This document shows positions 1-64,000 of a stretch of 64,000 nucleotides of DNA, piece after piece. The position numbers and the translations under genes are program-made. How positions within the stretch are numbered: the first letter of the stretch is position 1; every line of letters begins with the position of its first letter. The notes beneath the pieces were generated by a model. The model was not told where the DNA came from. It saw nothing but the letters and a program-made list of their open reading frames with translations, and made no database searches. Origin of the DNA: an uncultured Methanomassiliicoccales archaeon (GTDB lineage: Archaea; Thermoplasmatota; Thermoplasmata; Methanomassiliicoccales; Methanomethylophilaceae); NCBI GenBank assembly GCA_949298875.1, contig CASFYI010000033.1, positions 1 through 64,000 of the forward strand. Direction: 5' to 3'.

Positions 1-7
1 AAAAGTG

Positions 8-130
8 GCAGACAGCGTGTCTGAGTTCCCGTAGGCTTGCGCACTACAGTACAGGCAGATACGCGGGCGGACTTTACTTCCGGGTTCGGAATGGGACCGG
101 GTGTTACCCCGCCGCTATGGCCGTCTTACC
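8..130 (-). rRNA. rrf: 5S ribosomal RNA
   Basis: Read on the minus strand, this is an archaeal 5S rRNA with the conserved core GTCCCATTCCGAACCCGGAAG. The two ends (starting GGTAAGACGGC and ending GCTGTCTGCC) can pair as helix I with one bulge. No 16S, 23S or tRNA is attached on the visible side, and a TATA box lies about 26 bp upstream, so it looks like a separately transcribed 5S gene, as in Thermoplasmata. The ends are set by the terminal stem and may be off by a few bases. Confidence 0.95.
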
Positions 131-152
131 GAAACTGCGGAATCCTGTAAAC

Positions 153-160
153 TATATAAT
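153..160 (-). promoter_or_regulatory. TATA box of the 5S rRNA gene
   Basis: ATTATATA on the minus strand, centred about 26-27 bp upstream of the predicted 5S 5' end, the usual archaeal spacing. Confidence 0.7.
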
Positions 161-216
161 GATTTCTATCAAGCCCGATGCGATCCGCCCCGGAGAGTAG
201 ATCCTTCCGAGGCCCA

Positions 217-225
217 TTTAAAAAG
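217..225 (+). promoter_or_regulatory. TATA box of the DUF2188 gene
   Basis: TTTAAAAAG on the plus strand, 29 bp before the ATG at 254. It predicts a very short leader and lies back to back with the 5S promoter. Confidence 0.5.
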
Positions 226-253
226 TGATATCGCGATTCGTACAACGATCGAG

Positions 254-547
254 ATGGCACTCCTGAAGAAGAAGGAAGGGAAGACCGAGACCGCCGCCGC
301 GGAGCCGAAGAAGGCTCCGGCCAAGGCATCCGAGCCGAAGGAGGAGAAGGCCGCGCCGTCAGGCGCCTATTTCGTATCCCCGCATCCGGACGGCGGATGG
401 CAGGTCAAGAGGGCCAACGCGCAGAAGGCCCTGAAGAAGTTCAAGACCAAGGCGGAGGCGGAAGCCTACGCCAAGCAGGTCGCATCCAACCAGGGCACCA
501 ACGTCGTCCGTCAGAAGAAGGACGGCAAGATTCAGAAGAAGAAGTGA
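254..547 (+). CDS. DUF2188 domain protein with basic Lys/Ala/Pro-rich N-terminus
   Basis: 97 residues. Residues 1-35 are a low-complexity Lys/Ala/Pro/Glu segment resembling a histone H1 tail. Residues 36-90 match the DUF2188 pattern: a YFVSPHPDGGWQVK strand, then the KALKKFKTKAEAEAYAKQV helix, then VVRQKKDGKIQ. The molecular role of DUF2188 is not known. The ATG at 254 fits the TATA box at 217; a longer open frame upstream runs through the promoter and is not used. It ends at a strong palindromic hairpin shared with the convergent hypC gene. The very basic composition (about 30% Lys) suggests nucleic-acid association, which is inference. Confidence 0.8.
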   Translation: MALLKKKEGKTETAAAEPKKAPAKASEPKEEKAAPSGAYFVSPHPDGGWQVKRANAQKALKKFKTKAEAEAYAKQVASNQGTNVVRQKKDGKIQKKK

Positions 548-553
548 GGGGCC

Positions 554-573
554 GCCCGGGCCGAGGCCCGGGC
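554..573. terminator. Palindromic hairpin between convergent genes
   Basis: GCCCGGGCC and GGCCCGGGC arms around a 2-nt centre, lying between the stop codons of the DUF2188 gene and hypC. Probably a bidirectional 3' end or insulating structure. Confidence 0.55.
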
Positions 574-581
574 CATACCTC

Positions 582-812
582 TCAGCAGAAAGCGGTCTTG
601 TCGCTGTCGAGGACCTCGTTCCAGAGCCTGATGGTCTCCTGGGCGTCCTCCTCGTCCATTATCTGGATGGCGAAGCCGGCGTGGACCACGGCCCAGTCTC
701 CGACGTTCGCATCGACCATCGAGAGGTTGGCCTTCCTGGTCACGCCTCCGAAGTCGACATCACCCATCTCGCCGTCGATGGCGACGATCTTTCCGGGGAT
801 TGCCAAGCACAT
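582..812 (-). CDS. hypC: Hydrogenase maturation chaperone HypC/HupF family
   Basis: 76 residues starting MCLAIPGKI, the family signature; Cys2 is the residue that binds the hydrogenase precursor or HypD during Fe(CN)2CO assembly of [NiFe] hydrogenases. The length is normal for HypC and the beta-barrel core (VDFGGVTRKANLSMV, VGDWAVVHAGFAIQ) is intact. It is the last gene of an alaX-nac-hypC run on the minus strand, 4 nt after nac. No other hyp gene is in the window, so its partners HypD/E/F must be elsewhere. It implies at least one [NiFe] hydrogenase in the organism. Confidence 0.95.
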   Translation of the reverse strand: MCLAIPGKIVAIDGEMGDVDFGGVTRKANLSMVDANVGDWAVVHAGFAIQIMDEEDAQETIRLWNEVLDSDKTAFC

Positions 813-816
813 GTTA

Positions 817-1176
817 TCACTCCGTCATGATCTTGATGATGGCCTCGGCGGGCTGGCCGTCGACCGCCTCGAGGGCTGCGATGGCCTTGTCCCTGTCGCA
901 ACCGGTCTGGGACATCACGAGGGAGATGTCATCCTCGGGGAAGGTCTGCTTCGCGACGCCGTCCTCTCCGATCATGCGCTCCTCGGTCTCTCCGGAGACC
1001 TGGAAGCTCTTGGTGCCGCCCATCTCGATGCAGATGACCTCGGCCCTCTTCACGACGATCTCCTTGTCCCTGGTCCTGATGATGACCTCGGTCACTCCGT
1101 CGACTGAGGACTGCTTGATCCCCATCTTCTTCATGGCCTGCTTCATCTGCCGGTCGTTGACCCTCATTCCGGACAT
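817..1176 (-). CDS. nac: Nascent polypeptide-associated complex protein (archaeal alpha-NAC)
   Basis: 119 residues. The N-terminus (NDRQMKQAMKKMGIKQ) is the ribosome-contacting segment. Residues about 20-75 form the NAC dimerisation barrel, and residues about 82-119 a UBA domain (ISLVMSQTGCDRDKAIAALEAVDGQPAEAI). The archaeal protein acts as a homodimer at the ribosome exit tunnel. Start chosen at 1176 (MSGMRVNDRQ); the ATG at 1167 is the alternative and removes only three residues. It lies between alaX (50 nt upstream) and hypC (4 nt downstream). Confidence 0.95.
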   Translation of the reverse strand: MSGMRVNDRQMKQAMKKMGIKQSSVDGVTEVIIRTRDKEIVVKRAEVICIEMGGTKSFQVSGETEERMIGEDGVAKQTFPEDDISLVMSQTGCDRDKAIAALEAVDGQPAEAIIKIMTE

Positions 1177-1226
1177 GTCCCGCTGATTCCCCTTGTCATT
1201 CTTAAGGTATGTGTTCTGGGCTTCCG

Positions 1227-2411
1227 TCACTGGGAGAGGGCCCTCTCGACCGCTCCGCGCATGGCGTCCAGCACGGCCTCCTCCATGGATGGGTCCTGCA
1301 CCCCGCCCTGGGCGAAGTCGGGCTTCCCGCCACCGCGTCCGCCGAGGGGCTTGAGCACCTCGGGAAGCAGCTTCCTGCAGTCGACGGCCGGGTCGCCGGA
1401 GGCCATGATCACGGACAGCGTGTCGGTCACGCCGACGATGAGGGCGACGCCCCCGCGGGCCTTGACCGATTCCGCCAGCTCCGTCAGGGACACCCTGTCG
1501 GTTCCGGGGAGGGATCCGCAGACGACCTCCCTGCCGGCGATCGTCTCGGAGGGCATGGACGCCGCCAGCCTCCTGGTGGCCTGCTTCAGGAGCTTCGTCT
1601 TGAGCTCGTCGTCCGCCCTCGTGTTGGCCACGGACCTGGGCGCGTCCTCCGCCTTGCAGCCTATGCCGTCCACGATCTCGAGGGCGGTGGTCGCAAGTGC
1701 CAGGGCGGCGTCCTTGGCGGGCTGTCCAACCTTGAAGTGGATGGCCACGCCGTCCGCTCCGGCGGAGACCTTCCTGTCGACGATGAGCATCTCGAGCTCG
1801 GACGTCTCCATCACATGGATCCCGCTGCATGCGGAGAGGTCGATGTCCCCGATGGCGACGACGGTGATCTCCTCGTCCTCGGGGATCCTCTCCAGCTTGA
1901 TCCTGACCTTCTCGAGGTCCGGGTCGTCGCGGTCCATGATGCTGCGCGTCACGGGGAGGTTGTCCACGATGGCCTGGTTCGCGAAGGCGGTGGCCGCCCT
2001 GATCTGGTCCCAGGTCAGGTCGTGGTTCACGATGACGTACTTGCTCTCGGGCGAGATGTAGATCTTCGTGATGGTCAGGTCGGGGCACTGCCTCCTGAGG
2101 GAGCAGAACAGGAGGTGCTCGCCGGTGTGGCCCTGCATGAGGTCGTAGCGCCTGTCCCAGTCGACGCTGCACCACACCCTCTCGCCCGGCTTCAGGTCGT
2201 TCCCAGGGACACGGTGGACTATATCGCCCTTCTCGTTGCGGAAAACCTCGGTGACGGCGCACCCGCGGATGGACCCGGTGTCGCACACCTGTCCGCCCCC
2301 GCCGGGGTAGAACGCGGTGCTGTCGAGCATCACGAGCTCTCCGTCCACGGATTCGACGTTGGCCTCGAACTCGAAGCCGTATCCGTCGCGTCTGAAGATC
2401 TCATCTGTCAT
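1227..2411 (-). CDS. alaX: Alanyl-tRNA editing protein AlaX-L
   Basis: 394 residues, homologous to the editing half of AlaRS without a synthetase domain. It hydrolyses Ser-tRNA(Ala) or Gly-tRNA(Ala) in trans. The zinc ligands are visible: HTGEH (His95, His99) and CSGIH (Cys195, His199). The N-terminal FYPGGGGQ loop marks the AlaX-M/L class. The C-terminal region, about residues 250-390, ends in a DHHA1 domain with the glycine-rich GGRGGGKPDFAQGG motif, which makes this the long form. It is divergent from the Lrp gene, with 63 bp between the starts. Confidence 0.95.
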   Translation of the reverse strand: MTDEIFRRDGYGFEFEANVESVDGELVMLDSTAFYPGGGGQVCDTGSIRGCAVTEVFRNEKGDIVHRVPGNDLKPGERVWCSVDWDRRYDLMQGHTGEHLLFCSLRRQCPDLTITKIYISPESKYVIVNHDLTWDQIRAATAFANQAIVDNLPVTRSIMDRDDPDLEKVRIKLERIPEDEEITVVAIGDIDLSACSGIHVMETSELEMLIVDRKVSAGADGVAIHFKVGQPAKDAALALATTALEIVDGIGCKAEDAPRSVANTRADDELKTKLLKQATRRLAASMPSETIAGREVVCGSLPGTDRVSLTELAESVKARGGVALIVGVTDTLSVIMASGDPAVDCRKLLPEVLKPLGGRGGGKPDFAQGGVQDPSMEEAVLDAMRGAVERALSQ

Positions 2412-2474
2412 GGAGCGCCCTCAAGCCGAACAAAATCTTAATGAATGCGCCTAGGCCTATCCAGAAACGATTAG

Positions 2475-2942
2475 ATGTCGCTCTCGGACTTCGATGAACT
2501 GGACAAACGTATAATCGAACTTCTCTGCAGATCCAGCCAGGGCTCCTACAGGCAGCTCGCGAAGCAGCTCGATGTCCATCCGACGACACTCATCCAGAGG
2601 GTCAAGAACCTGGAGTCCAAGGGGGTCATCAACGGATACCGTGCCAGCATCGACTACATGAAGCTCGGCTTCGAGTACATGGGCATGGTCAGCGTCATCG
2701 CCGAGAACGTGGTGACCGTCCAGGGCGAGATCTCCAAGATCCCGCAGGTGGTGTCCGTGTTCGACGTCACCGGCGACAGCGACTGCCTCGTCTGGATCGC
2801 CTGCCAGAACAGGGACGAGTTCTCCGAGGTCGTGAAGGAGATCAACGCCGTGCCGGACGTCAAGAAGACAAGCACCGCGGTCATCCTGAACATCACCAAG
2901 GACCCGTTCACCTACATCCCGCCCATACTCGGCGAGAGGTGA
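2475..2942 (+). CDS. Lrp/AsnC family transcriptional regulator
   Basis: 155 residues. Residues 1-60 form an AsnC-type winged helix-turn-helix (LDKRIIELLCRSSQGSYRQL then HPTTLIQRVKNLESKG). Residues about 70-150 form the RAM ligand-binding and oligomerisation domain (FDVTGDSDCLVWIACQ). Such proteins sense amino acids and often regulate neighbouring or divergent genes. It starts 63 bp from the divergent alaX. Its target and effector cannot be read from the sequence. Confidence 0.93.
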   Translation: MSLSDFDELDKRIIELLCRSSQGSYRQLAKQLDVHPTTLIQRVKNLESKGVINGYRASIDYMKLGFEYMGMVSVIAENVVTVQGEISKIPQVVSVFDVTGDSDCLVWIACQNRDEFSEVVKEINAVPDVKKTSTAVILNITKDPFTYIPPILGER

Positions 2943-3010
2943 TCCCCGTCCCCGCAGGGCGGATGAGCACGATCCCAGGCACCGCCGTATAACGCGCGCC
3001 CGTGCGACCC

Positions 3011-3020
3011 TATAAATAGG
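3011..3020 (+). promoter_or_regulatory. TATA box of aspS
   Basis: TATAAATAGG, 48 bp before the aspS ATG, in a 116-bp gap that holds nothing else recognisable. A short leader of about 20 nt is predicted. Confidence 0.65.
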
Positions 3021-3058
3021 GATTCCCAGGTCGGTCCCCCAGTTATAGAGGCGCTCTC

Positions 3059-4882
3059 ATGAGAAGAACGAACACCTGCGGCGAGCTCAGGCCCGAGGAC
3101 CTGGGCAAGAAGGTATGTCTCCAGGGATGGGTCAGGTTCTCCAGGGACCACGGAGGAGTGGCATTCATCGACCTGGCCGACAGATACGGTATCACACAGG
3201 TCGTATTCGACCCCGAGGCCCTCCCCGAGGGGGTCGACGCGAAGCATCTGGAGGAGGTCATGCGCGAGTTCTCCCGCGAGTCCTGCGTCCAGGTCGACGG
3301 AATCGTCAGGAGGAGGGTCGAGGGCACCGAGGATGCCAGGAACCCCACCGGCGAGGTCGAGGTGCTCATCACCGACGCCGAGCTGCTGAACAAGTGCAAC
3401 CTCCCGCCGTTCGAGATCGGTGACCAGAAGGAGGGCGTCCTGCCCGACGAGGACATCAGGATGCGCTACAGGTACCTGGACCTCCGCAGGACCGAGATGG
3501 CCCAGGCCATGGTCTTCAGGAGCAAGCTCATCCACCTGGCCAGGCAGTACCTCGAGCAGCAGGGATTCCTCGAGATCGAGACCCCCATGCTCGGCAGGTC
3601 CACGCCCGAGGGCGCCAGGGACTACATCGTCCCCTCCAGGGTCCACCCCGGAACCTTCTACGCGCTCACCCAGTCCCCCCAGCTGTACAAGCAGATGCTG
3701 ATGGTCGGCGGCATGGACCGCTACTACCAGGTCGCCAGGTGCTTCCGCGACGAGGACTCCAGGAAGGACCGCCAGCCTGAGTTCACCCAGCTGGACATGG
3801 AGATGTCCTTCGTGGACATGAAGGACATCCAGGACATGATCGAGGGCATGATGGCCTTCGTCTGGAAGGGCCTCTACGGCACCGAGCTGCAGACCCCGTT
3901 CCCGCACATCGCCTACCGCGACGCGATGGAGCGCTTCGGATCCGACAAGCCCGACATGAGGTACGGCCTGGAGTACGTCAAGCTCACCGACGTCGTGAGG
4001 GACGCCCCGTACAAGATCTTCCAGAACGTCATCGCCGAGGGCGGCATCGTCGCCGGGATGAACCTCAAGAAGGACATCGCCGGGGATAAGATCGGAAGGA
4101 ACGACAGGGACAGGTACATCCACTACGCGAAGAAGGTCGGCCTCGGAGGACTCACCTGGATGTGGGTCGAGAACGGAAAGCTCGAGTCCAACATCACGAA
4201 GTACTTCACCCCCGAGATCCTCGAGAACATCAAGACCACCATGAACGCGGAGGAGGGCGACGTGCTCTTCCTCATCGCCGGACCCTGGAAGGCCACCTAC
4301 GAGGGCGGCGGACAGGTCAGGAAGAAGATCGCCGAGGACCTGGGACTCGTGCCCAAGGACGTCTTCCAGTTCTTCTGGATGGACGAGTGCCCCATGTTCG
4401 AGGTCGACCCCGTCTCCGGTAAGTACGACGCGTTCCACCACCCGTTCGTCCTGCCGCAGAACGACCTGGACGACGACTACGTCGGAGGCGCCTGCTTCGA
4501 CCTGTGCCTGAACGGCAACGAGCTCGGATCCGGATCCCTCCGTATCCACAACGCCGACCTCCAGAGGGCGGTCTTCCACAAGCTCGGCCTCGACGACGAG
4601 AGGATCGAGGAGAACTTCGGGTTCTTCGTCCAGGCCCTCGGCTTCGGTGCCCCGCCCCACGGGGGAATCGCGCTCGGAGTGGACAGGCTCTGCGCCATCC
4701 TGCTCCAGAGGGACACCATCAGGGACGTCATCGCCTTCCCCAAGAACAAGAGGGCCGTCTCCCTGCTGGACGAGTCTCCCTCACCGGTCCCCGACGAGAA
4801 GCTCGAGGAGCTCCAGATCATCTCCCTCGCGGGGGACCTGGACCTCGGCGACATCGAGGACGACTCCTCCGAGGAGGAGTGA
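3059..4882 (+). CDS. aspS: Aspartyl-tRNA synthetase, bacterial type, probably non-discriminating
   Basis: 607 residues, much longer than the roughly 430-residue archaeal AspRS. It has the bacterial layout: N-terminal OB-fold anticodon domain (GWVRFSRDHGGVAFIDL), class II core with TQSPQLYKQ and motif 2 (CFRDEDSRKDRQPEFTQLD, about residues 227-245), a GAD insertion (about 290-420), and motif 3 (GVDRLCAILL, about 540). Residue 31 is His in a RDHGG context; in Pseudomonas-type bacterial AspRS this position is tied to relaxed tRNA-Asn discrimination. With gatCAB nearby this suggests it makes both Asp-tRNA(Asp) and Asp-tRNA(Asn). The C-terminal tail is acidic. Bacterial origin by transfer is inferred from the architecture. 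Confidence 0.96.
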   Translation: MRRTNTCGELRPEDLGKKVCLQGWVRFSRDHGGVAFIDLADRYGITQVVFDPEALPEGVDAKHLEEVMREFSRESCVQVDGIVRRRVEGTEDARNPTGEVEVLITDAELLNKCNLPPFEIGDQKEGVLPDEDIRMRYRYLDLRRTEMAQAMVFRSKLIHLARQYLEQQGFLEIETPMLGRSTPEGARDYIVPSRVHPGTFYALTQSPQLYKQMLMVGGMDRYYQVARCFRDEDSRKDRQPEFTQLDMEMSFVDMKDIQDMIEGMMAFVWKGLYGTELQTPFPHIAYRDAMERFGSDKPDMRYGLEYVKLTDVVRDAPYKIFQNVIAEGGIVAGMNLKKDIAGDKIGRNDRDRYIHYAKKVGLGGLTWMWVENGKLESNITKYFTPEILENIKTTMNAEEGDVLFLIAGPWKATYEGGGQVRKKIAEDLGLVPKDVFQFFWMDECPMFEVDPVSGKYDAFHHPFVLPQNDLDDDYVGGACFDLCLNGNELGSGSLRIHNADLQRAVFHKLGLDDERIEENFGFFVQALGFGAPPHGGIALGVDRLCAILLQRDTIRDVIAFPKNKRAVSLLDESPSPVPDEKLEELQIISLAGDLDLGDIEDDSSEEE

Positions 4883-4893
4883 AAACACAATCC

Positions 4894-4914
4894 GGGGGAG
4901 GGGCCTCCTCCCCC
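4894..4914 (+). terminator. G/C-rich hairpin after aspS
   Basis: GGGGGAG (4894-4900) pairs with CTCCCCC (4908-4914) 12 nt after the aspS stop. There is no U-tract, so it may be a 3'-end stabiliser rather than a terminator. Confidence 0.45.
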
Positions 4915-4945
4915 TCACATTATCCCAACGCCGGTCGTGTTCCGC

Positions 4946-6499
4946 ATGGGACTGAGCTTCGAGGAGCGCGGCGGACGGACTTGCGTCTACAGATGCACCT
5001 CCAAGAGGGTCCCTGGGAAGAGGGATCCGGTTTCCAGGAAGGAGTATCTCGGTGTCATCGACCCCTCCACGGGGTTGGTCCACCCCAAGGGGATGGAACC
5101 GGACAAACTGGGGCGGATTCTGACCGATGGTCAGTTCCGGTGTCTGGATTACGGGAACGTCCTCATCGCCCACAGGGCAGCGGAGAATCTGGGTCTGGAT
5201 CGGATCCTGTCCGACATCTTCGGGAAGGATGCGGGAATCATCCTGGCTGCATCGATATGCGAGGCGGTTGATCCGTGCCCCATCGATGGGATCCAGGTCG
5301 TGGCCTACCGTCTCTATCTAGGGGATATCATCGGTGCCGGGACGCGTCTCACGAGGAATTCGTTGTTGAAGGCCGTGGACGGCATCGACTACACCGGCAA
5401 GGTTCTGCCGGAGATCGCCGACAGACTGAGTGGGGGATCCGATGGGTTGCTGCTCGTCGGTACCGAAGGCAGGCTGTGCAGTATCGGCCCCATGATAGGA
5501 CGGGATGGACAAATCATCGACCGCGGCGCTGCCAGAGTGGTATCATTCGTGAACGATTCGGATATCCCGGTTCTGTCACTGCTCGTCCTGGGGGACCGCA
5601 GCCCGGTCATCCTGCGGCAGATGGCTGACAGGTTCTCGGGGAGCCATCATCTGACTATGGTCTTGGACGGAGTCTCAGAGGATCCCGGATTTCTGTCAAG
5701 GTGCCTGATGAGCGGAGCTTCCGTCGTGGTGGGTTGCTCCCCAACGTCGGAACAGGTAGGGGTGGCATTACGTGATTTCATCGGCGGACAGGGGGAGGAG
5801 ATCGTCCGCAACGGAGTCATCCACAGGGTGCTCCGGAGAAGGTTTGGGCTGGTGCGGGTCGATGATGGGTGGTTGACGGTCGGCGACGACGACTCAAGAT
5901 TCCGTCAGAGCATGTTCTGGATCTGCGCATACGTTTCGAAGCCTCTGGATGAGTTCCACAGGGACGGTCTGACGCAGTATCTTGCGAGACAGATGGAGTT
6001 TCTTGCCGATCATGAGGAAGGTATGGTGTTCAGGACAGATGTCCTAGAGGAGATCAGGAAGGGTCCGCCGTTCGGTTCTGACGGATCGCACGGCATGATG
6101 AGGGCTATCAGGGATCATTCTGGTGTGACGGTCATACTGTCGGACATCACAGATTGGAACGAGGCCATGGATCGTCTGGACAGGGGCTGTAGCATATCGG
6201 AGTCAATCGGTGTTTTCGCCGACCTGCTGTTCGACAGGACGGGATCGCAAAGGTACGGGGTGGCCGATCTTCTGGTACCGCAGCTGGCTTCGATGATCGT
6301 CTGCGAGATGCAGAGGGTGCTCGAGGATTCGGATGAGCATATGGATGTCCGCAGTGCTATGGGGGTTGCATCGTCCTACAGGGTCGTGGTCAACGACGGC
6401 AGGATCATTCCAGGTGAGATGTCGAGGGATGCTGAGAGGGTACTTCGTCTGTTCGACATTCCTCATCAGAATGCAAGAATGCGTGTGCAGAATGTGTAA
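4946..6499 (+). CDS. IS1634/IS4-like transposase-derived protein, catalytically degenerate
   Basis: 517 residues from ATG 4946; a GTG at 4937 would add three. The N-terminus (VYRCTSKRVPGKRDPVSRKEYLGVIDPSTG) and overall plan resemble IS1634-type DDE transposases. Where such enzymes have a first catalytic Asp (DTTS-like strand) this protein reads LLLVGTEGRL, and the usual DRGF around the second Asp reads VLDGVSEDPGF. The expected Glu region (about residues 415-445) is also not typical. The frame is nonetheless intact over 1.5 kb and no terminal inverted repeats or target duplication are obvious. It looks like a domesticated or slowly decaying transposase. Family assignment is from motif memory only. 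An uncharacterised membrane protein follows 85 bp downstream. Confidence 0.6.
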   Translation: MGLSFEERGGRTCVYRCTSKRVPGKRDPVSRKEYLGVIDPSTGLVHPKGMEPDKLGRILTDGQFRCLDYGNVLIAHRAAENLGLDRILSDIFGKDAGIILAASICEAVDPCPIDGIQVVAYRLYLGDIIGAGTRLTRNSLLKAVDGIDYTGKVLPEIADRLSGGSDGLLLVGTEGRLCSIGPMIGRDGQIIDRGAARVVSFVNDSDIPVLSLLVLGDRSPVILRQMADRFSGSHHLTMVLDGVSEDPGFLSRCLMSGASVVVGCSPTSEQVGVALRDFIGGQGEEIVRNGVIHRVLRRRFGLVRVDDGWLTVGDDDSRFRQSMFWICAYVSKPLDEFHRDGLTQYLARQMEFLADHEEGMVFRTDVLEEIRKGPPFGSDGSHGMMRAIRDHSGVTVILSDITDWNEAMDRLDRGCSISESIGVFADLLFDRTGSQRYGVADLLVPQLASMIVCEMQRVLEDSDEHMDVRSAMGVASSYRVVVNDGRIIPGEMSRDAERVLRLFDIPHQNARMRVQNV

Positions 6500-6584
6500 C
6501 TACAGATTCTGAAACAATCGGCTTTCGAACTGAATCTTTTATCTACTGATCATCCGGACTCATTCCGTCAATGGAGACGATTGG

Positions 6585-7187
6585 ATGAACGTCTGGATGA
6601 TTCGTTGGGTGATCCCGCAGCTCATCTCCGGGGCGCTGTTCGTGGTGATACCGTTCCTGAGTTGCTTCGATGCTTACTTCAGTCCCGGAGGAGAGAGCAC
6701 GGTCCTGGGAATCACAGGCATCGATGTCCTTCTGGGCGACGGCGCTTTCGATTTCACCCCGCTGTTCTTCGCACCGGCCGTTTCGATCATAGGTGGGATC
6801 GTAGTCATCGTGACTTGTCTGCTGACACTCGGCATCGACATCAGTCAGAATCGCTCTGCGTTCGCCATATTCCTGCTGGCGGACATGATCCTCTTCCCGC
6901 TGATGGCCTTCATGATGAGGTTATCCACAGGCATGTACATGTCCGATTCTGGTATGGGGGTCGTCGGTACCTATGACGGCATCCCGCAGATGATACAATC
7001 CCTCGTACCTGCCGATGTGACTTCGGTGAGCATCGCCACTGGCGTAGGGTATAGGCTGACATGGGTCGCCGCCATCATCATGTTGGTGGATCTCCCCGAG
7101 ATCTGGAGCTGGGTGCACGGGCGCAGGTGCCGAAGGATTGGAACGTCCACAGATTCGGTTTCCTTGAATATTATTAGGGATTCCTAA
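6585..7187 (+). CDS. Hypothetical membrane protein, about four transmembrane helices
   Basis: 200 residues, no family recognised. Hydrophobic segments lie at about residues 8-28, 64-85, 93-114 and 157-178, with a basic tail (HGRRCRRIG) that should be cytoplasmic. The extracytoplasmic loops are rich in Gly, Ser and Asp. The ATG at 6585 follows a TATA-like CTTTTATC at about 6535. It ends inside the inverted-repeat promoter of the next transcription unit. Its genomic company, a transposase-derived gene, suggests accessory status. Confidence 0.65.
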   Translation: MNVWMIRWVIPQLISGALFVVIPFLSCFDAYFSPGGESTVLGITGIDVLLGDGAFDFTPLFFAPAVSIIGGIVVIVTCLLTLGIDISQNRSAFAIFLLADMILFPLMAFMMRLSTGMYMSDSGMGVVGTYDGIPQMIQSLVPADVTSVSIATGVGYRLTWVAAIIMLVDLPEIWSWVHGRRCRRIGTSTDSVSLNIIRDS

Positions 7188-7215
7188 TCATTATATACAT
7201 GTTAGCCATCCCTAA
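7174..7215 (+). promoter_or_regulatory. TATA box flanked by an inverted repeat
   Basis: TTAGGGAT (7174-7181) and its complement ATCCCTAA (7208-7215) flank the TATA element CATTATATACATG (7189-7201). The left arm is also half of a near-palindrome, ATTAGGGATTCCTAAT (7173-7188). This is a typical layout for an operator that blocks TBP/TFB. The predicted start of transcription is near 7220. Confidence 0.6.
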
Positions 7216-7240
7216 ACTGCGGTTGGAACAGGTCGCATTC

Positions 7241-7345
7241 ATGGGGGATGATCCGTTCCGACCGCGTTCGTCTGGAGGGAAGCGCGTGATAATGGGAACC
7301 AAGGCACTCAAGGCCAAGATGACCGGCAAGAAGAACCGATCCTAA
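7241..7345 (+). CDS. Possible small basic protein (34 aa; internal start gives 17 aa)
   Basis: The open frame from ATG 7241 gives 34 residues; an in-frame ATG at 7292 behind GGAGGG gives MGTKALKAKMTGKKNRS. It sits at the right distance from the TATA box at 7189-7201 and ends at TAA 7343. No family is recognised. The strongly basic C-terminus is compatible with a small nucleic-acid-binding or ribosome-associated peptide. It could equally be a non-coding RNA. The remaining gap to 7448 holds only G/C-rich sequence. Confidence 0.35.
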   Translation: MGDDPFRPRSSGGKRVIMGTKALKAKMTGKKNRS

Positions 7346-7448
7346 ACGTCAGTCAGCCTCTTTATCGGGTGTCCCGGCCCCGGATCCGATGTCCGGGGCT
7401 CCGGGAAACCGTATTTTATAATCTCCAGAGGATGGCGTCACGATCCGC

Positions 7449-7736
7449 ATGACCGTGGTTATCAATGTGTTCTATGAGGGAAGCGACGGCGCCGCCGAGG
7501 CGTTCGTCGAGAATGTCGTCTCCGAGGGTCTGCTCGATGCGGTGCGCTCGGAGGACGGCTGTCTGGGTTACGAGTACTTCAGGTCGATGGAGGATCCCGA
7601 CAGGGTGCTCCTGGTGGAGCATTGGAGGGACGAGAGGGCTCTCGACGCGCACATCGCCGCGGAGAACCTCGCCCGCATACAGGTCCTGAAGGAGAATCAC
7701 GGGATATCCGACAGGGTGGAGAAGTTCCTCTGCTGA
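7449..7736 (+). CDS. Antibiotic biosynthesis monooxygenase (ABM/YgiN-like) family protein
   Basis: 95 residues, a single ferredoxin-like ABM domain: start MTVVINVFYEGSDGAAEAF, central SEDGCLGYEYFRSMEDPDRVLLVEHWRDERALDAHI, which matches the family pattern of a small dimeric cofactor-free oxygenase or quinol-modifying protein. Related proteins act on quinols or reactive aldehydes; the substrate here is unknown. It is convergent with gatB, with a shared hairpin in between. Confidence 0.85.
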   Translation: MTVVINVFYEGSDGAAEAFVENVVSEGLLDAVRSEDGCLGYEYFRSMEDPDRVLLVEHWRDERALDAHIAAENLARIQVLKENHGISDRVEKFLC

Positions 7737-7748
7737 GGGGGAAATGAT

Positions 7749-7771
7749 GGCGGGGCCTTCCCGACCCCGCC
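7749..7771. terminator. Hairpin terminator between the ABM gene and gatB
   Basis: GGCGGGG (7749-7755) pairs with CCCCGCC (7765-7771), followed on the plus strand by GTTTTC. It lies in the 39-bp convergent gap. Confidence 0.6.
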
Positions 7772-7775
7772 GTTT

Positions 7776-9113
7776 TCACAGCCTGGACTCGATGAGCCTC
7801 TTGACGGCCTCGACGACCTCGGCGGACGAGTAGCTGCCTCCGGAGTTCTTCATCACGAACCCGATGGCCTTGTTGGCCGCCTTGTCGTTCTTCCTGTAGT
7901 CGTCGATGATCCCGGGGTTCTGGTCCAGGTAGTCGCTCACGAGCTTGTCCAGGTCTCCGGCCGCGCCCTTGGCGGACTCGATGTCCTCTCCGGTCATCAG
8001 GCACTTGATCTCGATGCCGCACTCGGTGTCGGTGATCCCGCCAGCGACGAACCTGTCGATGATCCCCATCACACCGGAGATGTCGGCGCCGCTCGTCTCG
8101 AGGGACTTCCAGTTGGAGCTCACGGGACCCGCGACCCACCTCACGGCGCTCTGGGTGCCGTGCTTCGATGCGACGGATTCGAACAGCTCCGCCAGGTCCA
8201 CGGAGGTGGACACGAGCTGCTTGGCCATCCTCTGGTCGATGCCGTACTGCTGGGACATCCTGAGGGCCATCTTCTGGGGGCTCTCCTTGATCTTGATGGA
8301 GTCGGCGAGCTCCCTGATGTGGTACACTCCGAGGTCGGGCTCGTCGATGTAGCCGTAGTCGGCCTCGAACTCCTTCTTCCTGACGCTGATAGTCACTCCG
8401 CGCTCCTCGTCGAAGCGGCGGGTCTCGCGGTCGATCTTCCCGCCGGCCTTCAGGATCTTGGTCTGCCTGATGACCTCGTAGGTCAGGGCCCTCTCGACGT
8501 TCTTCAGTCCGGTGACGTTCTTGACCTCGCACCTCTCCTTCCCGACGGAGATGTTGCAGTCGCAGCGGATGCTGCGCTCCCCGTCGCCCGGGAGGTCGAT
8601 GACGTGGCGGATGTCCTCGATGAGCTGCTTGAGGAACTCCCTGGCCTCGGCAGGGCTGGTCAGGTCCGGTTCGGTGACGATCTCCGCCAGGGGGATGCCC
8701 GAGCGGTTGTAGTCCACCAGGGACGAGAGGTCCCCGACCCTCTTGGTCTTGCCCGGGTCCTCCTCCACGTGGATCCTGGTGATCCTGATGGGCTTTTTAC
8801 CGTCCATGTAGTAGACGCCGCCCTCCCCGATGGGATTGTCGTACTGTGTGATCTGGACGCTCTTCGACATGTCGGGGTAGAAGTACGTCTTCCTGGAGAA
8901 CCAGGTGGTGTCGTTGACCCTGCATCCGAGCATCTTGGCCAGCATGATGCCGTACTCCAGCACCTTCCTGTTCAGGACGGGCCTGGATCCGGGCATGCCC
9001 AGGCACGTCGGGCACACATGGGTGTTCGGCGCGGGAGCGTCGGTGGTCGGGCAGGAGCAGAACATCTTCGACCTGGTCGGGAGCTGCACGTGGATCTCCA
9101 ATCCGATCTTCAT
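7776..9113 (-). CDS. gatB: Asp-tRNA(Asn)/Glu-tRNA(Gln) amidotransferase subunit B
   Basis: 445 residues starting MKIGLEIHVQL, the GatB signature. It binds the misacylated tRNA and phosphorylates the acyl group before amide transfer. Zinc-binding cysteines lie near the N-terminus (MFCSCP and HVCPTCLGMPG). The C-terminal YqeY-like tail domain ends in a helical region. The ATG overlaps the gatA stop by 4 nt. Archaea use GatCAB chiefly for Asn-tRNA, while Gln-tRNA uses GatDE, which is not in this window. Confidence 0.96.
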   Translation of the reverse strand: MKIGLEIHVQLPTRSKMFCSCPTTDAPAPNTHVCPTCLGMPGSRPVLNRKVLEYGIMLAKMLGCRVNDTTWFSRKTYFYPDMSKSVQITQYDNPIGEGGVYYMDGKKPIRITRIHVEEDPGKTKRVGDLSSLVDYNRSGIPLAEIVTEPDLTSPAEAREFLKQLIEDIRHVIDLPGDGERSIRCDCNISVGKERCEVKNVTGLKNVERALTYEVIRQTKILKAGGKIDRETRRFDEERGVTISVRKKEFEADYGYIDEPDLGVYHIRELADSIKIKESPQKMALRMSQQYGIDQRMAKQLVSTSVDLAELFESVASKHGTQSAVRWVAGPVSSNWKSLETSGADISGVMGIIDRFVAGGITDTECGIEIKCLMTGEDIESAKGAAGDLDKLVSDYLDQNPGIIDDYRKNDKAANKAIGFVMKNSGGSYSSAEVVEAVKRLIESRL

Positions 9114-10429
9114 GCCTCTACCTCCGGTCTCCTCATGTCGAACGCCTTCTCCCACTCCTCGGCCATCGTGAACAGCACGTCCTCGTCCCAGTGGGCGCCG
9201 ACGAACTGCATGCCGATGGGCATGCCGTTCCCGTCGTATCCGCAGGGCACGCTGAGGTGCGGGTTGCCCGCCAGGTTGGGCGGGACGGTGAGGTAGTCGG
9301 TCTTGTAGGAGTCCAGCGCGGACATCCTCTCGATCTCGTCGAACCTCGGTGCGACGTATGGCATGGTGGGCGTGAGAACCGCGTCGTGGTCATGCAGGAT
9401 GCGCTTGTAGTCGTCGATGACGAGCTGCCTGACCTGCCTGGCCTTGGCGTAGTACCTATCGCGGTACCCCACCATCCTGGTGAACGTACCGAGCAGGATC
9501 CTCCTCTTGGCCTCGTCGCCGAAGCTGGCCGAGCGGATGGAGGAGAAGTAGTCGTCGAACTTGAGCGACAGGTCGCCCTCCTGGACGCCGTACCTCATGC
9601 CGACGTACCTGGCGAGGTTGGTGGACGCCTCGGATGTGGCGATGACGTAGTATGCCGGGATGGCGTACCTGAACGAGGGCATGTCGACCTCCTCGACGTC
9701 GATGCCCATGGACCTGAGGGTCTCTATGGAATCGTTGAACGCGGCCTCCACATCCCCGGAGAGCCCCTGGATGCCGTCCTTCGGGACGGCCACGCTCTTC
9801 ATCCTGCGCCTCTCGCTCTTCAGCTCGGGCTGGACGCAGGAGGTGGGGTCCCTCTCGTCCCTGCCCGCCATGATCGTGATGTACTTCCTGAGGTCGGAGG
9901 CCTTCGCTGAGAGCACCCCGATCTTGTCCAGGGAGTTCCCGTAGTCGATGAGCCCGTACCTGGACACCCTCCCGTAGGTGGGCGCTATCCCGTAGACCCC
10001 GCAGAAGCTGGCGGGGCAGCAGATGGATCCGCCGGTGGAGACTCCGAGGGACACATGGTCCTCGAGCACCGCGGCGGCGCATGCCGACCCTCCGGAGGAT
10101 CCGCCACAGGACCTCTCCCTGTCGAAGGGGTTCCTGGGGATCTCGTAGGCCGAGTTGGCGGAGAAGGTCCCGAATCCGAACTCGTCCATGTTGGTCTTCC
10201 CGACGAGCATCCCGCCGGCCGCCTTCATCCTCTCGATGGCGGCGGCGTCGAACGCCGGCACGTACCCTTGCAGGATCCTCGATCCGGCGCAGGTCTCCAT
10301 GTCCAGGGAGGTGAGGTTGTCCTTGGCGGAGAACAGGAACTCCGAGTCCCTGGCGTCGGTCTCATCGGTCATGGCGTGGAACATGCCGTACTTGGCGTTG
10401 ATGTCCTTCAGTCTCTGAAGGTAGCTCAT
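9110..10429 (-). CDS. gatA: Asp-tRNA(Asn)/Glu-tRNA(Gln) amidotransferase subunit A
   Basis: 439 residues, amidase-signature family; it releases ammonia from glutamine. The catalytic region shows MLVGKTNMDEFGFG (catalytic Lys), SCGGSSGGSACAAAV, and SLGVSTGGSICCPASFCGVYGIAP, which carries the cis-Ser and nucleophilic Ser. Overlaps of 4 nt with gatC upstream and gatB downstream indicate tight translational coupling. Confidence 0.96.
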   Translation of the reverse strand: MSYLQRLKDINAKYGMFHAMTDETDARDSEFLFSAKDNLTSLDMETCAGSRILQGYVPAFDAAAIERMKAAGGMLVGKTNMDEFGFGTFSANSAYEIPRNPFDRERSCGGSSGGSACAAAVLEDHVSLGVSTGGSICCPASFCGVYGIAPTYGRVSRYGLIDYGNSLDKIGVLSAKASDLRKYITIMAGRDERDPTSCVQPELKSERRRMKSVAVPKDGIQGLSGDVEAAFNDSIETLRSMGIDVEEVDMPSFRYAIPAYYVIATSEASTNLARYVGMRYGVQEGDLSLKFDDYFSSIRSASFGDEAKRRILLGTFTRMVGYRDRYYAKARQVRQLVIDDYKRILHDHDAVLTPTMPYVAPRFDEIERMSALDSYKTDYLTVPPNLAGNPHLSVPCGYDGNGMPIGMQFVGAHWDEDVLFTMAEEWEKAFDMRRPEVEA

Positions 10430-10698
10430 GACAGCCTCGGCCCCCTGACGTATCTCTCGTAGGTGTTCATGTCCCTCAGGAGCCTGTCGGCGTCGATCGT
10501 CATGCGGGGCTCGTCGTCCCTGGTGACATCGGCCACGCCTATCGGGTCGATCCCGTAGGAGTCGCAGTTGGGCGCCTCGTCCAGCAGCTCGAAGTACCCC
10601 AGGATGTCCCCGAGGTCCCCGCTGTAGCGCTCCAGCTCCTCTTCTGTGAGCCTTATGTGCGCGGTGCGCGCGACCCTCTCGACCGTTTCTCTGTCCAT
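10426..10698 (-). CDS. gatC: Asp-tRNA(Asn)/Glu-tRNA(Gln) amidotransferase subunit C
   Basis: 90 residues from MDRETVERVARTAHIRL. GatC wraps around GatA and GatB and stabilises the complex. The motif ARTAHIRLTEEELERYSGDLGDILGYFE is typical. An upstream ATG at 10749 would add a Ser-rich extension that crosses the presumed TATA (CCTTAAAAG at about 10735), so the internal ATG is chosen. First gene of gatCAB. Confidence 0.93.
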   Translation of the reverse strand: MDRETVERVARTAHIRLTEEELERYSGDLGDILGYFELLDEAPNCDSYGIDPIGVADVTRDDEPRMTIDADRLLRDMNTYERYVRGPRLS

Positions 10699-10735
10699 TG
10701 TAGACCTTCCGGACGAGATGATGGATGAATCTCTT

Positions 10736-12442
10736 TTAAGGTTCTCCATGGGGGCGCGATGCTCGCGCGGGCCGGTCGATGTTCTCGGTGCCCCTGCGTA
10801 TGACGCTGTAGGTGGCGCTGCGGGAGCGCGCCCCGCGGATGGACAGCGTCCTGTGCTTCACCATGTACCGGAGCAGGTTGTCCACCTTGTTGCGCACCTG
10901 CGACTCGGTCATCCCGGCGGGCAGCATGGGGCGGATCTCCGCCATTATCTCGCTCCGTGTGCACGGCCCCTCGCTCCACACGAACCCTTCGATCGCATCG
11001 CGGAGCGCATCGTTGACCTCGCGGGGGGATGCGGCGCAGGAGAGGGTCTCCGTGCATCCGCGGAACGATGTGGGTGGCGCCTCTATGCCCAGCTCCCCGA
11101 GCCATCTGGAGTCGGCCTCGTCCATGTCCCCCGTCGAAAGGAGGCGGTCCACCCTGATCGCCGTCTCCATGGACACGTCCGGATCCGATCTGAAGAACGA
11201 CGCCTCCCTCTCGTCCACAACCTTTCCGAAGATCGTGACACTCACCTCCTGGTCCCCGATCTCGTACCTGGGCAGCGGGAATCCGCGCTGGATCTGGCAG
11301 CGGAACATCTTCCTGACGCCACCTCCCGCCACATCCACGAGCCCGATGTTCCTCATGACCTCGGCCAGGCGCGGATTGCGGTAGGCATGTTCGGGCGAGT
11401 CGCGGAGGACGACCCTTTCGACGCTCCCCGGAAGGAAGGATCCGACATTGGAGAACACGAGATGGTCGTTGGGGAACTCGATGAGGTCCACCATGCCCTC
11501 GCGGCGGTAGTCCTGATGGAGCACGCAGTTGCACATCGCCTCCCTGATGGAGAACGGGTCGTACCTGAGCATCTCACGGCCGTTCAGCTGTCCCCTCCCG
11601 ACGTCCCTGACCCTGTAGTTGACGATCCTGGAGGCTGCCTCGCGCATCCCCAGTATCATCGGAAGCCCGAACAGCTCGCTGTCCAGGACGTCACCGGACG
11701 GATCCTTCGCGATCCATCTGATCCTGATGTTGGGGCCGATCATGTCCGAGCACTCGGCCTTACCCAGGAGAAGGATCGCGGCCGCGGTGACGCGTCCGTC
11801 TTTTGTGAAGCCCGTCTTCGCCAGGAACCTCTCGTCATCCCAGCCGGCCGCCTCCTCGGCCTTCGTGGGATTCCTCTCGACGAATCCCCTGCGCGCCTCC
11901 TCGATGGCCCTGCGGTCCAGGGACGCCATCGTGGCCTCCGGCATGATCCTGGAACTCCAGTCGGTGTTGCCGAACCCCCTTATCATGTCCATCTTGTCCA
12001 AGGGCAGGGCGACCAGGCTCTCGCCCTGGCGGCTGTACGCGAAACCGTTGTAGAGCGTCGGGAATCCCGGAATGGCGGCGGGTATCTGGAACATCAGGAC
12101 CCTCCTGCCGTTCCGCTGGACCTCGTGGATCTCGAAGAACGTGAGGTGGCCCGAGACGTTCTGGCCGATCTCGTGCTTCAGGGAGTCCAGCGATTCACGC
12201 TCGGGACGGAAGCCGGTCCCCACGACGGCCCTGTCACGGTCCCTCACCCCGAAGACGAGCCATGCGTACGGGGCATCCCTGAGGAGGGCCTCGTTGGAGA
12301 GCGCCGAGAAGTACCTGCCAATGTCCGCCAGGCCGTACCCGTTCTTCGCTTCCTTCAGTTCGAATATCTCGGATTCGCCGCCGGACAGCATGGATGAGAG
12401 GGCCTCATCCAGCTCGCGGGCGGACGGATGGATGCTCGTCAT
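10736..12442 (-). CDS. Schlafen AlbA_2 domain regulator with GHKL ATPase-like domain
   Basis: 568 residues. The N-terminal AlbA_2 domain (about residues 15-130; SEIFELKEAKNGYGLADIGR) is followed by a linker, then a HATPase_c_4-type region (about 270-400) with REAMCNCVLHQDYRREG and VFSNVGSFLPG. A winged-helix tail (about 475-550) follows. This RecG-related family is usually annotated as a transcriptional regulator or putative DNA-binding ATPase; its function is poorly known. ATG 12442 is chosen because a TATA-like GATAAAC lies about 26 bp upstream, implying a leaderless message; a GTG at 12472 is the longer alternative. Two tandem palindromes lie directly upstream. Confidence 0.8.
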   Translation of the reverse strand: MTSIHPSARELDEALSSMLSGGESEIFELKEAKNGYGLADIGRYFSALSNEALLRDAPYAWLVFGVRDRDRAVVGTGFRPERESLDSLKHEIGQNVSGHLTFFEIHEVQRNGRRVLMFQIPAAIPGFPTLYNGFAYSRQGESLVALPLDKMDMIRGFGNTDWSSRIMPEATMASLDRRAIEEARRGFVERNPTKAEEAAGWDDERFLAKTGFTKDGRVTAAAILLLGKAECSDMIGPNIRIRWIAKDPSGDVLDSELFGLPMILGMREAASRIVNYRVRDVGRGQLNGREMLRYDPFSIREAMCNCVLHQDYRREGMVDLIEFPNDHLVFSNVGSFLPGSVERVVLRDSPEHAYRNPRLAEVMRNIGLVDVAGGGVRKMFRCQIQRGFPLPRYEIGDQEVSVTIFGKVVDEREASFFRSDPDVSMETAIRVDRLLSTGDMDEADSRWLGELGIEAPPTSFRGCTETLSCAASPREVNDALRDAIEGFVWSEGPCTRSEIMAEIRPMLPAGMTESQVRNKVDNLLRYMVKHRTLSIRGARSRSATYSVIRRGTENIDRPARASRPHGEP

Positions 12443-12469
12443 CGGCGACAGATTGCCGTCGATGTTTAT

Positions 12470-12511
12470 CACTATGTCGATGACATAGTGGACTGTGTCG
12501 CCGACATAGTG
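12470..12511. repeat. Two tandem 21-bp palindromes, probable operator
   Basis: Unit 1 (12470-12490) is a perfect palindrome with arms CACTATGTC and GACATAGTG around GAT. Unit 2 (12491-12511) has arms GACTGTGTC and GACATAGTG around GCC, two mismatches from perfect. The units abut with a 21-bp period, two helical turns, and fill the gap between the DUF2284 stop and the AlbA_2 promoter. Confidence 0.75.
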
Positions 12512-12514
12512 GGA

Positions 12515-13051
12515 TCAAAGCGACCTGTAGAGCACCAGCCCGTACAGCGTGACCCGGTCCTCCCTGAACTCCACCGTCCTGCCGAGCCTCCCGAGGTAGT
12601 TGCCCAGGTCGAAGCCGACCGCCGATATGGACGGGACGAGCATCTCCGGGAAGCGGCACGGCTCAGGATACGAGCACACGCCGCAGTACCCGCAGCATCC
12701 TCCCGCCAACCCCATGCCGGTGCGTCCGGATGCTCTCAGTGCCGACACGACCGCCCTGACGGACCTGTGCAGCTCCTCGTTCGCCGCCTCTATCGAAGCC
12801 CTGTCCGAGACATGGCATCCGAACGTCCTCTCCAGGAGGATCGCGGAGTCGTACTCCTCCAGCAGGGAGTCGATCCTCCTCGTCCAGCCAGGAGGGCATC
12901 CCCAATTGGTGCCGTAGTTCCCGCAGGTGTTCGCCACGCAGAGCCCGGCGCCGCGCTCCGCCTCCGCGGGATCGTACGACGGAGGGTCCACGGCGACGAC
13001 CTCCCAGCCGTCTGGCACATTCGCTCTGGCGATGTCGATCGGAGAATCCAT
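12515..13051 (-). CDS. DUF2284 family cysteine-rich metal-binding protein
   Basis: 178 residues with a dense Cys pattern: LCVANTCGNYGTNWGCPPGW (residues 37-56) and a second cluster, GGCCGYCGVCSYPEPCRFPE. This matches DUF2284, predicted to bind a metal or iron-sulfur cluster. Members are common in anaerobes and may have a redox or corrinoid-related role, which is unproven. The start MDSPIDIARANV lies 23 nt below an AT-rich element (TTTAAA at 13073) shared with the divergent TPR gene. It reads in the same direction as the AlbA_2 gene, which follows after the palindromes. Confidence 0.8.
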   Translation of the reverse strand: MDSPIDIARANVPDGWEVVAVDPPSYDPAEAERGAGLCVANTCGNYGTNWGCPPGWTRRIDSLLEEYDSAILLERTFGCHVSDRASIEAANEELHRSVRAVVSALRASGRTGMGLAGGCCGYCGVCSYPEPCRFPEMLVPSISAVGFDLGNYLGRLGRTVEFREDRVTLYGLVLYRSL

Positions 13052-13072
13052 GAGTCGGCTTCGATGTTCACG

Positions 13073-13080
13073 TTTAAAAG
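13073..13080. promoter_or_regulatory. Shared AT-rich promoter element for the DUF2284 and TPR genes
   Basis: TTTAAAAG in the 73-bp divergent gap. TTTAAA is self-complementary and is 22 bp above the DUF2284 ATG and 45 bp above the TPR ATG, so it may serve both directions. Confidence 0.4.
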
Positions 13081-13124
13081 GATTCCCAGGTAGGTTTTTA
13101 ACAGACCGGGGAGTGCTAGGTCCC

Positions 13125-13637
13125 ATGGCAGAGAGCTCCCCCGAAAAGAAGATCGCCTCGGCGATGAAGGCGATGGACGAGGGCGACTTCAAGAAGGCGT
13201 ACTCCTCGTTCAAGAAGCTCGCGGCTGAGATGCCGGACAACGCTGACGTCTGGTACTTCAAGGCGGAGTGCGGGAACTACGCATCTGGCATGTTCGGCGC
13301 TAAGGTCGACACCCAGGAGATCATGGACGCGTACAAGAAGGCCATCGAACTCGATGGCAGCCGCGTCGACTACTACCAGTCCTACGGCTCCTTCTGCATC
13401 TCCGTCGGCAAGTACGACGAGGCGGAGGGCGCCTACAACGAGGCCGCCGAGATCGACGAGTCGATGTCGTCCTCGCTGTACTCCGAGTTCGCCATAGAGT
13501 ACTACAACAACGTCATGGCCGCCTACGGCGAGATCATGGAGGACCCCAAGGCCCGCGCGCCCTACGCGAAGAAGGCGCTCACATACATGCTCAAGGCCCT
13601 CGAGATGGATCCCGAGGAAGCCAAGTCCCTTCTGTGA
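13125..13637 (+). CDS. Tetratricopeptide-repeat protein
   Basis: 170 residues, all helical, with about three TPR-like units (AMDEGDFKKAYSSFKKLAAE, EIMDAYKKAIELDGSRVDYY, GKYDEAEGAYNEAAEIDESM) and a final YMLKALEMDPEEAK. There is no signal peptide, so it is cytoplasmic. It probably acts as a protein-interaction adaptor; the partner is unknown. A G/C-rich hairpin follows the stop. Confidence 0.85.
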   Translation: MAESSPEKKIASAMKAMDEGDFKKAYSSFKKLAAEMPDNADVWYFKAECGNYASGMFGAKVDTQEIMDAYKKAIELDGSRVDYYQSYGSFCISVGKYDEAEGAYNEAAEIDESMSSSLYSEFAIEYYNNVMAAYGEIMEDPKARAPYAKKALTYMLKALEMDPEEAKSLL

Positions 13638-13656
13638 AGGTCAAACCCCAAAGCCC

Positions 13657-13677
13657 TCCCGGGGGCCGATCCCGGGA
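13657..13677 (+). terminator. Hairpin after the TPR gene
   Basis: TCCCGGG (13657-13663) pairs with CCCGGGA (13671-13677) about 20 nt past the stop codon. Confidence 0.5.
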
Positions 13678-13717
13678 CTTCCACCATCATTCTCCACCAT
13701 ATCTCATCGGTAGTCAC

Positions 13718-13765
13718 ATTAGACATTTGTCTAATTGCCGTGTGGATGTTAGAAATTCGTCTATT
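13718..13765 (+). promoter_or_regulatory. Palindromic operator sites upstream of amtB1
   Basis: Site 1, ATTAGACATTTGTCTAAT (13718-13735), has perfect 8-bp arms and a 2-bp centre. Site 2, GTTAGAAATTCGTCTATT (13748-13765), matches it at 14 of 18 positions, with centres 30 bp apart. Further half-sites lie downstream (AATAGACGAAT near 13828, and TTGTCT / AGACAA at about 13848-13868). A near-identical site precedes amtB2, so this is a likely binding site of a shared nitrogen regulator. Confidence 0.65.
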
Positions 13766-13816
13766 CTACGTTCAAATCTAGGTGTAAAAATCTAATGAAA
13801 TCCATGTTATGTAGAA

Positions 13817-13827
13817 TTTATTAAATA
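13817..13827 (+). promoter_or_regulatory. TATA box of amtB1
   Basis: TTTATTAAATA, 54 bp before the ATG at 13881. The operator half-sites lie between it and the gene. Confidence 0.6.
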
Positions 13828-13880
13828 CAATAGACGAATAAGCGCGATTGTCTGATTCAATTAGACAAATGAGGCATAAC

Positions 13881-15218
13881 ATGAGCTTCAAGAAGACAGT
13901 GATCATCGCCACGATCGCCGTGGCAATCGTCGCGGTGCTCCTCGCCGCGGTCCCGGAAGCGGTTTCCGCGGACACTCACGAGATCGGAGAGCAGTCCGGC
14001 GACTTCGCGAACATGGCATGGGTGGCGATCTGCTCGGCACTCGTTTTCATCATGACCCCCGGGGTCGCCCTGTTCTACGGAGGGATGCTCAGGAAGCAGA
14101 GCATGTCGTCCATCATCTCCCAGACGCTCCTCGGGATGTGCGTCATGGGCATATCCTGGTTCGCCGTGGGTTACTCCCTGGCCTTCTCGGAGGGCAACGC
14201 CATCATCGGGGGCCTGGACAACGTGTTCTTCAACGGCGTCTCCGCATCCACGATCGGAGGGACCAACGCATACGTCCCGGACCTCGAGTTCGCGATATTC
14301 CAGATGACCTTCGCCCTCATCACCGCGGGCATCGTCCTCGGTGCCAGCGCCGAGCGCATAAGGTACACCGCGGTAGTCCCGTTCCTCGCGGTCTGGTCCA
14401 TCCTCGTGTACGCGCCCATGGCCCACATGGTCTGGGGAGGGGGATTCCTCGCAGACCTTCCGGGAGGACTCGCCACTCTCGACTTCGCCGGAGGTACCGT
14501 CGTCCACATCTGCGCGGGAGCCACCGGAATGGCCCTCGCCCTCTACCTCGGCAAGCGCAGCGATAGGACCATGAAGAGGACCCACAGCACCCCCATGGTC
14601 TTCATCGGATGCTTCCTACTCTGGTTCGGATGGATCGGGTTCAACGGCGGATCCGGTCTCGCCGCCAACGATCAGGCCATCCGTGCGATCATGGTGTCGC
14701 TCATCGCCTCCGTGTTCGCCATGGCCGCATGGGCCGCCGTCCAGTATCTCCACGTCGGACGCGTCGGAGTCACAGGGCTCTCCGCGGGAGCGGTCGCCGG
14801 GCTCGTCGCCATCACCCCCGCCGCGGGATTCGTGTCCCCGGCAAGTGCGGCGATCATCGGTCTCGTCGGCGGGATCGTGTGCTACTTCGGAGTGATATTC
14901 ATGCGCGAGAGGTCGGGCCTCGACGACGCCCTGGACGTCATGGGACTCCACGGGGTCGGAGGCATCTGGGGCGCCATCGCCACCGGACTCTTCGCCGAGT
15001 TCAATCTGGGCTCCGCCGGAGGACTCCTGACCACTGGAGACTGGCAGCTGTTCGCGGGCAACATCGTCGCGGTCCTCGTGACGCTGGTGTTCTGCTTCGT
15101 GGTGTCGTACGTCATCATCTGGGTCATCGGCAGGCTGATGAGGGTGCGCGCGACCGAGGACGAGGAGCTCATCGGGCAGGACCTCGTCGAGAACGGAGAG
15201 CCCGCATACGTGATGTGA
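13881..15218 (+). CDS. amtB: Ammonium transporter, copy 1
   Basis: 445 residues. An N-terminal signal-like helix (residues 1-31, ending VPEAVSA) is followed by 11 membrane helices of the Amt/Mep/Rh fold. Pore residues are present: the first twin His in PMAHMVWGGGF (about 182), DFAGGTVVHICAG after it, and the second twin His in MGLHGVGGIWGAI (about 357). The ATG at 13881 is preceded by TGAGG at 7 nt; upstream ATG 13869 and TTG 13848 are less well placed and lie in the operator region. Its stop is 5 nt from glnK1. Imports ammonium across the cytoplasmic membrane. Confidence 0.96.
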   Translation: MSFKKTVIIATIAVAIVAVLLAAVPEAVSADTHEIGEQSGDFANMAWVAICSALVFIMTPGVALFYGGMLRKQSMSSIISQTLLGMCVMGISWFAVGYSLAFSEGNAIIGGLDNVFFNGVSASTIGGTNAYVPDLEFAIFQMTFALITAGIVLGASAERIRYTAVVPFLAVWSILVYAPMAHMVWGGGFLADLPGGLATLDFAGGTVVHICAGATGMALALYLGKRSDRTMKRTHSTPMVFIGCFLLWFGWIGFNGGSGLAANDQAIRAIMVSLIASVFAMAAWAAVQYLHVGRVGVTGLSAGAVAGLVAITPAAGFVSPASAAIIGLVGGIVCYFGVIFMRERSGLDDALDVMGLHGVGGIWGAIATGLFAEFNLGSAGGLLTTGDWQLFAGNIVAVLVTLVFCFVVSYVIIWVIGRLMRVRATEDEELIGQDLVENGEPAYVM

Positions 15219-15223
15219 TCCCC

Positions 15224-15559
15224 ATGAAGATGGTTGTAGCAGTGATCAGGCCCGAGAGGCTCCAGACCGTCAAGGACGGTCTGAGCGCCATCGGGGTTTG
15301 CGGCATGACGATAACCCACGTCACCGGACGCGGGGAGCAGAAGGGGCTGGTCTTCACGACCAGGGTCGGCGAGTTCATCGTCGATGAGATCGAGAAGGTG
15401 AAGCTCGAGATCGTCGTCGACGACGGGCAGGTCGACAACGTGGTCGCCAACATCCGCCAGAACGCGGAGACGGGCCACCCCGGCGACGGCAGGATCTTCA
15501 TCATGCCGGTCCTGGAATCCATAAGGATCCGTTCGGAGCCAGGCTCCGAGGGACAGTAA
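15224..15559 (+). CDS. glnK: Nitrogen regulatory PII protein GlnK, copy 1
   Basis: 111 residues, the full PII fold starting MKMVVAVIRPERLQTVK. The T-loop (about residues 37-55, THVTGRGEQKGLVFTTRVGEF) keeps GRGxQKG but has Phe where Tyr51 is uridylylated in proteobacteria. The B-loop TGHPGDGRIFI is present. GlnK plugs the AmtB pore when nitrogen is plentiful and responds to ATP/ADP and 2-oxoglutarate. It is 5 nt after amtB1 and ends in the same residues (LESIRIRSEPGSEGQ) as copy 2. Confidence 0.97.
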   Translation: MKMVVAVIRPERLQTVKDGLSAIGVCGMTITHVTGRGEQKGLVFTTRVGEFIVDEIEKVKLEIVVDDGQVDNVVANIRQNAETGHPGDGRIFIMPVLESIRIRSEPGSEGQ

Positions 15560-15608
15560 ACGCCTTACGGGGTCGTCAGTCCCCGCAATCCTCCTGAAAC
15601 ACCTTATG

Positions 15609-15637
15609 CCTCCCGGACGACCGATGCGTCCGGGAGG
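15609..15637 (+). terminator. Hairpin downstream of glnK1, conserved in both amt-glnK units
   Basis: An 11-bp perfect stem (CCTCCCGGACG / CGTCCGGGAGG) with a 7-nt loop, 50 nt after the stop. The equivalent hairpin after glnK2 differs at two stem positions, both of which keep pairing as G-U wobbles. Confidence 0.65.
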
Positions 15638-15831
15638 GCGATCATCCATTCTCTGTGTCCGCGGCATTCCGACGATGCCGGCGGCCGTTCGTCGCAACTT
15701 CTGCGTTCCGCATCCGAGTCCGGATCCACCGTCCCGTCTCTCCGACCGAGAGGTCATGCATCCGTGAGCTGCAGATAATTTCGAACTATTCTTGATTTGT
15801 ATAGTTATACGTCTAGTCAAGTTCAAATAAT
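15638..15831 (+). other. Intergenic region before amtB2
   Basis: About 190 bp without a coding signal. Its left part is G+C-rich and holds a small inverted repeat (GGCAT / ATGCC near 15663-15679). The right part is AT-rich with GTATAGTTATACG and other short palindromic stretches that may be promoter or regulator sites. No RNA gene is recognised. Confidence 0.5.
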
Positions 15832-15849
15832 ATTATACAAATGTCTAAT
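15832..15849 (+). promoter_or_regulatory. Palindromic operator site upstream of amtB2
   Basis: ATTATACAAATGTCTAAT matches the amtB1 site ATTAGACA-N2-TGTCTAAT with one arm mismatch (T for G). It overlaps or abuts the TATA-like element AATATTATA (about 15828-15836), so a bound protein would block transcription. Confidence 0.65.
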
Positions 15850-15890
15850 GTATCTTGTAATTTCAAGATAAATGAAAGGAGTGTTCCGAT

Positions 15891-17249
15891 TTGAAGAACT
15901 CGATGAAGGTCATCCTCGGGATCGTGGCGGCGGTCACCGCAGCCACTCTGCTGGTCCCGACGGCATCCGCCGCCGCCCCATCTTTCGATGAGGGCTCGGT
16001 GGACCTGGTATCCTCACTCTTCATGTTCCTGGCGACGATGATGGTGTTCATCATGGCGCCAGCCATAGCCCTGTTCTACGGCGGCATGCTCAGAAAGCAG
16101 AGCATGACATCCCTCATGGCCCAGTGCATCGGGGTCATGGCCCTTGTCGGCATCATCTGGTGGGCTGTCGGCTACTCGCTCACGTTCGGCGACGGAGGCA
16201 ACGGGGGCATCATAGGCAATCTCGACTACATCCTGGGGCAGGGCGTCGATCCGAGCACCGGGAACGGGGCGCAGATGATCCCCACCGCGGAGTTCCTCGT
16301 GTTCCAGGGGACCTTCGCGATCGTCACCGCATGCATCGTGTTCGGTGCGACGGCCGAGAGGGTCAGGTACCCGGCCATCCTGGCGTTCCTCGCGATCTGG
16401 TCGTTCCTCGTCTACGCTCCGATGGCGCACATGGTCTGGGGAGGCGGATTCATCAGCTCCGGGCTCACCGACATGGGTCTCCCGAACCAGGATTTCGCCG
16501 GAGGGACCGTGGTGCACATATGCTCTGGAATATCCGGCGCGGCGGCGGCCCTGGCCATAGGCAGGCGCAGCGACCGCATCATGAAGGGCCGCGCGCACAA
16601 CGTCCCGCTGATGTTCATCGGATGCATGCTGCTGTGGCTCGGATGGTTCGGCTTCAACTGCGGATCCGAGGGCGGGTTCGACTCCACGGCGATCCTCGCG
16701 ATGGAGAACACGTTCCTCGCCTCCTGCGTGTCCACCGTGGTGTGGATCATCATCCAGTACATCCACGTCGGGCGCGTCAGCGTCACCGGTCTGTGCGCAG
16801 GGGTCCTGGCGGGTCTCGTCGGCATAACGCCCGGATGCGGGTTCGTCGACCCGTGGGCGGCCGTGATCATAGGAGCCGCGGCCTCCGTCATCTGCTACGC
16901 GGGAATCGTGTTCATGCGCGGCAGGAAGGATGTGGACGACGCCCTGGATGTCATGGGCCTGCACGGGATAGGCGGAATCTGGGGAGCGATCGCGGTCGGG
17001 ATCTTCTCGGTCGCGTCATACAGCTGGGAGGGCAGCGGCGGACTGATCGTCGGACAGGTCGACCTCCTGGCCGGACAGGTCGTATCCGTGGTGATCACCC
17101 TGATCTACTGCTTCGTCGTGTCCTTCGTGATCATGAAGGCCATCGACCTGGTCATGAGGCGCTTCGCAGGGAAGGGCGCAGCCCTCACCGAGGACGAGCA
17201 GATGGTGGGCTCCGACATTGTGGAGCACGGGGAGCCCTCATACCTCTGA
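15891..17249 (+). CDS. amtB: Ammonium transporter, copy 2
   Basis: 452 residues from a TTG start, chosen because AAGGAG lies 9 nt upstream; ATG 15903 would be 21 nt away. The signal-like N-terminal helix ends PTASAA, followed by 11 helices. Pore motifs match copy 1: PMAHMVWGGGF, DFAGGTVVHICSG and MGLHGIGGIWGAI. It is clearly paralogous to copy 1 but diverged throughout, so the duplication is old. glnK2 follows after 10 nt. Confidence 0.95.
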   Translation: MKNSMKVILGIVAAVTAATLLVPTASAAAPSFDEGSVDLVSSLFMFLATMMVFIMAPAIALFYGGMLRKQSMTSLMAQCIGVMALVGIIWWAVGYSLTFGDGGNGGIIGNLDYILGQGVDPSTGNGAQMIPTAEFLVFQGTFAIVTACIVFGATAERVRYPAILAFLAIWSFLVYAPMAHMVWGGGFISSGLTDMGLPNQDFAGGTVVHICSGISGAAAALAIGRRSDRIMKGRAHNVPLMFIGCMLLWLGWFGFNCGSEGGFDSTAILAMENTFLASCVSTVVWIIIQYIHVGRVSVTGLCAGVLAGLVGITPGCGFVDPWAAVIIGAAASVICYAGIVFMRGRKDVDDALDVMGLHGIGGIWGAIAVGIFSVASYSWEGSGGLIVGQVDLLAGQVVSVVITLIYCFVVSFVIMKAIDLVMRRFAGKGAALTEDEQMVGSDIVEHGEPSYL

Positions 17250-17259
17250 GGTGGTTCGG

Positions 17260-17595
17260 ATGAGGATGGTTGTAGCTGTTGTCAGGCCCGAGAGGCTCCA
17301 GGCCGTCAAGGACGGTCTCAGGGACATCGGGGTGTACGGTATGACGATCACCCACGTCACCGGACGCGGGAAGCAGAAGGGGCTGGTCTTCACGACCAGG
17401 GTCGGCGAGTTCATCGTCGACGAGATCGAGAAGACCAAGATCGAGATCGTCGTCGATGACGACAAGGTCGACTGCGTAGTCGCCAACATCCGCGAGAACG
17501 CGGAGACAGGTCATCCCGGGGACGGGAGGATCTTCATCATACCAGTCCTGGAATCCATAAGGATCCGTTCGGAGCCCGGCTCCGAGGGACAGTAA
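17260..17595 (+). CDS. glnK: Nitrogen regulatory PII protein GlnK, copy 2
   Basis: 111 residues, nearly identical to copy 1. Differences cluster at the N-terminal helix and in the DDDKVDCVVANIRENAETG segment. The T-loop has THVTGRGKQKGLVFTTRVGEF, again with Phe at the Tyr51 position. The start is preceded by TGAGGTG, which contains the amtB2 stop, with 13 nt from stop to ATG. It probably pairs with AmtB2, but the T-loops are so alike that cross-regulation with AmtB1 is plausible. Confidence 0.97.
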   Translation: MRMVVAVVRPERLQAVKDGLRDIGVYGMTITHVTGRGKQKGLVFTTRVGEFIVDEIEKTKIEIVVDDDKVDCVVANIRENAETGHPGDGRIFIIPVLESIRIRSEPGSEGQ

Positions 17596-17603
17596 ACCCA
17601 TAA

Positions 17604-17633
17604 CCTCCCGGATGACCGGATGCGTTCGGGAGG
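17604..17633 (+). terminator. Hairpin downstream of glnK2
   Basis: CCTCCCGGATG (17604-17614) pairs with CGTTCGGGAGG (17623-17633), 8 nt after the stop. It is homologous to the hairpin after glnK1, with compensating wobble pairs. Confidence 0.65.
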
Positions 17634-17748
17634 ACCCTTCTCCGGATATTCTCGATGTCGGGCCCTATGACGTCTCTGGCGGTGACGGCCGATCCGCAAG
17701 GCTCGCGCGCGATGGGATCGGCTTCGGAACACTTGGATGAAAAAATAA

Positions 17749-17826
17749 TGGTAGCGAGGGATCGATTTGAACGATCGGTCTCCGGGTTATGAGCCCGACG
17801 GGATATCCTGGCTACCCTACCTCGCT
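17749..17826 (-). tRNA. Initiator tRNA-Met (CAT), CCA encoded
   Basis: Minus strand: acceptor AGCGAGG pairs with CCTCGCT, discriminator A, and an encoded CCA. The anticodon loop CTCATAA (anticodon CAT at 17789-17791) sits on a stem with three consecutive G-C pairs (GGG/CCC). That and the A1-U72 pair mark the archaeal initiator rather than elongator tRNA. T-arm with GTTCAAATC. No intron. Confidence 0.96.
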
Positions 17827-17850
17827 ATAGACCCACCTAACGGGGGCTGA

Positions 17851-17858
17851 TATTTAAT
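17851..17858 (-). promoter_or_regulatory. TATA box of the initiator tRNA-Met
   Basis: ATTAAATA on the minus strand, 25-32 bp upstream of the mature 5' end. Confidence 0.6.
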
Positions 17859-17899
17859 GATATTGTTCCGACAGCTCCCCAGTGGGGGAGCCGCCGGGT

Positions 17900-18232
17900 T
17901 CAGAAGAGCTTCTTGAGGAACAGCAGGTCGTCGATCTTGCCCTTGACCTGGATCTTCTTGAGGACGTAGGCGCGCATCGGCCTGAGGCTGCCGTCGATGA
18001 GTCCCATGAGGTTCTCGGGGGTGGTGGTGACGGTGACATCCGCGTTCTCATCCATCCCAGGCTCGAAGCAGTAGATCTGCGCGTCCTTGAGTTTCAGGGT
18101 GTAGGACTCCGTTCCGAGATCGAGGTTGAAGACCTTCTGGAGAGGCTCCACCTCCTTCCTGACCTCGGGGTCCTTCTCCATCTTCCTGTGGAACCTGTCG
18201 ATGACGTTCTGGATCTCCTGCTGCATGCTCAT
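17900..18232 (-). CDS. SCP2 sterol-binding domain protein
   Basis: 110 residues, single SCP2 domain: IQNVIDRFHRKMEKDPEVRK at the N-terminus and the typical core TLKLKDAQIYCFEPGMDENADVTVTTTPENLMGLIDG followed by KKIQVKGKIDDLLFLKKLF. SCP2 folds bind lipids in a hydrophobic tunnel; the ligand in archaea is unknown, perhaps isoprenoid lipids. It is 4 nt downstream of rnhB and probably cotranscribed. Confidence 0.88.
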   Translation of the reverse strand: MSMQQEIQNVIDRFHRKMEKDPEVRKEVEPLQKVFNLDLGTESYTLKLKDAQIYCFEPGMDENADVTVTTTPENLMGLIDGSLRPMRAYVLKKIQVKGKIDDLLFLKKLF

Positions 18233-18236
18233 TGGC

Positions 18237-18875
18237 TCACCATTCGTCGAGTCTCCTCACGGCCCGGGCGGACATCATCTGCCTGACGGGCTCCCAGGAC
18301 CTCCTCGCGTGCGGAGGGGGACAGCCGTTGTCCCTCATCCAGTCGGAGATGAAGTCCATGGTGTAGTGGTCGCTCGGGTATCCGCTCCCGAAGTCCCCGA
18401 GCTCCTCGTGGAGCTCCGCGATCATGCGGTCGCGAGTCACCTTCGCCACTATGGAGGCTGCTGATACCACTGGGTAAAGGTCGTCGGCTTTATGTTTTGC
18501 GATTACCGCCGTGTCCGGGCACAAAGCTTCCAGACGTGAGGCGAAACGGGCGTCGTTCACGTCGGGGCAGTCCGCGTAGGCCTCCTCGCATGGATTCGAG
18601 CGCACCGCCTCGGCGAACATGTCCAGCTCCACATCGTTGAGGGACTTCTCCTTCCTGCGCTCGTCGATGTCCGCCGCCGAGGCGATCACGACCGTCCAAT
18701 GGTCGGCATTCTCGACGATCTCCGCGTACATCCTCTCGCGCACCTTCGGCGTGAGCTTCTTCGAGTCGCGGACCCCGATCCTGGAGAGGATGCCGTCGTC
18801 CTCCACCCACACGGCGCCCACCACCAGGGGCCCCATGACCGATCCCCTGCCCGCTTCATCTACTCCGCAGTGCAT
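18237..18875 (-). CDS. rnhB: Ribonuclease HII
   Basis: 212 residues; removes RNA from RNA-DNA hybrids and single misincorporated ribonucleotides. The active-site strand CGVDEAGRGSVMGPLV carries Asp6 and Glu7 and the GRG motif. VRDSKKLTPKVRERM, the ADDLYPVVSAASIVAKVTRDR block and GSGYPSDHYTMDF complete the family pattern. Full length. It shares a symmetrical AT box with the divergent mptA gene. Confidence 0.96.
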   Translation of the reverse strand: MHCGVDEAGRGSVMGPLVVGAVWVEDDGILSRIGVRDSKKLTPKVRERMYAEIVENADHWTVVIASAADIDERRKEKSLNDVELDMFAEAVRSNPCEEAYADCPDVNDARFASRLEALCPDTAVIAKHKADDLYPVVSAASIVAKVTRDRMIAELHEELGDFGSGYPSDHYTMDFISDWMRDNGCPPPHARRSWEPVRQMMSARAVRRLDEW

Positions 18876-18903
18876 TTCCTACCCGAATACCCGTAGATAG
18901 CAC

Positions 18904-18913
18904 CTTATTAAAG
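18904..18913. promoter_or_regulatory. Bidirectional TATA element between rnhB and mptA
   Basis: CTTATTAAAG reads as a TATA box on both strands. It is about 27 bp above the mptA ATG (predicting a leaderless mRNA) and about 30 bp above the rnhB ATG. Confidence 0.55.
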
Positions 18914-18936
18914 AAGGGCACGGATTCGGGCGGACC

Positions 18937-19821
18937 ATGACTCTGAAGTGCGACCTGCAGTACGGCAAGGGCGATGCCAGCTACAAGCTCACCCGCGTCG
19001 GCGTCCGCAACGTCCGCAAGCCCGTCGTCGTTCACAGGGAGGGGCTGGGAGAGACTCTGAACAACACCCTTAGCTGTGCCATCGACATCTACGTGGACCT
19101 GCCGGCGGACCAGAAGGGATCGCACATGTCCAGGAACGTGGAGGTCCTGAACGAGGTCGTGGACGAGAGCATCCGCCACCCCATCACCGCCATCGAGGAC
19201 CTCGCCGCCGACATCTGCAGGAGGCTCCTCGTCCACCACGAGTATGCCAAGAACGCGGAGGTCCACATCTCCGCCGAGTACTACAAGGCCAACAAGACCC
19301 CCCAGGGCAGGGACACGTTCGAGATCTACACCCTCTACGCCGGAGGCACCATCGTCCGCGACGGTCCCCTGACCAAGACCGTCGGTGTCCGCGCCGTCGG
19401 CATGACCGCCTGCCCCTGCGCCCAGCAGACCGTCACCGAGATGCTGGAGTACAGCGGCGACATGCCCGTCATGTCCCACAACCAGAGGAACGTGTGTACC
19501 CTGATGGTCACCATGCCCGAGGACGTCTCCATCGAGGCGGACGACCTCATCGACCTGGTCGAGGCGTCGTTCTCCTCCCCCACCTTCGAGCTCCTGAAGA
19601 GGCCCGACGAGGGCCAGGTGGTCATCAACGCCCACAGGAACACTAGGTTCGTCGAGGATGTGGTCAGGCAGGTCCTGGACAGGTTCGTCAAGAGGTACGC
19701 CGATCTCCCGGACAGCGTCCAGGTCGACGTCGTCAGCGACTCCGAGGAGTCCATCCACAAGCACGACGCCTACGCCGAGAGGACCGCCACCCTGGGCGAG
19801 CTCAGGGCCGAGAACCAGTGA
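18937..19821 (+). CDS. mptA: GTP cyclohydrolase MptA (FolE2 family)
   Basis: 294 residues. Converts GTP to 7,8-dihydro-D-neopterin 2',3'-cyclic phosphate, the first step of tetrahydromethanopterin synthesis in methanogens. Recognised from the GCYH-IB/FolE2 pattern: VGVRNVRKPVVV near the N-terminus, the zinc/iron-ligand region VGMTACPCAQQT (Cys about 159-161), MSHNQRNVCTLMVTMP, and C-terminal INAHRNTRFVEDVVRQVLD. Length is typical. The product supports C1 metabolism and folate-like cofactors. Confidence 0.93.
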   Translation: MTLKCDLQYGKGDASYKLTRVGVRNVRKPVVVHREGLGETLNNTLSCAIDIYVDLPADQKGSHMSRNVEVLNEVVDESIRHPITAIEDLAADICRRLLVHHEYAKNAEVHISAEYYKANKTPQGRDTFEIYTLYAGGTIVRDGPLTKTVGVRAVGMTACPCAQQTVTEMLEYSGDMPVMSHNQRNVCTLMVTMPEDVSIEADDLIDLVEASFSSPTFELLKRPDEGQVVINAHRNTRFVEDVVRQVLDRFVKRYADLPDSVQVDVVSDSEESIHKHDAYAERTATLGELRAENQ

Positions 19822-19837
19822 AACAAAACAGATTGAA

Positions 19838-19854
19838 GGGGGCGCACCGCCCCC
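19838..19854. terminator. Hairpin between convergent mptA and aldo-keto reductase genes
   Basis: GGGGGCG (19838-19844) pairs with CGCCCCC (19848-19854) around CAC, with ATTTCTTC on the plus side. Confidence 0.55.
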
Positions 19855-19863
19855 ATTTCTTCA

Positions 19864-20982
19864 TCAGAGGCCGGCCTTGACGGCCCTGTCGAGCATATCC
19901 CTGATCCTTATGTGCTGGGGGCAGGCGTCCTCGCACTTGCCGCACTTGATGCACTGGTCGGCACGAGCCCTCCCGTGTCCGTCGACGAGCCAACCGCGCT
20001 GGTTCTTTGCGAACGCATCGTTCCCGTAGAGGGTGATCATGTTCAGGGCGGCGAACGTCCCGGAGATGCCGATGTTCCTGGGGCAGACCTTGGCGCAGTA
20101 CTCGCACGAGGTGCAGGGTATCGCATCGAGATTCGAGAGGACATCCGCGGCCTTCGCTATGGTGGCGCGCTCGTCCTCCGTGAGGCGATCGAATCCCTTC
20201 ATCGTCCTCAGGTTGTCCTCTATCTGCTCCACGTTGCTCATGCCGGAGAGCACGACGGCGACCCCTTCGAGGTCCGCGGCGAACCTGAGCGCCCAGGAGG
20301 CGACGGACATCCCGGGTTCCGCCTCCCTGAGGATGGATGCTACCTGCTCCGGGGGAGTGGCCAGGAGGCCTCCCTTCACGGGCTCCATGACGATGACCGG
20401 CACGTTGTGCGCCCTGGCGATCTCGTAGCATTTCCTGGACTGGATGTCAGGGCTCTCCCAGTCGGCGTAGTTGATCTGGAGCTGCACGAAGTCCACGTCC
20501 GGATGGGCCTCCAGTATGGGCCCCAGCTCGTCGGCCTTCGCGTGGAACGAGAACCCGTAGTGCCTGATCTTGCCCTGCTCCTTCAGCTCCCTCACGAATG
20601 ACCACATGTCGTAGTCGTCGAACACCTTGGTGCGCATTTCGCCGAGGTTGTGCAGGAGGTAGTAGTCGATGTATCCGGCACCGGTCCTCTCGAGGGTGGT
20701 GTCGAACTGCCTGATCGCGTCCTCGCGGCAGGTGCTGCCGATCCAGGCCGCGTTCTTGCTGGCCAGCTGGAAGCTCTCGCGGGGATACCTCTCCACGAGG
20801 GCCTGCCTGATCGCGTCCTCGCTGCCCTCGTACGCCCAGGCGGTGTCGAAGTAGGTGAAGCCCGCGTCCATGAACAGGTCGACCATGCGCTTGGTCTGTT
20901 CGATGTCGATGGCCCCGTCCTTCTGGGGCAGCCTCATGAGCCCGAAACCGAGCTTCCCGATATCCTTGCAGAGTTCAGCCAT
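19864..20982 (-). CDS. Aldo-keto reductase with C-terminal 2x[4Fe-4S] ferredoxin domain
   Basis: 372 residues. Residues 1-260 form an aldo-keto reductase barrel with visible tetrad parts: YFDTAWAYEGSED (Asp, Tyr), QLASKNAAW (Lys) and YYLLHNLGEMR (His). Residues about 290-365 carry two cluster motifs, CTSCEYCAKVCPRNI and CIKCGKCEDACPQHI. Such fusions occur in anaerobes and suggest ferredoxin-linked rather than only NADPH-linked reduction. The substrate is unknown. It has its own AT-rich promoter (TTTTAATAAC) before the TPD gene end. Confidence 0.9.
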   Translation of the reverse strand: MAELCKDIGKLGFGLMRLPQKDGAIDIEQTKRMVDLFMDAGFTYFDTAWAYEGSEDAIRQALVERYPRESFQLASKNAAWIGSTCREDAIRQFDTTLERTGAGYIDYYLLHNLGEMRTKVFDDYDMWSFVRELKEQGKIRHYGFSFHAKADELGPILEAHPDVDFVQLQINYADWESPDIQSRKCYEIARAHNVPVIVMEPVKGGLLATPPEQVASILREAEPGMSVASWALRFAADLEGVAVVLSGMSNVEQIEDNLRTMKGFDRLTEDERATIAKAADVLSNLDAIPCTSCEYCAKVCPRNIGISGTFAALNMITLYGNDAFAKNQRGWLVDGHGRARADQCIKCGKCEDACPQHIRIRDMLDRAVKAGL

Positions 20983-21038
20983 CCTGTCCCTCCGTGCCTT
21001 CCCGGCACGGAGGTAGATGACATATTGTTATTAAAATT

Positions 21039-21833
21039 TCAGGCAGACGGCGGAGTGACGTTTATGCGCTCGGCGCCGTCGATCTTCTCCACCTTCTTCT
21101 GGAGGACGGAGATGTCGCATACGTACACGTCCTCCGGGCATTCGAGGTCGTCGAGGCAGCCGACCCAGTACACGACCAGGCCGGGACCGAAGAGTTTGGT
21201 GTACGGCACCAGCTGTTTCCTGGAGTTGAACCTGAACTCGGTGTTATCACCGAATGAGGCCTTGCTCTCGACCCAGTGGATCTCGTGACCCTCGTATATC
21301 ACGGGGTAGTCCAGGAGGCAGTCGGGGGTCTTGGTGAACTCCGTCCCGCGGAGGTCGTTCTCCGTGCGGTACGTCACGCCCTGTCCGTCCAGCCACTCGT
21401 GGAGGAGCCCCTCGCCCCAGATCCCGCGCTCCTTCTGCCTGTCGTTCGCCTCCGGGGAGTAGACGATGTCGTTCCTCACGGCCTCGCGGACCTCGTCGGC
21501 GGTGACCTCGCTCTCCAGGAGGTCGGGGTCCCTCACGTAGGACCAGAAGTCCTTGCGGGACGCCCCGTCCTCGAGGAAGATGAACATGGCGGTGAGGATG
21601 GGCGGGAAGCGGTACTTCTTCGAGAGGTCCATGATGGACGTCCCCTTCCTCCACTCCTTGAGCATCTTCTCGGAGCTGTTCTTCACGGCGTAGAAGCGCT
21701 TCTTGACCTCGCGTGTCGTCTTCTGGGTGAAGAGGCTGTCCAGCATCCTCGCGTCGTAGGTGGAGGAGAGCCTCTCGACGTCCTCCGGCGTGTGGAGCTG
21801 GTTGTAGATGTCCTTGTACTCGTCGTACTTCAT
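21039..21833 (-). CDS. TPD-motif nuclease family protein (CDIN1/C15orf41 homologue)
   Basis: 264 residues. The N-terminal helical half contains an HTH-like region (MDLSKKYRFPPILTAMFIFLE). The C-terminal half resembles a PD-(D/E)XK fold with KTPDCLLDYPVIYEGHEIHWVESKASF: the Thr-Pro-Asp motif that names the family, followed by the E-x-K pair. Human CDIN1, mutated in congenital dyserythropoietic anaemia, belongs to the same family. The archaeal function is unknown; nuclease activity is inferred from the fold. It is 4 nt downstream of the flavoprotein gene and so probably cotranscribed. Confidence 0.8.
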   Translation of the reverse strand: MKYDEYKDIYNQLHTPEDVERLSSTYDARMLDSLFTQKTTREVKKRFYAVKNSSEKMLKEWRKGTSIMDLSKKYRFPPILTAMFIFLEDGASRKDFWSYVRDPDLLESEVTADEVREAVRNDIVYSPEANDRQKERGIWGEGLLHEWLDGQGVTYRTENDLRGTEFTKTPDCLLDYPVIYEGHEIHWVESKASFGDNTEFRFNSRKQLVPYTKLFGPGLVVYWVGCLDDLECPEDVYVCDISVLQKKVEKIDGAERINVTPPSA

Positions 21834-21837
21834 CGGA

Positions 21838-23187
21838 TCACTGGGACAGCTTGAGGCAGAGGTCCTCGACCGCCGCCAGGACGACGTCCCGGACCATGCT
21901 GGTGGGCGGGCAGTACGCGTTCTCGGAATCGGCGAGGAAGGACTCGGCGGTCCTGCCGTCGACGATGGCGGAGGTCAGCCAGTTGATGCGTCCGGTGGCC
22001 TCCTCGCCGGCGACGATCTGGGCCCCGACGATCCTGTGGGTGGACCTGTCGGCCAGCACCTTGACGGTCAGCGGCTTGCCGCCGGGGTAGTACCTGGCGC
22101 GGGTGAGGCCCTCGGCCTTCCCGCAGACGACGTCGATGCCGTACCAGGACGCGAGGCCCAGGGAGAGCCCCGTGCCCGCGATCTGGAGGTCGCCGATCAT
22201 GCTGACCCAGGGGCTCGCGACGGGTCCGAAGACCCTCTTCCCGCCCGCGGCGTTCGTCCCGGCGACGATGCCCTGCCTGACGGCGGTGGAGCCGAGCTGG
22301 CTCATGGTGGCGCCGGGCATGACGGCCGACTCGCACTGGACGAGGTCCCCGGCGACGAAGACGTCGGGCACGAGGCGTCCCCTCCTGTAGGCGTTCATAG
22401 TGGGGGACGCGATGACCGCGTTCAGCTGGCCGATGTCCAGGCCGAGCATCTTGGGGATGTCCAGGTTGGCGCGGACGCCGGTGGCGAAGATCATGACCTC
22501 GCAGGGGTAGTCCTTCCCGTTGGCCGTGACGGCCTCCACCCTGCCGTCTCCCTTGACGGCCTGGATCGGCGCCTTCATGACGAACTCGATCCCTCTGGAC
22601 TCGAGCTCCCTCTGAACCATGTCGGCCATGTCCTTGTCGGCGATGCGGGGGATGACCTGGTCCATCATCTCGATGACGGTGACCTTCTTCCCCATGTCGC
22701 GGAGCGCCACGGCGAGTTCGAGGCCGATGACCCCGGCACCTCCGATGACGACGTTCTCCGCGCCCTCCAGGGCCCTCTGGATGTTCTTGCCGTCCCTGAC
22801 GGTCCTGACGACGAACACGTTCCCCAGGTCCTTGCCCTCTATCGGGGGCACGAACACGGTGCCACCTGCGGCGACGACCAGGGAGTCGTAGGGGTAGGTC
22901 CTGCCACCTGCGGCGACCCCCCTCTTCTCCCCGTCCACGGACTCGACCCTGGTGCGGGTGACGACCTCTATGCCGCGGCTCTGCCTGTAGAACTCGGGGT
23001 CGTGCATGACGATGTCGTCCCAACCGGTCCTGCCCTCGATCCCCCAGGGGATGGCGCAGGGCGAGTAGGCGATGTCCTCGTCCTCTGTGATGACTGTGAT
23101 CTCGGCGTCCTTGGATGCCTTCCTCGCGGCCGAGGCGGCGGACATTCCGGCCGCTCCCGAGCCGATGACGACGATTCTCTTGGACAT
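21838..23187 (-). CDS. FAD-dependent pyridine nucleotide-disulfide oxidoreductase (CoA-disulfide reductase / NADH oxidase-like)
   Basis: 449 residues. FAD-binding GSGAAG at residues 9-14, the single redox Cys44 in YSPCAIPWGI (the position used by CoA-disulfide reductases and NADH oxidases), the NAD-binding VVIGGAGVIGLELA (about 148-161), FAD-binding VFVAGDLVQ (about 280), and a C-terminal dimerisation domain. It probably reduces CoA disulfide, persulfide or O2 with NAD(P)H as electron donor. The start MSKRIVVIGSG is clear; the open frame extends upstream without meaning. Confidence 0.9.
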   Translation of the reverse strand: MSKRIVVIGSGAAGMSAASAARKASKDAEITVITEDEDIAYSPCAIPWGIEGRTGWDDIVMHDPEFYRQSRGIEVVTRTRVESVDGEKRGVAAGGRTYPYDSLVVAAGGTVFVPPIEGKDLGNVFVVRTVRDGKNIQRALEGAENVVIGGAGVIGLELAVALRDMGKKVTVIEMMDQVIPRIADKDMADMVQRELESRGIEFVMKAPIQAVKGDGRVEAVTANGKDYPCEVMIFATGVRANLDIPKMLGLDIGQLNAVIASPTMNAYRRGRLVPDVFVAGDLVQCESAVMPGATMSQLGSTAVRQGIVAGTNAAGGKRVFGPVASPWVSMIGDLQIAGTGLSLGLASWYGIDVVCGKAEGLTRARYYPGGKPLTVKVLADRSTHRIVGAQIVAGEEATGRINWLTSAIVDGRTAESFLADSENAYCPPTSMVRDVVLAAVEDLCLKLSQ

Positions 23188-23299
23188 GGTTCTCTGACAC
23201 CCGCATGCGCGTGCGCATAAAGGCTTTTGTGAGGGCGGATGACGGCGGTGAACGGGAGCTTCCGATGTCTGGCACATTGCAAACGGGCATCGGGGCGGC

Positions 23300-24346
23300 A
23301 TGGGGCGCCGGGCCGTCAACATCGCTATAAATGAGTTCGCGGATAGTCTGGACGTGAAGGACAAGAGATCCCCGTCTCAGCTCGAGGCGGTCTGGAAGGA
23401 GAGCGACATGGCCGGCGGCCGCAAGGTGGAAGCGATGGTCATGATCATGCGCACCAACGGATGCTGCTGGGTCAAGGAGGGCGGATGCACGATGTGCGGC
23501 TACCGCGAGGCGTCCATGCACGACGTCACGGAGGCGGACCTCCTGAGCCAGCTGGAACAGGCGCTCTCCCGCTACAAGGGGGAGCCGTTCGTCAAGATCT
23601 ACACGTCCGGAAGCTTCCTGGACGACAACGAGGTGCCTCCCGCCGTCCGCGAGAGGATCTTCGAGGCCTTCTCGGGCTGCGAGCGCATACTCTTCGAGAG
23701 CCGTCCGGAGTTCATAACAGAGGAGAGTCTGGCACATGTGCCGAAGACGGTCACCGTCGCCCTGGGACTGGAGAGCTCCGACCCCGAGGTCCTGAGGACC
23801 GCGGTCCACAAGGGGTTCACGCCCGCCGACATCGAGAGGGCCGGACGCCTGCTAAAGTCCAAGGGCCTCGGCGTGAGGACCTACCTGCTTCTCAAGCCAC
23901 CGTTCATGACGGAGGCCATGGCGATCGAGGACGCGGTCCGCTCGGCGAGGTTCGCCGATGCGTTCTCCGACGAGATATCGGTCAACCCGCTGAACGTGCA
24001 GAGGGCGACCTACGTGGAGCGCATATGGAAGCGCGGGGAGTTCAGACCCCCGTGGATATGGTCGCTCATCGAGGTTTTCAGGCAGCTGTCTGGCACTGTG
24101 AACGCCAGGCTCATGTCGTCCCCCTCGGGCGGAGGAGCCTCAAGGGGCGTACACAACTGCGGCGAGTGCGACGAGCGCGCCCTCGCGGCCATCGAGAGAT
24201 TCAGCTTCAGCCAGGATCTGGCGGACCTGCAGGTCGAGTGCGGATGCAGGGACCGCTGGGAGGCGTATCTCAGGTCCGAGGCGATGCTCGGGACCCCCGC
24301 GGACCTGGACCGCGGACTCGAAAACGATTTGGCACTGAGGGAGTGA
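23300..24346 (+). CDS. raSEA: Archaeosine synthase subunit RaSEA, radical SAM
   Basis: 348 residues. The cluster motif is CCWVKEGGCTMCGY (Cys56, Cys63, Cys66 the likely ligands), in the family context MIMRTNGCCWVKEGG. RaSEA works with ArcS to convert lysine-modified preQ0 at position 15 of archaeal tRNA to archaeosine. Other family marks are FVKIYTSGSFLDDNEVP, FESRPEFITEESL, and ALGLESSDPEVLRTAVHKGF. The partner ArcS is not in the window. The DUF5611 gene follows after 5 nt and may be functionally linked. Confidence 0.9.
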   Translation: MGRRAVNIAINEFADSLDVKDKRSPSQLEAVWKESDMAGGRKVEAMVMIMRTNGCCWVKEGGCTMCGYREASMHDVTEADLLSQLEQALSRYKGEPFVKIYTSGSFLDDNEVPPAVRERIFEAFSGCERILFESRPEFITEESLAHVPKTVTVALGLESSDPEVLRTAVHKGFTPADIERAGRLLKSKGLGVRTYLLLKPPFMTEAMAIEDAVRSARFADAFSDEISVNPLNVQRATYVERIWKRGEFRPPWIWSLIEVFRQLSGTVNARLMSSPSGGGASRGVHNCGECDERALAAIERFSFSQDLADLQVECGCRDRWEAYLRSEAMLGTPADLDRGLENDLALRE

Positions 24347-24351
24347 GACCC

Positions 24352-24678
24352 GTGGAGTACGACATCAAGAAAGGCTGGTTCAAGAACATCGAGGGAGACC
24401 TCCTCGAGGCGATGATGAGGGACGTGTTCGGCAACGTCGCCAGGGAGGGGGACGTACTCGTCTCGTCCTACGGGGTCCTCGACAGGATCGAGGTCAAGGT
24501 CGTCTCGAAGACGATCCTCGACATCAGCACCGTCAACAAGGACGGGTGCACCACGGACGACGAGGCCATCCTCGACAGCAAGAGGCGCCTCAACGAGTTC
24601 GCCGAGAAGGCCACGGGATTCGACGCCAAGGCCCGCATGAAGAGGGCCCAGAAGAAGGCCAAGGAAGGCACGCTCTGA
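24352..24678 (+). CDS. DUF5611-like conserved archaeal protein
   Basis: 108 residues from GTG 24352: VEYDIKKGWFKNIEGDLLEAM at the start, a central strand-rich LDRIEVKVVSKTILDISTVN, and a basic helical end (AKARMKRAQKKAKEG). It resembles a small Thermoplasmata/methanogen family of unknown function, which I place in DUF5611 with moderate certainty. The start is 5 nt after raSEA, so it is cotranscribed. The basic tail suggests RNA contact, which would fit tRNA modification but is inference. A pyrimidine-rich tract after the stop may be the terminator. Confidence 0.65.
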   Translation: MEYDIKKGWFKNIEGDLLEAMMRDVFGNVAREGDVLVSSYGVLDRIEVKVVSKTILDISTVNKDGCTTDDEAILDSKRRLNEFAEKATGFDAKARMKRAQKKAKEGTL

Positions 24679-24736
24679 GCCGCCTTCCCAAACCCCTTCC
24701 CCTTCTTTCTTCCCTATAAAGGGAGGGTGGCATAGG

Positions 24737-24744
24737 CTTATATA
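24737..24744 (+). promoter_or_regulatory. TATA box of the ribosomal-protein cluster
   Basis: CTTATATA, predicting transcription from about 24768, roughly 170 nt before the uL3 start codon. Confidence 0.65.
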
Positions 24745-24767
24745 TGACACCCCTATACACGCACCTT

Positions 24768-24940
24768 AGATTGGACATAATAGTGTTCGACCAGACGCAT
24801 CGGGCAATGCGATCGCATCCCATGTCGGACCCCCTCCCTGACGGGTTCTGGGGGCCAATAAGGCGCCACGGTCGGAGCATTAGACGTTGTTCGTCTGAAA
24901 CGCGAGGTTAGCGAAGACACCCTCGCAGGCAGGTTAAAGC
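24768..24940 (+). promoter_or_regulatory. Structured 5' leader of the uL3 operon
   Basis: The leader contains an interrupted G/C stem CCCCC...GGGGG (about 24830-24853) with an inner CCC/GGG, a hairpin AGACG-TTGTT-CGTCT (24882-24896), and a stem GCGAGG / CCTCGC (24902-24907 with 24921-24926), ending 14 nt before the ATG. Most genes here have leaders under 30 nt, so this length is unusual and suggests autoregulation by a ribosomal protein. Confidence 0.5.
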
Positions 24941-25939
24941 ATGCCGCAAAGGAGACGTCCTAAGAGAGGATCCAGGGCATACGGCCCTAGGAAGAGAGCG
25001 CAGTCGCAGACGCCGAGGCTGGACTCGTGGCCCGAGATCAACGGTGCACCGAAGATCCAGGGATTCGCCGGATACAAGGCCGGAATGACCCACGCGTTCA
25101 TCATCGACAAGCGCGCCAAGAGCACCACCTCCGGAATGGAGATCCAGGTGCCCGTGACGGTAGTCGAAGTGCCCCCCATGAAGGTGGCCGCCGTCAGGTT
25201 CTACGAGAGCACCGTGGTCGGCCTCAAGACGGCCGGAGAGGTCTGGGCCAAAGACCTTGACCCCCTCCTCGGGAAACGCCTGAGCGTCCCGAAGAACCAC
25301 GACGAGAGCACGTTCGCCAAGTACGACGGGCTCGACATCGAGGATGTCCGCATCCTCGCCTACACCCAGCCCAAGATGGTCACTGGAGTCCCCAAGAAGG
25401 TCCCCGACCTCATGGAGCTCAGGATCGCCGGAGGCACCGTCGACGAGAGGGTCGCCTACGCCAAGCAGATCCTCGGCACCGAGGTCAACTTCACCGACTT
25501 CATCAACGAGGGCGCCCTCACCGACGTCATCGCCGTGACCAAGGGCAAGGGATTCCAGGGTGTCACGAAGCGCTGGGGTGTCAAGCTCCTGTCCCACAGG
25601 AACAGCAAGCACCGCCGCGGAATCGGAAACCTGGGACCCAAGAGACCCGGATACGTCAGGTCGACCGTCCCCGGGTCCGGTCAGATGGGATACCACCAGA
25701 GGACCGAGTTCAACAAGAAGATCATCAAGGTCGGAAACGAGGGTTCCGAGGTCACCCCCAAGGGCGGCTTCCTCAACTACGGAGAGGTCAGGAACAACTA
25801 CGTCCTCGTCTACGGATCCGTTCCCGGACCGACCAAGAGACTCATCAGATTCAGGGACGCTACCAGGATGCCCAAGAAGGCTGACAACGACGCCGTCGAT
25901 GTCACCTACGTGTCCACAGAGTCCAAGCAGGGGGCATGA
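24941..25939 (+). CDS. rpl3: Large ribosomal subunit protein uL3
   Basis: 332 residues, first gene of the S10-like cluster. The basic N-terminal tail (MPQRRRPKRGSRAYGPRKRA) and the internal segment VTKGKGFQGVTKRWGVK, KHRRGIGNLGPKRPGYVR are diagnostic; the loop reaches the peptidyl transferase centre. Length is normal for archaea. It is the gene behind the long leader and so the best candidate for operon feedback. Stop codon overlaps or abuts the uL4 start. Confidence 0.97.
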   Translation: MPQRRRPKRGSRAYGPRKRAQSQTPRLDSWPEINGAPKIQGFAGYKAGMTHAFIIDKRAKSTTSGMEIQVPVTVVEVPPMKVAAVRFYESTVVGLKTAGEVWAKDLDPLLGKRLSVPKNHDESTFAKYDGLDIEDVRILAYTQPKMVTGVPKKVPDLMELRIAGGTVDERVAYAKQILGTEVNFTDFINEGALTDVIAVTKGKGFQGVTKRWGVKLLSHRNSKHRRGIGNLGPKRPGYVRSTVPGSGQMGYHQRTEFNKKIIKVGNEGSEVTPKGGFLNYGEVRNNYVLVYGSVPGPTKRLIRFRDATRMPKKADNDAVDVTYVSTESKQGA

Positions 25940-25941
25940 GA

Positions 25942-26718
25942 ATGGCACAGACCAATGTCTACTCGGTCCGCGGAGGAGTTGCGGGCACCGTGGATGTTCC
26001 CGCGGCGTTCGAGACCCCCTACAGGCCCGACATAATCAAGAAAGCAGTCCTCGCGGCCGCCGCCAACTCCAGGCAGCCCTACGGACCCGGAGCCCGCTCC
26101 GGAATGAGGCACTCCGTCAGCACCTGGGGCAAGGGAAGGGGAACCGCCCGTGTCCAGCGCGTCCACGACGGCAGGAAAGCCACCGAGTCTCCCAACAACG
26201 TCTCCGGAAGGAGGGCCCACCCGCCCGTCCCCGAGAGGAAGTGGGAGCAGAAGATGAACAAGAAGGAGGCCAAGATCGCCCGCCAGTCCGCCCTCGCCGC
26301 CACCGCTTGCGCCGAGTGCGTCAGGGCCCGCGGCCACCAGTTCGACGACTCCGTCTCCTTCCCCATCGTCGTCGAGGACGAGCTGAAGGACCTGAAGGCG
26401 ACCTCCGAGGTCGTCGAGGTCTTCGAGAAGATCGGAATCGGCTACGACGTGGAGCGCGCCAAAGAGGGCCGCAAGATCCGCGCCGGAAGGGGAAAGATGA
26501 GGAACAGGAAGTACAGGACCCCCGTGTCCGTGCTCATCGTCGTCAGCGACGCCGAGAGGGAGTCCCCCATCTTCAAGAGCGCCTCCAACCTCCCCGGAGT
26601 CACCGTGGAGGAGGTCGGAACCCTGAACACCAGCATCCTCGCCCCCGGCGGAGACGCTGGAAGGCTGACCGTCTACACCAAGTCGGCCATCGACGCCATA
26701 GGAGCGTGGACCCAGTGA
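25942..26718 (+). CDS. rpl4: Large ribosomal subunit protein uL4
   Basis: 258 residues. The core QPYGPGARSGMRHSVSTWGKGRGTARVQRV, with the long exit-tunnel loop, and RRAHPPVPERKWEQKMNKKE are typical of archaeal uL4. ATG 25942 is chosen; ATG 25936, which overlaps the uL3 stop as ATGA, would add Met-Arg. Its end overlaps uL23 by 4 nt (GTGA). Confidence 0.96.
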   Translation: MAQTNVYSVRGGVAGTVDVPAAFETPYRPDIIKKAVLAAAANSRQPYGPGARSGMRHSVSTWGKGRGTARVQRVHDGRKATESPNNVSGRRAHPPVPERKWEQKMNKKEAKIARQSALAATACAECVRARGHQFDDSVSFPIVVEDELKDLKATSEVVEVFEKIGIGYDVERAKEGRKIRAGRGKMRNRKYRTPVSVLIVVSDAERESPIFKSASNLPGVTVEEVGTLNTSILAPGGDAGRLTVYTKSAIDAIGAWTQ

Positions 26719-26996
26719 AGCAGAGCGACGTCCTCATCAGGCCGTACGTCACAGAGAAGTCGATGAACCACATGTCCGGAACCCCCACCCAGGCCTACAA
26801 GGATGGGAACAGGATCGAGTTCATCGTCAACAGGAACGCATCCAAACAGCAGATCAAGACCGTCTTCGAGGAGCGCTTCGAGGTCAAGGTCGACAAGGTC
26901 TGGGTTAGGATCCAGAAGGACGGGAAGCACGCCATCATCAAGCTCGCGGAGGGCTACTCCGCCGAGGATGTCGGATCCCGTGTCGGAGTCATCTGA
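26715..26996 (+). CDS. rpl23: Large ribosomal subunit protein uL23
   Basis: 93 residues from a GTG start overlapping the uL4 stop. DVLIRPYVTEKSMN and NRIEFIVNRNASKQQIKTVFEERFEVKV are the family pattern. It sits at the tunnel exit and docks SRP and NAC, the latter encoded at 817-1176 here. Confidence 0.96.
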   Translation: MKQSDVLIRPYVTEKSMNHMSGTPTQAYKDGNRIEFIVNRNASKQQIKTVFEERFEVKVDKVWVRIQKDGKHAIIKLAEGYSAEDVGSRVGVI

Positions 26997-27008
26997 AGGT
27001 GAGTGAAC

Positions 27009-27704
27009 ATGGGAAAGAGACTTATCCCGCAGAGGAGGGGCCGCGGTACCTCGCTTTACCGCTCCCCCAGCCACAGGCACGTCGACGACGTGAGGCTCCC
27101 TGCCCTCAGCGAGGGGACCGCGGTCATCAAAGACCTGATCCAGGCCCCCGGCAGGACCTGCCCGCTCGCCGTCCTCGACCTCAACGGCAGGACCGATTAC
27201 CAGCTCGCCGTCGAGGGAACCAAGGTCGGACAGACCATCAAGATCGGCGGAACCGAGATCGTCGCCGGTAACATCACGCAGCTCTCCAAGATCCCCGAGG
27301 GAACCCTCGTCCACAACGTCGAGGCCAGGCCCGGGGACGGTGGCAAGTTCGTCAAGACCGCCGGTTCCTCCGGAACCGTCGTCTCCAGGGGAGACAAGGT
27401 CGTCGTGCTCATGCCCTCCGGAGCCCTGAAGGAGTTCAGCCCGGACTGCCGCGCCGCGATCGGAGTCATCGCCGGCGGCGGAAGGGGAGACAAGCCCCTC
27501 GCCAAGGCCGGTAAGAACGTGCACACCCTGAGGTCCAGGTCCACCGCGGCCTTCAAGACCAAGGGAGTCGCGATGAACCCCGTCGACCACCCCCACGGTG
27601 GTGGAAGCCACGCCCACGTCGGTGGACCCAACTGTCAGAAGAGGACCGCATCGCCCGGTCAGAAGGTGGGTTTCCTGCCTCCTAAGAAAAAGGTAAAGAA
27701 GTGA
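27009..27704 (+). CDS. rpl2: Large ribosomal subunit protein uL2
   Basis: 231 residues. Contains KRLIPQRRGRGTSLYRSPSHRH and the peptidyl-transferase-proximal MNPVDHPHGGGSHAHVGG block with the conserved His. Archaeal length. ATG 27009 is preceded by GGTGAGTG; a GTG at 27003 is a less likely start. Confidence 0.97.
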   Translation: MGKRLIPQRRGRGTSLYRSPSHRHVDDVRLPALSEGTAVIKDLIQAPGRTCPLAVLDLNGRTDYQLAVEGTKVGQTIKIGGTEIVAGNITQLSKIPEGTLVHNVEARPGDGGKFVKTAGSSGTVVSRGDKVVVLMPSGALKEFSPDCRAAIGVIAGGGRGDKPLAKAGKNVHTLRSRSTAAFKTKGVAMNPVDHPHGGGSHAHVGGPNCQKRTASPGQKVGFLPPKKKVKK

Positions 27705-27708
27705 TACC

Positions 27709-28176
27709 ATGGCAAAGAAGATCATTGCTGGATCAGCGAAGGCCGCCAGGAGGAAATCCAGGAAGAAGGCATCGGCGATACAGGCGAGGAGGAAGAAGGA
27801 GTTCCTGTACCGCGGGTACAACCTGGAGCAGCTCCTCGGCATGTCGTTCGAGGAGTTCCTGGACCTTCTGCCCTCCAGGGCCAGGAGGACCTACCTCAAG
27901 GGCCTGAACTACGAGCAGCAGCTGCTGTTCGACAAGCTCAAAGCCGCCGAGCCCGGAGAGGTCGTCAGGACCCACCGCAGGGACCTGCCCATCATCCCCC
28001 AGTTCGTCGGAAAGACCGTTAGCATCTACAACGGCAAGGAGTTCAAGGACGTCGAGATCAAGCCCGAGATGATCGGATGCTATCTCGGTGAGTTCGTCCT
28101 CACCAGGAAGCCACCGGTGCACTCCGGACCCGGTGTCGGAGCTACCAGGTCGTCCAAGTTCATGCCGCTGAAGTGA
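27709..28176 (+). CDS. rps19: Small ribosomal subunit protein uS19
   Basis: 155 residues. A long basic N-terminal extension (about residues 1-30) precedes the core EEFLDLLPSRARRTYLKGL, VRTHRRDLPIIPQFVGKTVSIYNGKEF and the C-terminal GEFVLTRKPPVHSGPGVGATRSSKF. Binds the 30S head with uS13. Starts 4 nt after the uL2 stop. Confidence 0.97.
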   Translation: MAKKIIAGSAKAARRKSRKKASAIQARRKKEFLYRGYNLEQLLGMSFEEFLDLLPSRARRTYLKGLNYEQQLLFDKLKAAEPGEVVRTHRRDLPIIPQFVGKTVSIYNGKEFKDVEIKPEMIGCYLGEFVLTRKPPVHSGPGVGATRSSKFMPLK

Positions 28177-28186
28177 GGTGTCTGAT

Positions 28187-28636
28187 ATGGTTTCAGGATA
28201 CACAGCAACAGCAGACCCGGACACCACCGCCAAGGCGCTCGGAAGGGAGATGCCCATCTCTCCCAAGTTCGCCCGCGAGGTCGCCGGTATGATCCGCGGC
28301 ATGAAGGTCGAGACCGCCAGGCAGGCCCTGGAGGACGTCATCGACAAGAAGAGGGCAGTGCCCCTCAAGAGGTACAACAAGCGTGTCTCGCACAAGCCCG
28401 GCGTGGGTCCCGGAAGGTACCCCGTCAAGGCCGCCAAGGCCATCCTGGGCGTCCTGGACTCCGCCGCGTCCAACGCGGAGTACAAGGGACTCAGCCCCGA
28501 CGACATGGCCATCATGACCATCTCCGTCTCCAGGGGACGCACCATCCCCGGGCACATGCCCAGGGCCCACGGCCGCGCCACCCAGTGGAACCAGGAGACC
28601 GTCAACCTCGAGATCATACTCGCGGAGGTCGAGTGA
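28187..28636 (+). CDS. rpl22: Large ribosomal subunit protein uL22
   Basis: 149 residues. Family pattern GREMPISPKFAREVAGMIRGM, VPLKRYNKRVSHKPG and the tunnel hairpin SRGRTIPGHMPRAHGRATQWNQET. The start follows TGAGGTG, with 13 nt from the uS19 stop to the ATG; an in-frame GTG at 28178 is part of the Shine-Dalgarno sequence rather than the start. Confidence 0.97.
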   Translation: MVSGYTATADPDTTAKALGREMPISPKFAREVAGMIRGMKVETARQALEDVIDKKRAVPLKRYNKRVSHKPGVGPGRYPVKAAKAILGVLDSAASNAEYKGLSPDDMAIMTISVSRGRTIPGHMPRAHGRATQWNQETVNLEIILAEVE

Positions 28637-28637
28637 A

Positions 28638-29321
28638 ATGGCAGCAGAGAGGAAATTCGTAGCCGAGAACATCCGCAGGGTCCTCCTCAAGGAGTACCTG
28701 ATGAAGGAGGTCAGCCGCGCGGGGTTCGGAGGACTCGATGTCCAGAGGACCCCCATGGGTACCCGTGTCATCCTCACCACCGAGAGGCCCGGGCTCGTCA
28801 TCGGACGCCGCGGACAGACCATCAAGAACCTGACCGCAGTCATCGAGGACCGCTTCGGGTTCGAGAACCCCCAGATCGAGGTCCAGGAGGTCGAGAACGC
28901 CTCCCTGAACGCTCAGATCATGGCCGAGAAGCTGGCCTTCTCCCTCGAGAGGGGCTGGCACTTCCGCCGCGCAGGACACTCCACGGTCCGCAGGATCATG
29001 GACGCCGGCGCCCGCGGATGCCACATCATCGTGGCCGGCAAGCTGACCGGACAGAGGCACAGGACCGAGAAGTTCAAGGAGGGCTCCATCAAGTTCTGCG
29101 GAGAGCCCAAGGCCCAGTTCATGGACCGCGGGTACGCCGTAGCCAAGCTGAAGATGGGAGTCATCGGAGTCACCGTCGAGATCATGTCCAAGGAGTCCAA
29201 GCTCCCCGCGGACATCAGCATCCTCAACAAGACCGAGGCCGCTGCTGTCCTCCCGGACCTGTTCACGGCCGCCCCCGAGGCCCCCGCCGCAGAGCCCGCC
29301 CCCGCTGAGGAGGTGCAGTGA
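28638..29321 (+). CDS. rps3: Small ribosomal subunit protein uS3
   Basis: 227 residues. N-terminal KH domain with the RPGLVIGRRGQTIKNLT loop (about residues 54-70) and the C-terminal domain SLERGWHFRRAGHSTVRRIMDAGARG. An Ala/Pro/Glu-rich tail (about 210-227) is typical of archaea. At the mRNA entry channel. Stop overlaps the uL29 start by one base. Confidence 0.97.
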   Translation: MAAERKFVAENIRRVLLKEYLMKEVSRAGFGGLDVQRTPMGTRVILTTERPGLVIGRRGQTIKNLTAVIEDRFGFENPQIEVQEVENASLNAQIMAEKLAFSLERGWHFRRAGHSTVRRIMDAGARGCHIIVAGKLTGQRHRTEKFKEGSIKFCGEPKAQFMDRGYAVAKLKMGVIGVTVEIMSKESKLPADISILNKTEAAAVLPDLFTAAPEAPAAEPAPAEEVQ

Positions 29322-29524
29322 TGGCATCCCTCAAGACCGCCGACATCAGGAACATGAGCGTCGAGGAGCGCAACCAGAAGCTGAAGGAGCTCCGCGACGA
29401 GCTGATGCACGAGAGGGGAGTCTCCGCCATGGGCGGAGCACCCTCCAGCCCCGGGGCCATCCGCGCCCTGAGGCTGAACATCGCCCGCATCCTCACCGTT
29501 CAGAAGGAGGAGGAAAAGATCTGA
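29321..29524 (+). CDS. rpl29: Large ribosomal subunit protein uL29
   Basis: 67 residues, two helices: ASLKTADIRNMSVEERNQKLKELRDELMHE and IRALRLNIARILTVQKEEE. Near the tunnel exit beside uL23. Start ATG overlaps the last base of the uS3 stop, and its own stop overlaps the next start. Confidence 0.96.
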   Translation: MASLKTADIRNMSVEERNQKLKELRDELMHERGVSAMGGAPSSPGAIRALRLNIARILTVQKEEEKI

Positions 29525-29823
29525 TGGCCGAAATCTGCCCAGTATGTGGGTTGCCCAAGGAGCTGTGCATGTGCGAGGAGATCGCACGTGAGCAGCAGAC
29601 CGTCAGGATCTCTATCGACAGCCGCAGATACGGCAAGACCGTGACAGTGATCGATGGTATCGATGAGAACGACATCGACATCAACGATCTCGCAAAGAAG
29701 CTGAAGAACAGATGCGCCGCCGGCGGAACCTGCAAAGACGGGCGCATAGAACTCCAGGGCGATCACAAGAAGAAGGTGAAAGCCGTCCTGGAGGAGATGG
29801 GATTCCGCACAGAGGTCAGATGA
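29524..29823 (+). CDS. Translation initiation factor aIF1 (SUI1)
   Basis: 99 residues. An N-terminal zinc-ribbon-like CPVCGLPKELCMC (residues 5-17) is followed by the SUI1 fold: TVIDGIDENDIDINDLAKKLKNRCAAGGTCKDGRIELQGDH. It monitors start-codon selection on the 30S subunit. Its location between uL29 and the RNase P gene is the conserved euryarchaeal arrangement. Confidence 0.96.
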   Translation: MAEICPVCGLPKELCMCEEIAREQQTVRISIDSRRYGKTVTVIDGIDENDIDINDLAKKLKNRCAAGGTCKDGRIELQGDHKKKVKAVLEEMGFRTEVR

Positions 29824-30074
29824 GAGACAACCGCATCGTGAGGACCGAGCTCATTGGATTGGACGTGGAAGTGCTGTCAGGGCCATACTCCGGCATAGCC
29901 GGAAAGGTGGTCGACGAGACGAAGAACACGTTCACCATCGATTCGGCCGGAACTGAGAGAATGGTACCCAAACCAGGCAATGAGTTCAGGTTCGCGCACG
30001 AGGGCAGGACGTTCGACATCAGAGGTTCAGAGATAGCCCACCGACCAGAGGACAGAATCAAGAAGGTTAGGTGA
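29820..30074 (+). CDS. rnp1: Ribonuclease P protein component 1 (Rpp29/Pop4)
   Basis: 84 residues, an Sm-like barrel: [32 protein letters not shown] and [21 protein letters not shown]. Binds the RNase P RNA specificity domain with Rpp21 during tRNA 5' maturation. It overlaps aIF1 by 4 nt. Embedding in the ribosomal operon is normal for archaea. Confidence 0.95.
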
Positions 30075-30078
30075 AGAA

Positions 30079-30411
30079 ATGACAGCAGACATCAGGAACA
30101 TCGGAATCGATGTCGCGGCTCCCAAAGGGGAGTGCGACGATCCCAACTGCCCCTTCCACGGGACCCTTCCCGTCAGGGGACAGATCATCGACGGCGTCGT
30201 GTCCACGGTCAAGATGAACAAGACCGTGGTCGTCGAGCGCCAGTTCATGAAATACATGAACAAGTACGAGAGGTACGAGAAGAGGAGCAGCAGGTACTCC
30301 GCGCACTGCCCCTCCTGCCTCGGCGTCAAGGCCGGGGACAGGGTCAGGATCGCCGAGTGCCGCCCGCTCTCCAAGACCGTCGCCTACGTCGTAATCGAGA
30401 AGGTGGAGTGA
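30079..30411 (+). CDS. rps17: Small ribosomal subunit protein uS17
   Basis: 110 residues. The OB fold has [29 protein letters not shown] and [20 protein letters not shown]. The archaeal N-terminal extension includes [11 protein letters not shown]. It is followed by uL14 with no spacer. Confidence 0.97.
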
Positions 30412-30810
30412 ATGAAGGGAATCGCCGGAAACCAGACCAGGGGCCTCCAGAACGGCTCCAGGCTCACGGTCATCGACAACACGGGCGCCAAGGAGATCGA
30501 GATCATCACCGTGCCCGGGTACCACGGCGTCGCCAGGAGGGTCCCCTCCGCAGGCGTCGGGGATATCGTCATCGCGTCCGTGAAGAAGGGGACTCCCCAG
30601 ATGAGGAGGCAGATCGTCTTCGCAGTCATCGTCCGCCAGAGGCGCCCCATGAGGAGGCCCGACGGAACGATCGTCTACTTCGAGGACAACGCCGCCGTCA
30701 TCACCACCGAGACCGGGGAGACCAAAGGAACCGACATCAAGGGCCCCGTCGCCAGAGAGGCCGCCGAGAGGTGGCCCCGTGTGTCCGCGACGGCCAGCAT
30801 GATCGTGTGA
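30412..30810 (+). CDS. rpl14: Large ribosomal subunit protein uL14
   Basis: 132 residues. [58 protein letters not shown] and the C-terminal [17 protein letters not shown] are typical. It forms an intersubunit bridge. Start codon directly follows the uS17 stop. Confidence 0.97.
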
Positions 30811-30820
30811 GGTGCGAGGT

Positions 30821-31195
30821 ATGGCAAGCAGCAAAGCAAGGGTCCAGAGGAAGAACCAGGCCAACGCCTCCGCGCACGTCAAGAGGAAGATGCTCTCCGC
30901 CCACCTGAGCGCCGAGCTCCGCGCCAAGTACGGGGTCCGCAGCGCCAGGGTGTGCAAGGGAGACACCGTCGTCATCGTCCGCGGCAACGAGGACATCAGG
31001 AACACCGAGGGCAAGGTCCTCAACGTCTACACCAAGACCGGCCGCGTGGCCATCGACGGTGTGACCATCAACCAGGCCGACGGCACCGCCGCCGAGCGCC
31101 CCATCCACGCATCCAACCTGGTGATCACCAAGCTGAACACCGAGGACGAGTGGAGGATGGAGGCCCTGTCCAGAGGAAAGGAGGCTAAAGAATGA
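30821..31195 (+). CDS. rpl24: Large ribosomal subunit protein uL24
   Basis: 124 residues. KYGVRSARVCKGDTVVIVRGNEDIRNTEGKVLNVYTKTGRVAIDGV is the KOW core; the basic N-terminus (SSKARVQRKNQANASAHVKRK) is archaeal. The start follows TGAGGTGCGAGGT with 13 nt from the uL14 stop to ATG. The end overlaps eS4 as ATGA. Confidence 0.97.
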   Translation: MASSKARVQRKNQANASAHVKRKMLSAHLSAELRAKYGVRSARVCKGDTVVIVRGNEDIRNTEGKVLNVYTKTGRVAIDGVTINQADGTAAERPIHASNLVITKLNTEDEWRMEALSRGKEAKE

Positions 31196-31899
31196 GCGAC
31201 CACATGAAGAGGCTCGCGGCGCCCAGGACCTGGCCCCTGAAAAGGAAGGCCAGCGTCTTCGTCGCCAAGCAGAGCGCGGGAGCGCACTCCATCGAGGACT
31301 CCATGGCCGCCGTGACCGTCCTGAGGGACATGATCGGCGCCTGCGACACCGCGAGGGAGGCCAAGAGGATCATCGGGAACCGTGAGATGTTCGTCGACGG
31401 CAAGGCCGTCAAGAACCCCAAGGCGCCCGTCGGGTTCATGGACGTCGTGTCCGTGCCCAAGCTCGACCTCGCCTACCGCATGCTCCTCACCGACAAGGGA
31501 AAGCTGACCCTCGTCCCCATCGACGCGGACGAGGCCGGCTGGGAGCTGTGCAGGATCGAGGACAAGACCATCGTCAAGGGCGGGAAGTTCCAGCTCAACC
31601 TCAGCGGAGGCAGGAACATCCTCCTCGACAAGAACGACTACAAGTGCGGCGACACCCTGAAGGTCGCCTTCGACGGGCAGAAGGTCATGGACCACTACCC
31701 CCTGTCCGAGGGCGCGACCGTCTTCATCAAAGAGGGTTCCCACACCGGAGCCGTCAAGACCGTGAAGTCCATGGAGGTCGTCAAGGGACCCTCGTCCAAC
31801 CTCGTGCTCTTCACCGACGGAACCGAGACCGTGGCCAGGAACTGCTTCGTCATCGGAGCCAGCTCCCCCGCCATCAAGCTCCCGGAGGCGTCCGAATGA
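31192..31899 (+). CDS. rps4e: Small ribosomal subunit protein eS4
   Basis: 235 residues, archaeal/eukaryotic specific. N-terminal [30 protein letters not shown]4-like RNA-binding region ([22 protein letters not shown]) and a KOW-containing C-terminal part. Overlaps uL24 and uL5 by 4 nt each. Confidence 0.97.
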
Positions 31900-32408
31900 G
31901 CGACGTCATGAGGGCCATCTCCGTCGACAAGGTCGTCGTCAACATCGGCGTCGGCGAGGCCGGAGAGAGGCTCGTCAAAGCGGAGAAGGTCCTGGAGATG
32001 GTCACCGGGCAGAAGCCCGTCGAGACCGTGTCCAAGACCGTCAACAGGGATCTCGGCATCAGGGTCGGAATGCCCCTGGGATGCAAGGTCACCCTCCGCG
32101 GGGAGGCCGCCGAGGAGTTCGTCAACAGGGCCCTCGCCATCAGGGAGAGGCGCATCCCCGAGTACTCCTTCGACAAGGAGGGCAACATGTCCTTCGGAAT
32201 CTCCGACTACACGGATTTCGACGGCATGAAGTACGACCCCGAGATCGGTATCTTCGGAATGGACATCAGCGTCGTCCTGAAGAGGCCCGGCAAGAGGGTC
32301 GCCGTCAGGCCCCTCCTGAGGAGGAGGATCCCGGTCAGCCACCGTGTCGACCGCGCCGAGGCGATCCAGTTCATGAAGGACAAGTTCGAGGTTCAGGTGA
32401 TCGAATGA
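31896..32408 (+). CDS. rpl5: Large ribosomal subunit protein uL5
   Basis: 170 residues. [31 protein letters not shown] and [37 protein letters not shown] are the core. Binds 5S rRNA with uL18, and the 5S gene itself is at 8-130. The start overlaps the eS4 stop by 4 nt; the end overlaps uS14. Confidence 0.97.
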
Positions 32409-32551
32409 AGCCGAAGAAGCAGTTCGGAAGGTCTGTCGGCTGCACCCGCTGCGGACGCAGGAGGGGGATCATCAGGAAGTACGGCATGCACCTTTGCCGC
32501 CAGTGCTTCAGGGACATGGCCCCCGAGCTCGGATTCAAGAAGTATTCGTGA
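32405..32551 (+). CDS. rps14: Small ribosomal subunit protein uS14 (zinc type)
   Basis: 48 residues. Zinc-binding [23 protein letters not shown] (residues 13-35, CxxC and CxxC). Archaeal short form. Start overlaps the uL5 stop as ATGA. Confidence 0.97.
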
Positions 32552-32561
32552 GGTGTTCAAG

Positions 32562-32951
32562 ATGCAGAGCGATCCACTCAACGACGCAATGTGCGTCATC
32601 AAGAACGCGGCACTCGACGGTAAATCCGAGTGCATGATACAGCCTTCATCCAAGCTCATCGGGCGTGTGCTCAAGGTCATGCAGGACCGCGGATACATCA
32701 CCCAGTTCGAGTATGTCGAGGATGGCAAGGCGGGCAAGTTCCGCGTCATGCTCGATGGAGCCATAAACAACTGCGGCGTGATCAAGCCCAGGTACTCCGT
32801 CAAAGTGGCGGACGTCGAGAGGTTCGAGGCGAGGTTCCTCCCCGCCCAGGACTTCGGACTCCTGATCATGTCCACAACCGCAGGGGTCATCACGCAGGAC
32901 CGCGCCAAAGAGCTCGGAATCGGCGGGAAACTCCTCGCTTACGTGTACTGA
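32562..32951 (+). CDS. rps8: Small ribosomal subunit protein uS8
   Basis: 129 residues. SDPLNDAMCVIKNAALDGKSE, LIGRVLKVMQDRGYI and the C-terminal DFGLLIMSTTAGVITQDRAKELGIGGKLLAYVY fit the family. Start 13 nt after the uS14 stop, behind TGAGGTG. Confidence 0.97.
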   Translation: MQSDPLNDAMCVIKNAALDGKSECMIQPSSKLIGRVLKVMQDRGYITQFEYVEDGKAGKFRVMLDGAINNCGVIKPRYSVKVADVERFEARFLPAQDFGLLIMSTTAGVITQDRAKELGIGGKLLAYVY

Positions 32952-32960
32952 GGAATAAGA

Positions 32961-33512
32961 ATGACAATAGCAGGGAAAATCGAAAGCACCATCGCTATAC
33001 CCGGCGGCGTGACGGTGTCCCAGGACGGAGGCGTCCTGACCGTCAAGGGCCCTAAGGGAGAACTTAGCAGAAACTTCGCGCACCCTGGAATCGACATGGC
33101 GGTCAAAGACGGGGAGGTCAGCGTCAGCTGCGAGTACCCCAGGATCAAGGACAAGGCTATGGTCGGAACCTATGTCGCGCATGTAAGGAACATGATCCAC
33201 GGCGTGACCGAGGGATACACCTACCACCTCAAGATCGTCTTCTCCCACTTCCCCATGAAGGTGACTGTGAAGGGAGACCGCGTCGAGATCAACAACTACA
33301 TGGGAGGCCACGCCCCCCGCTACGCCAACATCGTCAAGGGCTGCACCGTCAAGGTGAACGGCCAGGACGTCACCGTCGAGGGCATCGACATCGAGGCCTG
33401 CGGCCAGACCGCAGCCAACCTCGAGAGGGCGACATCCAGGCTCGGCTTCGACAAGAGAACGTTCCAGGACGGAATCTACATCGTCCAGAAGTCCCACAAG
33501 GTGAAAGAATGA
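32961..33512 (+). CDS. rpl6: Large ribosomal subunit protein uL6
   Basis: 183 residues, two related domains. GGVTVSQDGGVLTVKGPKGELSR at the N-terminus and HFPMKVTVKGDRVEINNYMGGHAPRYANI in the second domain, the archaeal form. It lies near the GTPase-associated centre. Starts 9 nt after uS8 and overlaps eL32 by 4 nt. Confidence 0.97.
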   Translation: MTIAGKIESTIAIPGGVTVSQDGGVLTVKGPKGELSRNFAHPGIDMAVKDGEVSVSCEYPRIKDKAMVGTYVAHVRNMIHGVTEGYTYHLKIVFSHFPMKVTVKGDRVEINNYMGGHAPRYANIVKGCTVKVNGQDVTVEGIDIEACGQTAANLERATSRLGFDKRTFQDGIYIVQKSHKVKE

Positions 33513-34174
33513 CTGTCAAGAATCTCACTGACCTGAACGGTCTCAGCGACAAGAACGTCGAGGAGCTGCAGGCCATCGGCATCACCAACGTGGCCGAGCT
33601 CAAGGAGGCCATCAACGACGACGCCAAGATCAAGACCGTCATCAAGGCCTGCTCGGGAGTCGGACCCAAGACCGTCGCCGCGTGGAAATCCGCCCTCGAG
33701 GAGGAGTCCGCGCCCGCCGAGGTCGTCGAGGAGTCCACCGAGGTCGTTGAGGCCGCACAGGGCGGATACGTCGTCAAGATCAAGCCCGAGCTCGACTCCG
33801 AGACCGCCGACGCTCTCGCCAAGAGGGCCATGATCTCCGGAAGGAGGCCGGCCTTCAAGAGGCAGGAGTGGTTCAGATACGCCAAGCTCGGCGAGAACTG
33901 GAGGAAGCCCAAGGGTATCCACTCCAAGATGAAGAGGGGCCTGAAGAGGCGCCCGCCCATGGTCGAGGTCGGATACCGCGGACCCGCAGAGGTCAGGGGA
34001 CTCCACCCCTCGGGATTCGAGGAGGTCATGGTCTACAACGTCGACGGGCTCGAGGGCATCGACCCCAAGAAGCAGGCCGTCCGCATCGGCGGCACCGTCG
34101 GAACCAAGAAGAGGATCGCCATCGAGGACAGGGCGGACGAGCTCGGAATCAGGGTCCTCAACAGGATGGTGTGA
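33509..34174 (+). CDS. rpl32e: Large ribosomal subunit protein eL32 with N-terminal helix-hairpin-helix extension
   Basis: 221 residues. The eL32 core (about residues 105-221: RRPAFKRQEWFRYAKLGENWRKPKGIHSKMKR, RSKVGYR-like VEVGYRGPAEVRGLHPSGFEEVMVYN) is preceded by about 85 extra residues with helix-hairpin-helix features (LTDLNGLSDKNVEELQAIGITNVAEL, ACSGVGPKTVAAW) and an acidic linker. Such an N-terminal addition is known in some euryarchaea. The role of the extension is unknown; binding to rRNA is likely. Confidence 0.94.
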   Translation: MTVKNLTDLNGLSDKNVEELQAIGITNVAELKEAINDDAKIKTVIKACSGVGPKTVAAWKSALEEESAPAEVVEESTEVVEAAQGGYVVKIKPELDSETADALAKRAMISGRRPAFKRQEWFRYAKLGENWRKPKGIHSKMKRGLKRRPPMVEVGYRGPAEVRGLHPSGFEEVMVYNVDGLEGIDPKKQAVRIGGTVGTKKRIAIEDRADELGIRVLNRMV

Positions 34175-34176
34175 GC

Positions 34177-34638
34177 ATGGCCGATCTTAGAAACCAGAGG
34201 AGGATGGCCGCGGAGATCCTCAAGTGCGGAGAGAACAGGGTCTGGATGAACCCGGACCGCCTCGACGAGGTCGAGGACTGCATCACCCGCGCCGATGTCC
34301 GCACCGCCATCGCGTCCGGCCTGATCAAGGCGAAGCCGAAGAACGGCACGTCCAAGGCCAGGATAAGGTACGCCGCCGGCCAGAAGGCCAGCGGAAAGAG
34401 GAAGGGCCCCGGATCCAGGAAGGGAACCGCCAACGCCCGCGTCCGTGACAAGGAGCGCTGGATGGCGACCATCAGGCCCATCCGCGACGAGCTCAAGGCC
34501 ATGAGGGCCAGCGGCGAGATCACCCCCGCCGTCTACAGGCTGTACTACAGGAAGGCCAAGGGAGGCATGTTCAAGTCCCGCAGGCACCTCAGGCAGCACA
34601 TGACGGCCGCAGGACACCTCAAGGAGGAGGAGAACTGA
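34177..34638 (+). CDS. rpl19e: Large ribosomal subunit protein eL19
   Basis: 153 residues. LRNQRRMAAEILKCGENRVWMNPDRLDEVEDCITRADVRT, basic GKRKGPGSRKGTANARV and the long C-terminal helix YYRKAKGGMFKSRRHLRQHM. Bridges the subunits. Its stop overlaps uL18 by one base. Confidence 0.97.
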   Translation: MADLRNQRRMAAEILKCGENRVWMNPDRLDEVEDCITRADVRTAIASGLIKAKPKNGTSKARIRYAAGQKASGKRKGPGSRKGTANARVRDKERWMATIRPIRDELKAMRASGEITPAVYRLYYRKAKGGMFKSRRHLRQHMTAAGHLKEEEN

Positions 34639-35138
34639 TGGCAACCGGTCCTAGATACAACGTAGCGTTCCGCAGGAGGAGAGAGGAGCGCACCAACTAC
34701 TACTCCCGCAAGAAACTGCTCTCTAGCCACGAGGCCAGGGCGGTCGTCAGGAGGTCCAACAAGAACGTCACCATCCAGTTCGCCGAGTTCGGCATGGAGG
34801 GCGACAGCATCCTCGCCTCCGCGAGCACCAGGGAGCTGGCCGGCATGGGCTGGACCCGCTCCTGCTCGTCCATCCCCGCCGCGTACCTCGTCGGGTACCT
34901 CGCCGGGAAGAGGGCGGTCAAGGCCGGCATCGAGTACGCTGTGCTCGACATCGGCATGCAGAAGGTCCAGCACGGCGGCGTCCTCTTCGCCACCGTCGCC
35001 GGAATGTGCGACGCCGGACTGGAGGTCCCCCACGGAGAGGACGTCCTCCCCGACGAGGACAGGATCCTCGGAAAGCACATCGACGAGGCCATCGAGGCCG
35101 AGATGAACGGCATCAAGCAGAAGATGGAGGCTGAGTGA
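34638..35138 (+). CDS. rpl18: Large ribosomal subunit protein uL18
   Basis: 166 residues. RYNVAFRRRREERTNYYSRKKLLSSHEARAVVRRSNKN and AYLVGYLAGKRAVKAGIEYAVLDIGMQ; binds 5S rRNA. Archaeal/eukaryotic-like length. Confidence 0.97.
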   Translation: MATGPRYNVAFRRRREERTNYYSRKKLLSSHEARAVVRRSNKNVTIQFAEFGMEGDSILASASTRELAGMGWTRSCSSIPAAYLVGYLAGKRAVKAGIEYAVLDIGMQKVQHGGVLFATVAGMCDAGLEVPHGEDVLPDEDRILGKHIDEAIEAEMNGIKQKMEAE

Positions 35139-35139
35139 A

Positions 35140-35814
35140 ATGGCAGACTGGGTTCCCAAGACTAGGCTGGGGCAGATGGTCCTCAACGGTGAGATCACCA
35201 ACATGAGCGACGCCCTGGCGACCAAGCTGCCCCTGCGCGAGCCCGAGATCGTGGACATCCTCCTCCCGGACCTGAAGGACGAGGTCATCGACCTCAACAT
35301 GGTCCAGAGGATGACCGACTCCGGAAGGAGGGTCAGGTTCGCGGTCACCTGCATCGTCGGAAACGGCGACGGGTTCATCGGAATCGGCAGGGCCAAAGGC
35401 AAGGAGGTCGGACCTTCTATCAAGAAGGCCATCGACAACGCCAAGCTGAACATGATCGAGATCAAGAGGGGCTGCGGCTCCTGGCAGTGCGGATGCGGAC
35501 AGGCCCACAGCCTTCCGTTCGAGGTCGTCGGATCCACCGGATCCGTCACCGTCACGCTCAAACCGGCACCCAGGGGTGTCTCCCTGGCCGTCGGCGACGT
35601 CGCCAAGAGCCTGCTGACCCTCGCCGGAGTCCACGACGCGTGGGGATTCGCCAGGGGCAACACGAAGACCAAGGTCAACTACGCGATGGCCACCTTCGAC
35701 GCCCTGAGGATGACCTCCCGCATGAGGGTCACCGAGGAGCAGGCAAAGGACCTGAACATCGTTTCCGGTCCCACCGGTGTCAGCTACGCCGAGTCCGAGC
35801 AGGAGGAGGAGTGA
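35140..35814 (+). CDS. rps5: Small ribosomal subunit protein uS5
   Basis: 224 residues. VQRMTDSGRRVRFAVTCIVGNGDGFIGIGRAKGKEVGPSIKKAIDNAK is the double-stranded RNA-binding domain (about 60-110). The second domain, GSTGSVTVTLKPAPRGVSLAVG to AMATFDALRM, follows. Shapes decoding accuracy at the mRNA entry. Confidence 0.97.
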   Translation: MADWVPKTRLGQMVLNGEITNMSDALATKLPLREPEIVDILLPDLKDEVIDLNMVQRMTDSGRRVRFAVTCIVGNGDGFIGIGRAKGKEVGPSIKKAIDNAKLNMIEIKRGCGSWQCGCGQAHSLPFEVVGSTGSVTVTLKPAPRGVSLAVGDVAKSLLTLAGVHDAWGFARGNTKTKVNYAMATFDALRMTSRMRVTEEQAKDLNIVSGPTGVSYAESEQEEE

Positions 35815-35816
35815 GC

Positions 35817-36281
35817 ATGGCGTACGCAGTCATCCGCGTCCGCGGAATTCCGGACGTCAACTACGACATCGAGCACACCATGGGCCTCCTGGGCCTCACC
35901 AGGGTCAACCACTGCGTGGTCGTCCCCGAGAACGCATCCACCAAGGGGATGCTCCAGAAGGTCAAGGACTACTGCACCTGGGGAGAGGTCGACCAGGAGA
36001 CCCTCGCCGCCATGATCCGCGCCCGCGGACGCGTGGCCGGCGACGACTCCGTCACCGATGACTACCTCAAGGAGAACTCCGAGTTCGCCACCGTCGAGGA
36101 CATGGCGAAAGCGATCATCGAGAACGACTACAAGATGAAGGACGTCGAGGGCGCCAAGCCCGTCTTCCGCCTCCACCCGCCCGTGAAGGGATACGAGGGC
36201 AACAAGCGCTCGTTCCAGAACGGCGGTGCCCTGGGATACAGGGGAGCGGAGATCAACGCCCTCATCAACAGGATGCTGTGA
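35817..36281 (+). CDS. rpl30: Large ribosomal subunit protein uL30
   Basis: 154 residues. AYAVIRVRGIPDVNYDIEHTMGLLGLTRVNHCVVV, KVKDYCTWGEVDQETL and PVKGYEGNKRSFQNGGALGYRG are the archaeal long-form pattern. Starts 2 nt after the uS5 stop. Confidence 0.97.
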   Translation: MAYAVIRVRGIPDVNYDIEHTMGLLGLTRVNHCVVVPENASTKGMLQKVKDYCTWGEVDQETLAAMIRARGRVAGDDSVTDDYLKENSEFATVEDMAKAIIENDYKMKDVEGAKPVFRLHPPVKGYEGNKRSFQNGGALGYRGAEINALINRML

Positions 36282-36291
36282 GGTGCGAGGA

Positions 36292-36726
36292 ATGCCAAGC
36301 AGAACCAAGAAGTTCAGGGGCTACAGGACCCACGGCCGCGGCAAGAAATCCGGCCGCGGTGCCGGTATCATCGGCGGTCACGGACAGGCCGGACTGGGCA
36401 AGACCGGTAAGATCGGGATGCTCAAGTACGACAGGGACCACTACGGCCGCCACGGGTTCAAGAGACCCCAGTGCATGGTGCAGGCCAACCGCACCATCAA
36501 CGTGGGCGAACTCTCCGAGCAGATCGAGAGGTTCGTTTCCATGGGCTTCGCCAAGAAGGAGGGGGAGGCGTACACCGTCGACCTCTCCCAGGCGGGCATC
36601 GACAAGCTCCTCGGCAACGGGAACATCGACATCGCGGTAAACGTCACGGTCGCCGAGGCGTCCGAGAAGGCCCGCGAGAAGATCTCCGGTGCCGGGGGTT
36701 CGATCGCTGAAGCAGCCGCTGAGTGA
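36292..36726 (+). CDS. rpl15: Large ribosomal subunit protein uL15
   Basis: 144 residues. The glycine-rich basic N-terminus FRGYRTHGRGKKSGRGAGIIGGHGQAG is diagnostic, followed by the globular part ending SIAEAAAE. Last ribosomal gene of the run. Start 13 nt after the uL30 stop behind TGAGGTGCGAGG. Confidence 0.97.
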   Translation: MPSRTKKFRGYRTHGRGKKSGRGAGIIGGHGQAGLGKTGKIGMLKYDRDHYGRHGFKRPQCMVQANRTINVGELSEQIERFVSMGFAKKEGEAYTVDLSQAGIDKLLGNGNIDIAVNVTVAEASEKAREKISGAGGSIAEAAAE

Positions 36727-36752
36727 GATCACTGTCGGGAGTGTAGATAGGG

Positions 36753-38291
36753 ATGGAAGAGACACCGAGCCTGTTGTACAAGGTAAAACCCTTGAGCGAC
36801 AGGCTACCCTCCGTCAAACGTCCTGAGGGGCACGTGCACTTCAGGACTAAGATGATGTGGGTCATCATCATATTGGTCCTCTACTTCGTGATGACCAATG
36901 TGTACCTGTACGGCTTGGACCAGTCCGAGTCGCTGGACATATTCGCACAGTATAGGACCATCATGGCAGGAGCTTCCGGTTCCATACTGCAACTCGGCAT
37001 CGGGCCGATCGTAACGGCTTCCATCATCATGCAGCTGTTCGTCGGCGCGAAGATCATCAAACTCGACCTCACAAGGCGCGAGGACAAGGCCTGCTATCAG
37101 TCGGTGCTCAAGCTGCTCGTCATCGTCATGATCCTCTTCGAGGCTATCCCCCAGGTATTCGGATACCTGGTCCCCTCGGACGGGGCCGTCGATGCACTGG
37201 GCAGCGCGGGCGCCAAGATACTGCTGATCGTCCAGCTGTTCGCAGGATCGTACATCCTGTTCATGATGGACGAGGTGGTGTCCAAATGGGGAATAGGCAG
37301 CGGAATATCGCTGTTCATCGCTGCTGGCGTGGCCCAGTCGCTGTTCACGGGAGCCCTAAACTGGTATCCCGTGGACACGTCTGCGGCCATGAGCCTCAGC
37401 AACCCCCCTGCGGGTACCATCCCGATGGCGCTGTACTACGTGTTCAACGCATCCCCGGACCAGTGGGCCGGAGGCTACTACGAGCAGGTGTTCCTGAACA
37501 ACAACAACCCGATGATCGCCCTGGTGGGAACCATAGCGATCTTCCTGGTCGTCGCGTATCTGGAATCCTCCCGTATCGAGCTGCCGCTGGCACATGGCAA
37601 CGCCAGGGGTGCGAGGGGCCGCTACCCGATCAAGCTGATGTACGCGAGCAACATCCCGGTCATCCTGATGTCCTCGCTGCTCGCCATCGTCAGCATGACC
37701 GCGCTGCTGCTCTTCAGCAACGACTTCCTCAGCCAGATCCCCCTGCTCGGAGGAAACGCCAGCATCGGCTACTTCGAGGACGGGTCGACCACGGCCGCGG
37801 GAGGTATAGCGTGGTACCTGTCGGCGCCCACCGGACTGAACAGCTGGCTCATGCCCATACTCGATCCGGCGTACTACGGCAACGGACACAATGCGATACA
37901 GAACCTGGCTCACGTGGCCATCTACTTCACGGTGATGGTCATGGGATCCATCATGTTCGCCAAGTTCTGGGTGGACACCACGAACCTCGGTCCGGAATCG
38001 GTGGCCAACCAGATCCAGCGCAGCGGCATGCAGATCCCCGGATTCAGGCGCGACCCCCGCGTCCTCAAGAGGGTGCTGGAGAGGTACATCCCCACCATCA
38101 CCATCATGTCAGGAGCGATGGTCGGTGCCCTGGCCGCAGGAGCCGACATGGTCGGAACCACGGGTAACGCGAGCGGTACGGGAGTGCTGCTGTGCGTGGG
38201 AATCATCATCCACCTCTACGAGGCCATGGGTCGCGAGCAGATGATGGAGATGAACCCGGTGATGCGCGGATTCTTCGGAAACGGAGAGTGA
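36753..38291 (+). CDS. secY: Protein translocase subunit SecY
   Basis: 512 residues, about ten membrane helices, forming the Sec61/SecYEG channel. The plug and pore region LDIFAQYRTIMAGASGSILQLGIGPIVTASIIMQL (residues about 58-92) and the C-terminal MVGALAAGADMVGTTGNASGTGVLL are diagnostic. It follows uL15 by 26 nt, the usual archaeal position. The adk gene usually found next to it is at 55467-56093 here. Confidence 0.97.
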   Translation: MEETPSLLYKVKPLSDRLPSVKRPEGHVHFRTKMMWVIIILVLYFVMTNVYLYGLDQSESLDIFAQYRTIMAGASGSILQLGIGPIVTASIIMQLFVGAKIIKLDLTRREDKACYQSVLKLLVIVMILFEAIPQVFGYLVPSDGAVDALGSAGAKILLIVQLFAGSYILFMMDEVVSKWGIGSGISLFIAAGVAQSLFTGALNWYPVDTSAAMSLSNPPAGTIPMALYYVFNASPDQWAGGYYEQVFLNNNNPMIALVGTIAIFLVVAYLESSRIELPLAHGNARGARGRYPIKLMYASNIPVILMSSLLAIVSMTALLLFSNDFLSQIPLLGGNASIGYFEDGSTTAAGGIAWYLSAPTGLNSWLMPILDPAYYGNGHNAIQNLAHVAIYFTVMVMGSIMFAKFWVDTTNLGPESVANQIQRSGMQIPGFRRDPRVLKRVLERYIPTITIMSGAMVGALAAGADMVGTTGNASGTGVLLCVGIIIHLYEAMGREQMMEMNPVMRGFFGNGE

Positions 38292-38295
38292 TCGA

Positions 38296-39033
38296 GTGCC
38301 CAACCCAGGCAGTCCACAGAGCATGCAGCAGGTCCAGAACCAGGCCCCGCCGATGTCGTCCAAGACGATGATCGGCATGATGCTGGTCCTGGTCATCATG
38401 ATGGTCGTCATGATGTTCAGGGCCCAGATCGGCCAGGCCCTGGACTTCGTGTTCAGGTACATCGCCTTCGACGGACAGTATCCGGTCCTGACGCTGATAA
38501 TCGCCGGCCTGATCATGATCACGGTCAGCACCATCGTCAGGAGTCTGATGACCGATCCGATCAAGATGGCCAGGAACCAGCAGATCCAGAGCGACTTCAA
38601 CAGGGAGTTCCGCCAGGCAAGGGTGGAGAACAACCTGTTCAAGATGAAGAAGCTCCAGGAGATGCAGCCGCAGATCATGGCCATGTCCATGGAGGCAAGC
38701 ACGCAGCAGATGAAGACCATGCCCATAACCATGATCTTCCTGCTTCCCGTGTACGCCTGGGTATGGTACTTCCTGCTGGCGGATCCCGCCCTGGGGAACG
38801 GAGTGGACCCCGTCTACTTTTCCCTGGAGAACCCTCCGCTGGCGGACATCCCCTGGTCCATGGGCTACGACCTGAACACCTATCTGCTCGGGTTCATGCC
38901 CTCGTGGATCATCATCTACACCATGGTGAGCATGCCGATCGGACAGATCGAGAACAGGCTGATCAGGTTCATCTTCCTGAGGAAGCACCTCAGGCAGCTG
39001 GACCTCGAGGTCAAGAAGGCTGAGATCGAATGA
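38296..39033 (+). CDS. EMC3/TMCO1-family membrane insertase (DUF106)
   Basis: 245 residues from GTG 38296. Three membrane helices: about residues 24-46, 55-75 and a C-terminal pair around 145-165 and 195-215, with a cytoplasmic coiled-coil-prone segment (ARNQQIQSDFNREFRQARVENNLFKMKKLQEMQ) between. This is the archaeal Oxa1-superfamily (YidC-like) protein, which inserts membrane proteins at the ribosome and SecY. Overlaps cmk by 4 nt. Confidence 0.92.
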   Translation: MPNPGSPQSMQQVQNQAPPMSSKTMIGMMLVLVIMMVVMMFRAQIGQALDFVFRYIAFDGQYPVLTLIIAGLIMITVSTIVRSLMTDPIKMARNQQIQSDFNREFRQARVENNLFKMKKLQEMQPQIMAMSMEASTQQMKTMPITMIFLLPVYAWVWYFLLADPALGNGVDPVYFSLENPPLADIPWSMGYDLNTYLLGFMPSWIIIYTMVSMPIGQIENRLIRFIFLRKHLRQLDLEVKKAEIE

Positions 39034-39572
39034 GAATAACCATAAGCGGTCCTCCGGGATCAGGCAAGACCACCGCCTGCAGCAAGCTGTCGGAGACGCT
39101 CGGCCTCGAGGCCGTCGTCTTCGGCAGGATCTTCAGGGAGCTGGCCGCAGAGAAACACCTTACCCTCACCCAGCTCGGCGAGCTGGCGGAGAGGGACCCT
39201 TCTATCGACAACATGATCGACGAGAGGATCCTCCAGATGGCCAGGACCCACGAGGACCTGATCCTCGAGTCCAGGCTGTCCGCGTACATGCTCTCCCGCA
39301 ACGGCATCGAGGCGTTCAAGATCCACATCTGCGCCAGTCCCGAGGTCAGGATGCAGAGGGTCGGTCTGCGCGAGGGCGAGACCCTCGAGGAGGCCACCGC
39401 CGCCACCGTGGAGAGGCAGAGGTCCGAAGCCAAGCGCTACAAGCAGTGGTACGGCATCGACATCGAGGATCTGAGCGTCTACGACCTCGTGATCAACACC
39501 GACGACATGGACCCGGACCAGGTGCTCGATACCATCCTGGAGGGTCTGAATGCCTGGCAGGCTGGTCATTAA
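39030..39572 (+). CDS. cmk: Cytidylate kinase
   Basis: 180 residues, archaeal short form. P-loop ISGPPGSGKTT at residues 5-14, LESRLSAYML, and the lid region RQRSEAKRYKQWYGIDIEDLSVYDLVINT. Phosphorylates CMP/dCMP with ATP. Start overlaps the upstream stop by 4 nt; its 3' end overlaps the Cbf5 gene by 23 nt in another frame, longer than other junctions here. Confidence 0.95.
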   Translation: MRITISGPPGSGKTTACSKLSETLGLEAVVFGRIFRELAAEKHLTLTQLGELAERDPSIDNMIDERILQMARTHEDLILESRLSAYMLSRNGIEAFKIHICASPEVRMQRVGLREGETLEEATAATVERQRSEAKRYKQWYGIDIEDLSVYDLVINTDDMDPDQVLDTILEGLNAWQAGH

Positions 39573-40560
39573 GGATCCGGACGCGGTCCCCGACCGCTGG
39601 GGCGTGAGGCCCTCCGACCGCACCCTGGGGGAGCTCCTCCGGGGCGGTGTCATAATCCTCGACAAGCCCCGCGGCCCCACCTCCCACCAGGCCACCGCTT
39701 GGGCGAGGGACGCGCTGGGCATGGAGAAGGCCGGCCACGGGGGCACGCTGGACCCGTATGTGAGCGGGGTCCTGCCGATAACCCTGGGCAAGGCAGTCAG
39801 GCTGACCGATGTGGTGCTCTCCTCGGACAAGGAGTACGTGTGCCTGATGAGGCTGCACGGCGACAGGCCGGAGGCCAGGGTCAGGGAGGTGATGTCCCGC
39901 TTCGTCGGGAAGATATACCAGCTCCCTCCGGTCCGTTCGGCGGTGAAGAGGCAGCTGAGGATCCGCACCATACATGAGCTGGAGGTCCTGGACGTCAGCG
40001 GCAGGGATGTCCTGTTCCGCGTCCACTGCGATGCCGGCACATACGTCCGCACGCTCTGCGTGGATGTCGGGGATGTCCTGGGATGCGGCGCGAGCATGAC
40101 CGAGCTCAGGCGCACGAGGTCCGGCAGGATGACGGAGGCGCGCGCCCACACGCTGCAGGAGATCAGGGACGCGTATGTGTTCTGGCAGCAGTACGGGCAC
40201 GGGGAGTACCTGAGGGACATGATCCTCCCGCTGGAGGTCCTGGTGGAGCCGCTGCCGAAGGTCGTCGTCAAGGCGACCGCGGTGGATGCCGTCTGTCACG
40301 GCGCCGATCTCGCCATCAAGGGTGTCCATATGCTCGACGAGGGCATCAGGAAGAACGCGCTCGTCGCCATGATGACCGCGCGCGGAGAGCTCGTCGGCCT
40401 CGGGAGGATGGCGATGTCAACCGACCGTGTCCTTTCGGCGAGGTCCGGCGTCGCGGTCGAGACGACCAGGGTCATCATGGACCCGGGTCACTACCCTCGC
40501 ATGTGGAGGTACTCCACAGACATCGAGGAGCTCAGGTCGCCCGACCAGTTCCCGGAGTGA
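39550..40560 (+). CDS. cbf5: tRNA/rRNA pseudouridine synthase Cbf5 (TruB family)
   Basis: 336 residues. Catalytic Asp68 in HGGTLDPYVSGVLPITLGKAVRL, the TruB core with YQLPPVRSAVKRQLRIRTI, and a C-terminal PUA domain (about residues 250-330; VVVKATAVDAVCHGADLAIKGV). In archaea it works with Nop10, Gar1, L7Ae and H/ACA RNAs, and also makes Psi55 in tRNA. The eL34 and eL14 genes sometimes found beside it are not in the cluster. Confidence 0.95.
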   Translation: MPGRLVIKDPDAVPDRWGVRPSDRTLGELLRGGVIILDKPRGPTSHQATAWARDALGMEKAGHGGTLDPYVSGVLPITLGKAVRLTDVVLSSDKEYVCLMRLHGDRPEARVREVMSRFVGKIYQLPPVRSAVKRQLRIRTIHELEVLDVSGRDVLFRVHCDAGTYVRTLCVDVGDVLGCGASMTELRRTRSGRMTEARAHTLQEIRDAYVFWQQYGHGEYLRDMILPLEVLVEPLPKVVVKATAVDAVCHGADLAIKGVHMLDEGIRKNALVAMMTARGELVGLGRMAMSTDRVLSARSGVAVETTRVIMDPGHYPRMWRYSTDIEELRSPDQFPE

Positions 40561-40597
40561 AGCAGTTTTATCCTGGCACCGTCTTCCGGATGCAGGG

Positions 40598-40936
40598 ATG
40601 CCAATGTTCGGCGGTAGGGAGACAGTGTTCGGTCCGGAGACCGTTTCTGTCGGCGATTTCGACATCACGGTCGACGGATGCTACAGGAACGTCGTCCCGA
40701 TCGCTCTCGATGTGAAGCCCCGGCGCATGCTGAGGGTCAGGATAAGCTCGGACCATCCGGTCGACGTGGTGATCGCCAGGGAGGACCGCTCCTCGGCGTG
40801 CCACAAGGAGGGCGTCCTGGAGGCTACGTTCGGGCCCTTCGAGACCGGCAAATCCCGCAGCATGGGGATACTCCTCGGAGTGTTCCGCGGGGACAAGGCT
40901 TCCGTCACCGTCGAGGCGTGGACTGATAAGGAATGA
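40598..40936 (+). CDS. Hypothetical beta-rich protein
   Basis: 112 residues, no family recognised. The sequence alternates strands (RMLRVRISSDHPVDVVIARED, SRSMGILLGVFRGDKASVTVEAW) and resembles a small beta-sandwich, perhaps GOLD-like; this is a guess from pattern only. There is no signal peptide. It is followed by a polytopic membrane protein with a 4-nt overlap, so the two probably work together. A TATA-like TTTTAT lies at about 40566. Confidence 0.6.
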   Translation: MPMFGGRETVFGPETVSVGDFDITVDGCYRNVVPIALDVKPRRMLRVRISSDHPVDVVIAREDRSSACHKEGVLEATFGPFETGKSRSMGILLGVFRGDKASVTVEAWTDKE

Positions 40937-41982
40937 AGGGCGGCGCAGACACACTGCTCGACAGGGACGGGAGGATCCGTGTGGTCATCCTCGCGGTCTC
41001 GATCCTCGTCTCGGTCATACTGGCCGTCGTCCTGCCATCCGTGGTCGACGGCATCGATTTCTACGAGTCGTCCGCGGCCATTGCCGCGCCCTTCGTCGTC
41101 CTCGGCATCTGGGACATGCTGGTCAGGGGGAGATGGATCCCCCTGGGGATATCCGCGGTCGTCTCAGTCGTCCTGTATCTCCTGGATTGGAGGTTCGGGG
41201 CCGTCTCGGCCATGCTCCTCATGGGGTCCGTCGGTGTGGCATCCGCCGTGGACCTGGCGTCCCGGAGGTTCGCCCTCACGGTGCTCGAATCCGTGGAGCA
41301 CGGCCGCACGAGGCCCGCTCCCACGGTCATGGACCGCGTCATGCTGTTCCTATTCGATGTGCCGCCGGGCCTGGATGCCCGCAACATGAGGATGAATCGC
41401 ACCATCGTGAGGGATCGCGCGCCCCTGGGGCAGGCCCTCATGTCCATGATCCCAGCCCTCGTCCTCATGACGTTCCTGTGGATGTTCGTCACGGCCAACG
41501 TCGGTTTCCGCTCCGATGTCGGGGACAACTCGATGCTGGCCGTCGCCGTGTCCATGTACATAGCCGCCGCCTCCCTCCTGAGCTTCTCCATCGCGACGAT
41601 GGATGTGCGCATAGAGCATGCGGGAGCGACCTTCAGGCTCTTCGACGGTCTGATCGGCACGGCCAAGAGGATGGCTGTCCCGGCACTTCTGGCACTCGTG
41701 ATACTCCTCTACGCGGCCGACCCGGGGTGGAACGCGGTCTCGCTCATCGTCATCAGCGCCGTCTTCTGCGTGGCGCTGATGCTCCTGTCGCTGGCGGTCC
41801 GCATAATGTCAGACGAGGCCCCGTTCGTCGAGGACGTCTCGAAGGGGTGGTCCGCCGGCCATCCGGTGGACTTCTACGCGGGGTTCGACGGAAGGGACGG
41901 CAGGCATCCGCTGAACGACGGGGTCCCGGGGACCCCGGTGCGTCCGGCAGAGTCCTGCTTCGACCCTCAGAGGAAGAACTGA
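40933..41982 (+). CDS. Hypothetical polytopic membrane protein
   Basis: 349 residues with about eight membrane helices: roughly 15-39, 46-64, 68-86, 88-109, 164-190, 200-224, 247-264 and 268-294, and a hydrophilic C-terminal tail of about 50 residues. No motif identifies a family. It is translationally coupled to the upstream beta-rich protein. The last 16 nt overlap the 3' end of the convergent gene at 41967. Confidence 0.65.
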   Translation: MKGGADTLLDRDGRIRVVILAVSILVSVILAVVLPSVVDGIDFYESSAAIAAPFVVLGIWDMLVRGRWIPLGISAVVSVVLYLLDWRFGAVSAMLLMGSVGVASAVDLASRRFALTVLESVEHGRTRPAPTVMDRVMLFLFDVPPGLDARNMRMNRTIVRDRAPLGQALMSMIPALVLMTFLWMFVTANVGFRSDVGDNSMLAVAVSMYIAAASLLSFSIATMDVRIEHAGATFRLFDGLIGTAKRMAVPALLALVILLYAADPGWNAVSLIVISAVFCVALMLLSLAVRIMSDEAPFVEDVSKGWSAGHPVDFYAGFDGRDGRHPLNDGVPGTPVRPAESCFDPQRKN

Positions 41983-42422
41983 TTCTGCGCCGAGAAGTTC
42001 GCCCTGCCTGGCGCGTCCAGGGACTTGAAGATGGGCTTGAACACCTCTCCGGACGACATTCCGGCGGTCTTGTTCTTGCCGATGATCTCGGGCTCTTCCC
42101 AGTTCGTGATGATGACCTGATACTTCTGGCGGATGCCGTCGACGTCGATCAGAGGCGTCTCCTCGACCGTCCTGCCGAGTATGGCGAGCACGGCGTCGGC
42201 CATGGACTGGATCTCCTCGGGGGTGAGCTCCTGGGGGACCCTGATGAAGAATGTGTGCTCCTCGGTCGTCCCGTTGAGCAGATACAGGATCTCAGACCTG
42301 TCGAGGAGCTCCCTGAATCCCTTCTCCTTCTCGTCATCGGCGGATGCCAGCTCCCCGAGCCTCCTCTTGAAGGTGGCGGCGATGTCTATGTAGAGGGCGT
42401 CCTCGCCCAGAATCCTGAACAT
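41967..42422 (-). CDS. Hypothetical conserved-looking protein
   Basis: 151 residues from MFRILGEDALYIDIAATFKRRL. An alpha/beta soluble protein with YLLNGTTEEHTFFIRVPQELTPEEIQSMADAVLAILGRTVEE. No family recognised, no membrane segment. It is divergent from trpS, 91 nt between starts. An upstream in-frame ATG at 42485 would run into the trpS promoter and is not used. Confidence 0.6.
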   Translation of the reverse strand: MFRILGEDALYIDIAATFKRRLGELASADDEKEKGFRELLDRSEILYLLNGTTEEHTFFIRVPQELTPEEIQSMADAVLAILGRTVEETPLIDVDGIRQKYQVIITNWEEPEIIGKNKTAGMSSGEVFKPIFKSLDAPGRANFSAQNQFFL

Positions 42423-42513
42423 GCGTGGACATCCGCGTGCCGTAAAAATAGTCATCGCAGGGACCCAGCAAGGCTTAAGACGCATGCGCGCATGGCTCGG
42501 TTAGGTAATCGCA

Positions 42514-43635
42514 ATGGCCGAGGAGTTCAAGGTCACGCCCTGGGAGGTCACAGGGGACATAGACTACGACGAGCTGATGAGGCAGTTCGGGACGACCCCG
42601 ATCGACGACGCCCTCATAGCCAGGATGTCCCGCTACGGCGACGTCCACCCCATGCTCAGACGCGGGATATTCTACACCCACAGGGACATGGGCTGGCTCC
42701 TCGACGAGTACGACAAGGGCAACCGGTTCACGATCTACACCGGCAGGGGTCCGTCCGGCAACACCCACCTGGGGCACCTCATGCCCTGGATCTTCAACAA
42801 GTGGATGCAGGACACCTTCGGCTGCGACATGCTGTTCCAGATGACCGATGACGAGAAGTTCCTGTTCAAGGACCTCACCCTCGAGGAGACGGGCAGGATG
42901 GCGTACGAGAACGCCCTCGACTTCGTCGCCCTGGGCTTCGATCCCAAGAAGACCAGGATCATAGTGGACACCAAGAACGTCGGGAAGATGTACCCGATAG
43001 CGCTGAGGGTCGCGAAGAGGACCACGTTCTCCACGGCCAAGGCGGTATTCGGCTTCGACGCTTCCACGAACATCGGCTCCATCTTCTACACGACGATGCA
43101 GTCGGTGCCGGCGTTCCTCCCCTCGGAGGATGCCGGGAGGCCGGTCCCCGTCGTCATCCCCTGCGGGATAGACCAGGACCCGCACTTCAGGGTCACCAGG
43201 GACGCCGCACCGCATCTCGGATATCCGAAGCCCGCGCTGATCTTCTGCAAGATGTTCCCTGGGCTGAACGGCGGGGACAAGATGTCGTCCTCCGACGAGA
43301 ACGCGACCATATACACGACGGACACGCCGAAGGCGGTCAAGAAGAAGGTCGGGCGCGCGTTCACCGGCGGGAGGGTGTCCGTGGAGGAGCAGAGGAAGCT
43401 GGGAGGCAACCCCGAGGTCTGCGCGGTTTTCAAGTACAACTTCTACCTCTTCGAGCCGGACGATGCCAGGCTCAACGAGCTCGCCGACAAGTGCAGGAAG
43501 GGGGAGATCCTCTGCGGCGAGTGCAAGATGTGCCTCACCGAGAGGATCAACGTCTTCCTCGAGGGGCATCAGGAGCGCCGCGAGAAGGCGAAGGACATCG
43601 TCGGCGACATGACCTACGACGGATTCGAATGGTGA
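42514..43635 (+). CDS. trpS: Tryptophanyl-tRNA synthetase
   Basis: 373 residues, archaeal/eukaryal type. Class I signature TGRGPSGNTHLGHLMP (HIGH equivalent HLGH, about residues 80-95), IPCGIDQDPHFRVTRD for Trp binding, and GGDKMSSSDENATIYTTD with KMSSS. The N-terminal extension TPWEVTGDIDYDELMRQFGTTPI is typical of this type. pheS follows directly, so the two form an aminoacyl-tRNA synthetase operon. Confidence 0.97.
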   Translation: MAEEFKVTPWEVTGDIDYDELMRQFGTTPIDDALIARMSRYGDVHPMLRRGIFYTHRDMGWLLDEYDKGNRFTIYTGRGPSGNTHLGHLMPWIFNKWMQDTFGCDMLFQMTDDEKFLFKDLTLEETGRMAYENALDFVALGFDPKKTRIIVDTKNVGKMYPIALRVAKRTTFSTAKAVFGFDASTNIGSIFYTTMQSVPAFLPSEDAGRPVPVVIPCGIDQDPHFRVTRDAAPHLGYPKPALIFCKMFPGLNGGDKMSSSDENATIYTTDTPKAVKKKVGRAFTGGRVSVEEQRKLGGNPEVCAVFKYNFYLFEPDDARLNELADKCRKGEILCGECKMCLTERINVFLEGHQERREKAKDIVGDMTYDGFEW

Positions 43636-43640
43636 TTCAG

Positions 43641-45158
43641 ATGGACAAGGCACTGCTTGACGGACTCAGCCACAATGAGAAGAGGCTTCTGCTGGCACTC
43701 GACGAGAGAGGAGGGTCTGCGACCACCGCGGACCTGGTGTCCGGAGGCGCGTTCTCCGTCGAGGTGGAGGCCATGAGCGCCGCGTCCTGGCTCGAGTCCA
43801 AGGGTCTGGCCGCCATATCCGAGAGATCCGACAGGTTCTACGTCCTGGCCGATGGTTCGGCCGTATCGGTCGGCCTTCCGGAGAGGGTCGCCATCACAGT
43901 CATAGGGGACAACGGAGGCAGCATGCCCATGGCCGACATGGAGGCCGCCATGCCCGAGGGCATGGGGAGGATCGCCGTCGGCTGGCTCAAGAGGAAGGGT
44001 CTCGCAGACATCCGCGCCGAGGACGGCGTGAAGATGATGATCCTCACCCAGGCCGGGAGGGACATGCTGGGCTCGAGGATGCCCGACGAGGAGCTCCTCG
44101 CCAGGATGGCCGAGGCACCCGTGCCGGAGTCCGAGGCCGATCCCAAGGTCATCAAGGACCTCAAGGGCCGCCAGGGCATGATAGCCGAGAAGGTCGTCAC
44201 CGAGAGGTCCATAGTCCTCACGGACCTGGGCAGGGAGGTCGTGTCCTCCGGCATAGAGCTCAGGCCCCAGGTCACCGACATCACCGACCGCATGATCCAG
44301 AGCGGGGAGTGGAGGGAGGCCGACTTCAGGCCCTACGACATCCAGACCTTCGCCCCCACGGTCTATCCCGCCAAGAAGCACATGCTCTCACGCCTCGGGG
44401 CGCAGGTCCGCAGGCTGTTCACCGACATGGGATTCACCGAGATGAAGTCCGAGTACGTCCAGCCCGCGTTCTGGAACCTCGATGTGCTCTACACGCCTCA
44501 GGACCATCCCGCCAGGGATCTGCAGGACACATTCTATCTGGAGCACCCCTCGTCCATACACATCGACGACGAGCGCCTCGTCTCCATGGTCAAGGCCATC
44601 CACGAGGACGGCGGCGACACCGGATCCACCGGATGGGGAGGCACGTGGTCCCGCGAGAAGGCCGAGATGGCCCTGCTCCGTACGCACAGCACCGTGAGCA
44701 GCATCCGCTACATCGCGGAGCATCCCGACGCGCCCAGGAAGGCTTTCTCCATCTCCCGCATTTTCAGGAAGGAGTCCATCGACTCCACCCATCTGCCCGA
44801 GTTCACCCAGATCGAGGGCATCGTCATCGACGAGGACGCCGACTTCGACATGCTCATCTCGATGATACGCGAGTTCTACGCGAGGATGGGCTTCGACCAG
44901 ATACGCATCCGCCCCGCGTACTTCCCCTACACGGAGCCGTCCCTCGAGCTCGAGGTGTTCTTCAACGGCAAGTGGATGGAGCTCGGAGGCGCCGGCATCT
45001 TCAGGCCGGAGGTCGTCGCACCGTTCGGCGTCGACGCGCCCGTCCTGGCCTGGGGATTCGGCTTCGAGAGGCTGGCGATGCTCAAGTGGGGCATCACGGA
45101 CATCAGGGACCTGTACATCTCGGACATCGACCATCTCAGGTCGAACCCCTGTCTCTGA
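43641..45158 (+). CDS. pheS: Phenylalanyl-tRNA synthetase alpha subunit
   Basis: 505 residues, archaeal/eukaryal type. Residues 1-200 form tandem winged-helix domains; the class II core follows with FWNLDVLYTPQDHPARDLQDTFYL (motif 1 area), ISRIFRKESIDSTHLPEFTQIEG (motif 2) and GFGFERLAMLKWGI (motif 3). ATG 43641 is preceded by GGTGA; GTG 43632 would overlap the trpS stop as an alternative. pheT is not in the window. Its last 771 nt lie opposite an unbroken frame of the HTH-TPR gene. Confidence 0.96.
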   Translation: MDKALLDGLSHNEKRLLLALDERGGSATTADLVSGGAFSVEVEAMSAASWLESKGLAAISERSDRFYVLADGSAVSVGLPERVAITVIGDNGGSMPMADMEAAMPEGMGRIAVGWLKRKGLADIRAEDGVKMMILTQAGRDMLGSRMPDEELLARMAEAPVPESEADPKVIKDLKGRQGMIAEKVVTERSIVLTDLGREVVSSGIELRPQVTDITDRMIQSGEWREADFRPYDIQTFAPTVYPAKKHMLSRLGAQVRRLFTDMGFTEMKSEYVQPAFWNLDVLYTPQDHPARDLQDTFYLEHPSSIHIDDERLVSMVKAIHEDGGDTGSTGWGGTWSREKAEMALLRTHSTVSSIRYIAEHPDAPRKAFSISRIFRKESIDSTHLPEFTQIEGIVIDEDADFDMLISMIREFYARMGFDQIRIRPAYFPYTEPSLELEVFFNGKWMELGGAGIFRPEVVAPFGVDAPVLAWGFGFERLAMLKWGITDIRDLYISDIDHLRSNPCL

Positions 45159-46328
45159 TCGGTACCTGTGCAACGGGTCCTTGCGCCAGCACAGGGACGC
45201 CGCCTCGGAGGCCTCCGCCTCCGCAGTGGCCCCCAGGCATCTGAGGGCCTTCGCCTGCACCGACAGGATCTCGTCCAGACGGAACAGGCAGCCGGTCCTG
45301 CGCATCTCGCCCCTGCATCTGCGGAGATAGGTCAGGGCCTCCTCGTACCTCCCGTTGGCGACCATGCAGAGCCCGAGCGCGGCCGCCGTGTCCACATCGC
45401 CGACGTAGGCGTCCAGCGCCTCGTCGAGGGCGGATGCCGTCTCCCCCTCGGCCAGCATTATCTCCGAGCGCAGTGCGTCGCCGGAGGTCCCGAGGTCGTT
45501 GCGCGAGGATTCCAGCTGCGACATCGCGCTCCTGGTCTCCCCCAGGCGAAGGCTCATCCTGGCCGATGTGAGGCACAGCTCCGGGTCGGAGAACTCGTCC
45601 GCCAGCACCGATACGATGTCGCGGGTTTCCGGGTCGGGGAAGTCCATCAGCATGAACCTCTGGGAGGACGCCAGCCGCGCCGCCTCCCTCTTGCGGCCGG
45701 ACCTGTAGAGATGGTACAGCCTCTCCTTCGGATCGCACCTCCTGTCCATGCACCAGTCCGCTGCCGCGCTGTGCCAGCTCCTCAGGCTCTCGACGTCCGC
45801 CCTCTGCAGGTACCATCTGCGGGTCTCCGGTTTGATCGCCAGATATCCGCGGAAGTCGAACGGCACGAGCTGGGACGGCGGGGACCTGAAGTCCCGGCGG
45901 CTGACCGGCACGCGGAGGACAAGGAGGCATCCCAGCTCAGCCCTCTCCTCCGGAGGGAGCGACCAGAACGCGGAAGAGCTGCAGTAGTTGATGTTGTACG
46001 GTACGAGGAGGTCGTCCTCCGTGATCCCCTGGGCCTCCATCGTGCGTCTGAGCTCCTCGCAGGTCTCCCTGCCGAGAGGCGTGATGAAGTAGATCTTCCT
46101 CGCACCGCCGCGGTTCTGGCCGATGATGCGCGACTTCCCGGCGTAGATCTTCCCCTCCTGCTCCAGCCTGGCGGTTATGAGGGAGGCGTGCGACCTGGAG
46201 ATCCCCAGGGCCTCTGCCACGCCCGTCTGGGTCATCTCCCTGGGGGCATCGATCTCTATCGCCGGGGACACGTGCCTGTAGCGGTACAGGTGCAGGAGCG
46301 CGCGTTCGGCGAGCGTGAATTTGTTCAT
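44388..46328 (-). CDS. MarR-like winged-helix / TPR regulator with an open frame extending antisense into pheS
   Basis: The credible protein runs from ATG 46328 to about 45150 (roughly 390 residues). It has an N-terminal winged helix (about 1-100: MTQTGVAEALGISRSHASLITARLEQEGKIYAGKSRI) then helical repeats resembling TPRs (ARMSLRLGETRSAMSQLESS, GRYEEALTYLRRCRGEMRR). No stop codon occurs there; the frame goes on to TGA at 44388-44390, giving 646 residues, the last 257 antisense to pheS. The extension has no recognisable fold. Such HTH-TPR regulators are common in these archaea; the target is unknown. A palindromic TATA lies upstream. Confidence 0.65.
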   Translation of the reverse strand: MNKFTLAERALLHLYRYRHVSPAIEIDAPREMTQTGVAEALGISRSHASLITARLEQEGKIYAGKSRIIGQNRGGARKIYFITPLGRETCEELRRTMEAQGITEDDLLVPYNINYCSSSAFWSLPPEERAELGCLLVLRVPVSRRDFRSPPSQLVPFDFRGYLAIKPETRRWYLQRADVESLRSWHSAAADWCMDRRCDPKERLYHLYRSGRKREAARLASSQRFMLMDFPDPETRDIVSVLADEFSDPELCLTSARMSLRLGETRSAMSQLESSRNDLGTSGDALRSEIMLAEGETASALDEALDAYVGDVDTAAALGLCMVANGRYEEALTYLRRCRGEMRRTGCLFRLDEILSVQAKALRCLGATAEAEASEAASLCWRKDPLHRYRSETGVRPEMVDVRDVQVPDVRDAPLEHRQPLEAESPGQDGRVDAERCDDLRPEDAGASELHPLAVEEHLELEGRLRVGEVRGADAYLVEAHPRVELAYHRDEHVEVGVLVDDDALDLGELGQMGGVDGLLPENAGDGESLPGRVGMLRDVADAAHGAVRTEQGHLGLLAGPRASPSGGSGVAAVLVDGLDHGDEALVVDVYGRGVLQIECVLQIPGGMVLRRVEHIEVPERGLDVLGLHLGESHVGEQPADLRPEA

Positions 46329-46348
46329 GCACCGGACCCCTTCTCCCT

Positions 46349-46358
46349 GTTTATAAAC
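46349..46358. promoter_or_regulatory. Palindromic TATA element between the HTH-TPR gene and dtdA
   Basis: GTTTATAAAC, a perfect 10-bp palindrome that reads as a TATA box both ways. It is about 26 bp above the HTH-TPR ATG, predicting a leaderless mRNA, and about 85 bp above dtdA. Confidence 0.5.
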
Positions 46359-46437
46359 GGTCCAAATACATTCCACACCAGTAGAAATTAAGAGCTTAGA
46401 GGGGAAGCGCTTATACGGGGGCCGCCATCGGAGTCGC

Positions 46438-47445
46438 ATGTCCAGGCTCATCGTATGCAGCGAGGCGGATCTCCCGTCCGTCAACATGAGGGCTTCCCTC
46501 CTGTCCCAGGGCGGATGGGAGGACATGGGGTCCTCCGAGGGGGTGTCCTACATGCGCAGGGAGGACGACGTGATGATGAGCATAGCGGACATGCACATCA
46601 GGCACGAGGACCTGGATCTGGAGGCCGCGAGGTTCGGGGTGGATCCGGATTACGTGGTCGTCATGTCGAGGCATTCTTCCAAGAGCGGACGCCCGGCGCT
46701 AACCGCCCATCCGATCGGCAACTACCACGAGGCCGACTTCGGCGGGAGGGCGGAGACGCTGGTGAGATCGGCTCCGGCAGCGATGACCGATGCCGTCAGG
46801 AGGATCCACGCGCTGAACTCCGACCCGTCCGTCCAGACATGCTTCGAGGTCACGCACCACGGTCCGTGGCTTGGGAAGCCGACGTTCTACATCGAGATCG
46901 GAAGCGACGAGACCCACTGGGGGGACAAGCATCTCGCTGAGGTGCTGGCACATGTCATCGCCGATCTGGAGCCGCACGATGAGTACCGCAGCCTCGTGGG
47001 GATCGGAGGGGGACACTACGCTCCCAGGTTCACCGAGGCAGCCCTGTCCAGCAGGGTGAACTTCGGTCACATGATCCCGAACTACCAGCTAGAGGGCAGG
47101 GGCGACGAGGACATAGCCAGGATGATAGGGGACGCCTGCGAGGCGACGGCCACGGACTCGGTCTACATCCACCGCAAGTCCATGAAGGGGCCCGAGGAGC
47201 ATCGCATCGCGGACATAGCGGCGTCGCTGGGATACGAATGCGTGAAGTCGAAGGACTTCGAGCCCCTCCGATCTCAGTTGTGGGAATCCACGAAGGTCCC
47301 GTCGAACGGCTGTCCGAGGATGGCCTTCCTGAGCTCCTCGACGTTCCTGCCGTCAACCATCGAAATATCTATGCGGGACTCCCTGGCTATCTGCACCCCG
47401 AGGGGGTCGAAGACGCTGGACGCGGAGGCGTCGTGCTCCTTGTAG
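46438..47445 (+). CDS. dtdA: D-aminoacyl-tRNA deacylase, archaeal type, with antisense 3' extension
   Basis: Frame of 335 residues; the DtdA domain covers about residues 1-280. Marks are SRHSSKSGRPALTAHPIGNYHEADFGG, FEVTHHGPWLGKPTFYIEIGSDETHW, VGIGGGHYAPRFTE and SVYIHRKSM. It hydrolyses D-aminoacyl-tRNA. The usual end should be near SKDFEPLRSQL, but there is no stop there and the frame runs 172 nt antisense into pyrH until a TAG at 47443-47445. TAG is otherwise almost unused as a stop here. Confidence 0.85.
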   Translation: MSRLIVCSEADLPSVNMRASLLSQGGWEDMGSSEGVSYMRREDDVMMSIADMHIRHEDLDLEAARFGVDPDYVVVMSRHSSKSGRPALTAHPIGNYHEADFGGRAETLVRSAPAAMTDAVRRIHALNSDPSVQTCFEVTHHGPWLGKPTFYIEIGSDETHWGDKHLAEVLAHVIADLEPHDEYRSLVGIGGGHYAPRFTEAALSSRVNFGHMIPNYQLEGRGDEDIARMIGDACEATATDSVYIHRKSMKGPEEHRIADIAASLGYECVKSKDFEPLRSQLWESTKVPSNGCPRMAFLSSSTFLPSTIEISMRDSLAICTPRGSKTLDAEASCSL

Positions 47446-47957
47446 ACGAGCTCGCCGAGGCGCTCGATGGTCATCCTGGGTATCTTCTCCGCGTCGGGAT
47501 CCTTGCGGGGGTCTGCGGTGTACACGGCATCGACGGCAGTGGCGTTGACCACGCGGTCCGCCCCCATCTCGCGTGCGACCATCATGGCGACGGCGTCGGT
47601 GGTGTGGCCGGGTTCGGTGCCTCCCATGACGACTATCCTTCCCGGCTCGGAGGCCCTGGCGGTCTCCGCGGCGGTCTCCGGCACGCGCTCCGGCATGTCG
47701 CCGAGGGCCACCCCGAGGAGCTGGGCGTTGATCCTGGTGGCGGCGATGCCCATGATGTCGAGCTGATAGGTGTCCCCTCCGAGCTCGCGGCCGGTGGTCG
47801 CGTAGTAGCGGGCGGTGCGCCCTCCGCCGCACACGACTGCCAGCTGGACCTCGTCCTTGACGGATGAGAGCATGCCGGCCAGCCTGGAGATGTACTCGGA
47901 ATCGTTGTTACCGGGGATCAGGACCGATCCGCCGACGGAGACCACAACCTTGTCCAT
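47274..47957 (-). CDS. pyrH: UMP kinase
   Basis: 227 residues, archaeal amino-acid-kinase-family UMP kinase. VVVSVGGSVLIPG, AVVCGGGRTARYYA, GIAATRINAQLL, and NATAVDAVYTADPRKDPDAEKI are the family motifs. Makes UDP from UMP and ATP. Complete at both ends; its 3' end overlaps the dtdA frame. Divergent from prf1 with 140 bp between starts. Confidence 0.96.
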   Translation of the reverse strand: MDKVVVSVGGSVLIPGNNDSEYISRLAGMLSSVKDEVQLAVVCGGGRTARYYATTGRELGGDTYQLDIMGIAATRINAQLLGVALGDMPERVPETAAETARASEPGRIVVMGGTEPGHTTDAVAMMVAREMGADRVVNATAVDAVYTADPRKDPDAEKIPRMTIERLGELVYKEHDASASSVFDPLGVQIARESRIDISMVDGRNVEELRKAILGQPFDGTFVDSHN

Positions 47958-48097
47958 GGGATATACCGGTCCGCTATCCCCGACCCCGACTAATAACTTG
48001 CTGGTCCAGCGCGGTTTCGCGCGGATGCGCGCGTATTAAGGGAGCAAAGGTTAATAGGCTGACCCATTTGACACCAGAAACCCGAAGGGTGATTCCC

Positions 48098-49330
48098 ATG
48101 GCAGACAAGAACTCCGAGGACAGGGCGAAGTACGACTTCAAGAAGGACATGCAGGAGATCCAGAACTACAGGGGCAGGAGCACGGAGCTCATCTCCGTCT
48201 ACGTCCCCAAGACCAAGCAGATCTCCGACGTCATGGCCTACCTGAGGAACGAGCAGTCCCAGGCGTCCAACATCAAGTCCAAGACCACGATGAAGAACGT
48301 CCAGAGCGCGATCGATTCGATAGCCGCTCGACTCAAAACCTACAAGTCACCGCCGGAGAACGGCGTCGTCATCTTCTGCGGAGAGGTTCCCAGGGCGGGC
48401 GACCAGACCAAGATGGTCCAGTACGTCATCAACCCCCCGGAGCCGATCACGGCGTTCCTGTACAGGTGCGACTCCACCTTCTTCACCGAGCCGCTGGAGT
48501 CCATGCTCCTGGACAAGAAATGCTATGGTCTGATCACCATCGACAGGTCCGAGGCCACCCTGGGCATACTGTCGGGGAGCAGGATCCAGGTGCTGAAGCA
48601 CTTCGATTCGCTCGTCCCGAGCAAGCACCACCAGGGAGGTCAGTCGTCCGTCCGTTTCGAGAGGCTGATCGAGATCGCGGCCCACGAGTTCTTCAAGAAG
48701 GTGGCCGACAACGCGACCGAGGTCTTCCTCAACCGCCCGGAGCTCCTGGGCATCCTGATAGGCGGGCCCGGCGCGACGAAGGAGTTCTTCGTCAAGGAAG
48801 AGTACCTCCACCACGAGCTGAGGAAGAAGGTCGTCAGCCCGCTGGTCGATACCGGTTACACGGACGAATCCGGCCTGAGGGAGCTGGTCCAGAATGCGCA
48901 GGGGATCATCACGGACATGCAGCTCACCCAGGAGAAGGTGTACATGCAGAGGCTCTTCACCGAGATCCGCAAGGCGGACGGGGGCCTCTCGTGCTACGGA
49001 GAGGACGAGGTCCGCAGCGCCCTGGACATGGGCGCGGTGGACATGCTCCTCCTGTCGGATTCCCTCAAGAAGCGCAGGATCACCCTCGAGTGCCCCAACG
49101 GGCACATCCACGAGAAGACGGTGGCCGACGCGGACCAGAAGTTCCAGTGCCCCGAGTGCGGGCAGTCCGCCACCGTCACGAAGGACGAGGACCTGATCGA
49201 CGACTTCTTCAACAGGGCGGATGCGTACAACACCCGCCTGCAGCTGATCTCGGGCGATTCCGAGGAGGGGGACATGCTCCTGAAGGCGTTCGGAGGCGTG
49301 GCAGCCCTTCTGAGGTACAGGCCCAACTGA
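48098..49330 (+). CDS. prf1: Peptide chain release factor aRF1
   Basis: 410 residues. The N domain has NIKS (residues 58-61) and YRCDSTF (about 124-130), the stop-codon reading motifs; the M domain has HHQGGQSSVRF with the catalytic GGQ (about 179-181). The C domain includes a zinc-ribbon-like LECPNGHI...CPECGQ. Both stop-reading motifs are canonical, so nothing in this protein excludes UAG recognition. Start ATG 48098. argS follows 13 nt after the stop. Confidence 0.97.
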   Translation: MADKNSEDRAKYDFKKDMQEIQNYRGRSTELISVYVPKTKQISDVMAYLRNEQSQASNIKSKTTMKNVQSAIDSIAARLKTYKSPPENGVVIFCGEVPRAGDQTKMVQYVINPPEPITAFLYRCDSTFFTEPLESMLLDKKCYGLITIDRSEATLGILSGSRIQVLKHFDSLVPSKHHQGGQSSVRFERLIEIAAHEFFKKVADNATEVFLNRPELLGILIGGPGATKEFFVKEEYLHHELRKKVVSPLVDTGYTDESGLRELVQNAQGIITDMQLTQEKVYMQRLFTEIRKADGGLSCYGEDEVRSALDMGAVDMLLLSDSLKKRRITLECPNGHIHEKTVADADQKFQCPECGQSATVTKDEDLIDDFFNRADAYNTRLQLISGDSEEGDMLLKAFGGVAALLRYRPN

Positions 49331-49340
49331 GGTGTTCACA

Positions 49341-51110
49341 ATGTCATTCATGTCTGATTTCGAGGATCAGGTCCGCTCCGCGGTGTCCGGCGCCCTTGAG
49401 GCCGCCGGCGCGGGCGGTCTCGACTTCACGGTGGAGTTGCCCTCCGTCGAGGGGGCGGATCTCGCCGTGCCCTGCTTCACGATGTCCAAGGCCCTCAGGA
49501 AGGCCCCGGCCGCCATCGCGGAGGACCTGGCTTCCAGGATACAGCCGTCCGGGCTCATCGCATCCGTCGGCGCAGTCAACGGCTATCTGAACTTCGCCGT
49601 CGACACCGCGCCCATGGTCAGGGGCGTGCTCGACGAGATCCTCAGGTGCGGGCCGTGCTACGGCTCCGCCCCCGCCTCCGGGCTCAGGGTGAACGTGGAG
49701 CACACCTCCACCAACCCCACCGGCCCCATCCATGTGGGTCGCGCCAGGAACCCCGTCATCGGGGACACCCTGGCCAGATGCCTGAGGAGGTGCGGCCACG
49801 AGGTCACCACCGAGTACTACGTCAACGACGTCGGCAAGCAGGTTGTCATCCTCACATGGGGCGTCATGAACGTCTCCGACGAGGAGGCGGAGGCCGAGAG
49901 GGAGGAGCACGCCAAGGCGTCCGGGCACGAGAAGGAGCGCGACAAGACCGATCACAGGCTCGTCGCCAAGTACCGTGTCGCCAACAGGCGCATGGAGTCC
50001 GACCCCGAGGTCCAGGCCCAGATCGCCGATATGATGAGGAGGTTCGAGGCCGGGGACGCCGAGGTCATCGGCAACGTCAGGAAGGTCGCCGAGGCCATGC
50101 TCGACGGTCTACGCGAGACCCTCGCCACCATCAACGTCACCCTGGACAGGTACACCTGGGAGTCCCGCTACATAGAGGACGGCTCCGCCAGGGACGTGGT
50201 CTCCAGGCTCAAGGCCTCCGAGTACGCAGGCGAGACCGAGGACGGCGCGTGCTACGTCGATCTGAAGGACTTCGGCATCCAGGGGAAGAACACCAAGTTC
50301 ACCTTCACCCGCTCCGACGGGACCACCCTGTACACCACCCGCGACCTCGCCTACCACATCGACAAGTTCACCCGCTCCGACCGCGTCATAGACGTCCTCG
50401 GAGAGGACCAGAAGCTCGGCTCCCAGCAGCTCTGCGCCGCGCTGAGGATCCTCGGCGAGGAGGGCGTCCCCGAGCCTCTGTTCTACTCGTTCGTCTCCCT
50501 CCCCGAGGGGAAGATGTCCACCAGGAAGGGTGTCGTCGTCTATCTCGACGATCTCATCGACGAGGCTGTGGAGCACGCCTACCAGGAGATCAGATCCAGG
50601 ACCGAGGTCCGCGGATCCGACATGAGCGAGGAGCGCATGAGGGAGATCGCCCGCATCGTGGGCATCGGCGCCATCAGGTACAACATCGTCAGGGTCCAGC
50701 CGGAGAAGCAGTTCGTCTTCAAGTGGAGCGAGGCTCTGAACTTCGACGGGAACTCCGGACCGTACCTGCAGTACGTCCACGCCAGGGCCTGCAGCATGCT
50801 GAGGAAGGCCGGCGACTTCACCCGCGACACCGACCCGTCCAAGCTGGACGACAGGTTCGAGGTCAATCTGGTGAAGACGCTCGCCAGGTACTCCGAGGTG
50901 CTCAAGGCGGCCGGCGACGGCAAGAAGATCCACATGCTTCCCGCCTACGGTCACGACGTGGCCGTGGCGTTCAACCAGTTCTACGCCTCCGTGTCCGTCC
51001 TGGACTCCGGTCCGCGCAGGGACGCCAGGCTCACCCTGGTGGAGTGCGCCAGGGACGTCATGGCCGATGTGCTGGACTGCCTGGGCATGGGCGCGCCCGA
51101 GGAGATGTGA
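49341..51110 (+). CDS. argS: Arginyl-tRNA synthetase
   Basis: 589 residues, class I. N-terminal Add-1 domain, VEHTSTNPTGPIHVGRARN (HIGH equivalent HVGR, about residues 120-127), YYVNDVGKQV, LPEGKMSTRKG (KMSK equivalent) and the C-terminal DALR domain ending LDCLGMGAPEEM. Start ATG 49341 follows TGAGGTG with the prf1 stop embedded. The GNAT gene starts 2 nt after its stop. Confidence 0.97.
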   Translation: MSFMSDFEDQVRSAVSGALEAAGAGGLDFTVELPSVEGADLAVPCFTMSKALRKAPAAIAEDLASRIQPSGLIASVGAVNGYLNFAVDTAPMVRGVLDEILRCGPCYGSAPASGLRVNVEHTSTNPTGPIHVGRARNPVIGDTLARCLRRCGHEVTTEYYVNDVGKQVVILTWGVMNVSDEEAEAEREEHAKASGHEKERDKTDHRLVAKYRVANRRMESDPEVQAQIADMMRRFEAGDAEVIGNVRKVAEAMLDGLRETLATINVTLDRYTWESRYIEDGSARDVVSRLKASEYAGETEDGACYVDLKDFGIQGKNTKFTFTRSDGTTLYTTRDLAYHIDKFTRSDRVIDVLGEDQKLGSQQLCAALRILGEEGVPEPLFYSFVSLPEGKMSTRKGVVVYLDDLIDEAVEHAYQEIRSRTEVRGSDMSEERMREIARIVGIGAIRYNIVRVQPEKQFVFKWSEALNFDGNSGPYLQYVHARACSMLRKAGDFTRDTDPSKLDDRFEVNLVKTLARYSEVLKAAGDGKKIHMLPAYGHDVAVAFNQFYASVSVLDSGPRRDARLTLVECARDVMADVLDCLGMGAPEEM

Positions 51111-51112
51111 GC

Positions 51113-51610
51113 ATGGAGATCCGCCCGCTGAAGGTGCGCGATATCGAGAAGGTCCGCGAGCTGGAGCTCTCGTGCATACGCGAGTACTTCGCCGAGACCC
51201 TTGAGAACCGGTGGGAGGACCTCCCGCAGGACTGGAAGGACAACCTCGGCGCCAGCAGCAGGAACCACTTCAAGGCGTACCTCGAGAGCGGGCTCAGCCT
51301 CGTGGCCGTGGAGGACGACGAGATCGTCGGCTTCATCTTTGCCCAGATGCTCCATCACATCTGCGACGAGGACAACCTCCTCTGGATCGAGAACATGGGC
51401 GTGCACCCGTACTTCCGCAGGAACATGATCGGCATCAGGCTCCTGCGGGAGTGCGTCCGCCTGGGCAGGGAGCAGGGTGCCGCGGTAGCGCATGCGATGA
51501 TCCAGCCGGACAACAAGGCATCCATCCTGATGTTCAAGGACCTGGGCTTCTTCATGGACAGGCGCGAGGTCGCGCTCCTGGACCTGAGGGACCCCAAGCT
51601 GAGACTCTGA
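51113..51610 (+). CDS. GNAT-family N-acetyltransferase
   Basis: 165 residues. Starts MEIRPLKVRDIEKVRELE. Motif A region reads IENMGVHPYFRRNMIGIRLLRECVRLGREQG, the acetyl-CoA binding site, and ends in QPDNKASILMFKDLGFFMDRREV, as in RimI-like enzymes. Substrate not evident; protein N-terminal or side-chain acetylation is possible. Cotranscribed with prf1 and argS. Confidence 0.9.
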   Translation: MEIRPLKVRDIEKVRELELSCIREYFAETLENRWEDLPQDWKDNLGASSRNHFKAYLESGLSLVAVEDDEIVGFIFAQMLHHICDEDNLLWIENMGVHPYFRRNMIGIRLLRECVRLGREQGAAVAHAMIQPDNKASILMFKDLGFFMDRREVALLDLRDPKLRL

Positions 51611-51687
51611 GGGGCGACCCTCCAAACCCCTTTTTCTCTCCACATTTCCAGCGTATGTGCATCCGTACGATTACACTACATAACTAA

Positions 51688-51728
51688 ATTCATACATGAA
51701 TACTTGCACTAACCTGAATCTATTTAAT
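51688..51728 (+). promoter_or_regulatory. Palindrome and TATA box of the 51751-53069 module
   Basis: ATTCAT-AC-ATGAAT (51688-51701) lies 19 bp upstream of TATTTAAT (51721-51728). The TATA box is about 26 bp above the ATG at 51751, predicting a leaderless mRNA. The region is markedly AT-rich for this genome. Confidence 0.5.
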
Positions 51729-51750
51729 CTACGATGACGGATTAGAACCC

Positions 51751-52056
51751 ATGTGCGATGAAGGGGGTGACGCCGTGGCCGAGAGGAAATGCGAGTTCCA
51801 TGGGGTGCTGGACGATGTCGATGTGATTCTGCACTACAGGGATGGGGCCCTTCTTCTCGATTCGGATGATCCTGTTCAAATCCAGAGGCTGCTGAGCATA
51901 GGGTATCTGAAGGTTCTGCAGTATACTGGGGGAAAGCCGTTTCTCAAGGCGACCCGCATGGGTATGATGCGTACAAGGGTCATGAGACGTCTCAGTCCCG
52001 AAGATGAGAGATGGTTGGAAGACGAAGTGAGATACCTGAAGTACGGGTTGAGATGA
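51751..52056 (+). CDS. Hypothetical protein, first gene of an unknown two-gene module
   Basis: 101 residues, no family recognised. N-terminal strands (CEFHGVLDDVDVILHYRDGALLLDS) and a basic helical C-terminus (MRTRVMRRLSPEDERWLEDEVRYLKYG). It has no signal peptide or membrane helix. Its codon use is less G/C-biased than that of neighbours, suggesting acquisition. It overlaps the next gene by 4 nt (ATGA), so the two products are probably made together. Confidence 0.6.
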   Translation: MCDEGGDAVAERKCEFHGVLDDVDVILHYRDGALLLDSDDPVQIQRLLSIGYLKVLQYTGGKPFLKATRMGMMRTRVMRRLSPEDERWLEDEVRYLKYGLR

Positions 52057-53069
52057 CAGTCAGAGCATTCGGCTGGATATCTCACCTGTCGGATTCCATC
52101 GATCCAGGGATCGACATATCTCTGGATCAGTGCGATGGTTCTGACGTGAGCGGGTCACTCGGTTTTCCTCTCACGGGGGATCCGAAGAAGGAGGGGATCA
52201 GTATGATCATCACTCCGATTTCGTTCGAGATGCCTCTGAGGTTCCGCATGGATATTCGTCAAGGTGGTGAATCTATCAGAGTCAACGCAGAGATAGATTC
52301 CTCGGGACTGATATCCCTCTTTTCAGAGACTTCCGATGGGTGTGACGAGGATATCCTGTTCCAGGCGTTCATGGCATTGAGGGATGGCCTTTCGTCGTCA
52401 ACATCTTCTTTGCCAGACGATGATGGTTCGGATCCTGCCGATTGGATGGGTCCGGTGTATTCTGATAACAGGGAAGATGCGATTCGTGAGATTGAGAGGA
52501 GGTTCCTTTGGGATTCCAAGAATAAGCTTATGGAGATGAGTGAAGGGATACCGTCCCAATCCGTCATGAGTAACATCGAGTCTATGTTGCTGGTCCACCC
52601 ATTGTTCATGAGCAAATTGGAACGCATCGGCGGTACACCGATGTCATCCGGAGAACTCGATAGATTGGACGATATGCTCTCCGCATCAGGCTTCTACGGA
52701 ATAGTCTCCGTATCTGGAAGGAAGGAGGTAACGGCTCTCCGCAAGGATATAGAAGGAAGGATTGATGAGCATCACAGGCTGATGTCCTACCTCTATTCGG
52801 CATCGATCCAACAGATACGCTATGGCATGAACTTCTGTCGCATCATGCATGGTGAGATGGAATCAAAGGAATCATCGGCAGTACTGATGAACTATGCGGC
52901 AGCAATCGAGGATGCATACTCGTCATACCGCGATGAGGAGTCACATTCCGCCAGCAAGGTTGCGGAGAGGTCCGGGTCATACGCTCTCGAGAACGCCCAG
53001 ATGACGAAGGTGCTGACCTACGCGGTCATCGTACTGACGGTGACGTCGGTGGTGGCCGCGCTGGTGTGA
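52053..53069 (+). CDS. Hypothetical C-terminally anchored membrane protein
   Basis: 338 residues, no family recognised. A soluble body of about 315 residues, with an acidic Ser/Asp-rich linker (about 112-126, SSSTSSLPDDDGSDPADW) and a mostly helical second half, is followed by one hydrophobic segment at the very C-terminus (VLTYAVIVLTVTSVVAALV). That makes it tail-anchored with the body in the cytoplasm. AT-richer than its neighbours. Coupled to the small protein upstream. A hairpin follows. Confidence 0.65.
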   Translation: MTVRAFGWISHLSDSIDPGIDISLDQCDGSDVSGSLGFPLTGDPKKEGISMIITPISFEMPLRFRMDIRQGGESIRVNAEIDSSGLISLFSETSDGCDEDILFQAFMALRDGLSSSTSSLPDDDGSDPADWMGPVYSDNREDAIREIERRFLWDSKNKLMEMSEGIPSQSVMSNIESMLLVHPLFMSKLERIGGTPMSSGELDRLDDMLSASGFYGIVSVSGRKEVTALRKDIEGRIDEHHRLMSYLYSASIQQIRYGMNFCRIMHGEMESKESSAVLMNYAAAIEDAYSSYRDEESHSASKVAERSGSYALENAQMTKVLTYAVIVLTVTSVVAALV

Positions 53070-53076
53070 GTCCCGA

Positions 53077-53097
53077 CCCCTCCAGAAGACGGAGGGG
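53077..53097. terminator. Hairpin between convergent genes
   Basis: CCCCTCC (53077-53083) pairs with GGAGGGG (53091-53097) in the 45-bp gap before the convergent membrane protein gene. Confidence 0.55.
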
Positions 53098-53114
53098 CCG
53101 GTAGGGGGTTTCAA

Positions 53115-53918
53115 TCACTCTTCCTTGTTCTTCTTCCTCTTCTCCGCGAGGTATCTCTCCCTCTCGGTGAGGCCGGTGGACTTCTTCTCGGCCTTCTGGG
53201 CCTTCTTCTGGGCTTCGAGCTCCTCGAAGGTCATCTTTGGCTTCTCCTCCTTCGCCTTCGCGGGCTCGGGGGTTTCCGCCTTCCTCTCGCCGCCGGTGTA
53301 CTTCCTCCTCTCGGTGGTCTTGGCGGCGGGCTTCTCCTTCTTCTGCTTCTTCTCAGCCTTCTCGGCCATATCGGCCTTCCTCTGGGCCTCGAGCTCCTCG
53401 AAGGTCATCTCGGGCTTGTTCTTGGGGGTGTCGCGGATCTTCAGGTAGGCGAAGATCGCGATGACGATGACCACGACGGCGATGACCGCGTAGGTCGCCC
53501 AGTTGGAGAGGAGGTTCTTGGAGACCTCGACTGAGAGGTTGAACGCGTTCGATCCGTCGAACTGTCCCGCGGGGGTGCATTCGACGCGGAGCAGGTGGCT
53601 GCCGACGGCCTTGAAGTCGGGCATGTCGACGGTGACCTCGGTGACGGAGTTGGCCGCCACGCGGACGCCCTCGAGGGTAGCCACCACGTCGTCGCCCTCG
53701 TACACGGTCACGTCCATGGTGAACGATCCGTCCAGGTTGTTCACGGAGAACCTGATGTAGCCTCCGTCCATGTTGTCGAAGTCCCAGCTGACCTGTCCCT
53801 CGCCGTTGTCGATGACCGCCACGGCGTCAGCGTCGTCCGCGGCGAAGGGCACGATGGTCAGGGCCAGGAGGACGACGGCCAGGACCGCAATCCTTGACGA
53901 TTTCATGCTACCACTCAT
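53115..53918 (-). CDS. Secreted-domain membrane protein with repeated charged cytoplasmic tail
   Basis: 267 residues. Signal peptide at about 5-33 (VLAVVLLALTIVPFAADDADA), an extracytoplasmic Ig-like/CARDB-like beta domain (about 35-130), a membrane helix (about 140-160, TYAVIAVVVIVIAIFAYL), and a Lys/Glu-rich tail containing two copies of PxMTFEELEAQxKA (about 169 and 228). The function is unknown; the tail could bind a partner through the repeated motif. ATG 53918 overlaps the purP stop as ATGA; ATG 53906 is the alternative. Confidence 0.75.
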   Translation of the reverse strand: MSGSMKSSRIAVLAVVLLALTIVPFAADDADAVAVIDNGEGQVSWDFDNMDGGYIRFSVNNLDGSFTMDVTVYEGDDVVATLEGVRVAANSVTEVTVDMPDFKAVGSHLLRVECTPAGQFDGSNAFNLSVEVSKNLLSNWATYAVIAVVVIVIAIFAYLKIRDTPKNKPEMTFEELEAQRKADMAEKAEKKQKKEKPAAKTTERRKYTGGERKAETPEPAKAKEEKPKMTFEELEAQKKAQKAEKKSTGLTERERYLAEKRKKNKEE

Positions 53919-55072
53919 GTGACGATCTCGTCCGTGCGCTCCTGCTCTATGGCCTCGCGGACCATCTTGGCGAGCCTCCTGCCGGAGGACATGTTGGTCC
54001 TCCAGAGGGTGTTGCCGTACGGGTGTCCGACGGACATGTGCACGTTGGTGCCTCCGCCGATGCGGGGCGCGACATCGTAGATGTGGAAGTGCAGGTCCTT
54101 GTCGACGCAGGTCTGCAGGCAGAACGGTCCGATGATGCCGGGGTCGTAGAACTTCTTGGTGGCCGCGACGTACTTCTCCGCGAGCTCGAACGCCTTGTCC
54201 AGGAGGGACTCCCTCATGGTGGCGGAGTTGTGTCCGCAGACGGTGTACTCGGGGATGATGCCGTCGTCCTCCAGCTCGACCTGCTGCTTGGCGGGGAGCC
54301 TGACGTAGCCGTCGAGGGAGCTCTCGAACCTCCAGTCGATTCCGAGGAGCTCGACCCTCTCGCCCTTCTCCTCGAGCGGGTTGTAGAAGAAGTCCAGGTT
54401 GAACACGGGTCCGATGATGTACTTCTCCATCCTGGCGTGCTGCAGGAAGTCCGGTTCGAGGACGTTCTGGGCGATGAGCTCCTGGGACTTCTGGACGAAC
54501 TGGTCGTAGTCCTTGGCGGTGAAGAATCCCCTCTCGAGCTTCTTGACCTTGTGGTGGACCTTGATGATCGTGAGTCCGTCGATGTCCTCCGGCTTGTCGA
54601 CCTTCTTGGGGTAGGGCATGCCGGCCTGCTCGAGGAGCCAGTAGTAGTCACGGTCCCCGCCGCGCTCCTCGGAGCGGAGCAGGTTCCTGCTGCCGACCAT
54701 CGGGACGGCGAAGTCGTCCTCCACGGCGTCGATGCTGCAGTAGGACGTGAACGAGCGGTTGGGGACGAAGAGTGCGTTCCTGGCCATGATGTCGTTCTGG
54801 ATCTCCGGCTGCAGGATCTGGTCGAACTTGTCCAGCATCAGGGCGTCGTCGACCACTCCGCGGACCAGGTTCCCGGAGGCGTCCCTCTGGGCCCTGAAGT
54901 ACCTGGAGAAGGAGGCGTCCCTGCCCTTCTGGCAGACGGCCACGGTCCTGAATCCCTCCGTCACGGCACCCTCGCAGGTGTCGAGGGCGGAGTGGGAGGC
55001 GAGGACCCCGATCTTGGCGTCCTTGAGATCGTATTTCTCAAGGTTGCCGAGAACAACGTCTCTGTCTATCAT
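53915..55072 (-). CDS. purP: Formate-dependent AICAR ligase PurP
   Basis: 385 residues, ATP-grasp fold. Makes FAICAR from AICAR, formate and ATP, the archaeal alternative to PurH. Motifs: IGVLASHSALDTCEGAVTEGFRTVAVCQKGRD, the PMVGSRNLLRSEE core, IIKVHHKVKKLERGFFTAKDYDQF, FNLDFFYNPLEEKGERVELLGID and DVAPRIGGGTNVHM. The start MIDRDVVLG is clear. Its stop is coupled to an apparently unrelated membrane protein. The tRNA-Gln gene lies 132 bp upstream on the same strand. Confidence 0.95.
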   Translation of the reverse strand: MIDRDVVLGNLEKYDLKDAKIGVLASHSALDTCEGAVTEGFRTVAVCQKGRDASFSRYFRAQRDASGNLVRGVVDDALMLDKFDQILQPEIQNDIMARNALFVPNRSFTSYCSIDAVEDDFAVPMVGSRNLLRSEERGGDRDYYWLLEQAGMPYPKKVDKPEDIDGLTIIKVHHKVKKLERGFFTAKDYDQFVQKSQELIAQNVLEPDFLQHARMEKYIIGPVFNLDFFYNPLEEKGERVELLGIDWRFESSLDGYVRLPAKQQVELEDDGIIPEYTVCGHNSATMRESLLDKAFELAEKYVAATKKFYDPGIIGPFCLQTCVDKDLHFHIYDVAPRIGGGTNVHMSVGHPYGNTLWRTNMSSGRRLAKMVREAIEQERTDEIVT

Positions 55073-55203
55073 GATAAACCTCTTGGACGGACGATGGGGC
55101 AGACAGTATATTATGGGTGTCTCCGAGGATGCTGGCCCGACGTCGGGAACGGTCCGAGGGCAGACGGAGCGGTCGCTGTCGGAGTATGTGTTGGAGAAGG
55201 AAA

Positions 55204-55279
55204 TGGTAGCCTCGCTCAGATTCGAACTGAGGTCGCAGGATCCAGAGTCCCGCATGATTGACCGCTACACTACGAGGCT
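55204..55279 (-). tRNA. tRNA-Gln (CTG), CCA encoded
   Basis: Minus strand, 76 nt: acceptor AGCCTCG pairs with CGAGGCT, discriminator A, encoded CCA. The anticodon stem CGGGA/TCCTG closes a 7-nt loop CTCTGGA with anticodon CTG (55243-55245). T-arm GTTCGAATC. The A1-U72 pair is the archaeal tRNA-Gln identity element used by GatDE. No intron. Confidence 0.93.
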
Positions 55280-55466
55280 GTTGAATCCCCGATTTACTTA
55301 TCCTTCTTAAAGGTATCCTTTGCGTTCCTGGATGTCGGCCGTCTCCGTAGGGGATGGAAACATGTCGGCAAGCACGTAGGCGGGACTCGAGGGGCGATCC
55401 CCAAGCGGAACGGGACAGAAATATGAAGGTGGTTTGCGGGGCGGGACGGACCCGCCCCGGGTGGAA
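55280..55466. other. Intergenic region between tRNA-Gln and adk
   Basis: About 190 bp with no coding signal. The part next to the tRNA contains AT-rich GATAAGTAAATC (minus strand, about 55296-55307), a likely tRNA promoter. The rest is G/C-rich, with GCGGGGCGGGACGGACCCGCCCCG-like pairing near the adk stop that may be its terminator. Confidence 0.45.
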
Positions 55467-56093
55467 TCACTGGACGGCCTTCTCGACCTGGGCGTAGATC
55501 TCGTCGATGCTTCCGACGCCCTTGATGGTCACGAGGACGCCCTTCTTCTCGTAGTATCCGATGAGGGGCATGGTGTTCTCGCGGTAGACCTTGAGCCTGT
55601 TGGCGACGGTCTCCTCCTTGTCGTCGTCCCTCTGGTAGAGCTTGGCGCCGCACTTGTCGCAGACGCCCTCGGCCTTCGGAGGGTTGTAGATCAGGTGGTA
55701 GACGGCGTTGCAGTCGGGGCAGGAGCGCCTCTTGGTGAGCCTGTTGATGAGCTCCTCGTCGGGGACGTCCAGGTTCAGCGCCAGGTCGACCTGCAGCTGC
55801 TGGTCGAGCGCGTCCGCCTGTTCGACGGTCCTGGGGAATCCGTCGAGGATGACACCTCCCTCGGCCTGGGCGATCTTCTCCTTCATGAGGCCGATGATCA
55901 GGTCGTTGGGGACGAGGGCTCCGGAGTCCATGTAGGTCTTGGCCTTCTTCCCGAGCTCGGTGCCGTTCCTGACGGCCTCGCGGAGCATGTCGCCGGTGGA
56001 CAGCCTGACGTATCCGAGCTTCTCGCTGAGCATCTCTCCCTGGGTACCCTTCCCGGATCCCGGGGGTCCGAGCAGAACAATGACGGATTTCAT
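55467..56093 (-). CDS. adk: Adenylate kinase, zinc-LID bacterial type
   Basis: 208 residues. P-loop LLGPPGSGKGTQGE (about residues 7-20), GFPRTVEQADALD, and a LID with four cysteines (CPDCNAVYHLIYN, then VCDKCGAKLYQRDDD) that should bind zinc. Interconverts AMP, ADP and ATP. In many euryarchaea it sits beside secY; here it stands alone. The start MKSVIVLLG is chosen over an upstream ATG at 56114. Confidence 0.96.
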   Translation of the reverse strand: MKSVIVLLGPPGSGKGTQGEMLSEKLGYVRLSTGDMLREAVRNGTELGKKAKTYMDSGALVPNDLIIGLMKEKIAQAEGGVILDGFPRTVEQADALDQQLQVDLALNLDVPDEELINRLTKRRSCPDCNAVYHLIYNPPKAEGVCDKCGAKLYQRDDDKEETVANRLKVYRENTMPLIGYYEKKGVLVTIKGVGSIDEIYAQVEKAVQ

Positions 56094-56151
56094 GAGCCAG
56101 GGCAGAGCGTCCACTTATTAAAGGTGGCGTCGGGCGCCTGGCTGTAGGCAC

Positions 56152-56159
56152 ACCTTATA
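56152..56159 (+). promoter_or_regulatory. TATA box of the hydantoinase/oxoprolinase-like gene
   Basis: CCTTATAATTAG region, about 50 bp before the ATG at 56207. A separate TTAATAAG element on the minus strand (about 56114-56121) serves adk. Confidence 0.5.
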
Positions 56160-56206
56160 ATTAGTCTCCAACGGGATACACGGCCAGACATACCGGAAGC
56201 GGTCTC

Positions 56207-58270
56207 ATGAGATTGGGTTTGGGAATAGACACGGGCGGAACGTACACCGACGCGGTGATCATGGACATGGACACAGGCGAGGTCCTGGACAAGGCCAAGA
56301 GCATGACCACCCGCGACGACCTGAGCATAGGCATCAAGGGGGCCATCGAGGCCCTGAACCCGGCCCACGTGGATGCGGCCGAGATGGTGGCACTGTCCTC
56401 CACGCTGGCGACGAACTCCGTCGTCGAGGGCAAGGGGTGCAGGGTCGGGCTCATCTGCATCGGCGGCGACTACGACATGAAGGCCGGGGCGGACTACTCG
56501 GTGAAGATCGCCGGCAGCCACAACCTGGTCGGGAAAGAGGACGTCCCCCTCGACGAGGAGGCCGCCATAAGGTTCATGGACAGCGTCAAGGGCAAGATCG
56601 AGGGTCTCGCCGTGTCGGGCCTGCTGTCTGTCCGCAACCCCGAGCACGAGATTCGCGTGAGGGAGCTGGCCAGGGAGCGCCTCGGAGTCCCCGTGGTCTG
56701 CGGCTACGAGCTCACGTCCAGTCTGGGATTCGTGGAGCGCACCACGACCTGCGTGATGAACAGCCGCCTGATCCCCGTCATCGACGAGCTGATAACCTCG
56801 ATGGAAGCCGTCATGGAGGCCAGGGGCATCCGCGCCCCGCTCATGATCTTCCGCGGGGACGGCACCCTGATGGGCAAGGACGTGGCCCGCGAGCGCCCGG
56901 TGGAGACGATCCTCTCCGGTCCGGCGGCCAGCCTCATGGGCGCCGTGCACCTCACGGGACTCAGGGACGCGGTCGTCATGGACATGGGCGGCACCACCAC
57001 GGACATAGGCATCCTCAGGAACGGACGCCCCCACCTGGAGCCGGAGGGCGCCGTCATCGGCGGCAAGCGCACCAGGGTCATGGCCGCCCAGATCGCCACC
57101 TCCGGGATCGGCGGCGACAGCCGCATCATAGTGAGCGAGGGCGCGATCCAGCTGACCTCTCTGCGCGTTTTGCCGGTGTGCGTTGCGGCCGTCAAGTGGC
57201 CCAACGTCAAGAGGTACTTCGACCTGATCAAGGGATTCCGCGTCGGGAAGAGCAGGGTCAGGGCCAAGGGACAGTCGACGGTGTTCAGGATCGAGTTCCT
57301 CCGCACCATCAAGATGCCCCGGGACCCGTCGTTCGTCGGGGAGGTCAACATGGAGCTCCTCCGCTCCGCGTCCGGGTCCCCGAAGACCATGGCGGCCATC
57401 TGCATGGAGACGGGTCGCGAGGAGACCGCGTTCGACATTCCCATGCTGGAGGACATGGGATACCTGCAGAGGATCGGGCTGACCCCCACCGACATCCTCC
57501 ATGCCGACGGCTCCTACGAGAGGTTCGACGCGGACGCCTCCAGGTCCGCGGTGGAGTACATGGCTTCCATCTGCGGGATGACCTCCGAGGAGTTCGTGGA
57601 GGACGCCAAGAGGCGCATAAGGGAGAAGCTGGCACTCGAGCTGGTGGACGCCCTCATGTCCGAGGGGCTGGGCGACGTGGAGTTCGGGGAGACGGGCAGG
57701 GAGCTCGTCATGTCCGCCATCAGGGGGAGGTCGGACAGGGTCCTGGGATGCTCGTTCAGGATAGACAGGCCGGTCATCGGCATAGGCGCCCCGTCCGGCG
57801 TCTACATCAGGTGGATGGCCGACATCTTCGGGACGGACGTGGTCATAGACTGCGATTCCGACGTGGGCAACGCCATCGGGGCGATCACGTCCATGGTCTC
57901 CGAGACCCTGGAGGTGCTGATTCGCCCGCAGTTCGGGGCATCCGGCGAGAGCACGATCTACGACGAGGACGGCAACAGGATGGCCCCGCTCCCCGGTCAC
58001 GGGAGCAAGTTCGAGGTCAGGGGCTTCGGACAGTACCAGGCCTTCTCCAAGATGGGGCTGTTCACGTACACGTCGATCGAGGAGGCTATCGCCGACCAGG
58101 AGGCCAAGGCCAGGGAGTACGTGCTGAACGAGGCCAGGAGGAGCTACGTGGACGATGCGGAGGTCACCGTCGACGTCGACCGCCACAGGTACGCCGAGTC
58201 CATCTCGATGTACGATGTGGACGAGGCCATCCTGAGGGTCACCGCCTCCGGCAGGCCGAAGCAGTTCTGA
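56207..58270 (+). CDS. Hydantoinase/oxoprolinase A-like protein
   Basis: 687 residues, ASKHA (actin-like) ATPase fold. GLGIDTGGTYTDAVIMDMDTG at residues 4-24 is phosphate motif 1; VVMDMGGTTTDIGIL (about 258-272) is phosphate motif 2; FRGDGTLMGKDVARERPVETILSGPAASLMGA is a family block. Members hydrolyse cyclic amides with ATP, usually as HyuA with HyuB; no HyuB is adjacent, so it may act alone or on an unknown substrate. Methanogens often carry such a stand-alone copy. Confidence 0.88.
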   Translation: MRLGLGIDTGGTYTDAVIMDMDTGEVLDKAKSMTTRDDLSIGIKGAIEALNPAHVDAAEMVALSSTLATNSVVEGKGCRVGLICIGGDYDMKAGADYSVKIAGSHNLVGKEDVPLDEEAAIRFMDSVKGKIEGLAVSGLLSVRNPEHEIRVRELARERLGVPVVCGYELTSSLGFVERTTTCVMNSRLIPVIDELITSMEAVMEARGIRAPLMIFRGDGTLMGKDVARERPVETILSGPAASLMGAVHLTGLRDAVVMDMGGTTTDIGILRNGRPHLEPEGAVIGGKRTRVMAAQIATSGIGGDSRIIVSEGAIQLTSLRVLPVCVAAVKWPNVKRYFDLIKGFRVGKSRVRAKGQSTVFRIEFLRTIKMPRDPSFVGEVNMELLRSASGSPKTMAAICMETGREETAFDIPMLEDMGYLQRIGLTPTDILHADGSYERFDADASRSAVEYMASICGMTSEEFVEDAKRRIREKLALELVDALMSEGLGDVEFGETGRELVMSAIRGRSDRVLGCSFRIDRPVIGIGAPSGVYIRWMADIFGTDVVIDCDSDVGNAIGAITSMVSETLEVLIRPQFGASGESTIYDEDGNRMAPLPGHGSKFEVRGFGQYQAFSKMGLFTYTSIEEAIADQEAKAREYVLNEARRSYVDDAEVTVDVDRHRYAESISMYDVDEAILRVTASGRPKQF

Positions 58271-58274
58271 CACG

Positions 58275-58297
58275 GGGGCGGGCGCTCCGCCCGCTCC
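58275..58297 (+). terminator. G/C-rich hairpin after the hydantoinase-like gene
   Basis: GCGGGC and GCCCGC arms just past the stop codon, with pyrimidine-rich sequence following. Confidence 0.4.
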
Positions 58298-58398
58298 CTT
58301 CAAACCGTCCCGTGCGTGAAGCGCCGTTGAATCGGTCGGCGCACCGCACAACCTATTATATCGCGCGCGAGCATCGCCGCAGCATTAGAGGTACGATC

Positions 58399-59832
58399 AT
58401 GGACCAGAAGATCATCGACCAGATAGAGGCCGTAGTGGGCAAGGACGGGTACTCCGTCGAGCCCGCAGTCCTGTACACGTACGGATTCGACGCTTCAATC
58501 TTCCACAGGACCCCCGACATAGTGGTCCAGCCCCGCACCACCGAGCAGGTCTCGGAGATCATGAAGATTGCCTACGCGAACAAGATCCCGGTGACCCCCC
58601 GCGGTGCGGGCACCGGCCTCTGCGGGTCCGCCGTCCCCATCAAGGGTGGCATCGTCATGGCCATGCAGAGGATGAACCACGTCAAGAAGGTCAGCGTCGC
58701 CGACCTGTGGGTCGACGTGGAGGCCGGCGTCGTGTACAACGACCTCAACGAGGAGCTGGCCAAGTACGGGTTCTTCTTCCCTCCGTCCCCCGGCTCCGCC
58801 GAGGCGTGCCAGATCGGCGGGATGGTCGCCAATAACGCGTCCGGCATGCGCGCCGTCAAGTACGGCGCCACCAGGGACTTCGTCATGGGTCTGACCTTCG
58901 TCAAGGCCGACGGCGAAATCGTCCGCTGCGGGACCAGGACCATCAAGGACTCCTCCGGTTACCAGCTCGCCCGTCTGATGTGCGGGTCCGAGGGCACCCT
59001 GGGCGTCATCACCGAGGTCACCCTCAAGCTGACCACCAAGCCCAAGAAGTCCGCCTCGTGCCTCTGCTGCTTCGCCGACGTGGAGAAGGCCGGCGAGTGC
59101 ATCTCCGCGATCATCGCCAAGCCTCTGATCCCCGCATCCTGCGAGCTCATGGACAGCGTCAGCATCAACGCAGTGAACAAGGCCAGGGGCAACCCCCTGC
59201 CGGACTGTGGCGCCCTGTGCATCGTCGAGTGCGACGGCGAGACTGATGAGGTCGTCGACAGGGACATCGCCATCGTGGCGGAGATCGCCAAGGGCCTCGG
59301 CGCCATCGAGGTCATCCCCACCAAGGACAAGGACCTCATCGCCAAGTGGACCGATGCTCGCAAGTCCGTCATGACCTCGCTCTCCGCGCTGAAGCCCGGA
59401 TGCTCCTCCGTCTCCCTCGCGGACGACATGGGCGTGTCCGTCTCCCAGGTCCCGAAGGCCGTCAAGGCCTTCCAGGAGATCGCCGAGAGGTACAACGTCA
59501 CCATCGCCACCTACGGCCACGCGTCCGACGGCAACCTGCACACCAAGATGGTCATCGACCCCACCGACAAGGACGAGTGGGACCGCGGCGTCAAGGCCGT
59601 CGACGAGATCTTCGATGTCTGCATCGAGCTCGGCGGCACCGTCACCGGCGAGCACGGCGTGGGCATCTCCAAGGCTCCGAACTTCCAGAAGGAGAGGGCC
59701 TCCGAGCTGTCCTCCATCAGGGCCATCAAGAAGGCCATGGACCCGGAGAACATCCTCAACCCCGGAAAGCTCGAGCAGTGGGAGGGGAGCATCCTCGGAC
59801 ACCTGAGGTACCCCTGCCCCGAGTACATGTGA
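58399..59832 (+). CDS. glcD: FAD-linked oxidoreductase, GlcD/lactate dehydrogenase-like
   Basis: 477 residues. PCMH FAD-binding domain with PRGAGTGLCGSAVPIKGG (about 65-82) and SPGSAEACQIGGMVANNASGMRAVKYGATRD; C-terminal FAD-oxidase domain with ATYGHASDGNLHTKM and GEHGVGISK. It probably oxidises a 2-hydroxy acid such as D-lactate or glycolate. There is no fused CCG/iron-sulfur domain, so it needs an HdrD-like electron acceptor encoded elsewhere; such a GlcD-HdrD link has been proposed for these methanogens. A TATA (CTATTATAT) lies at about 58352. Confidence 0.88.
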   Translation: MDQKIIDQIEAVVGKDGYSVEPAVLYTYGFDASIFHRTPDIVVQPRTTEQVSEIMKIAYANKIPVTPRGAGTGLCGSAVPIKGGIVMAMQRMNHVKKVSVADLWVDVEAGVVYNDLNEELAKYGFFFPPSPGSAEACQIGGMVANNASGMRAVKYGATRDFVMGLTFVKADGEIVRCGTRTIKDSSGYQLARLMCGSEGTLGVITEVTLKLTTKPKKSASCLCCFADVEKAGECISAIIAKPLIPASCELMDSVSINAVNKARGNPLPDCGALCIVECDGETDEVVDRDIAIVAEIAKGLGAIEVIPTKDKDLIAKWTDARKSVMTSLSALKPGCSSVSLADDMGVSVSQVPKAVKAFQEIAERYNVTIATYGHASDGNLHTKMVIDPTDKDEWDRGVKAVDEIFDVCIELGGTVTGEHGVGISKAPNFQKERASELSSIRAIKKAMDPENILNPGKLEQWEGSILGHLRYPCPEYM

Positions 59833-59842
59833 TCACAAACCC

Positions 59843-59863
59843 GGCGGGCGGGAGCCCGCCTTT
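59843..59863 (+). terminator. Hairpin terminator after glcD
   Basis: GGCGGGC (59843-59849) pairs with GCCCGCC (59854-59860), followed by TTT, 10 nt past the stop. Confidence 0.6.
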
Positions 59864-59919
59864 ACCCGCTCCGGCGGGGCTCTTCTTCTCATCACCCTCC
59901 TGGTCGTGTCCGTCCATCG

Positions 59920-59964
59920 GTGTAACCTCTTAACCTCATCATTATAAGGTTACAGGGGTTACAC
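59920..59964 (+). promoter_or_regulatory. Nested inverted repeat around the TATA box of the AAA ATPase gene
   Basis: Outer arms GTGTAACC (59920-59927) and GGTTACAC (59957-59964), inner arms TAACCT (59931-59936) and AGGTTA (59947-59952). The centre holds ATTATAA (59941-59947), about 27 bp above the ATG at 59971, so the message is probably leaderless and the inner right arm overlaps the initiation region. Confidence 0.65.
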
Positions 59965-59970
59965 ATATGC

Positions 59971-61911
59971 ATGGACGATCCATCCCTTGCTGAGATCATG
60001 GACGAGGCGGCGGCGCTCGAGAGGCGGATCTCGGAGTTGCCGGCCGGATACATCTCGAGGAAGACGATCAACGGGAAGGTCCGGTTCTACCGCCAGTGGC
60101 ACGAGGGTGGCAAGACCAGGAGCGTCTACGTCAGGGAGTCCGAACTGGAGGAGACGGAGCGCCTGATCACCGAGAGGAGGGAGTGCGCCTCCCGTCTGAA
60201 CCTCCTGAGGAAGAGGATCGCCAAGGCGGAACGGATGGACTCCAACGGCGGGTTCCACAACACCGTGAGGCGCGGGGCGGATCTGATCCTCTGGGCGGAG
60301 GGGACCGAGGGATGGCGCAGACGCCAGCAGTGCTCCGATCTGGACGCGTACCTCCGCTCCGACAGCGAGAGGGTGTGCGTGCTGTGCGGTCTCCGGCGCA
60401 CCGGCAAGACCACCATGATACGCCAGGCCATCGCCGGACTGGATGCCGGGGATCAGGCTCGCTCAGCCTACATTCTGGTGTCGGAGAGGAGCAGCATGGC
60501 GGAACTGGGCTCGGACATCCGCAGGCTGCGGGAGGACGGTGTCAGATACCTCTTCGTCGACGAGGTCACGCTGCTCAGCGACTTCATAGGGGGATCCGGG
60601 CTGTTCTCCCGCATCCTGGTGCCCGACGGCATGAGGGTAGTGCTCACCGGGACCGATTCGCTGTCGTTCGTCTTCGCCGAGGAGGACGCCCTCTATGATG
60701 CGGTCACCGAGATGCGCACGACGTACATCCCGTACGGGGAGCACAGCCGTCTGCTCGGCACGGATGACATCGACGTCTACCTGAGGTCCGGCGGGATGCT
60801 CAGCTCCGGGCAGCTCAATCTGGAGGACGGACGCATCGAGCCCGACGGTCTCGGGGTCGGCCCGCTCGGGAGCATGGAGGGCTATCTGAACCGGTCGGTC
60901 GCCCTCAACATCCAGAATACCCTGAGGAACGCGGATGCGGGTTCGTATCTCATGGCCTTTCAGGACCTGTACCAGGCGGGGGAGCTGACGAACGTGATAA
61001 ACCGCGTGGTGGAGGATATCAACCACAGGTTCCTCCTGGACGTGGTCGATCGCGATTACAGGTCGGCCAATCTCGAATCGGCCGCCGGCAACCTCAGGGA
61101 GGCAGGGGAGGACCTGCTAGACGATGTCGATGCGGACGCGGTCCTGGCCGCCCTGAAGAGGAGGCTGGACATCCTGGACAGGGACGAGCGTACCGTGGAT
61201 GTGACGCAGGGCCAGCTCGGCAGGATAAGGCGGTATCTCTCCGATCTGGATCTCATCGACGACTACGTCATAGAGGATTCTGACACAGGCCGCATGCTAG
61301 GCACAGCGATGATGCAGCCCGCCCTCAGGTACGCGCAGGTCACCGCGTTGCTGGAGTCCCTGGAATCGGACAGGGCGTTTATGGAGGCCGCCGGACCGCG
61401 TCGGGATGCGGTCCGCACGGCGGTCGAGAACACCGTCCTGGGCCGCATGCTCGAGGAGGTCGTCATACTCGAGACACAGAGGTCCCTTGTGGGAGGTGCC
61501 GAGGTCTTCAAGCTCTGCGTCGGGAGGAGGGAGGTCGACATGGTCGTCCGCGACAGGGAATCAGGTGGATGCCTCCTCTTCGAGATCAAGCACGGCGCCG
61601 TCCGCAACCCCCGCCAGTACAGGCATCTGACGGATGCCGAGGTGTCCTCGTACGTGGAGAGGGTCCACGGCCCCGTGGTCGGAAGGACCGTCCTCTACAG
61701 GGGAGAGGATGCGGAGGAGGACGGCGTCCGCTACATGAACGTGGAATCATATCTGAAGGGTCTCCCGGCCTCCGTGGGGGGACTGTTCCCGGGTGGTCTG
61801 GATCCCGGGAATGAGGCGACCGACAACTGCCGACCCGATGCGTTCGGGGGCAGACGATTCCGCGGTTCCGCGCGGATTTCCCCAGTCATATGTCCATATT
61901 ATAATGATTAG
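59971..61911 (+). CDS. AAA ATPase with DUF4143-like nuclease-fold C-terminus
   Basis: 646 residues. N-terminal basic helical region (about 1-95), P-loop LCGLRRTGKTTMIRQ (about 136-150), Walker B YLFVDEVTLL (about 193-202), VVLTGTDSLSF sensor region, and a C-terminal part with a PD-(D/E)XK-like FKLCVGRREVDMVVRD...CLLFEIKHG (about 522-550). This is the AAA_14/DUF4143 family, whose role is unclear and which often sits in mobile or defence-related places. It uses a TAG stop, one of only two in the window; read-through would add 20 residues to a TGA. Probably self-regulated through the repeat around its promoter. Confidence 0.82.
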   Translation: MDDPSLAEIMDEAAALERRISELPAGYISRKTINGKVRFYRQWHEGGKTRSVYVRESELEETERLITERRECASRLNLLRKRIAKAERMDSNGGFHNTVRRGADLILWAEGTEGWRRRQQCSDLDAYLRSDSERVCVLCGLRRTGKTTMIRQAIAGLDAGDQARSAYILVSERSSMAELGSDIRRLREDGVRYLFVDEVTLLSDFIGGSGLFSRILVPDGMRVVLTGTDSLSFVFAEEDALYDAVTEMRTTYIPYGEHSRLLGTDDIDVYLRSGGMLSSGQLNLEDGRIEPDGLGVGPLGSMEGYLNRSVALNIQNTLRNADAGSYLMAFQDLYQAGELTNVINRVVEDINHRFLLDVVDRDYRSANLESAAGNLREAGEDLLDDVDADAVLAALKRRLDILDRDERTVDVTQGQLGRIRRYLSDLDLIDDYVIEDSDTGRMLGTAMMQPALRYAQVTALLESLESDRAFMEAAGPRRDAVRTAVENTVLGRMLEEVVILETQRSLVGGAEVFKLCVGRREVDMVVRDRESGGCLLFEIKHGAVRNPRQYRHLTDAEVSSYVERVHGPVVGRTVLYRGEDAEEDGVRYMNVESYLKGLPASVGGLFPGGLDPGNEATDNCRPDAFGGRRFRGSARISPVICPYYND

Positions 61912-61979
61912 CCTGTTCGGATATTCAGGATTGGGGAACTTTTAACAATGACTTCAACATTAGGAGGCAGGTGAGTTAG

Positions 61980-63464
61980 ATGACTGGCGGATTCGACAAC
62001 GACAAGTACCTCAAGACCCAGTCCGAGCACATCAGGGAGCGCATCCAGAGGTTCGGCGGCAAGCTGTACCTCGAGTTCGGCGGCAAGCTGTTCGACGACT
62101 ACCACGCGTCCAGGGTCCTGCCCGGGTTCATGCCGGACAGCAAGATCCGCATGCTGATGGAGTTCGGCGGTCAGGCGGAGGCCATCGTAGTCATCAACGC
62201 CGAGGACATCGTCAAGAACAAGGTCCGCAAGGACATCGGCATCGGATACGACCAGGAGGTCCTGAGGCTGGTGGACTCCTTTACCGACCGCGGCATCGGC
62301 GTGTGCGGCCTGGTCATCACCCAGTACAACGGGCAGGCGGCCGCCGACGCCTTCCAGAGGAAGGCCGAGGACCTGGGCCTTCGCGTCTACCGCCACTACC
62401 CCATCGCCGGATACCCCTCGAACCTGCAGCTCATCGTCTCGGACGACGGCTACGGCAGGAACGAGTACGTCGAGACCACCAAGCCGCTGGTCGTCGTCAC
62501 CGCCCCCGGGCCGGGCAGCGGGAAGATGGCCGTCTGCCTCTCCCAGCTCTACCACGAGCACAGGATGGGTGTCCCGTCAGGTTACGCGAAGTTCGAGACC
62601 TTCCCGATCTGGAACCTCCCGCTCGGCCACCCTGTGAACATCGCCTACGAGGCCGCCACGTCGGATCTGAGCGACAGCAACATGATCGATCCGTTCCATC
62701 TCGAGGCATACGGCAAGATGGCGGTCAACTACAACAGGGACGTGGAGATCTTCCCGGTCCTGAACGCCATCCTCAAGGAGATCTCCGGCGAATCCCCGTA
62801 CAAGTCCCCCACGGACATGGGTGTCAACATGGCCGGCAACTGCATCGTGGACGACGAGGCCGTCCGCAGGGCCGCCAACAACGAGATCATTCGCAGGTAC
62901 TTCTCCGCGCTCAGGGACCGCAGGGAGGGGAAGGTGGACGACGAGGCGGTGTTCCGTTCGGAGCTCATCATGAACCGCGCCGGGATCGACGTCGCCTACC
63001 GCAATGCGGTGGTGAGGGCGAGGGAGGAGGCGTCCAAGACCGACAGGCCCGTGGTCGCCGCGGAGCTCCCGGACGGCAGGATGGTCGTCGGCAAGGCGTC
63101 CCCGCTCCTGACCGCGTCGTCGGCGATGATCCTCAACGCCCTGAAGATCGCCGCGGGCATCGACGATTCCGTGCTGCTGATATCCCCGGAGGTCATCCAC
63201 TCCATGCAGAGGCTCAAGGTGGACTACCTGGGCAACAGGAATCCCCGCCTCCACATAGACGAGATGCTCGTCGCCCTGTCCATCGCCGCGAACTCCGATC
63301 CGTACGCCGAGAGGGCGTTCGCCGCGCTCCCGTCGCTGCGCGGGAGCGACGTCCACTCATCCGTGATAATATCGCAGGTGGACGACGGGCTCTACAAGAA
63401 GCTGGGGATGTACGCCTCCAGCGAACCCGAGTACCAGACCAAGTGCCTGTTCCACGGGAACTGA
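61980..63464 (+). CDS. DUF1846 family protein
   Basis: 494 residues. FDNDKYLKTQSEHIRERIQRFGGKLYLEFGGKLFDDYHASRVLPGF at the N-terminus and the central VVVTAPGPGSGKMAVCLSQLYHE (about 168-190), which looks like a nucleotide-binding loop, define DUF1846. The family is cytoplasmic and uncharacterised, found in anaerobic bacteria and some archaea. The ATG is preceded by GGAGGCAGGTGA. It has its own TATA (CTTTTAACA at about 61939). Confidence 0.9.
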   Translation: MTGGFDNDKYLKTQSEHIRERIQRFGGKLYLEFGGKLFDDYHASRVLPGFMPDSKIRMLMEFGGQAEAIVVINAEDIVKNKVRKDIGIGYDQEVLRLVDSFTDRGIGVCGLVITQYNGQAAADAFQRKAEDLGLRVYRHYPIAGYPSNLQLIVSDDGYGRNEYVETTKPLVVVTAPGPGSGKMAVCLSQLYHEHRMGVPSGYAKFETFPIWNLPLGHPVNIAYEAATSDLSDSNMIDPFHLEAYGKMAVNYNRDVEIFPVLNAILKEISGESPYKSPTDMGVNMAGNCIVDDEAVRRAANNEIIRRYFSALRDRREGKVDDEAVFRSELIMNRAGIDVAYRNAVVRAREEASKTDRPVVAAELPDGRMVVGKASPLLTASSAMILNALKIAAGIDDSVLLISPEVIHSMQRLKVDYLGNRNPRLHIDEMLVALSIAANSDPYAERAFAALPSLRGSDVHSSVIISQVDDGLYKKLGMYASSEPEYQTKCLFHGN

Positions 63465-63468
63465 GACG

Positions 63469-63500
63469 GATGCGGGCCCGGGCATCCCGGGCGCCGCATC
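63469..63500. terminator. Long palindromic hairpin between DUF1846 and the M50 protease
   Basis: GATGCGG-GC-CCGGG and CCCGGG-CG-CCGCATC arms around CAT, pairing over nearly the whole length between the two convergent stop codons. Confidence 0.6.
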
Positions 63501-64000
63501 TCAATAGACGAAATACAGGTCCGGCATCCAGAGATACAGGTATGCCAGCTCGATTATGGCAGCCGCCAGGGCGATCACGTAGACCGGGATGTTCCAGGTC
63601 ACAATCTTCGAGCCGTCGAGAGGCGGTATCGGCAGCAGGTTGAAGAACGCGAGGAACGCGTTCAGCGATGCCAGCAGCATGAAGAACAGCACCCACGCCG
63701 AGTAGTTGAACACGAGGCATCCCGCGATCCCCACCGCGCAGAGCACGATGTTGACCGCTGGTCCGGCGATGCTGATCCTCCCATTAGTCCTCTTGTCCGG
63801 GCATCCGTGGATCACCACCGCGCCCGGGGCGGCGAAGAGGAATCCGAAGAGCGAGGTGATCAGCGTGATGCCCAGTCCCGCAGGCCACATCCTGAACTCG
63901 GACCTCATGCCGCTGTTCTGGGCGACGAACTTGTGACCCAGCTCGTGGAGCAGGAAGCTCAGGCACACGATGACGAGGCAGACCCCGAACAGCCCGGCCC
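63501..64000 (-). CDS. Site-2 protease family (M50) membrane metalloprotease, 5' end outside the window
   Basis: 166 residues visible; the frame stays open to the window edge, so the N-terminus is missing. The zinc motif HELGH lies in a membrane helix (VCLSFLLHELGHKFVAQ), and the second motif NLLPIPPLDGSK supplies the Asp ligand. Additional hydrophobic segments (ITLITSLFGFLFAAPGAVVI, VNIVLCAVGIAGCLVF, WVLFFMLLASLNAFLAFF, VYVIALAAAIIELAYLYLW) are present. It cleaves within membranes; the substrate is unknown. Confidence 0.9.
   Translation of the reverse strand, partial: AGLFGVCLVIVCLSFLLHELGHKFVAQNSGMRSEFRMWPAGLGITLITSLFGFLFAAPGAVVIHGCPDKRTNGRISIAGPAVNIVLCAVGIAGCLVFNYSAWVLFFMLLASLNAFLAFFNLLPIPPLDGSKIVTWNIPVYVIALAAAIIELAYLYLWMPDLYFVY

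What the first reader, a model, noticed from the sequence alone, without database searches (positions are those of the whole stretch)
13718..15849. A shared palindromic operator (ATTAKACA-N2-TGTCTAAT) in both amtB promoters
ATTAGACATTTGTCTAAT at 13718 and ATTATACAAATGTCTAAT at 15832 match at 15 of 18 positions overall and differ at one arm position. A second site at 13748 matches 14 of 18, and further half-sites flank the amtB1 start. The flanking DNA of the two promoters is otherwise unlike. The motif does not look like the NrpR operators of Methanococcus (GGAA-N6-TTCC type). This suggests a nitrogen regulator with a different recognition sequence.
Basis: partly seen in the sequence, partly recalled or inferred. 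Interest (0 to 1): 0.75.

Follow-up and report, generated by a model that had tools for sequence, protein, structure and literature searches.

The report
Nitrogen operator and its Lrp regulator
A short mirror-image DNA sequence in front of this gut-methanogen relative's two ammonium-transporter genes is a real regulatory switch site, conserved across its whole order, and it is most likely bound by an Lrp-type protein encoded 11 kb away that runs a nitrogen-gene programme in methanogens that lack the classical nitrogen regulator NrpR.

Summary
ATTAGACA-WW-TGTCTAAT is a genuine operator. In this MAG (Ca. Methanomethylophilaceae) all four sites with up to 3 mismatches precede nitrogen genes: amtB1, amtB2, type III glutamine synthetase and glutamate dehydrogenase. 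With up to 1 mismatch it occurs 133 times in 102 family genomes, against 0 for the reversed control. Targets are amtB, glnN, gdh, gltS, nifH, nifV, and in a few species monomethylamine corrinoid/pylS genes.

The probable regulator lies in the window: a 155-aa Lrp/AsnC protein at 2475-2942(+). Its orthologues track the motif. In genomes at least 90% complete, 28 have both, 0 the motif alone, 4 the regulator alone (all with 2-3-mismatch amtB sites), 13 neither. A matrix trained only on amtB sites of this family finds sites at the regulator's own promoter in two genera here and nearly all members of a second family. NrpR is absent from all 147 genomes of the order. Closest solved structures: Grp (glutamine receptor) and FL11.

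Shown by sequence: motif, regulon, co-occurrence, own-promoter sites, 30-32 bp pair spacing. Inferred: direct binding, glutamine as effector, sign of control. Archaeal Lrps on nitrogen genes are known (Sa-Lrp), so this is a new variant of a known kind.

The parts
2475..2942 (+). Candidate regulator: Lrp/AsnC-family protein, 155 aa (N-terminal winged HTH with recognition helix 36-48, C-terminal RAM domain)
   Evidence: Pfam AsnC HTH + ligand-binding domain on the G008 orthologue; NCBIfam Lrp models on the window protein; best PDB matches Grp/ST1022 and FL11/PH1519; co-occurs with the motif; HPTTLIQR invariant
1227..2411 (-). AlaX-like alanyl-tRNA-editing protein (394 aa), divergent from the regulator and sharing its intergenic region
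   Evidence: NCBIfam AlaXM/AlaRS partial matches, below cut-off; same divergent pair in g6, g12 and G117
13718..13735 (.). Operator O1 of amtB1, perfect ATTAGACA-TT-TGTCTAAT
13748..13765 (.). Second, weaker operator of amtB1 (4 mismatches), 30 bp (three helical turns) from O1
   Evidence: 30-32 bp spacing enriched across loci
13817..13827 (+). Probable TATA element of amtB1 (TTTATTAAATA)
   Evidence: sequence inspection; inference
13849..13867 (.). Divergently arranged half-sites TGTCTGAT / ATTAGACA around the presumed amtB1 transcription start
13881..15218 (+). amtB1, ammonium transporter (445 aa)
   Evidence: TIGR00836 above cut-off
15224..15559 (+). glnK-type PII gene downstream of amtB1
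   Evidence: (in-frame part of the 14609-15559 ORF) and similarity to the 17260 copy; inference from sequence
15832..15849 (.). Operator of amtB2, ATTATACAAATGTCTAAT (1 mismatch), overlapping or directly following the A/T-rich TATA region
15891..17249 (+). amtB2, ammonium transporter (452 aa, TTG start as listed)
   Evidence: TIGR00836 above cut-off
17260..17595 (+). glnK-type PII gene downstream of amtB2
   Evidence: PII models E about 1e-24, below equivalog cut-offs

Best explanation
The palindrome is the operator of an order-wide nitrogen regulon, and the protein that binds it is the Lrp/AsnC-type regulator encoded at 2475-2942 of this window. A dimer places its two recognition helices (HPTTLIQRVK, nearly invariant) in the two ATTAGACA half-sites, with the A/T pair at the centre; [quoted passage not shown] Operators upstream of the TATA box (gltS, glnN, gdh, the amtB1 pair) are in the position of an activator. 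Operators that follow the TATA box (the regulator's own gene in other species, amtB2 here) are in the position of a repressor. The signal is most likely glutamine bound in the RAM domain. Shown by sequence: operator, targets, co-occurrence, own-promoter sites, spacing. Inferred: direct binding, effector, sign of control.
For: Motif and targets. Co-occurrence of regulator and motif: 57 both / 5 motif only (all in genomes 61-87% complete) / 11 regulator only / 29 neither, Fisher 1e-11; in genomes at least 90% complete 28/0/4/13, Fisher 3e-8; 0 of 20000 within-genus shuffles reach the observed agreement. The 4 regulator-only complete genomes have 2-3-mismatch amtB sites. Own promoter: sites with 0-1 mismatch 32-47 bp before the start in g6 and g12, and sites with up to 4 mismatches 17-27 bp before the start in 12 of 13 family-f5 genomes tested, found with a matrix trained only on f1 amtB sites; 47 other ORF upstreams in those loci gave one weak hit elsewhere. 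In many genomes the regulator lies 6-16 kb from amtB. NrpR 0 of 147. Nearest structures Grp and FL11. Spacing enrichment; promoter geometry.
Against: No binding or expression data. In this genome and its genus the regulator's own promoter has no good site. Seven amt genes in regulator-bearing genomes lack a site with up to 3 mismatches. Eleven genomes carry the regulator without a site with up to 1 mismatch. Known archaeal Lrp sites are usually degenerate and FL11's is 13 bp, whereas this one is an 18-bp, even, high-information palindrome. Glutamine as effector rests on about 34%-identity homology and two conserved threonines.
Confidence: 0.85

Rival explanations
1. The motif is a nitrogen operator, but another, unidentified DNA-binding protein of the order binds it; the Lrp orthologue is only a fellow member of the regulon and is lost together with it.
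For: Targets of a regulon can include other regulators, and the Lrp's own promoter carries sites only in some lineages. I could not list all transcription factors of these genomes.
Against: An own-promoter site in front of this same gene in two separate families, near-perfect co-occurrence, a nearly invariant recognition helix and persistent linkage to amtB. The other Lrp paralogue (about 28% identity) is present with or without the motif, so it does not track it.
Confidence: 0.12
2. The regulator is right, but it works as a pure NrpR-like repressor of all targets, relieved by 2-oxoglutarate or by contact with PII, rather than as a glutamine-sensing activator/repressor.
For: Own-promoter sites follow the TATA box; a stand-alone RAM protein is reported to respond to 2-oxoglutarate (PMC2995911); amtB genes here are followed by PII genes.
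Against: In gltS the operator lies about 33 bp upstream of a conserved TATA box, an activator position. The nearest homologues with known effectors, Grp and Sa-Lrp, bind glutamine.
Confidence: 0.25
3. The two palindromes are chance or copies of a mobile repeat.
For: None found.
Against: 0 control hits against 133 sites in 102 genomes; sites sit at orthologous promoters with mostly unrelated flanks.
Confidence: 0.01

Closest known systems
Sa-Lrp of Sulfolobus acidocaldarius (PMC3584215)
   Same: Archaeal Lrp that binds gltB, gdhA and glnA control regions and responds to glutamine.
   Different: It also binds many other promoters and acts partly as an architectural protein; expression effects on nitrogen genes were about twofold. 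Here there is a sharp 18-bp operator, a compact nitrogen regulon that includes amtB and nif genes, and a different archaeal class.
Grp (ST1022) of Sulfolobus tokodaii, glutamine receptor protein (PDB 2e7w, 2efo, 2efq)
   Same: Closest PDB sequence (about 34% identity, E 6e-20); Thr132 and Thr134, positions mutated in ST1022 structures, are T132 and T134 here and invariant among aligned orthologues.
   Different: Operator and regulon of Grp are not comparable from what was read; orthology not shown.
FL11 (PH1519) of Pyrococcus OT3
   Same: Same fold and domain order; co-crystal with a palindromic DNA site (2e1c).
   Different: FL11's site is 13 bp and its coregulators are lysine/arginine; a different operator.
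NrpR of Methanococcus and Methanosarcina
   Same: Palindromic operator in front of amtB-glnK, glnA and nif genes of methanogens (own knowledge); the same physiological task.
   Different: Unrelated protein; absent from all 147 genomes of this order; different operator sequence.
Haloarchaeal Lrp (Halobacterium salinarum, Haloferax mediterranei)
   Same: Lrp proteins linked to nitrogen or amino-acid metabolism; best NCBIfam model is the haloarchaeal Lrp.
   Different: Score 88.7 against a cut-off of 190, so not an equivalent member.

Membership tests
Lrp/AsnC (feast/famine) transcription regulators | N-terminal AsnC-type winged HTH plus C-terminal RAM ligand domain | tested here: met
   PF13404 35.4 bits (cut-off 27) and PF01037 53.1 bits (cut-off 25) on the G008 orthologue, which is 62% identical to the window protein; predicted HTH 8-48 and RAM 68-137
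Lrp/AsnC (feast/famine) transcription regulators | Lrp fold, nearest solved structures are Lrp proteins | tested here: met
   Foldseek probability 1.00 to 2cyy, 2efo, 2e1c; whole-chain TM only about 0.55 with rmsd about 11 A, probably from the hinge between the domains
Lrp/AsnC (feast/famine) transcription regulators | Sites often spaced by two or three helical turns | tested here: met
   Second sites with up to 5 mismatches: 9, 5, 5 at 30, 31, 32 bp against 0.53 per offset on average, 110 non-redundant loci; rule in PMC2995911
Lrp/AsnC (feast/famine) transcription regulators | Binds DNA as dimer/octamer at the operator | not testable with these tools
   needs gel shift or footprint
Glutamine-responsive Lrp subgroup (Grp, Sa-Lrp) | Glutamine is the effector | not testable with these tools
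   only homology and conserved T132/T134
Glutamine-responsive Lrp subgroup (Grp, Sa-Lrp) | Orthology to Grp/Sa-Lrp | tested here: inconclusive
   about 34% identity, best PDB match; no tree was built
NrpR regulon | NrpR protein (PF01995) encoded in the genome | tested here: not met
   0 of 147 genomes; positive controls M. jannaschii and M. acetivorans
NrpR regulon | GGAA-N6-TTCC type operator | tested here: not met
   the conserved element is ATTAGACA-WW-TGTCTAAT

The most novel reading that the evidence does not exclude
Methanomassiliicoccales lack NrpR and instead run nitrogen assimilation, nitrogen fixation and, in some species, monomethylamine/pyrrolysine genes with a single Lrp-type regulator that has a sharp operator, activates or represses according to its place relative to the TATA box, and has been lost together with all its operators in several gut lineages.
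Probability: 0.55. Interest if true: 0.75.

Novelty: new variant of a known kind. Interest (0 to 1): 0.62.

Why it matters
In the PubMed Central library I could search, no paper was found that describes transcriptional nitrogen control in Methanomassiliicoccales, methylotrophic methanogens common in animal guts, and NrpR is taken as the euryarchaeal nitrogen regulator. Here a regulator, its operator and its regulon are predicted together at base-pair level. The regulon can be tested directly, and it gives one clear case of one nitrogen regulator standing in place of another between methanogen lineages. The sites near monomethylamine and pylS genes suggest that a methanogenesis substrate is also managed as an ammonia source.

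Tried and rejected
NrpR as the regulator: absent from the genome and the order. The second Lrp paralogue: present with or without the motif. Own-promoter control in this very genome: the 3-mismatch match at 2498-2515 lies inside the regulator's coding sequence over the conserved ELDKRII codons and recurs weakly in orthologues, so it is read as a coding coincidence. A matrix-score profile around sites was uninformative because of strongly negative log-odds; mismatch counts were used instead. A first background test over all order-level loci (31 of 551) counted ORFs that share the regulator's own intergenic region; the refined test on f5 loci gave 1 hit elsewhere among 47. Literature searches for the motif letters or for Lrp with Methanomassiliicoccales found nothing relevant. 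The search for organism names found only 12 relatives. Motif and regulator were not searched outside the order.

Full report
WHAT WAS CHECKED. The window is the first 64 kb of a 97.9-kb contig (C33) in a 1.34-Mb, 80%-complete assembly. Its closest named relatives are Candidatus Methanomethylophilaceae archaea. The amtB1 promoter also has the 14-of-18 site at 13748, exactly 30 bp from the first, and half-sites at 13849 and 13860 around the presumed transcription start. In 100 dinucleotide shuffles of the window none reached the observed number of matches.

THE MOTIF IS REAL. In the whole assembly only four places have up to 3 mismatches: amtB1, amtB2, C24:38083 and C34:158 (reversed control 1). 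The last two are 60 bp upstream of a type III glutamine synthetase (GSIII, Pfam above cut-off) and 94 bp upstream of a glutamate dehydrogenase orthologue. In 102 genomes of the family there are 133 places with up to 1 mismatch (my sum of the column) and none for the reversed control; over the 147 genomes of the order the control is still zero.

THE REGULON. I fetched the family sites that were not the obvious amtB ones (74 places) and asked which genes start next to them. Twenty-six precede GSIII, 69-115 bp from the start and mostly 69-85. Fourteen precede glutamate dehydrogenase, five a glutamate-synthase-type protein at a nearly constant 82-84 bp, two nifH, one nifV and one a related synthase, three further amt genes, and six the Lrp/AlaX pair described below. 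Three precede methylamine-type corrinoid genes and one lies 154 bp upstream of pylS. One precedes a DUF1846 protein, two (one promoter) an HTH_10 protein. Nine stayed unassigned, four of them close to contig ends. Identities of the key proteins come from Pfam and NCBIfam. For amt genes, 59 of 66 in genomes with the regulator carry a site with up to 3 mismatches within 350 bp; 0 of 8 do in genomes without it; the reversed control gives 0.

THE REGULATOR. One of the sites in G008 lies in front of a 155-aa Lrp/AsnC protein. Its orthologue in this genome is at 2475-2942 of the window, divergent from an AlaX-like gene, 11 kb from amtB1. Orthologues (bits above 150) occur in 68 of 102 family genomes. 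Presence of orthologue and of motif agree in 86 of 102 genomes. In genomes at least 90% complete the counts are 28 both, 0 motif only, 4 regulator only, 13 neither, and the four have 2-3-mismatch amtB sites. Shuffling within genera never reached the observed agreement in 20000 trials; this handles relatedness only roughly, since no species tree was built. Both are missing together in parts of g1, g5 and g9 and in all of g8, which suggests several joint losses.

OWN-PROMOTER SITES. I built a matrix from amtB sites of this family only (75 sites, centre W-W) and scored the 150 bp before each regulator gene. Perfect or 1-mismatch sites lie 32-47 bp before the start in g6 and g12. In another family of the order (f5), 12 of 13 orthologues tested have a site with up to 4 mismatches 17-27 bp before the start, where shuffles never matched it. 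In the f5 loci, 47 upstreams of other ORFs gave one weak hit elsewhere. Several f6 members have a related variant (AAAAGACATATATCTAAT). amtB promoters outside the family carry relaxed versions such as ATTATACATTTATCTAAT. The genus of the window has lost or never had the own-promoter site.

HOW IT PROBABLY WORKS. The protein has the Lrp layout, a predicted recognition helix 36-48 and a RAM domain; nearest structures are PH1519/FL11 and ST1022/Grp. HPTTLIQR in and before the recognition helix and the RAM residues T132 and T134 are invariant in the aligned orthologues, apart from one I-to-M change in a wider set. T132 and T134 align with two threonines mutated in ST1022 structures; that they contact glutamine there is my reading of those entries. 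Second sites are enriched at 30, 31 and 32 bp from the first (9, 5 and 5 cases against 0.53 per offset), which fits dimers on one face of the helix as described for archaeal Lrps (PMC2995911). In gltS a strong TATA box starts 51 bp after the operator start, so the operator is upstream of the basal promoter; in the regulator's own promoter the TATA box lies just before the operator; amtB has both arrangements. I infer activation from upstream sites and repression from downstream sites. In the window, amtB1 has an upstream pair plus half-sites near the start, amtB2 a site at the TATA region.

COMPARISON. Sa-Lrp binds gltB, gdhA and glnA promoters and responds to glutamine (PMC3584215), so an Lrp on nitrogen genes is known in archaea. 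What differs is the sharp 18-bp operator, the inclusion of amtB and nif genes, and the place in the tree: a methanogen order in which NrpR is absent (0 of 147, with positive controls). The comparative paper on the order (PMC4153887) discusses ammonia uptake, GlnN and ammonia from monomethylamine; searching its main text found no mention of NrpR, Lrp or a transcriptional regulator. The corrinoid/methyltransferase/pylS sites fit that picture but rest on four genomes.

LIMITS. No binding or expression evidence. I could not list all regulators, so an unseen co-occurring protein is not excluded. Genomes are mostly assemblies of varying completeness. The effector and the sign of control are inferences.

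Noticed in passing
L117:3994, L120:4061, L133:4000, L165:3540 (G008, G009, G018, G078): The same operator precedes methylamine-type corrinoid genes (with a pyrrolysine-containing methyltransferase gene next to it in G009 and G078) and pylS in G078, suggesting nitrogen control of monomethylamine use.
   Followed up: partly
G050, G054, G055, G059, G060, G063, G065 and all of genus g8: Genomes that lack both regulator and motif; the first seven keep amtB with no recognisable site, so their nitrogen control is unexplained.
   Followed up: no
window 1227-2411: AlaX-like alanyl-tRNA-editing protein is repeatedly the divergent neighbour of the Lrp gene and shares its operator in g6 and g12; why a tRNA-editing gene should go with nitrogen control is unclear.
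   Followed up: partly
L152:2957 and 3142 (G064): Two operators in front of an HTH_10 (bacterioopsin-activator-type) regulator in a genome where no amtB was found.
   Followed up: no
L130:3994 (G017): A perfect operator about 40-50 bp upstream of a DUF1846 protein of unknown role.
   Followed up: no
amtB2-type promoters of genus g1 (L009, L024, L042, L044) and L070 of g9: Two operators at a constant distance of 123-124 bp, one distal and one near the start, as if for looping or dual control.
   Followed up: partly
window 4937-6499: 520-aa ORF between the regulator and amtB1 that looks like a transposase; not checked against any library.
   Followed up: no
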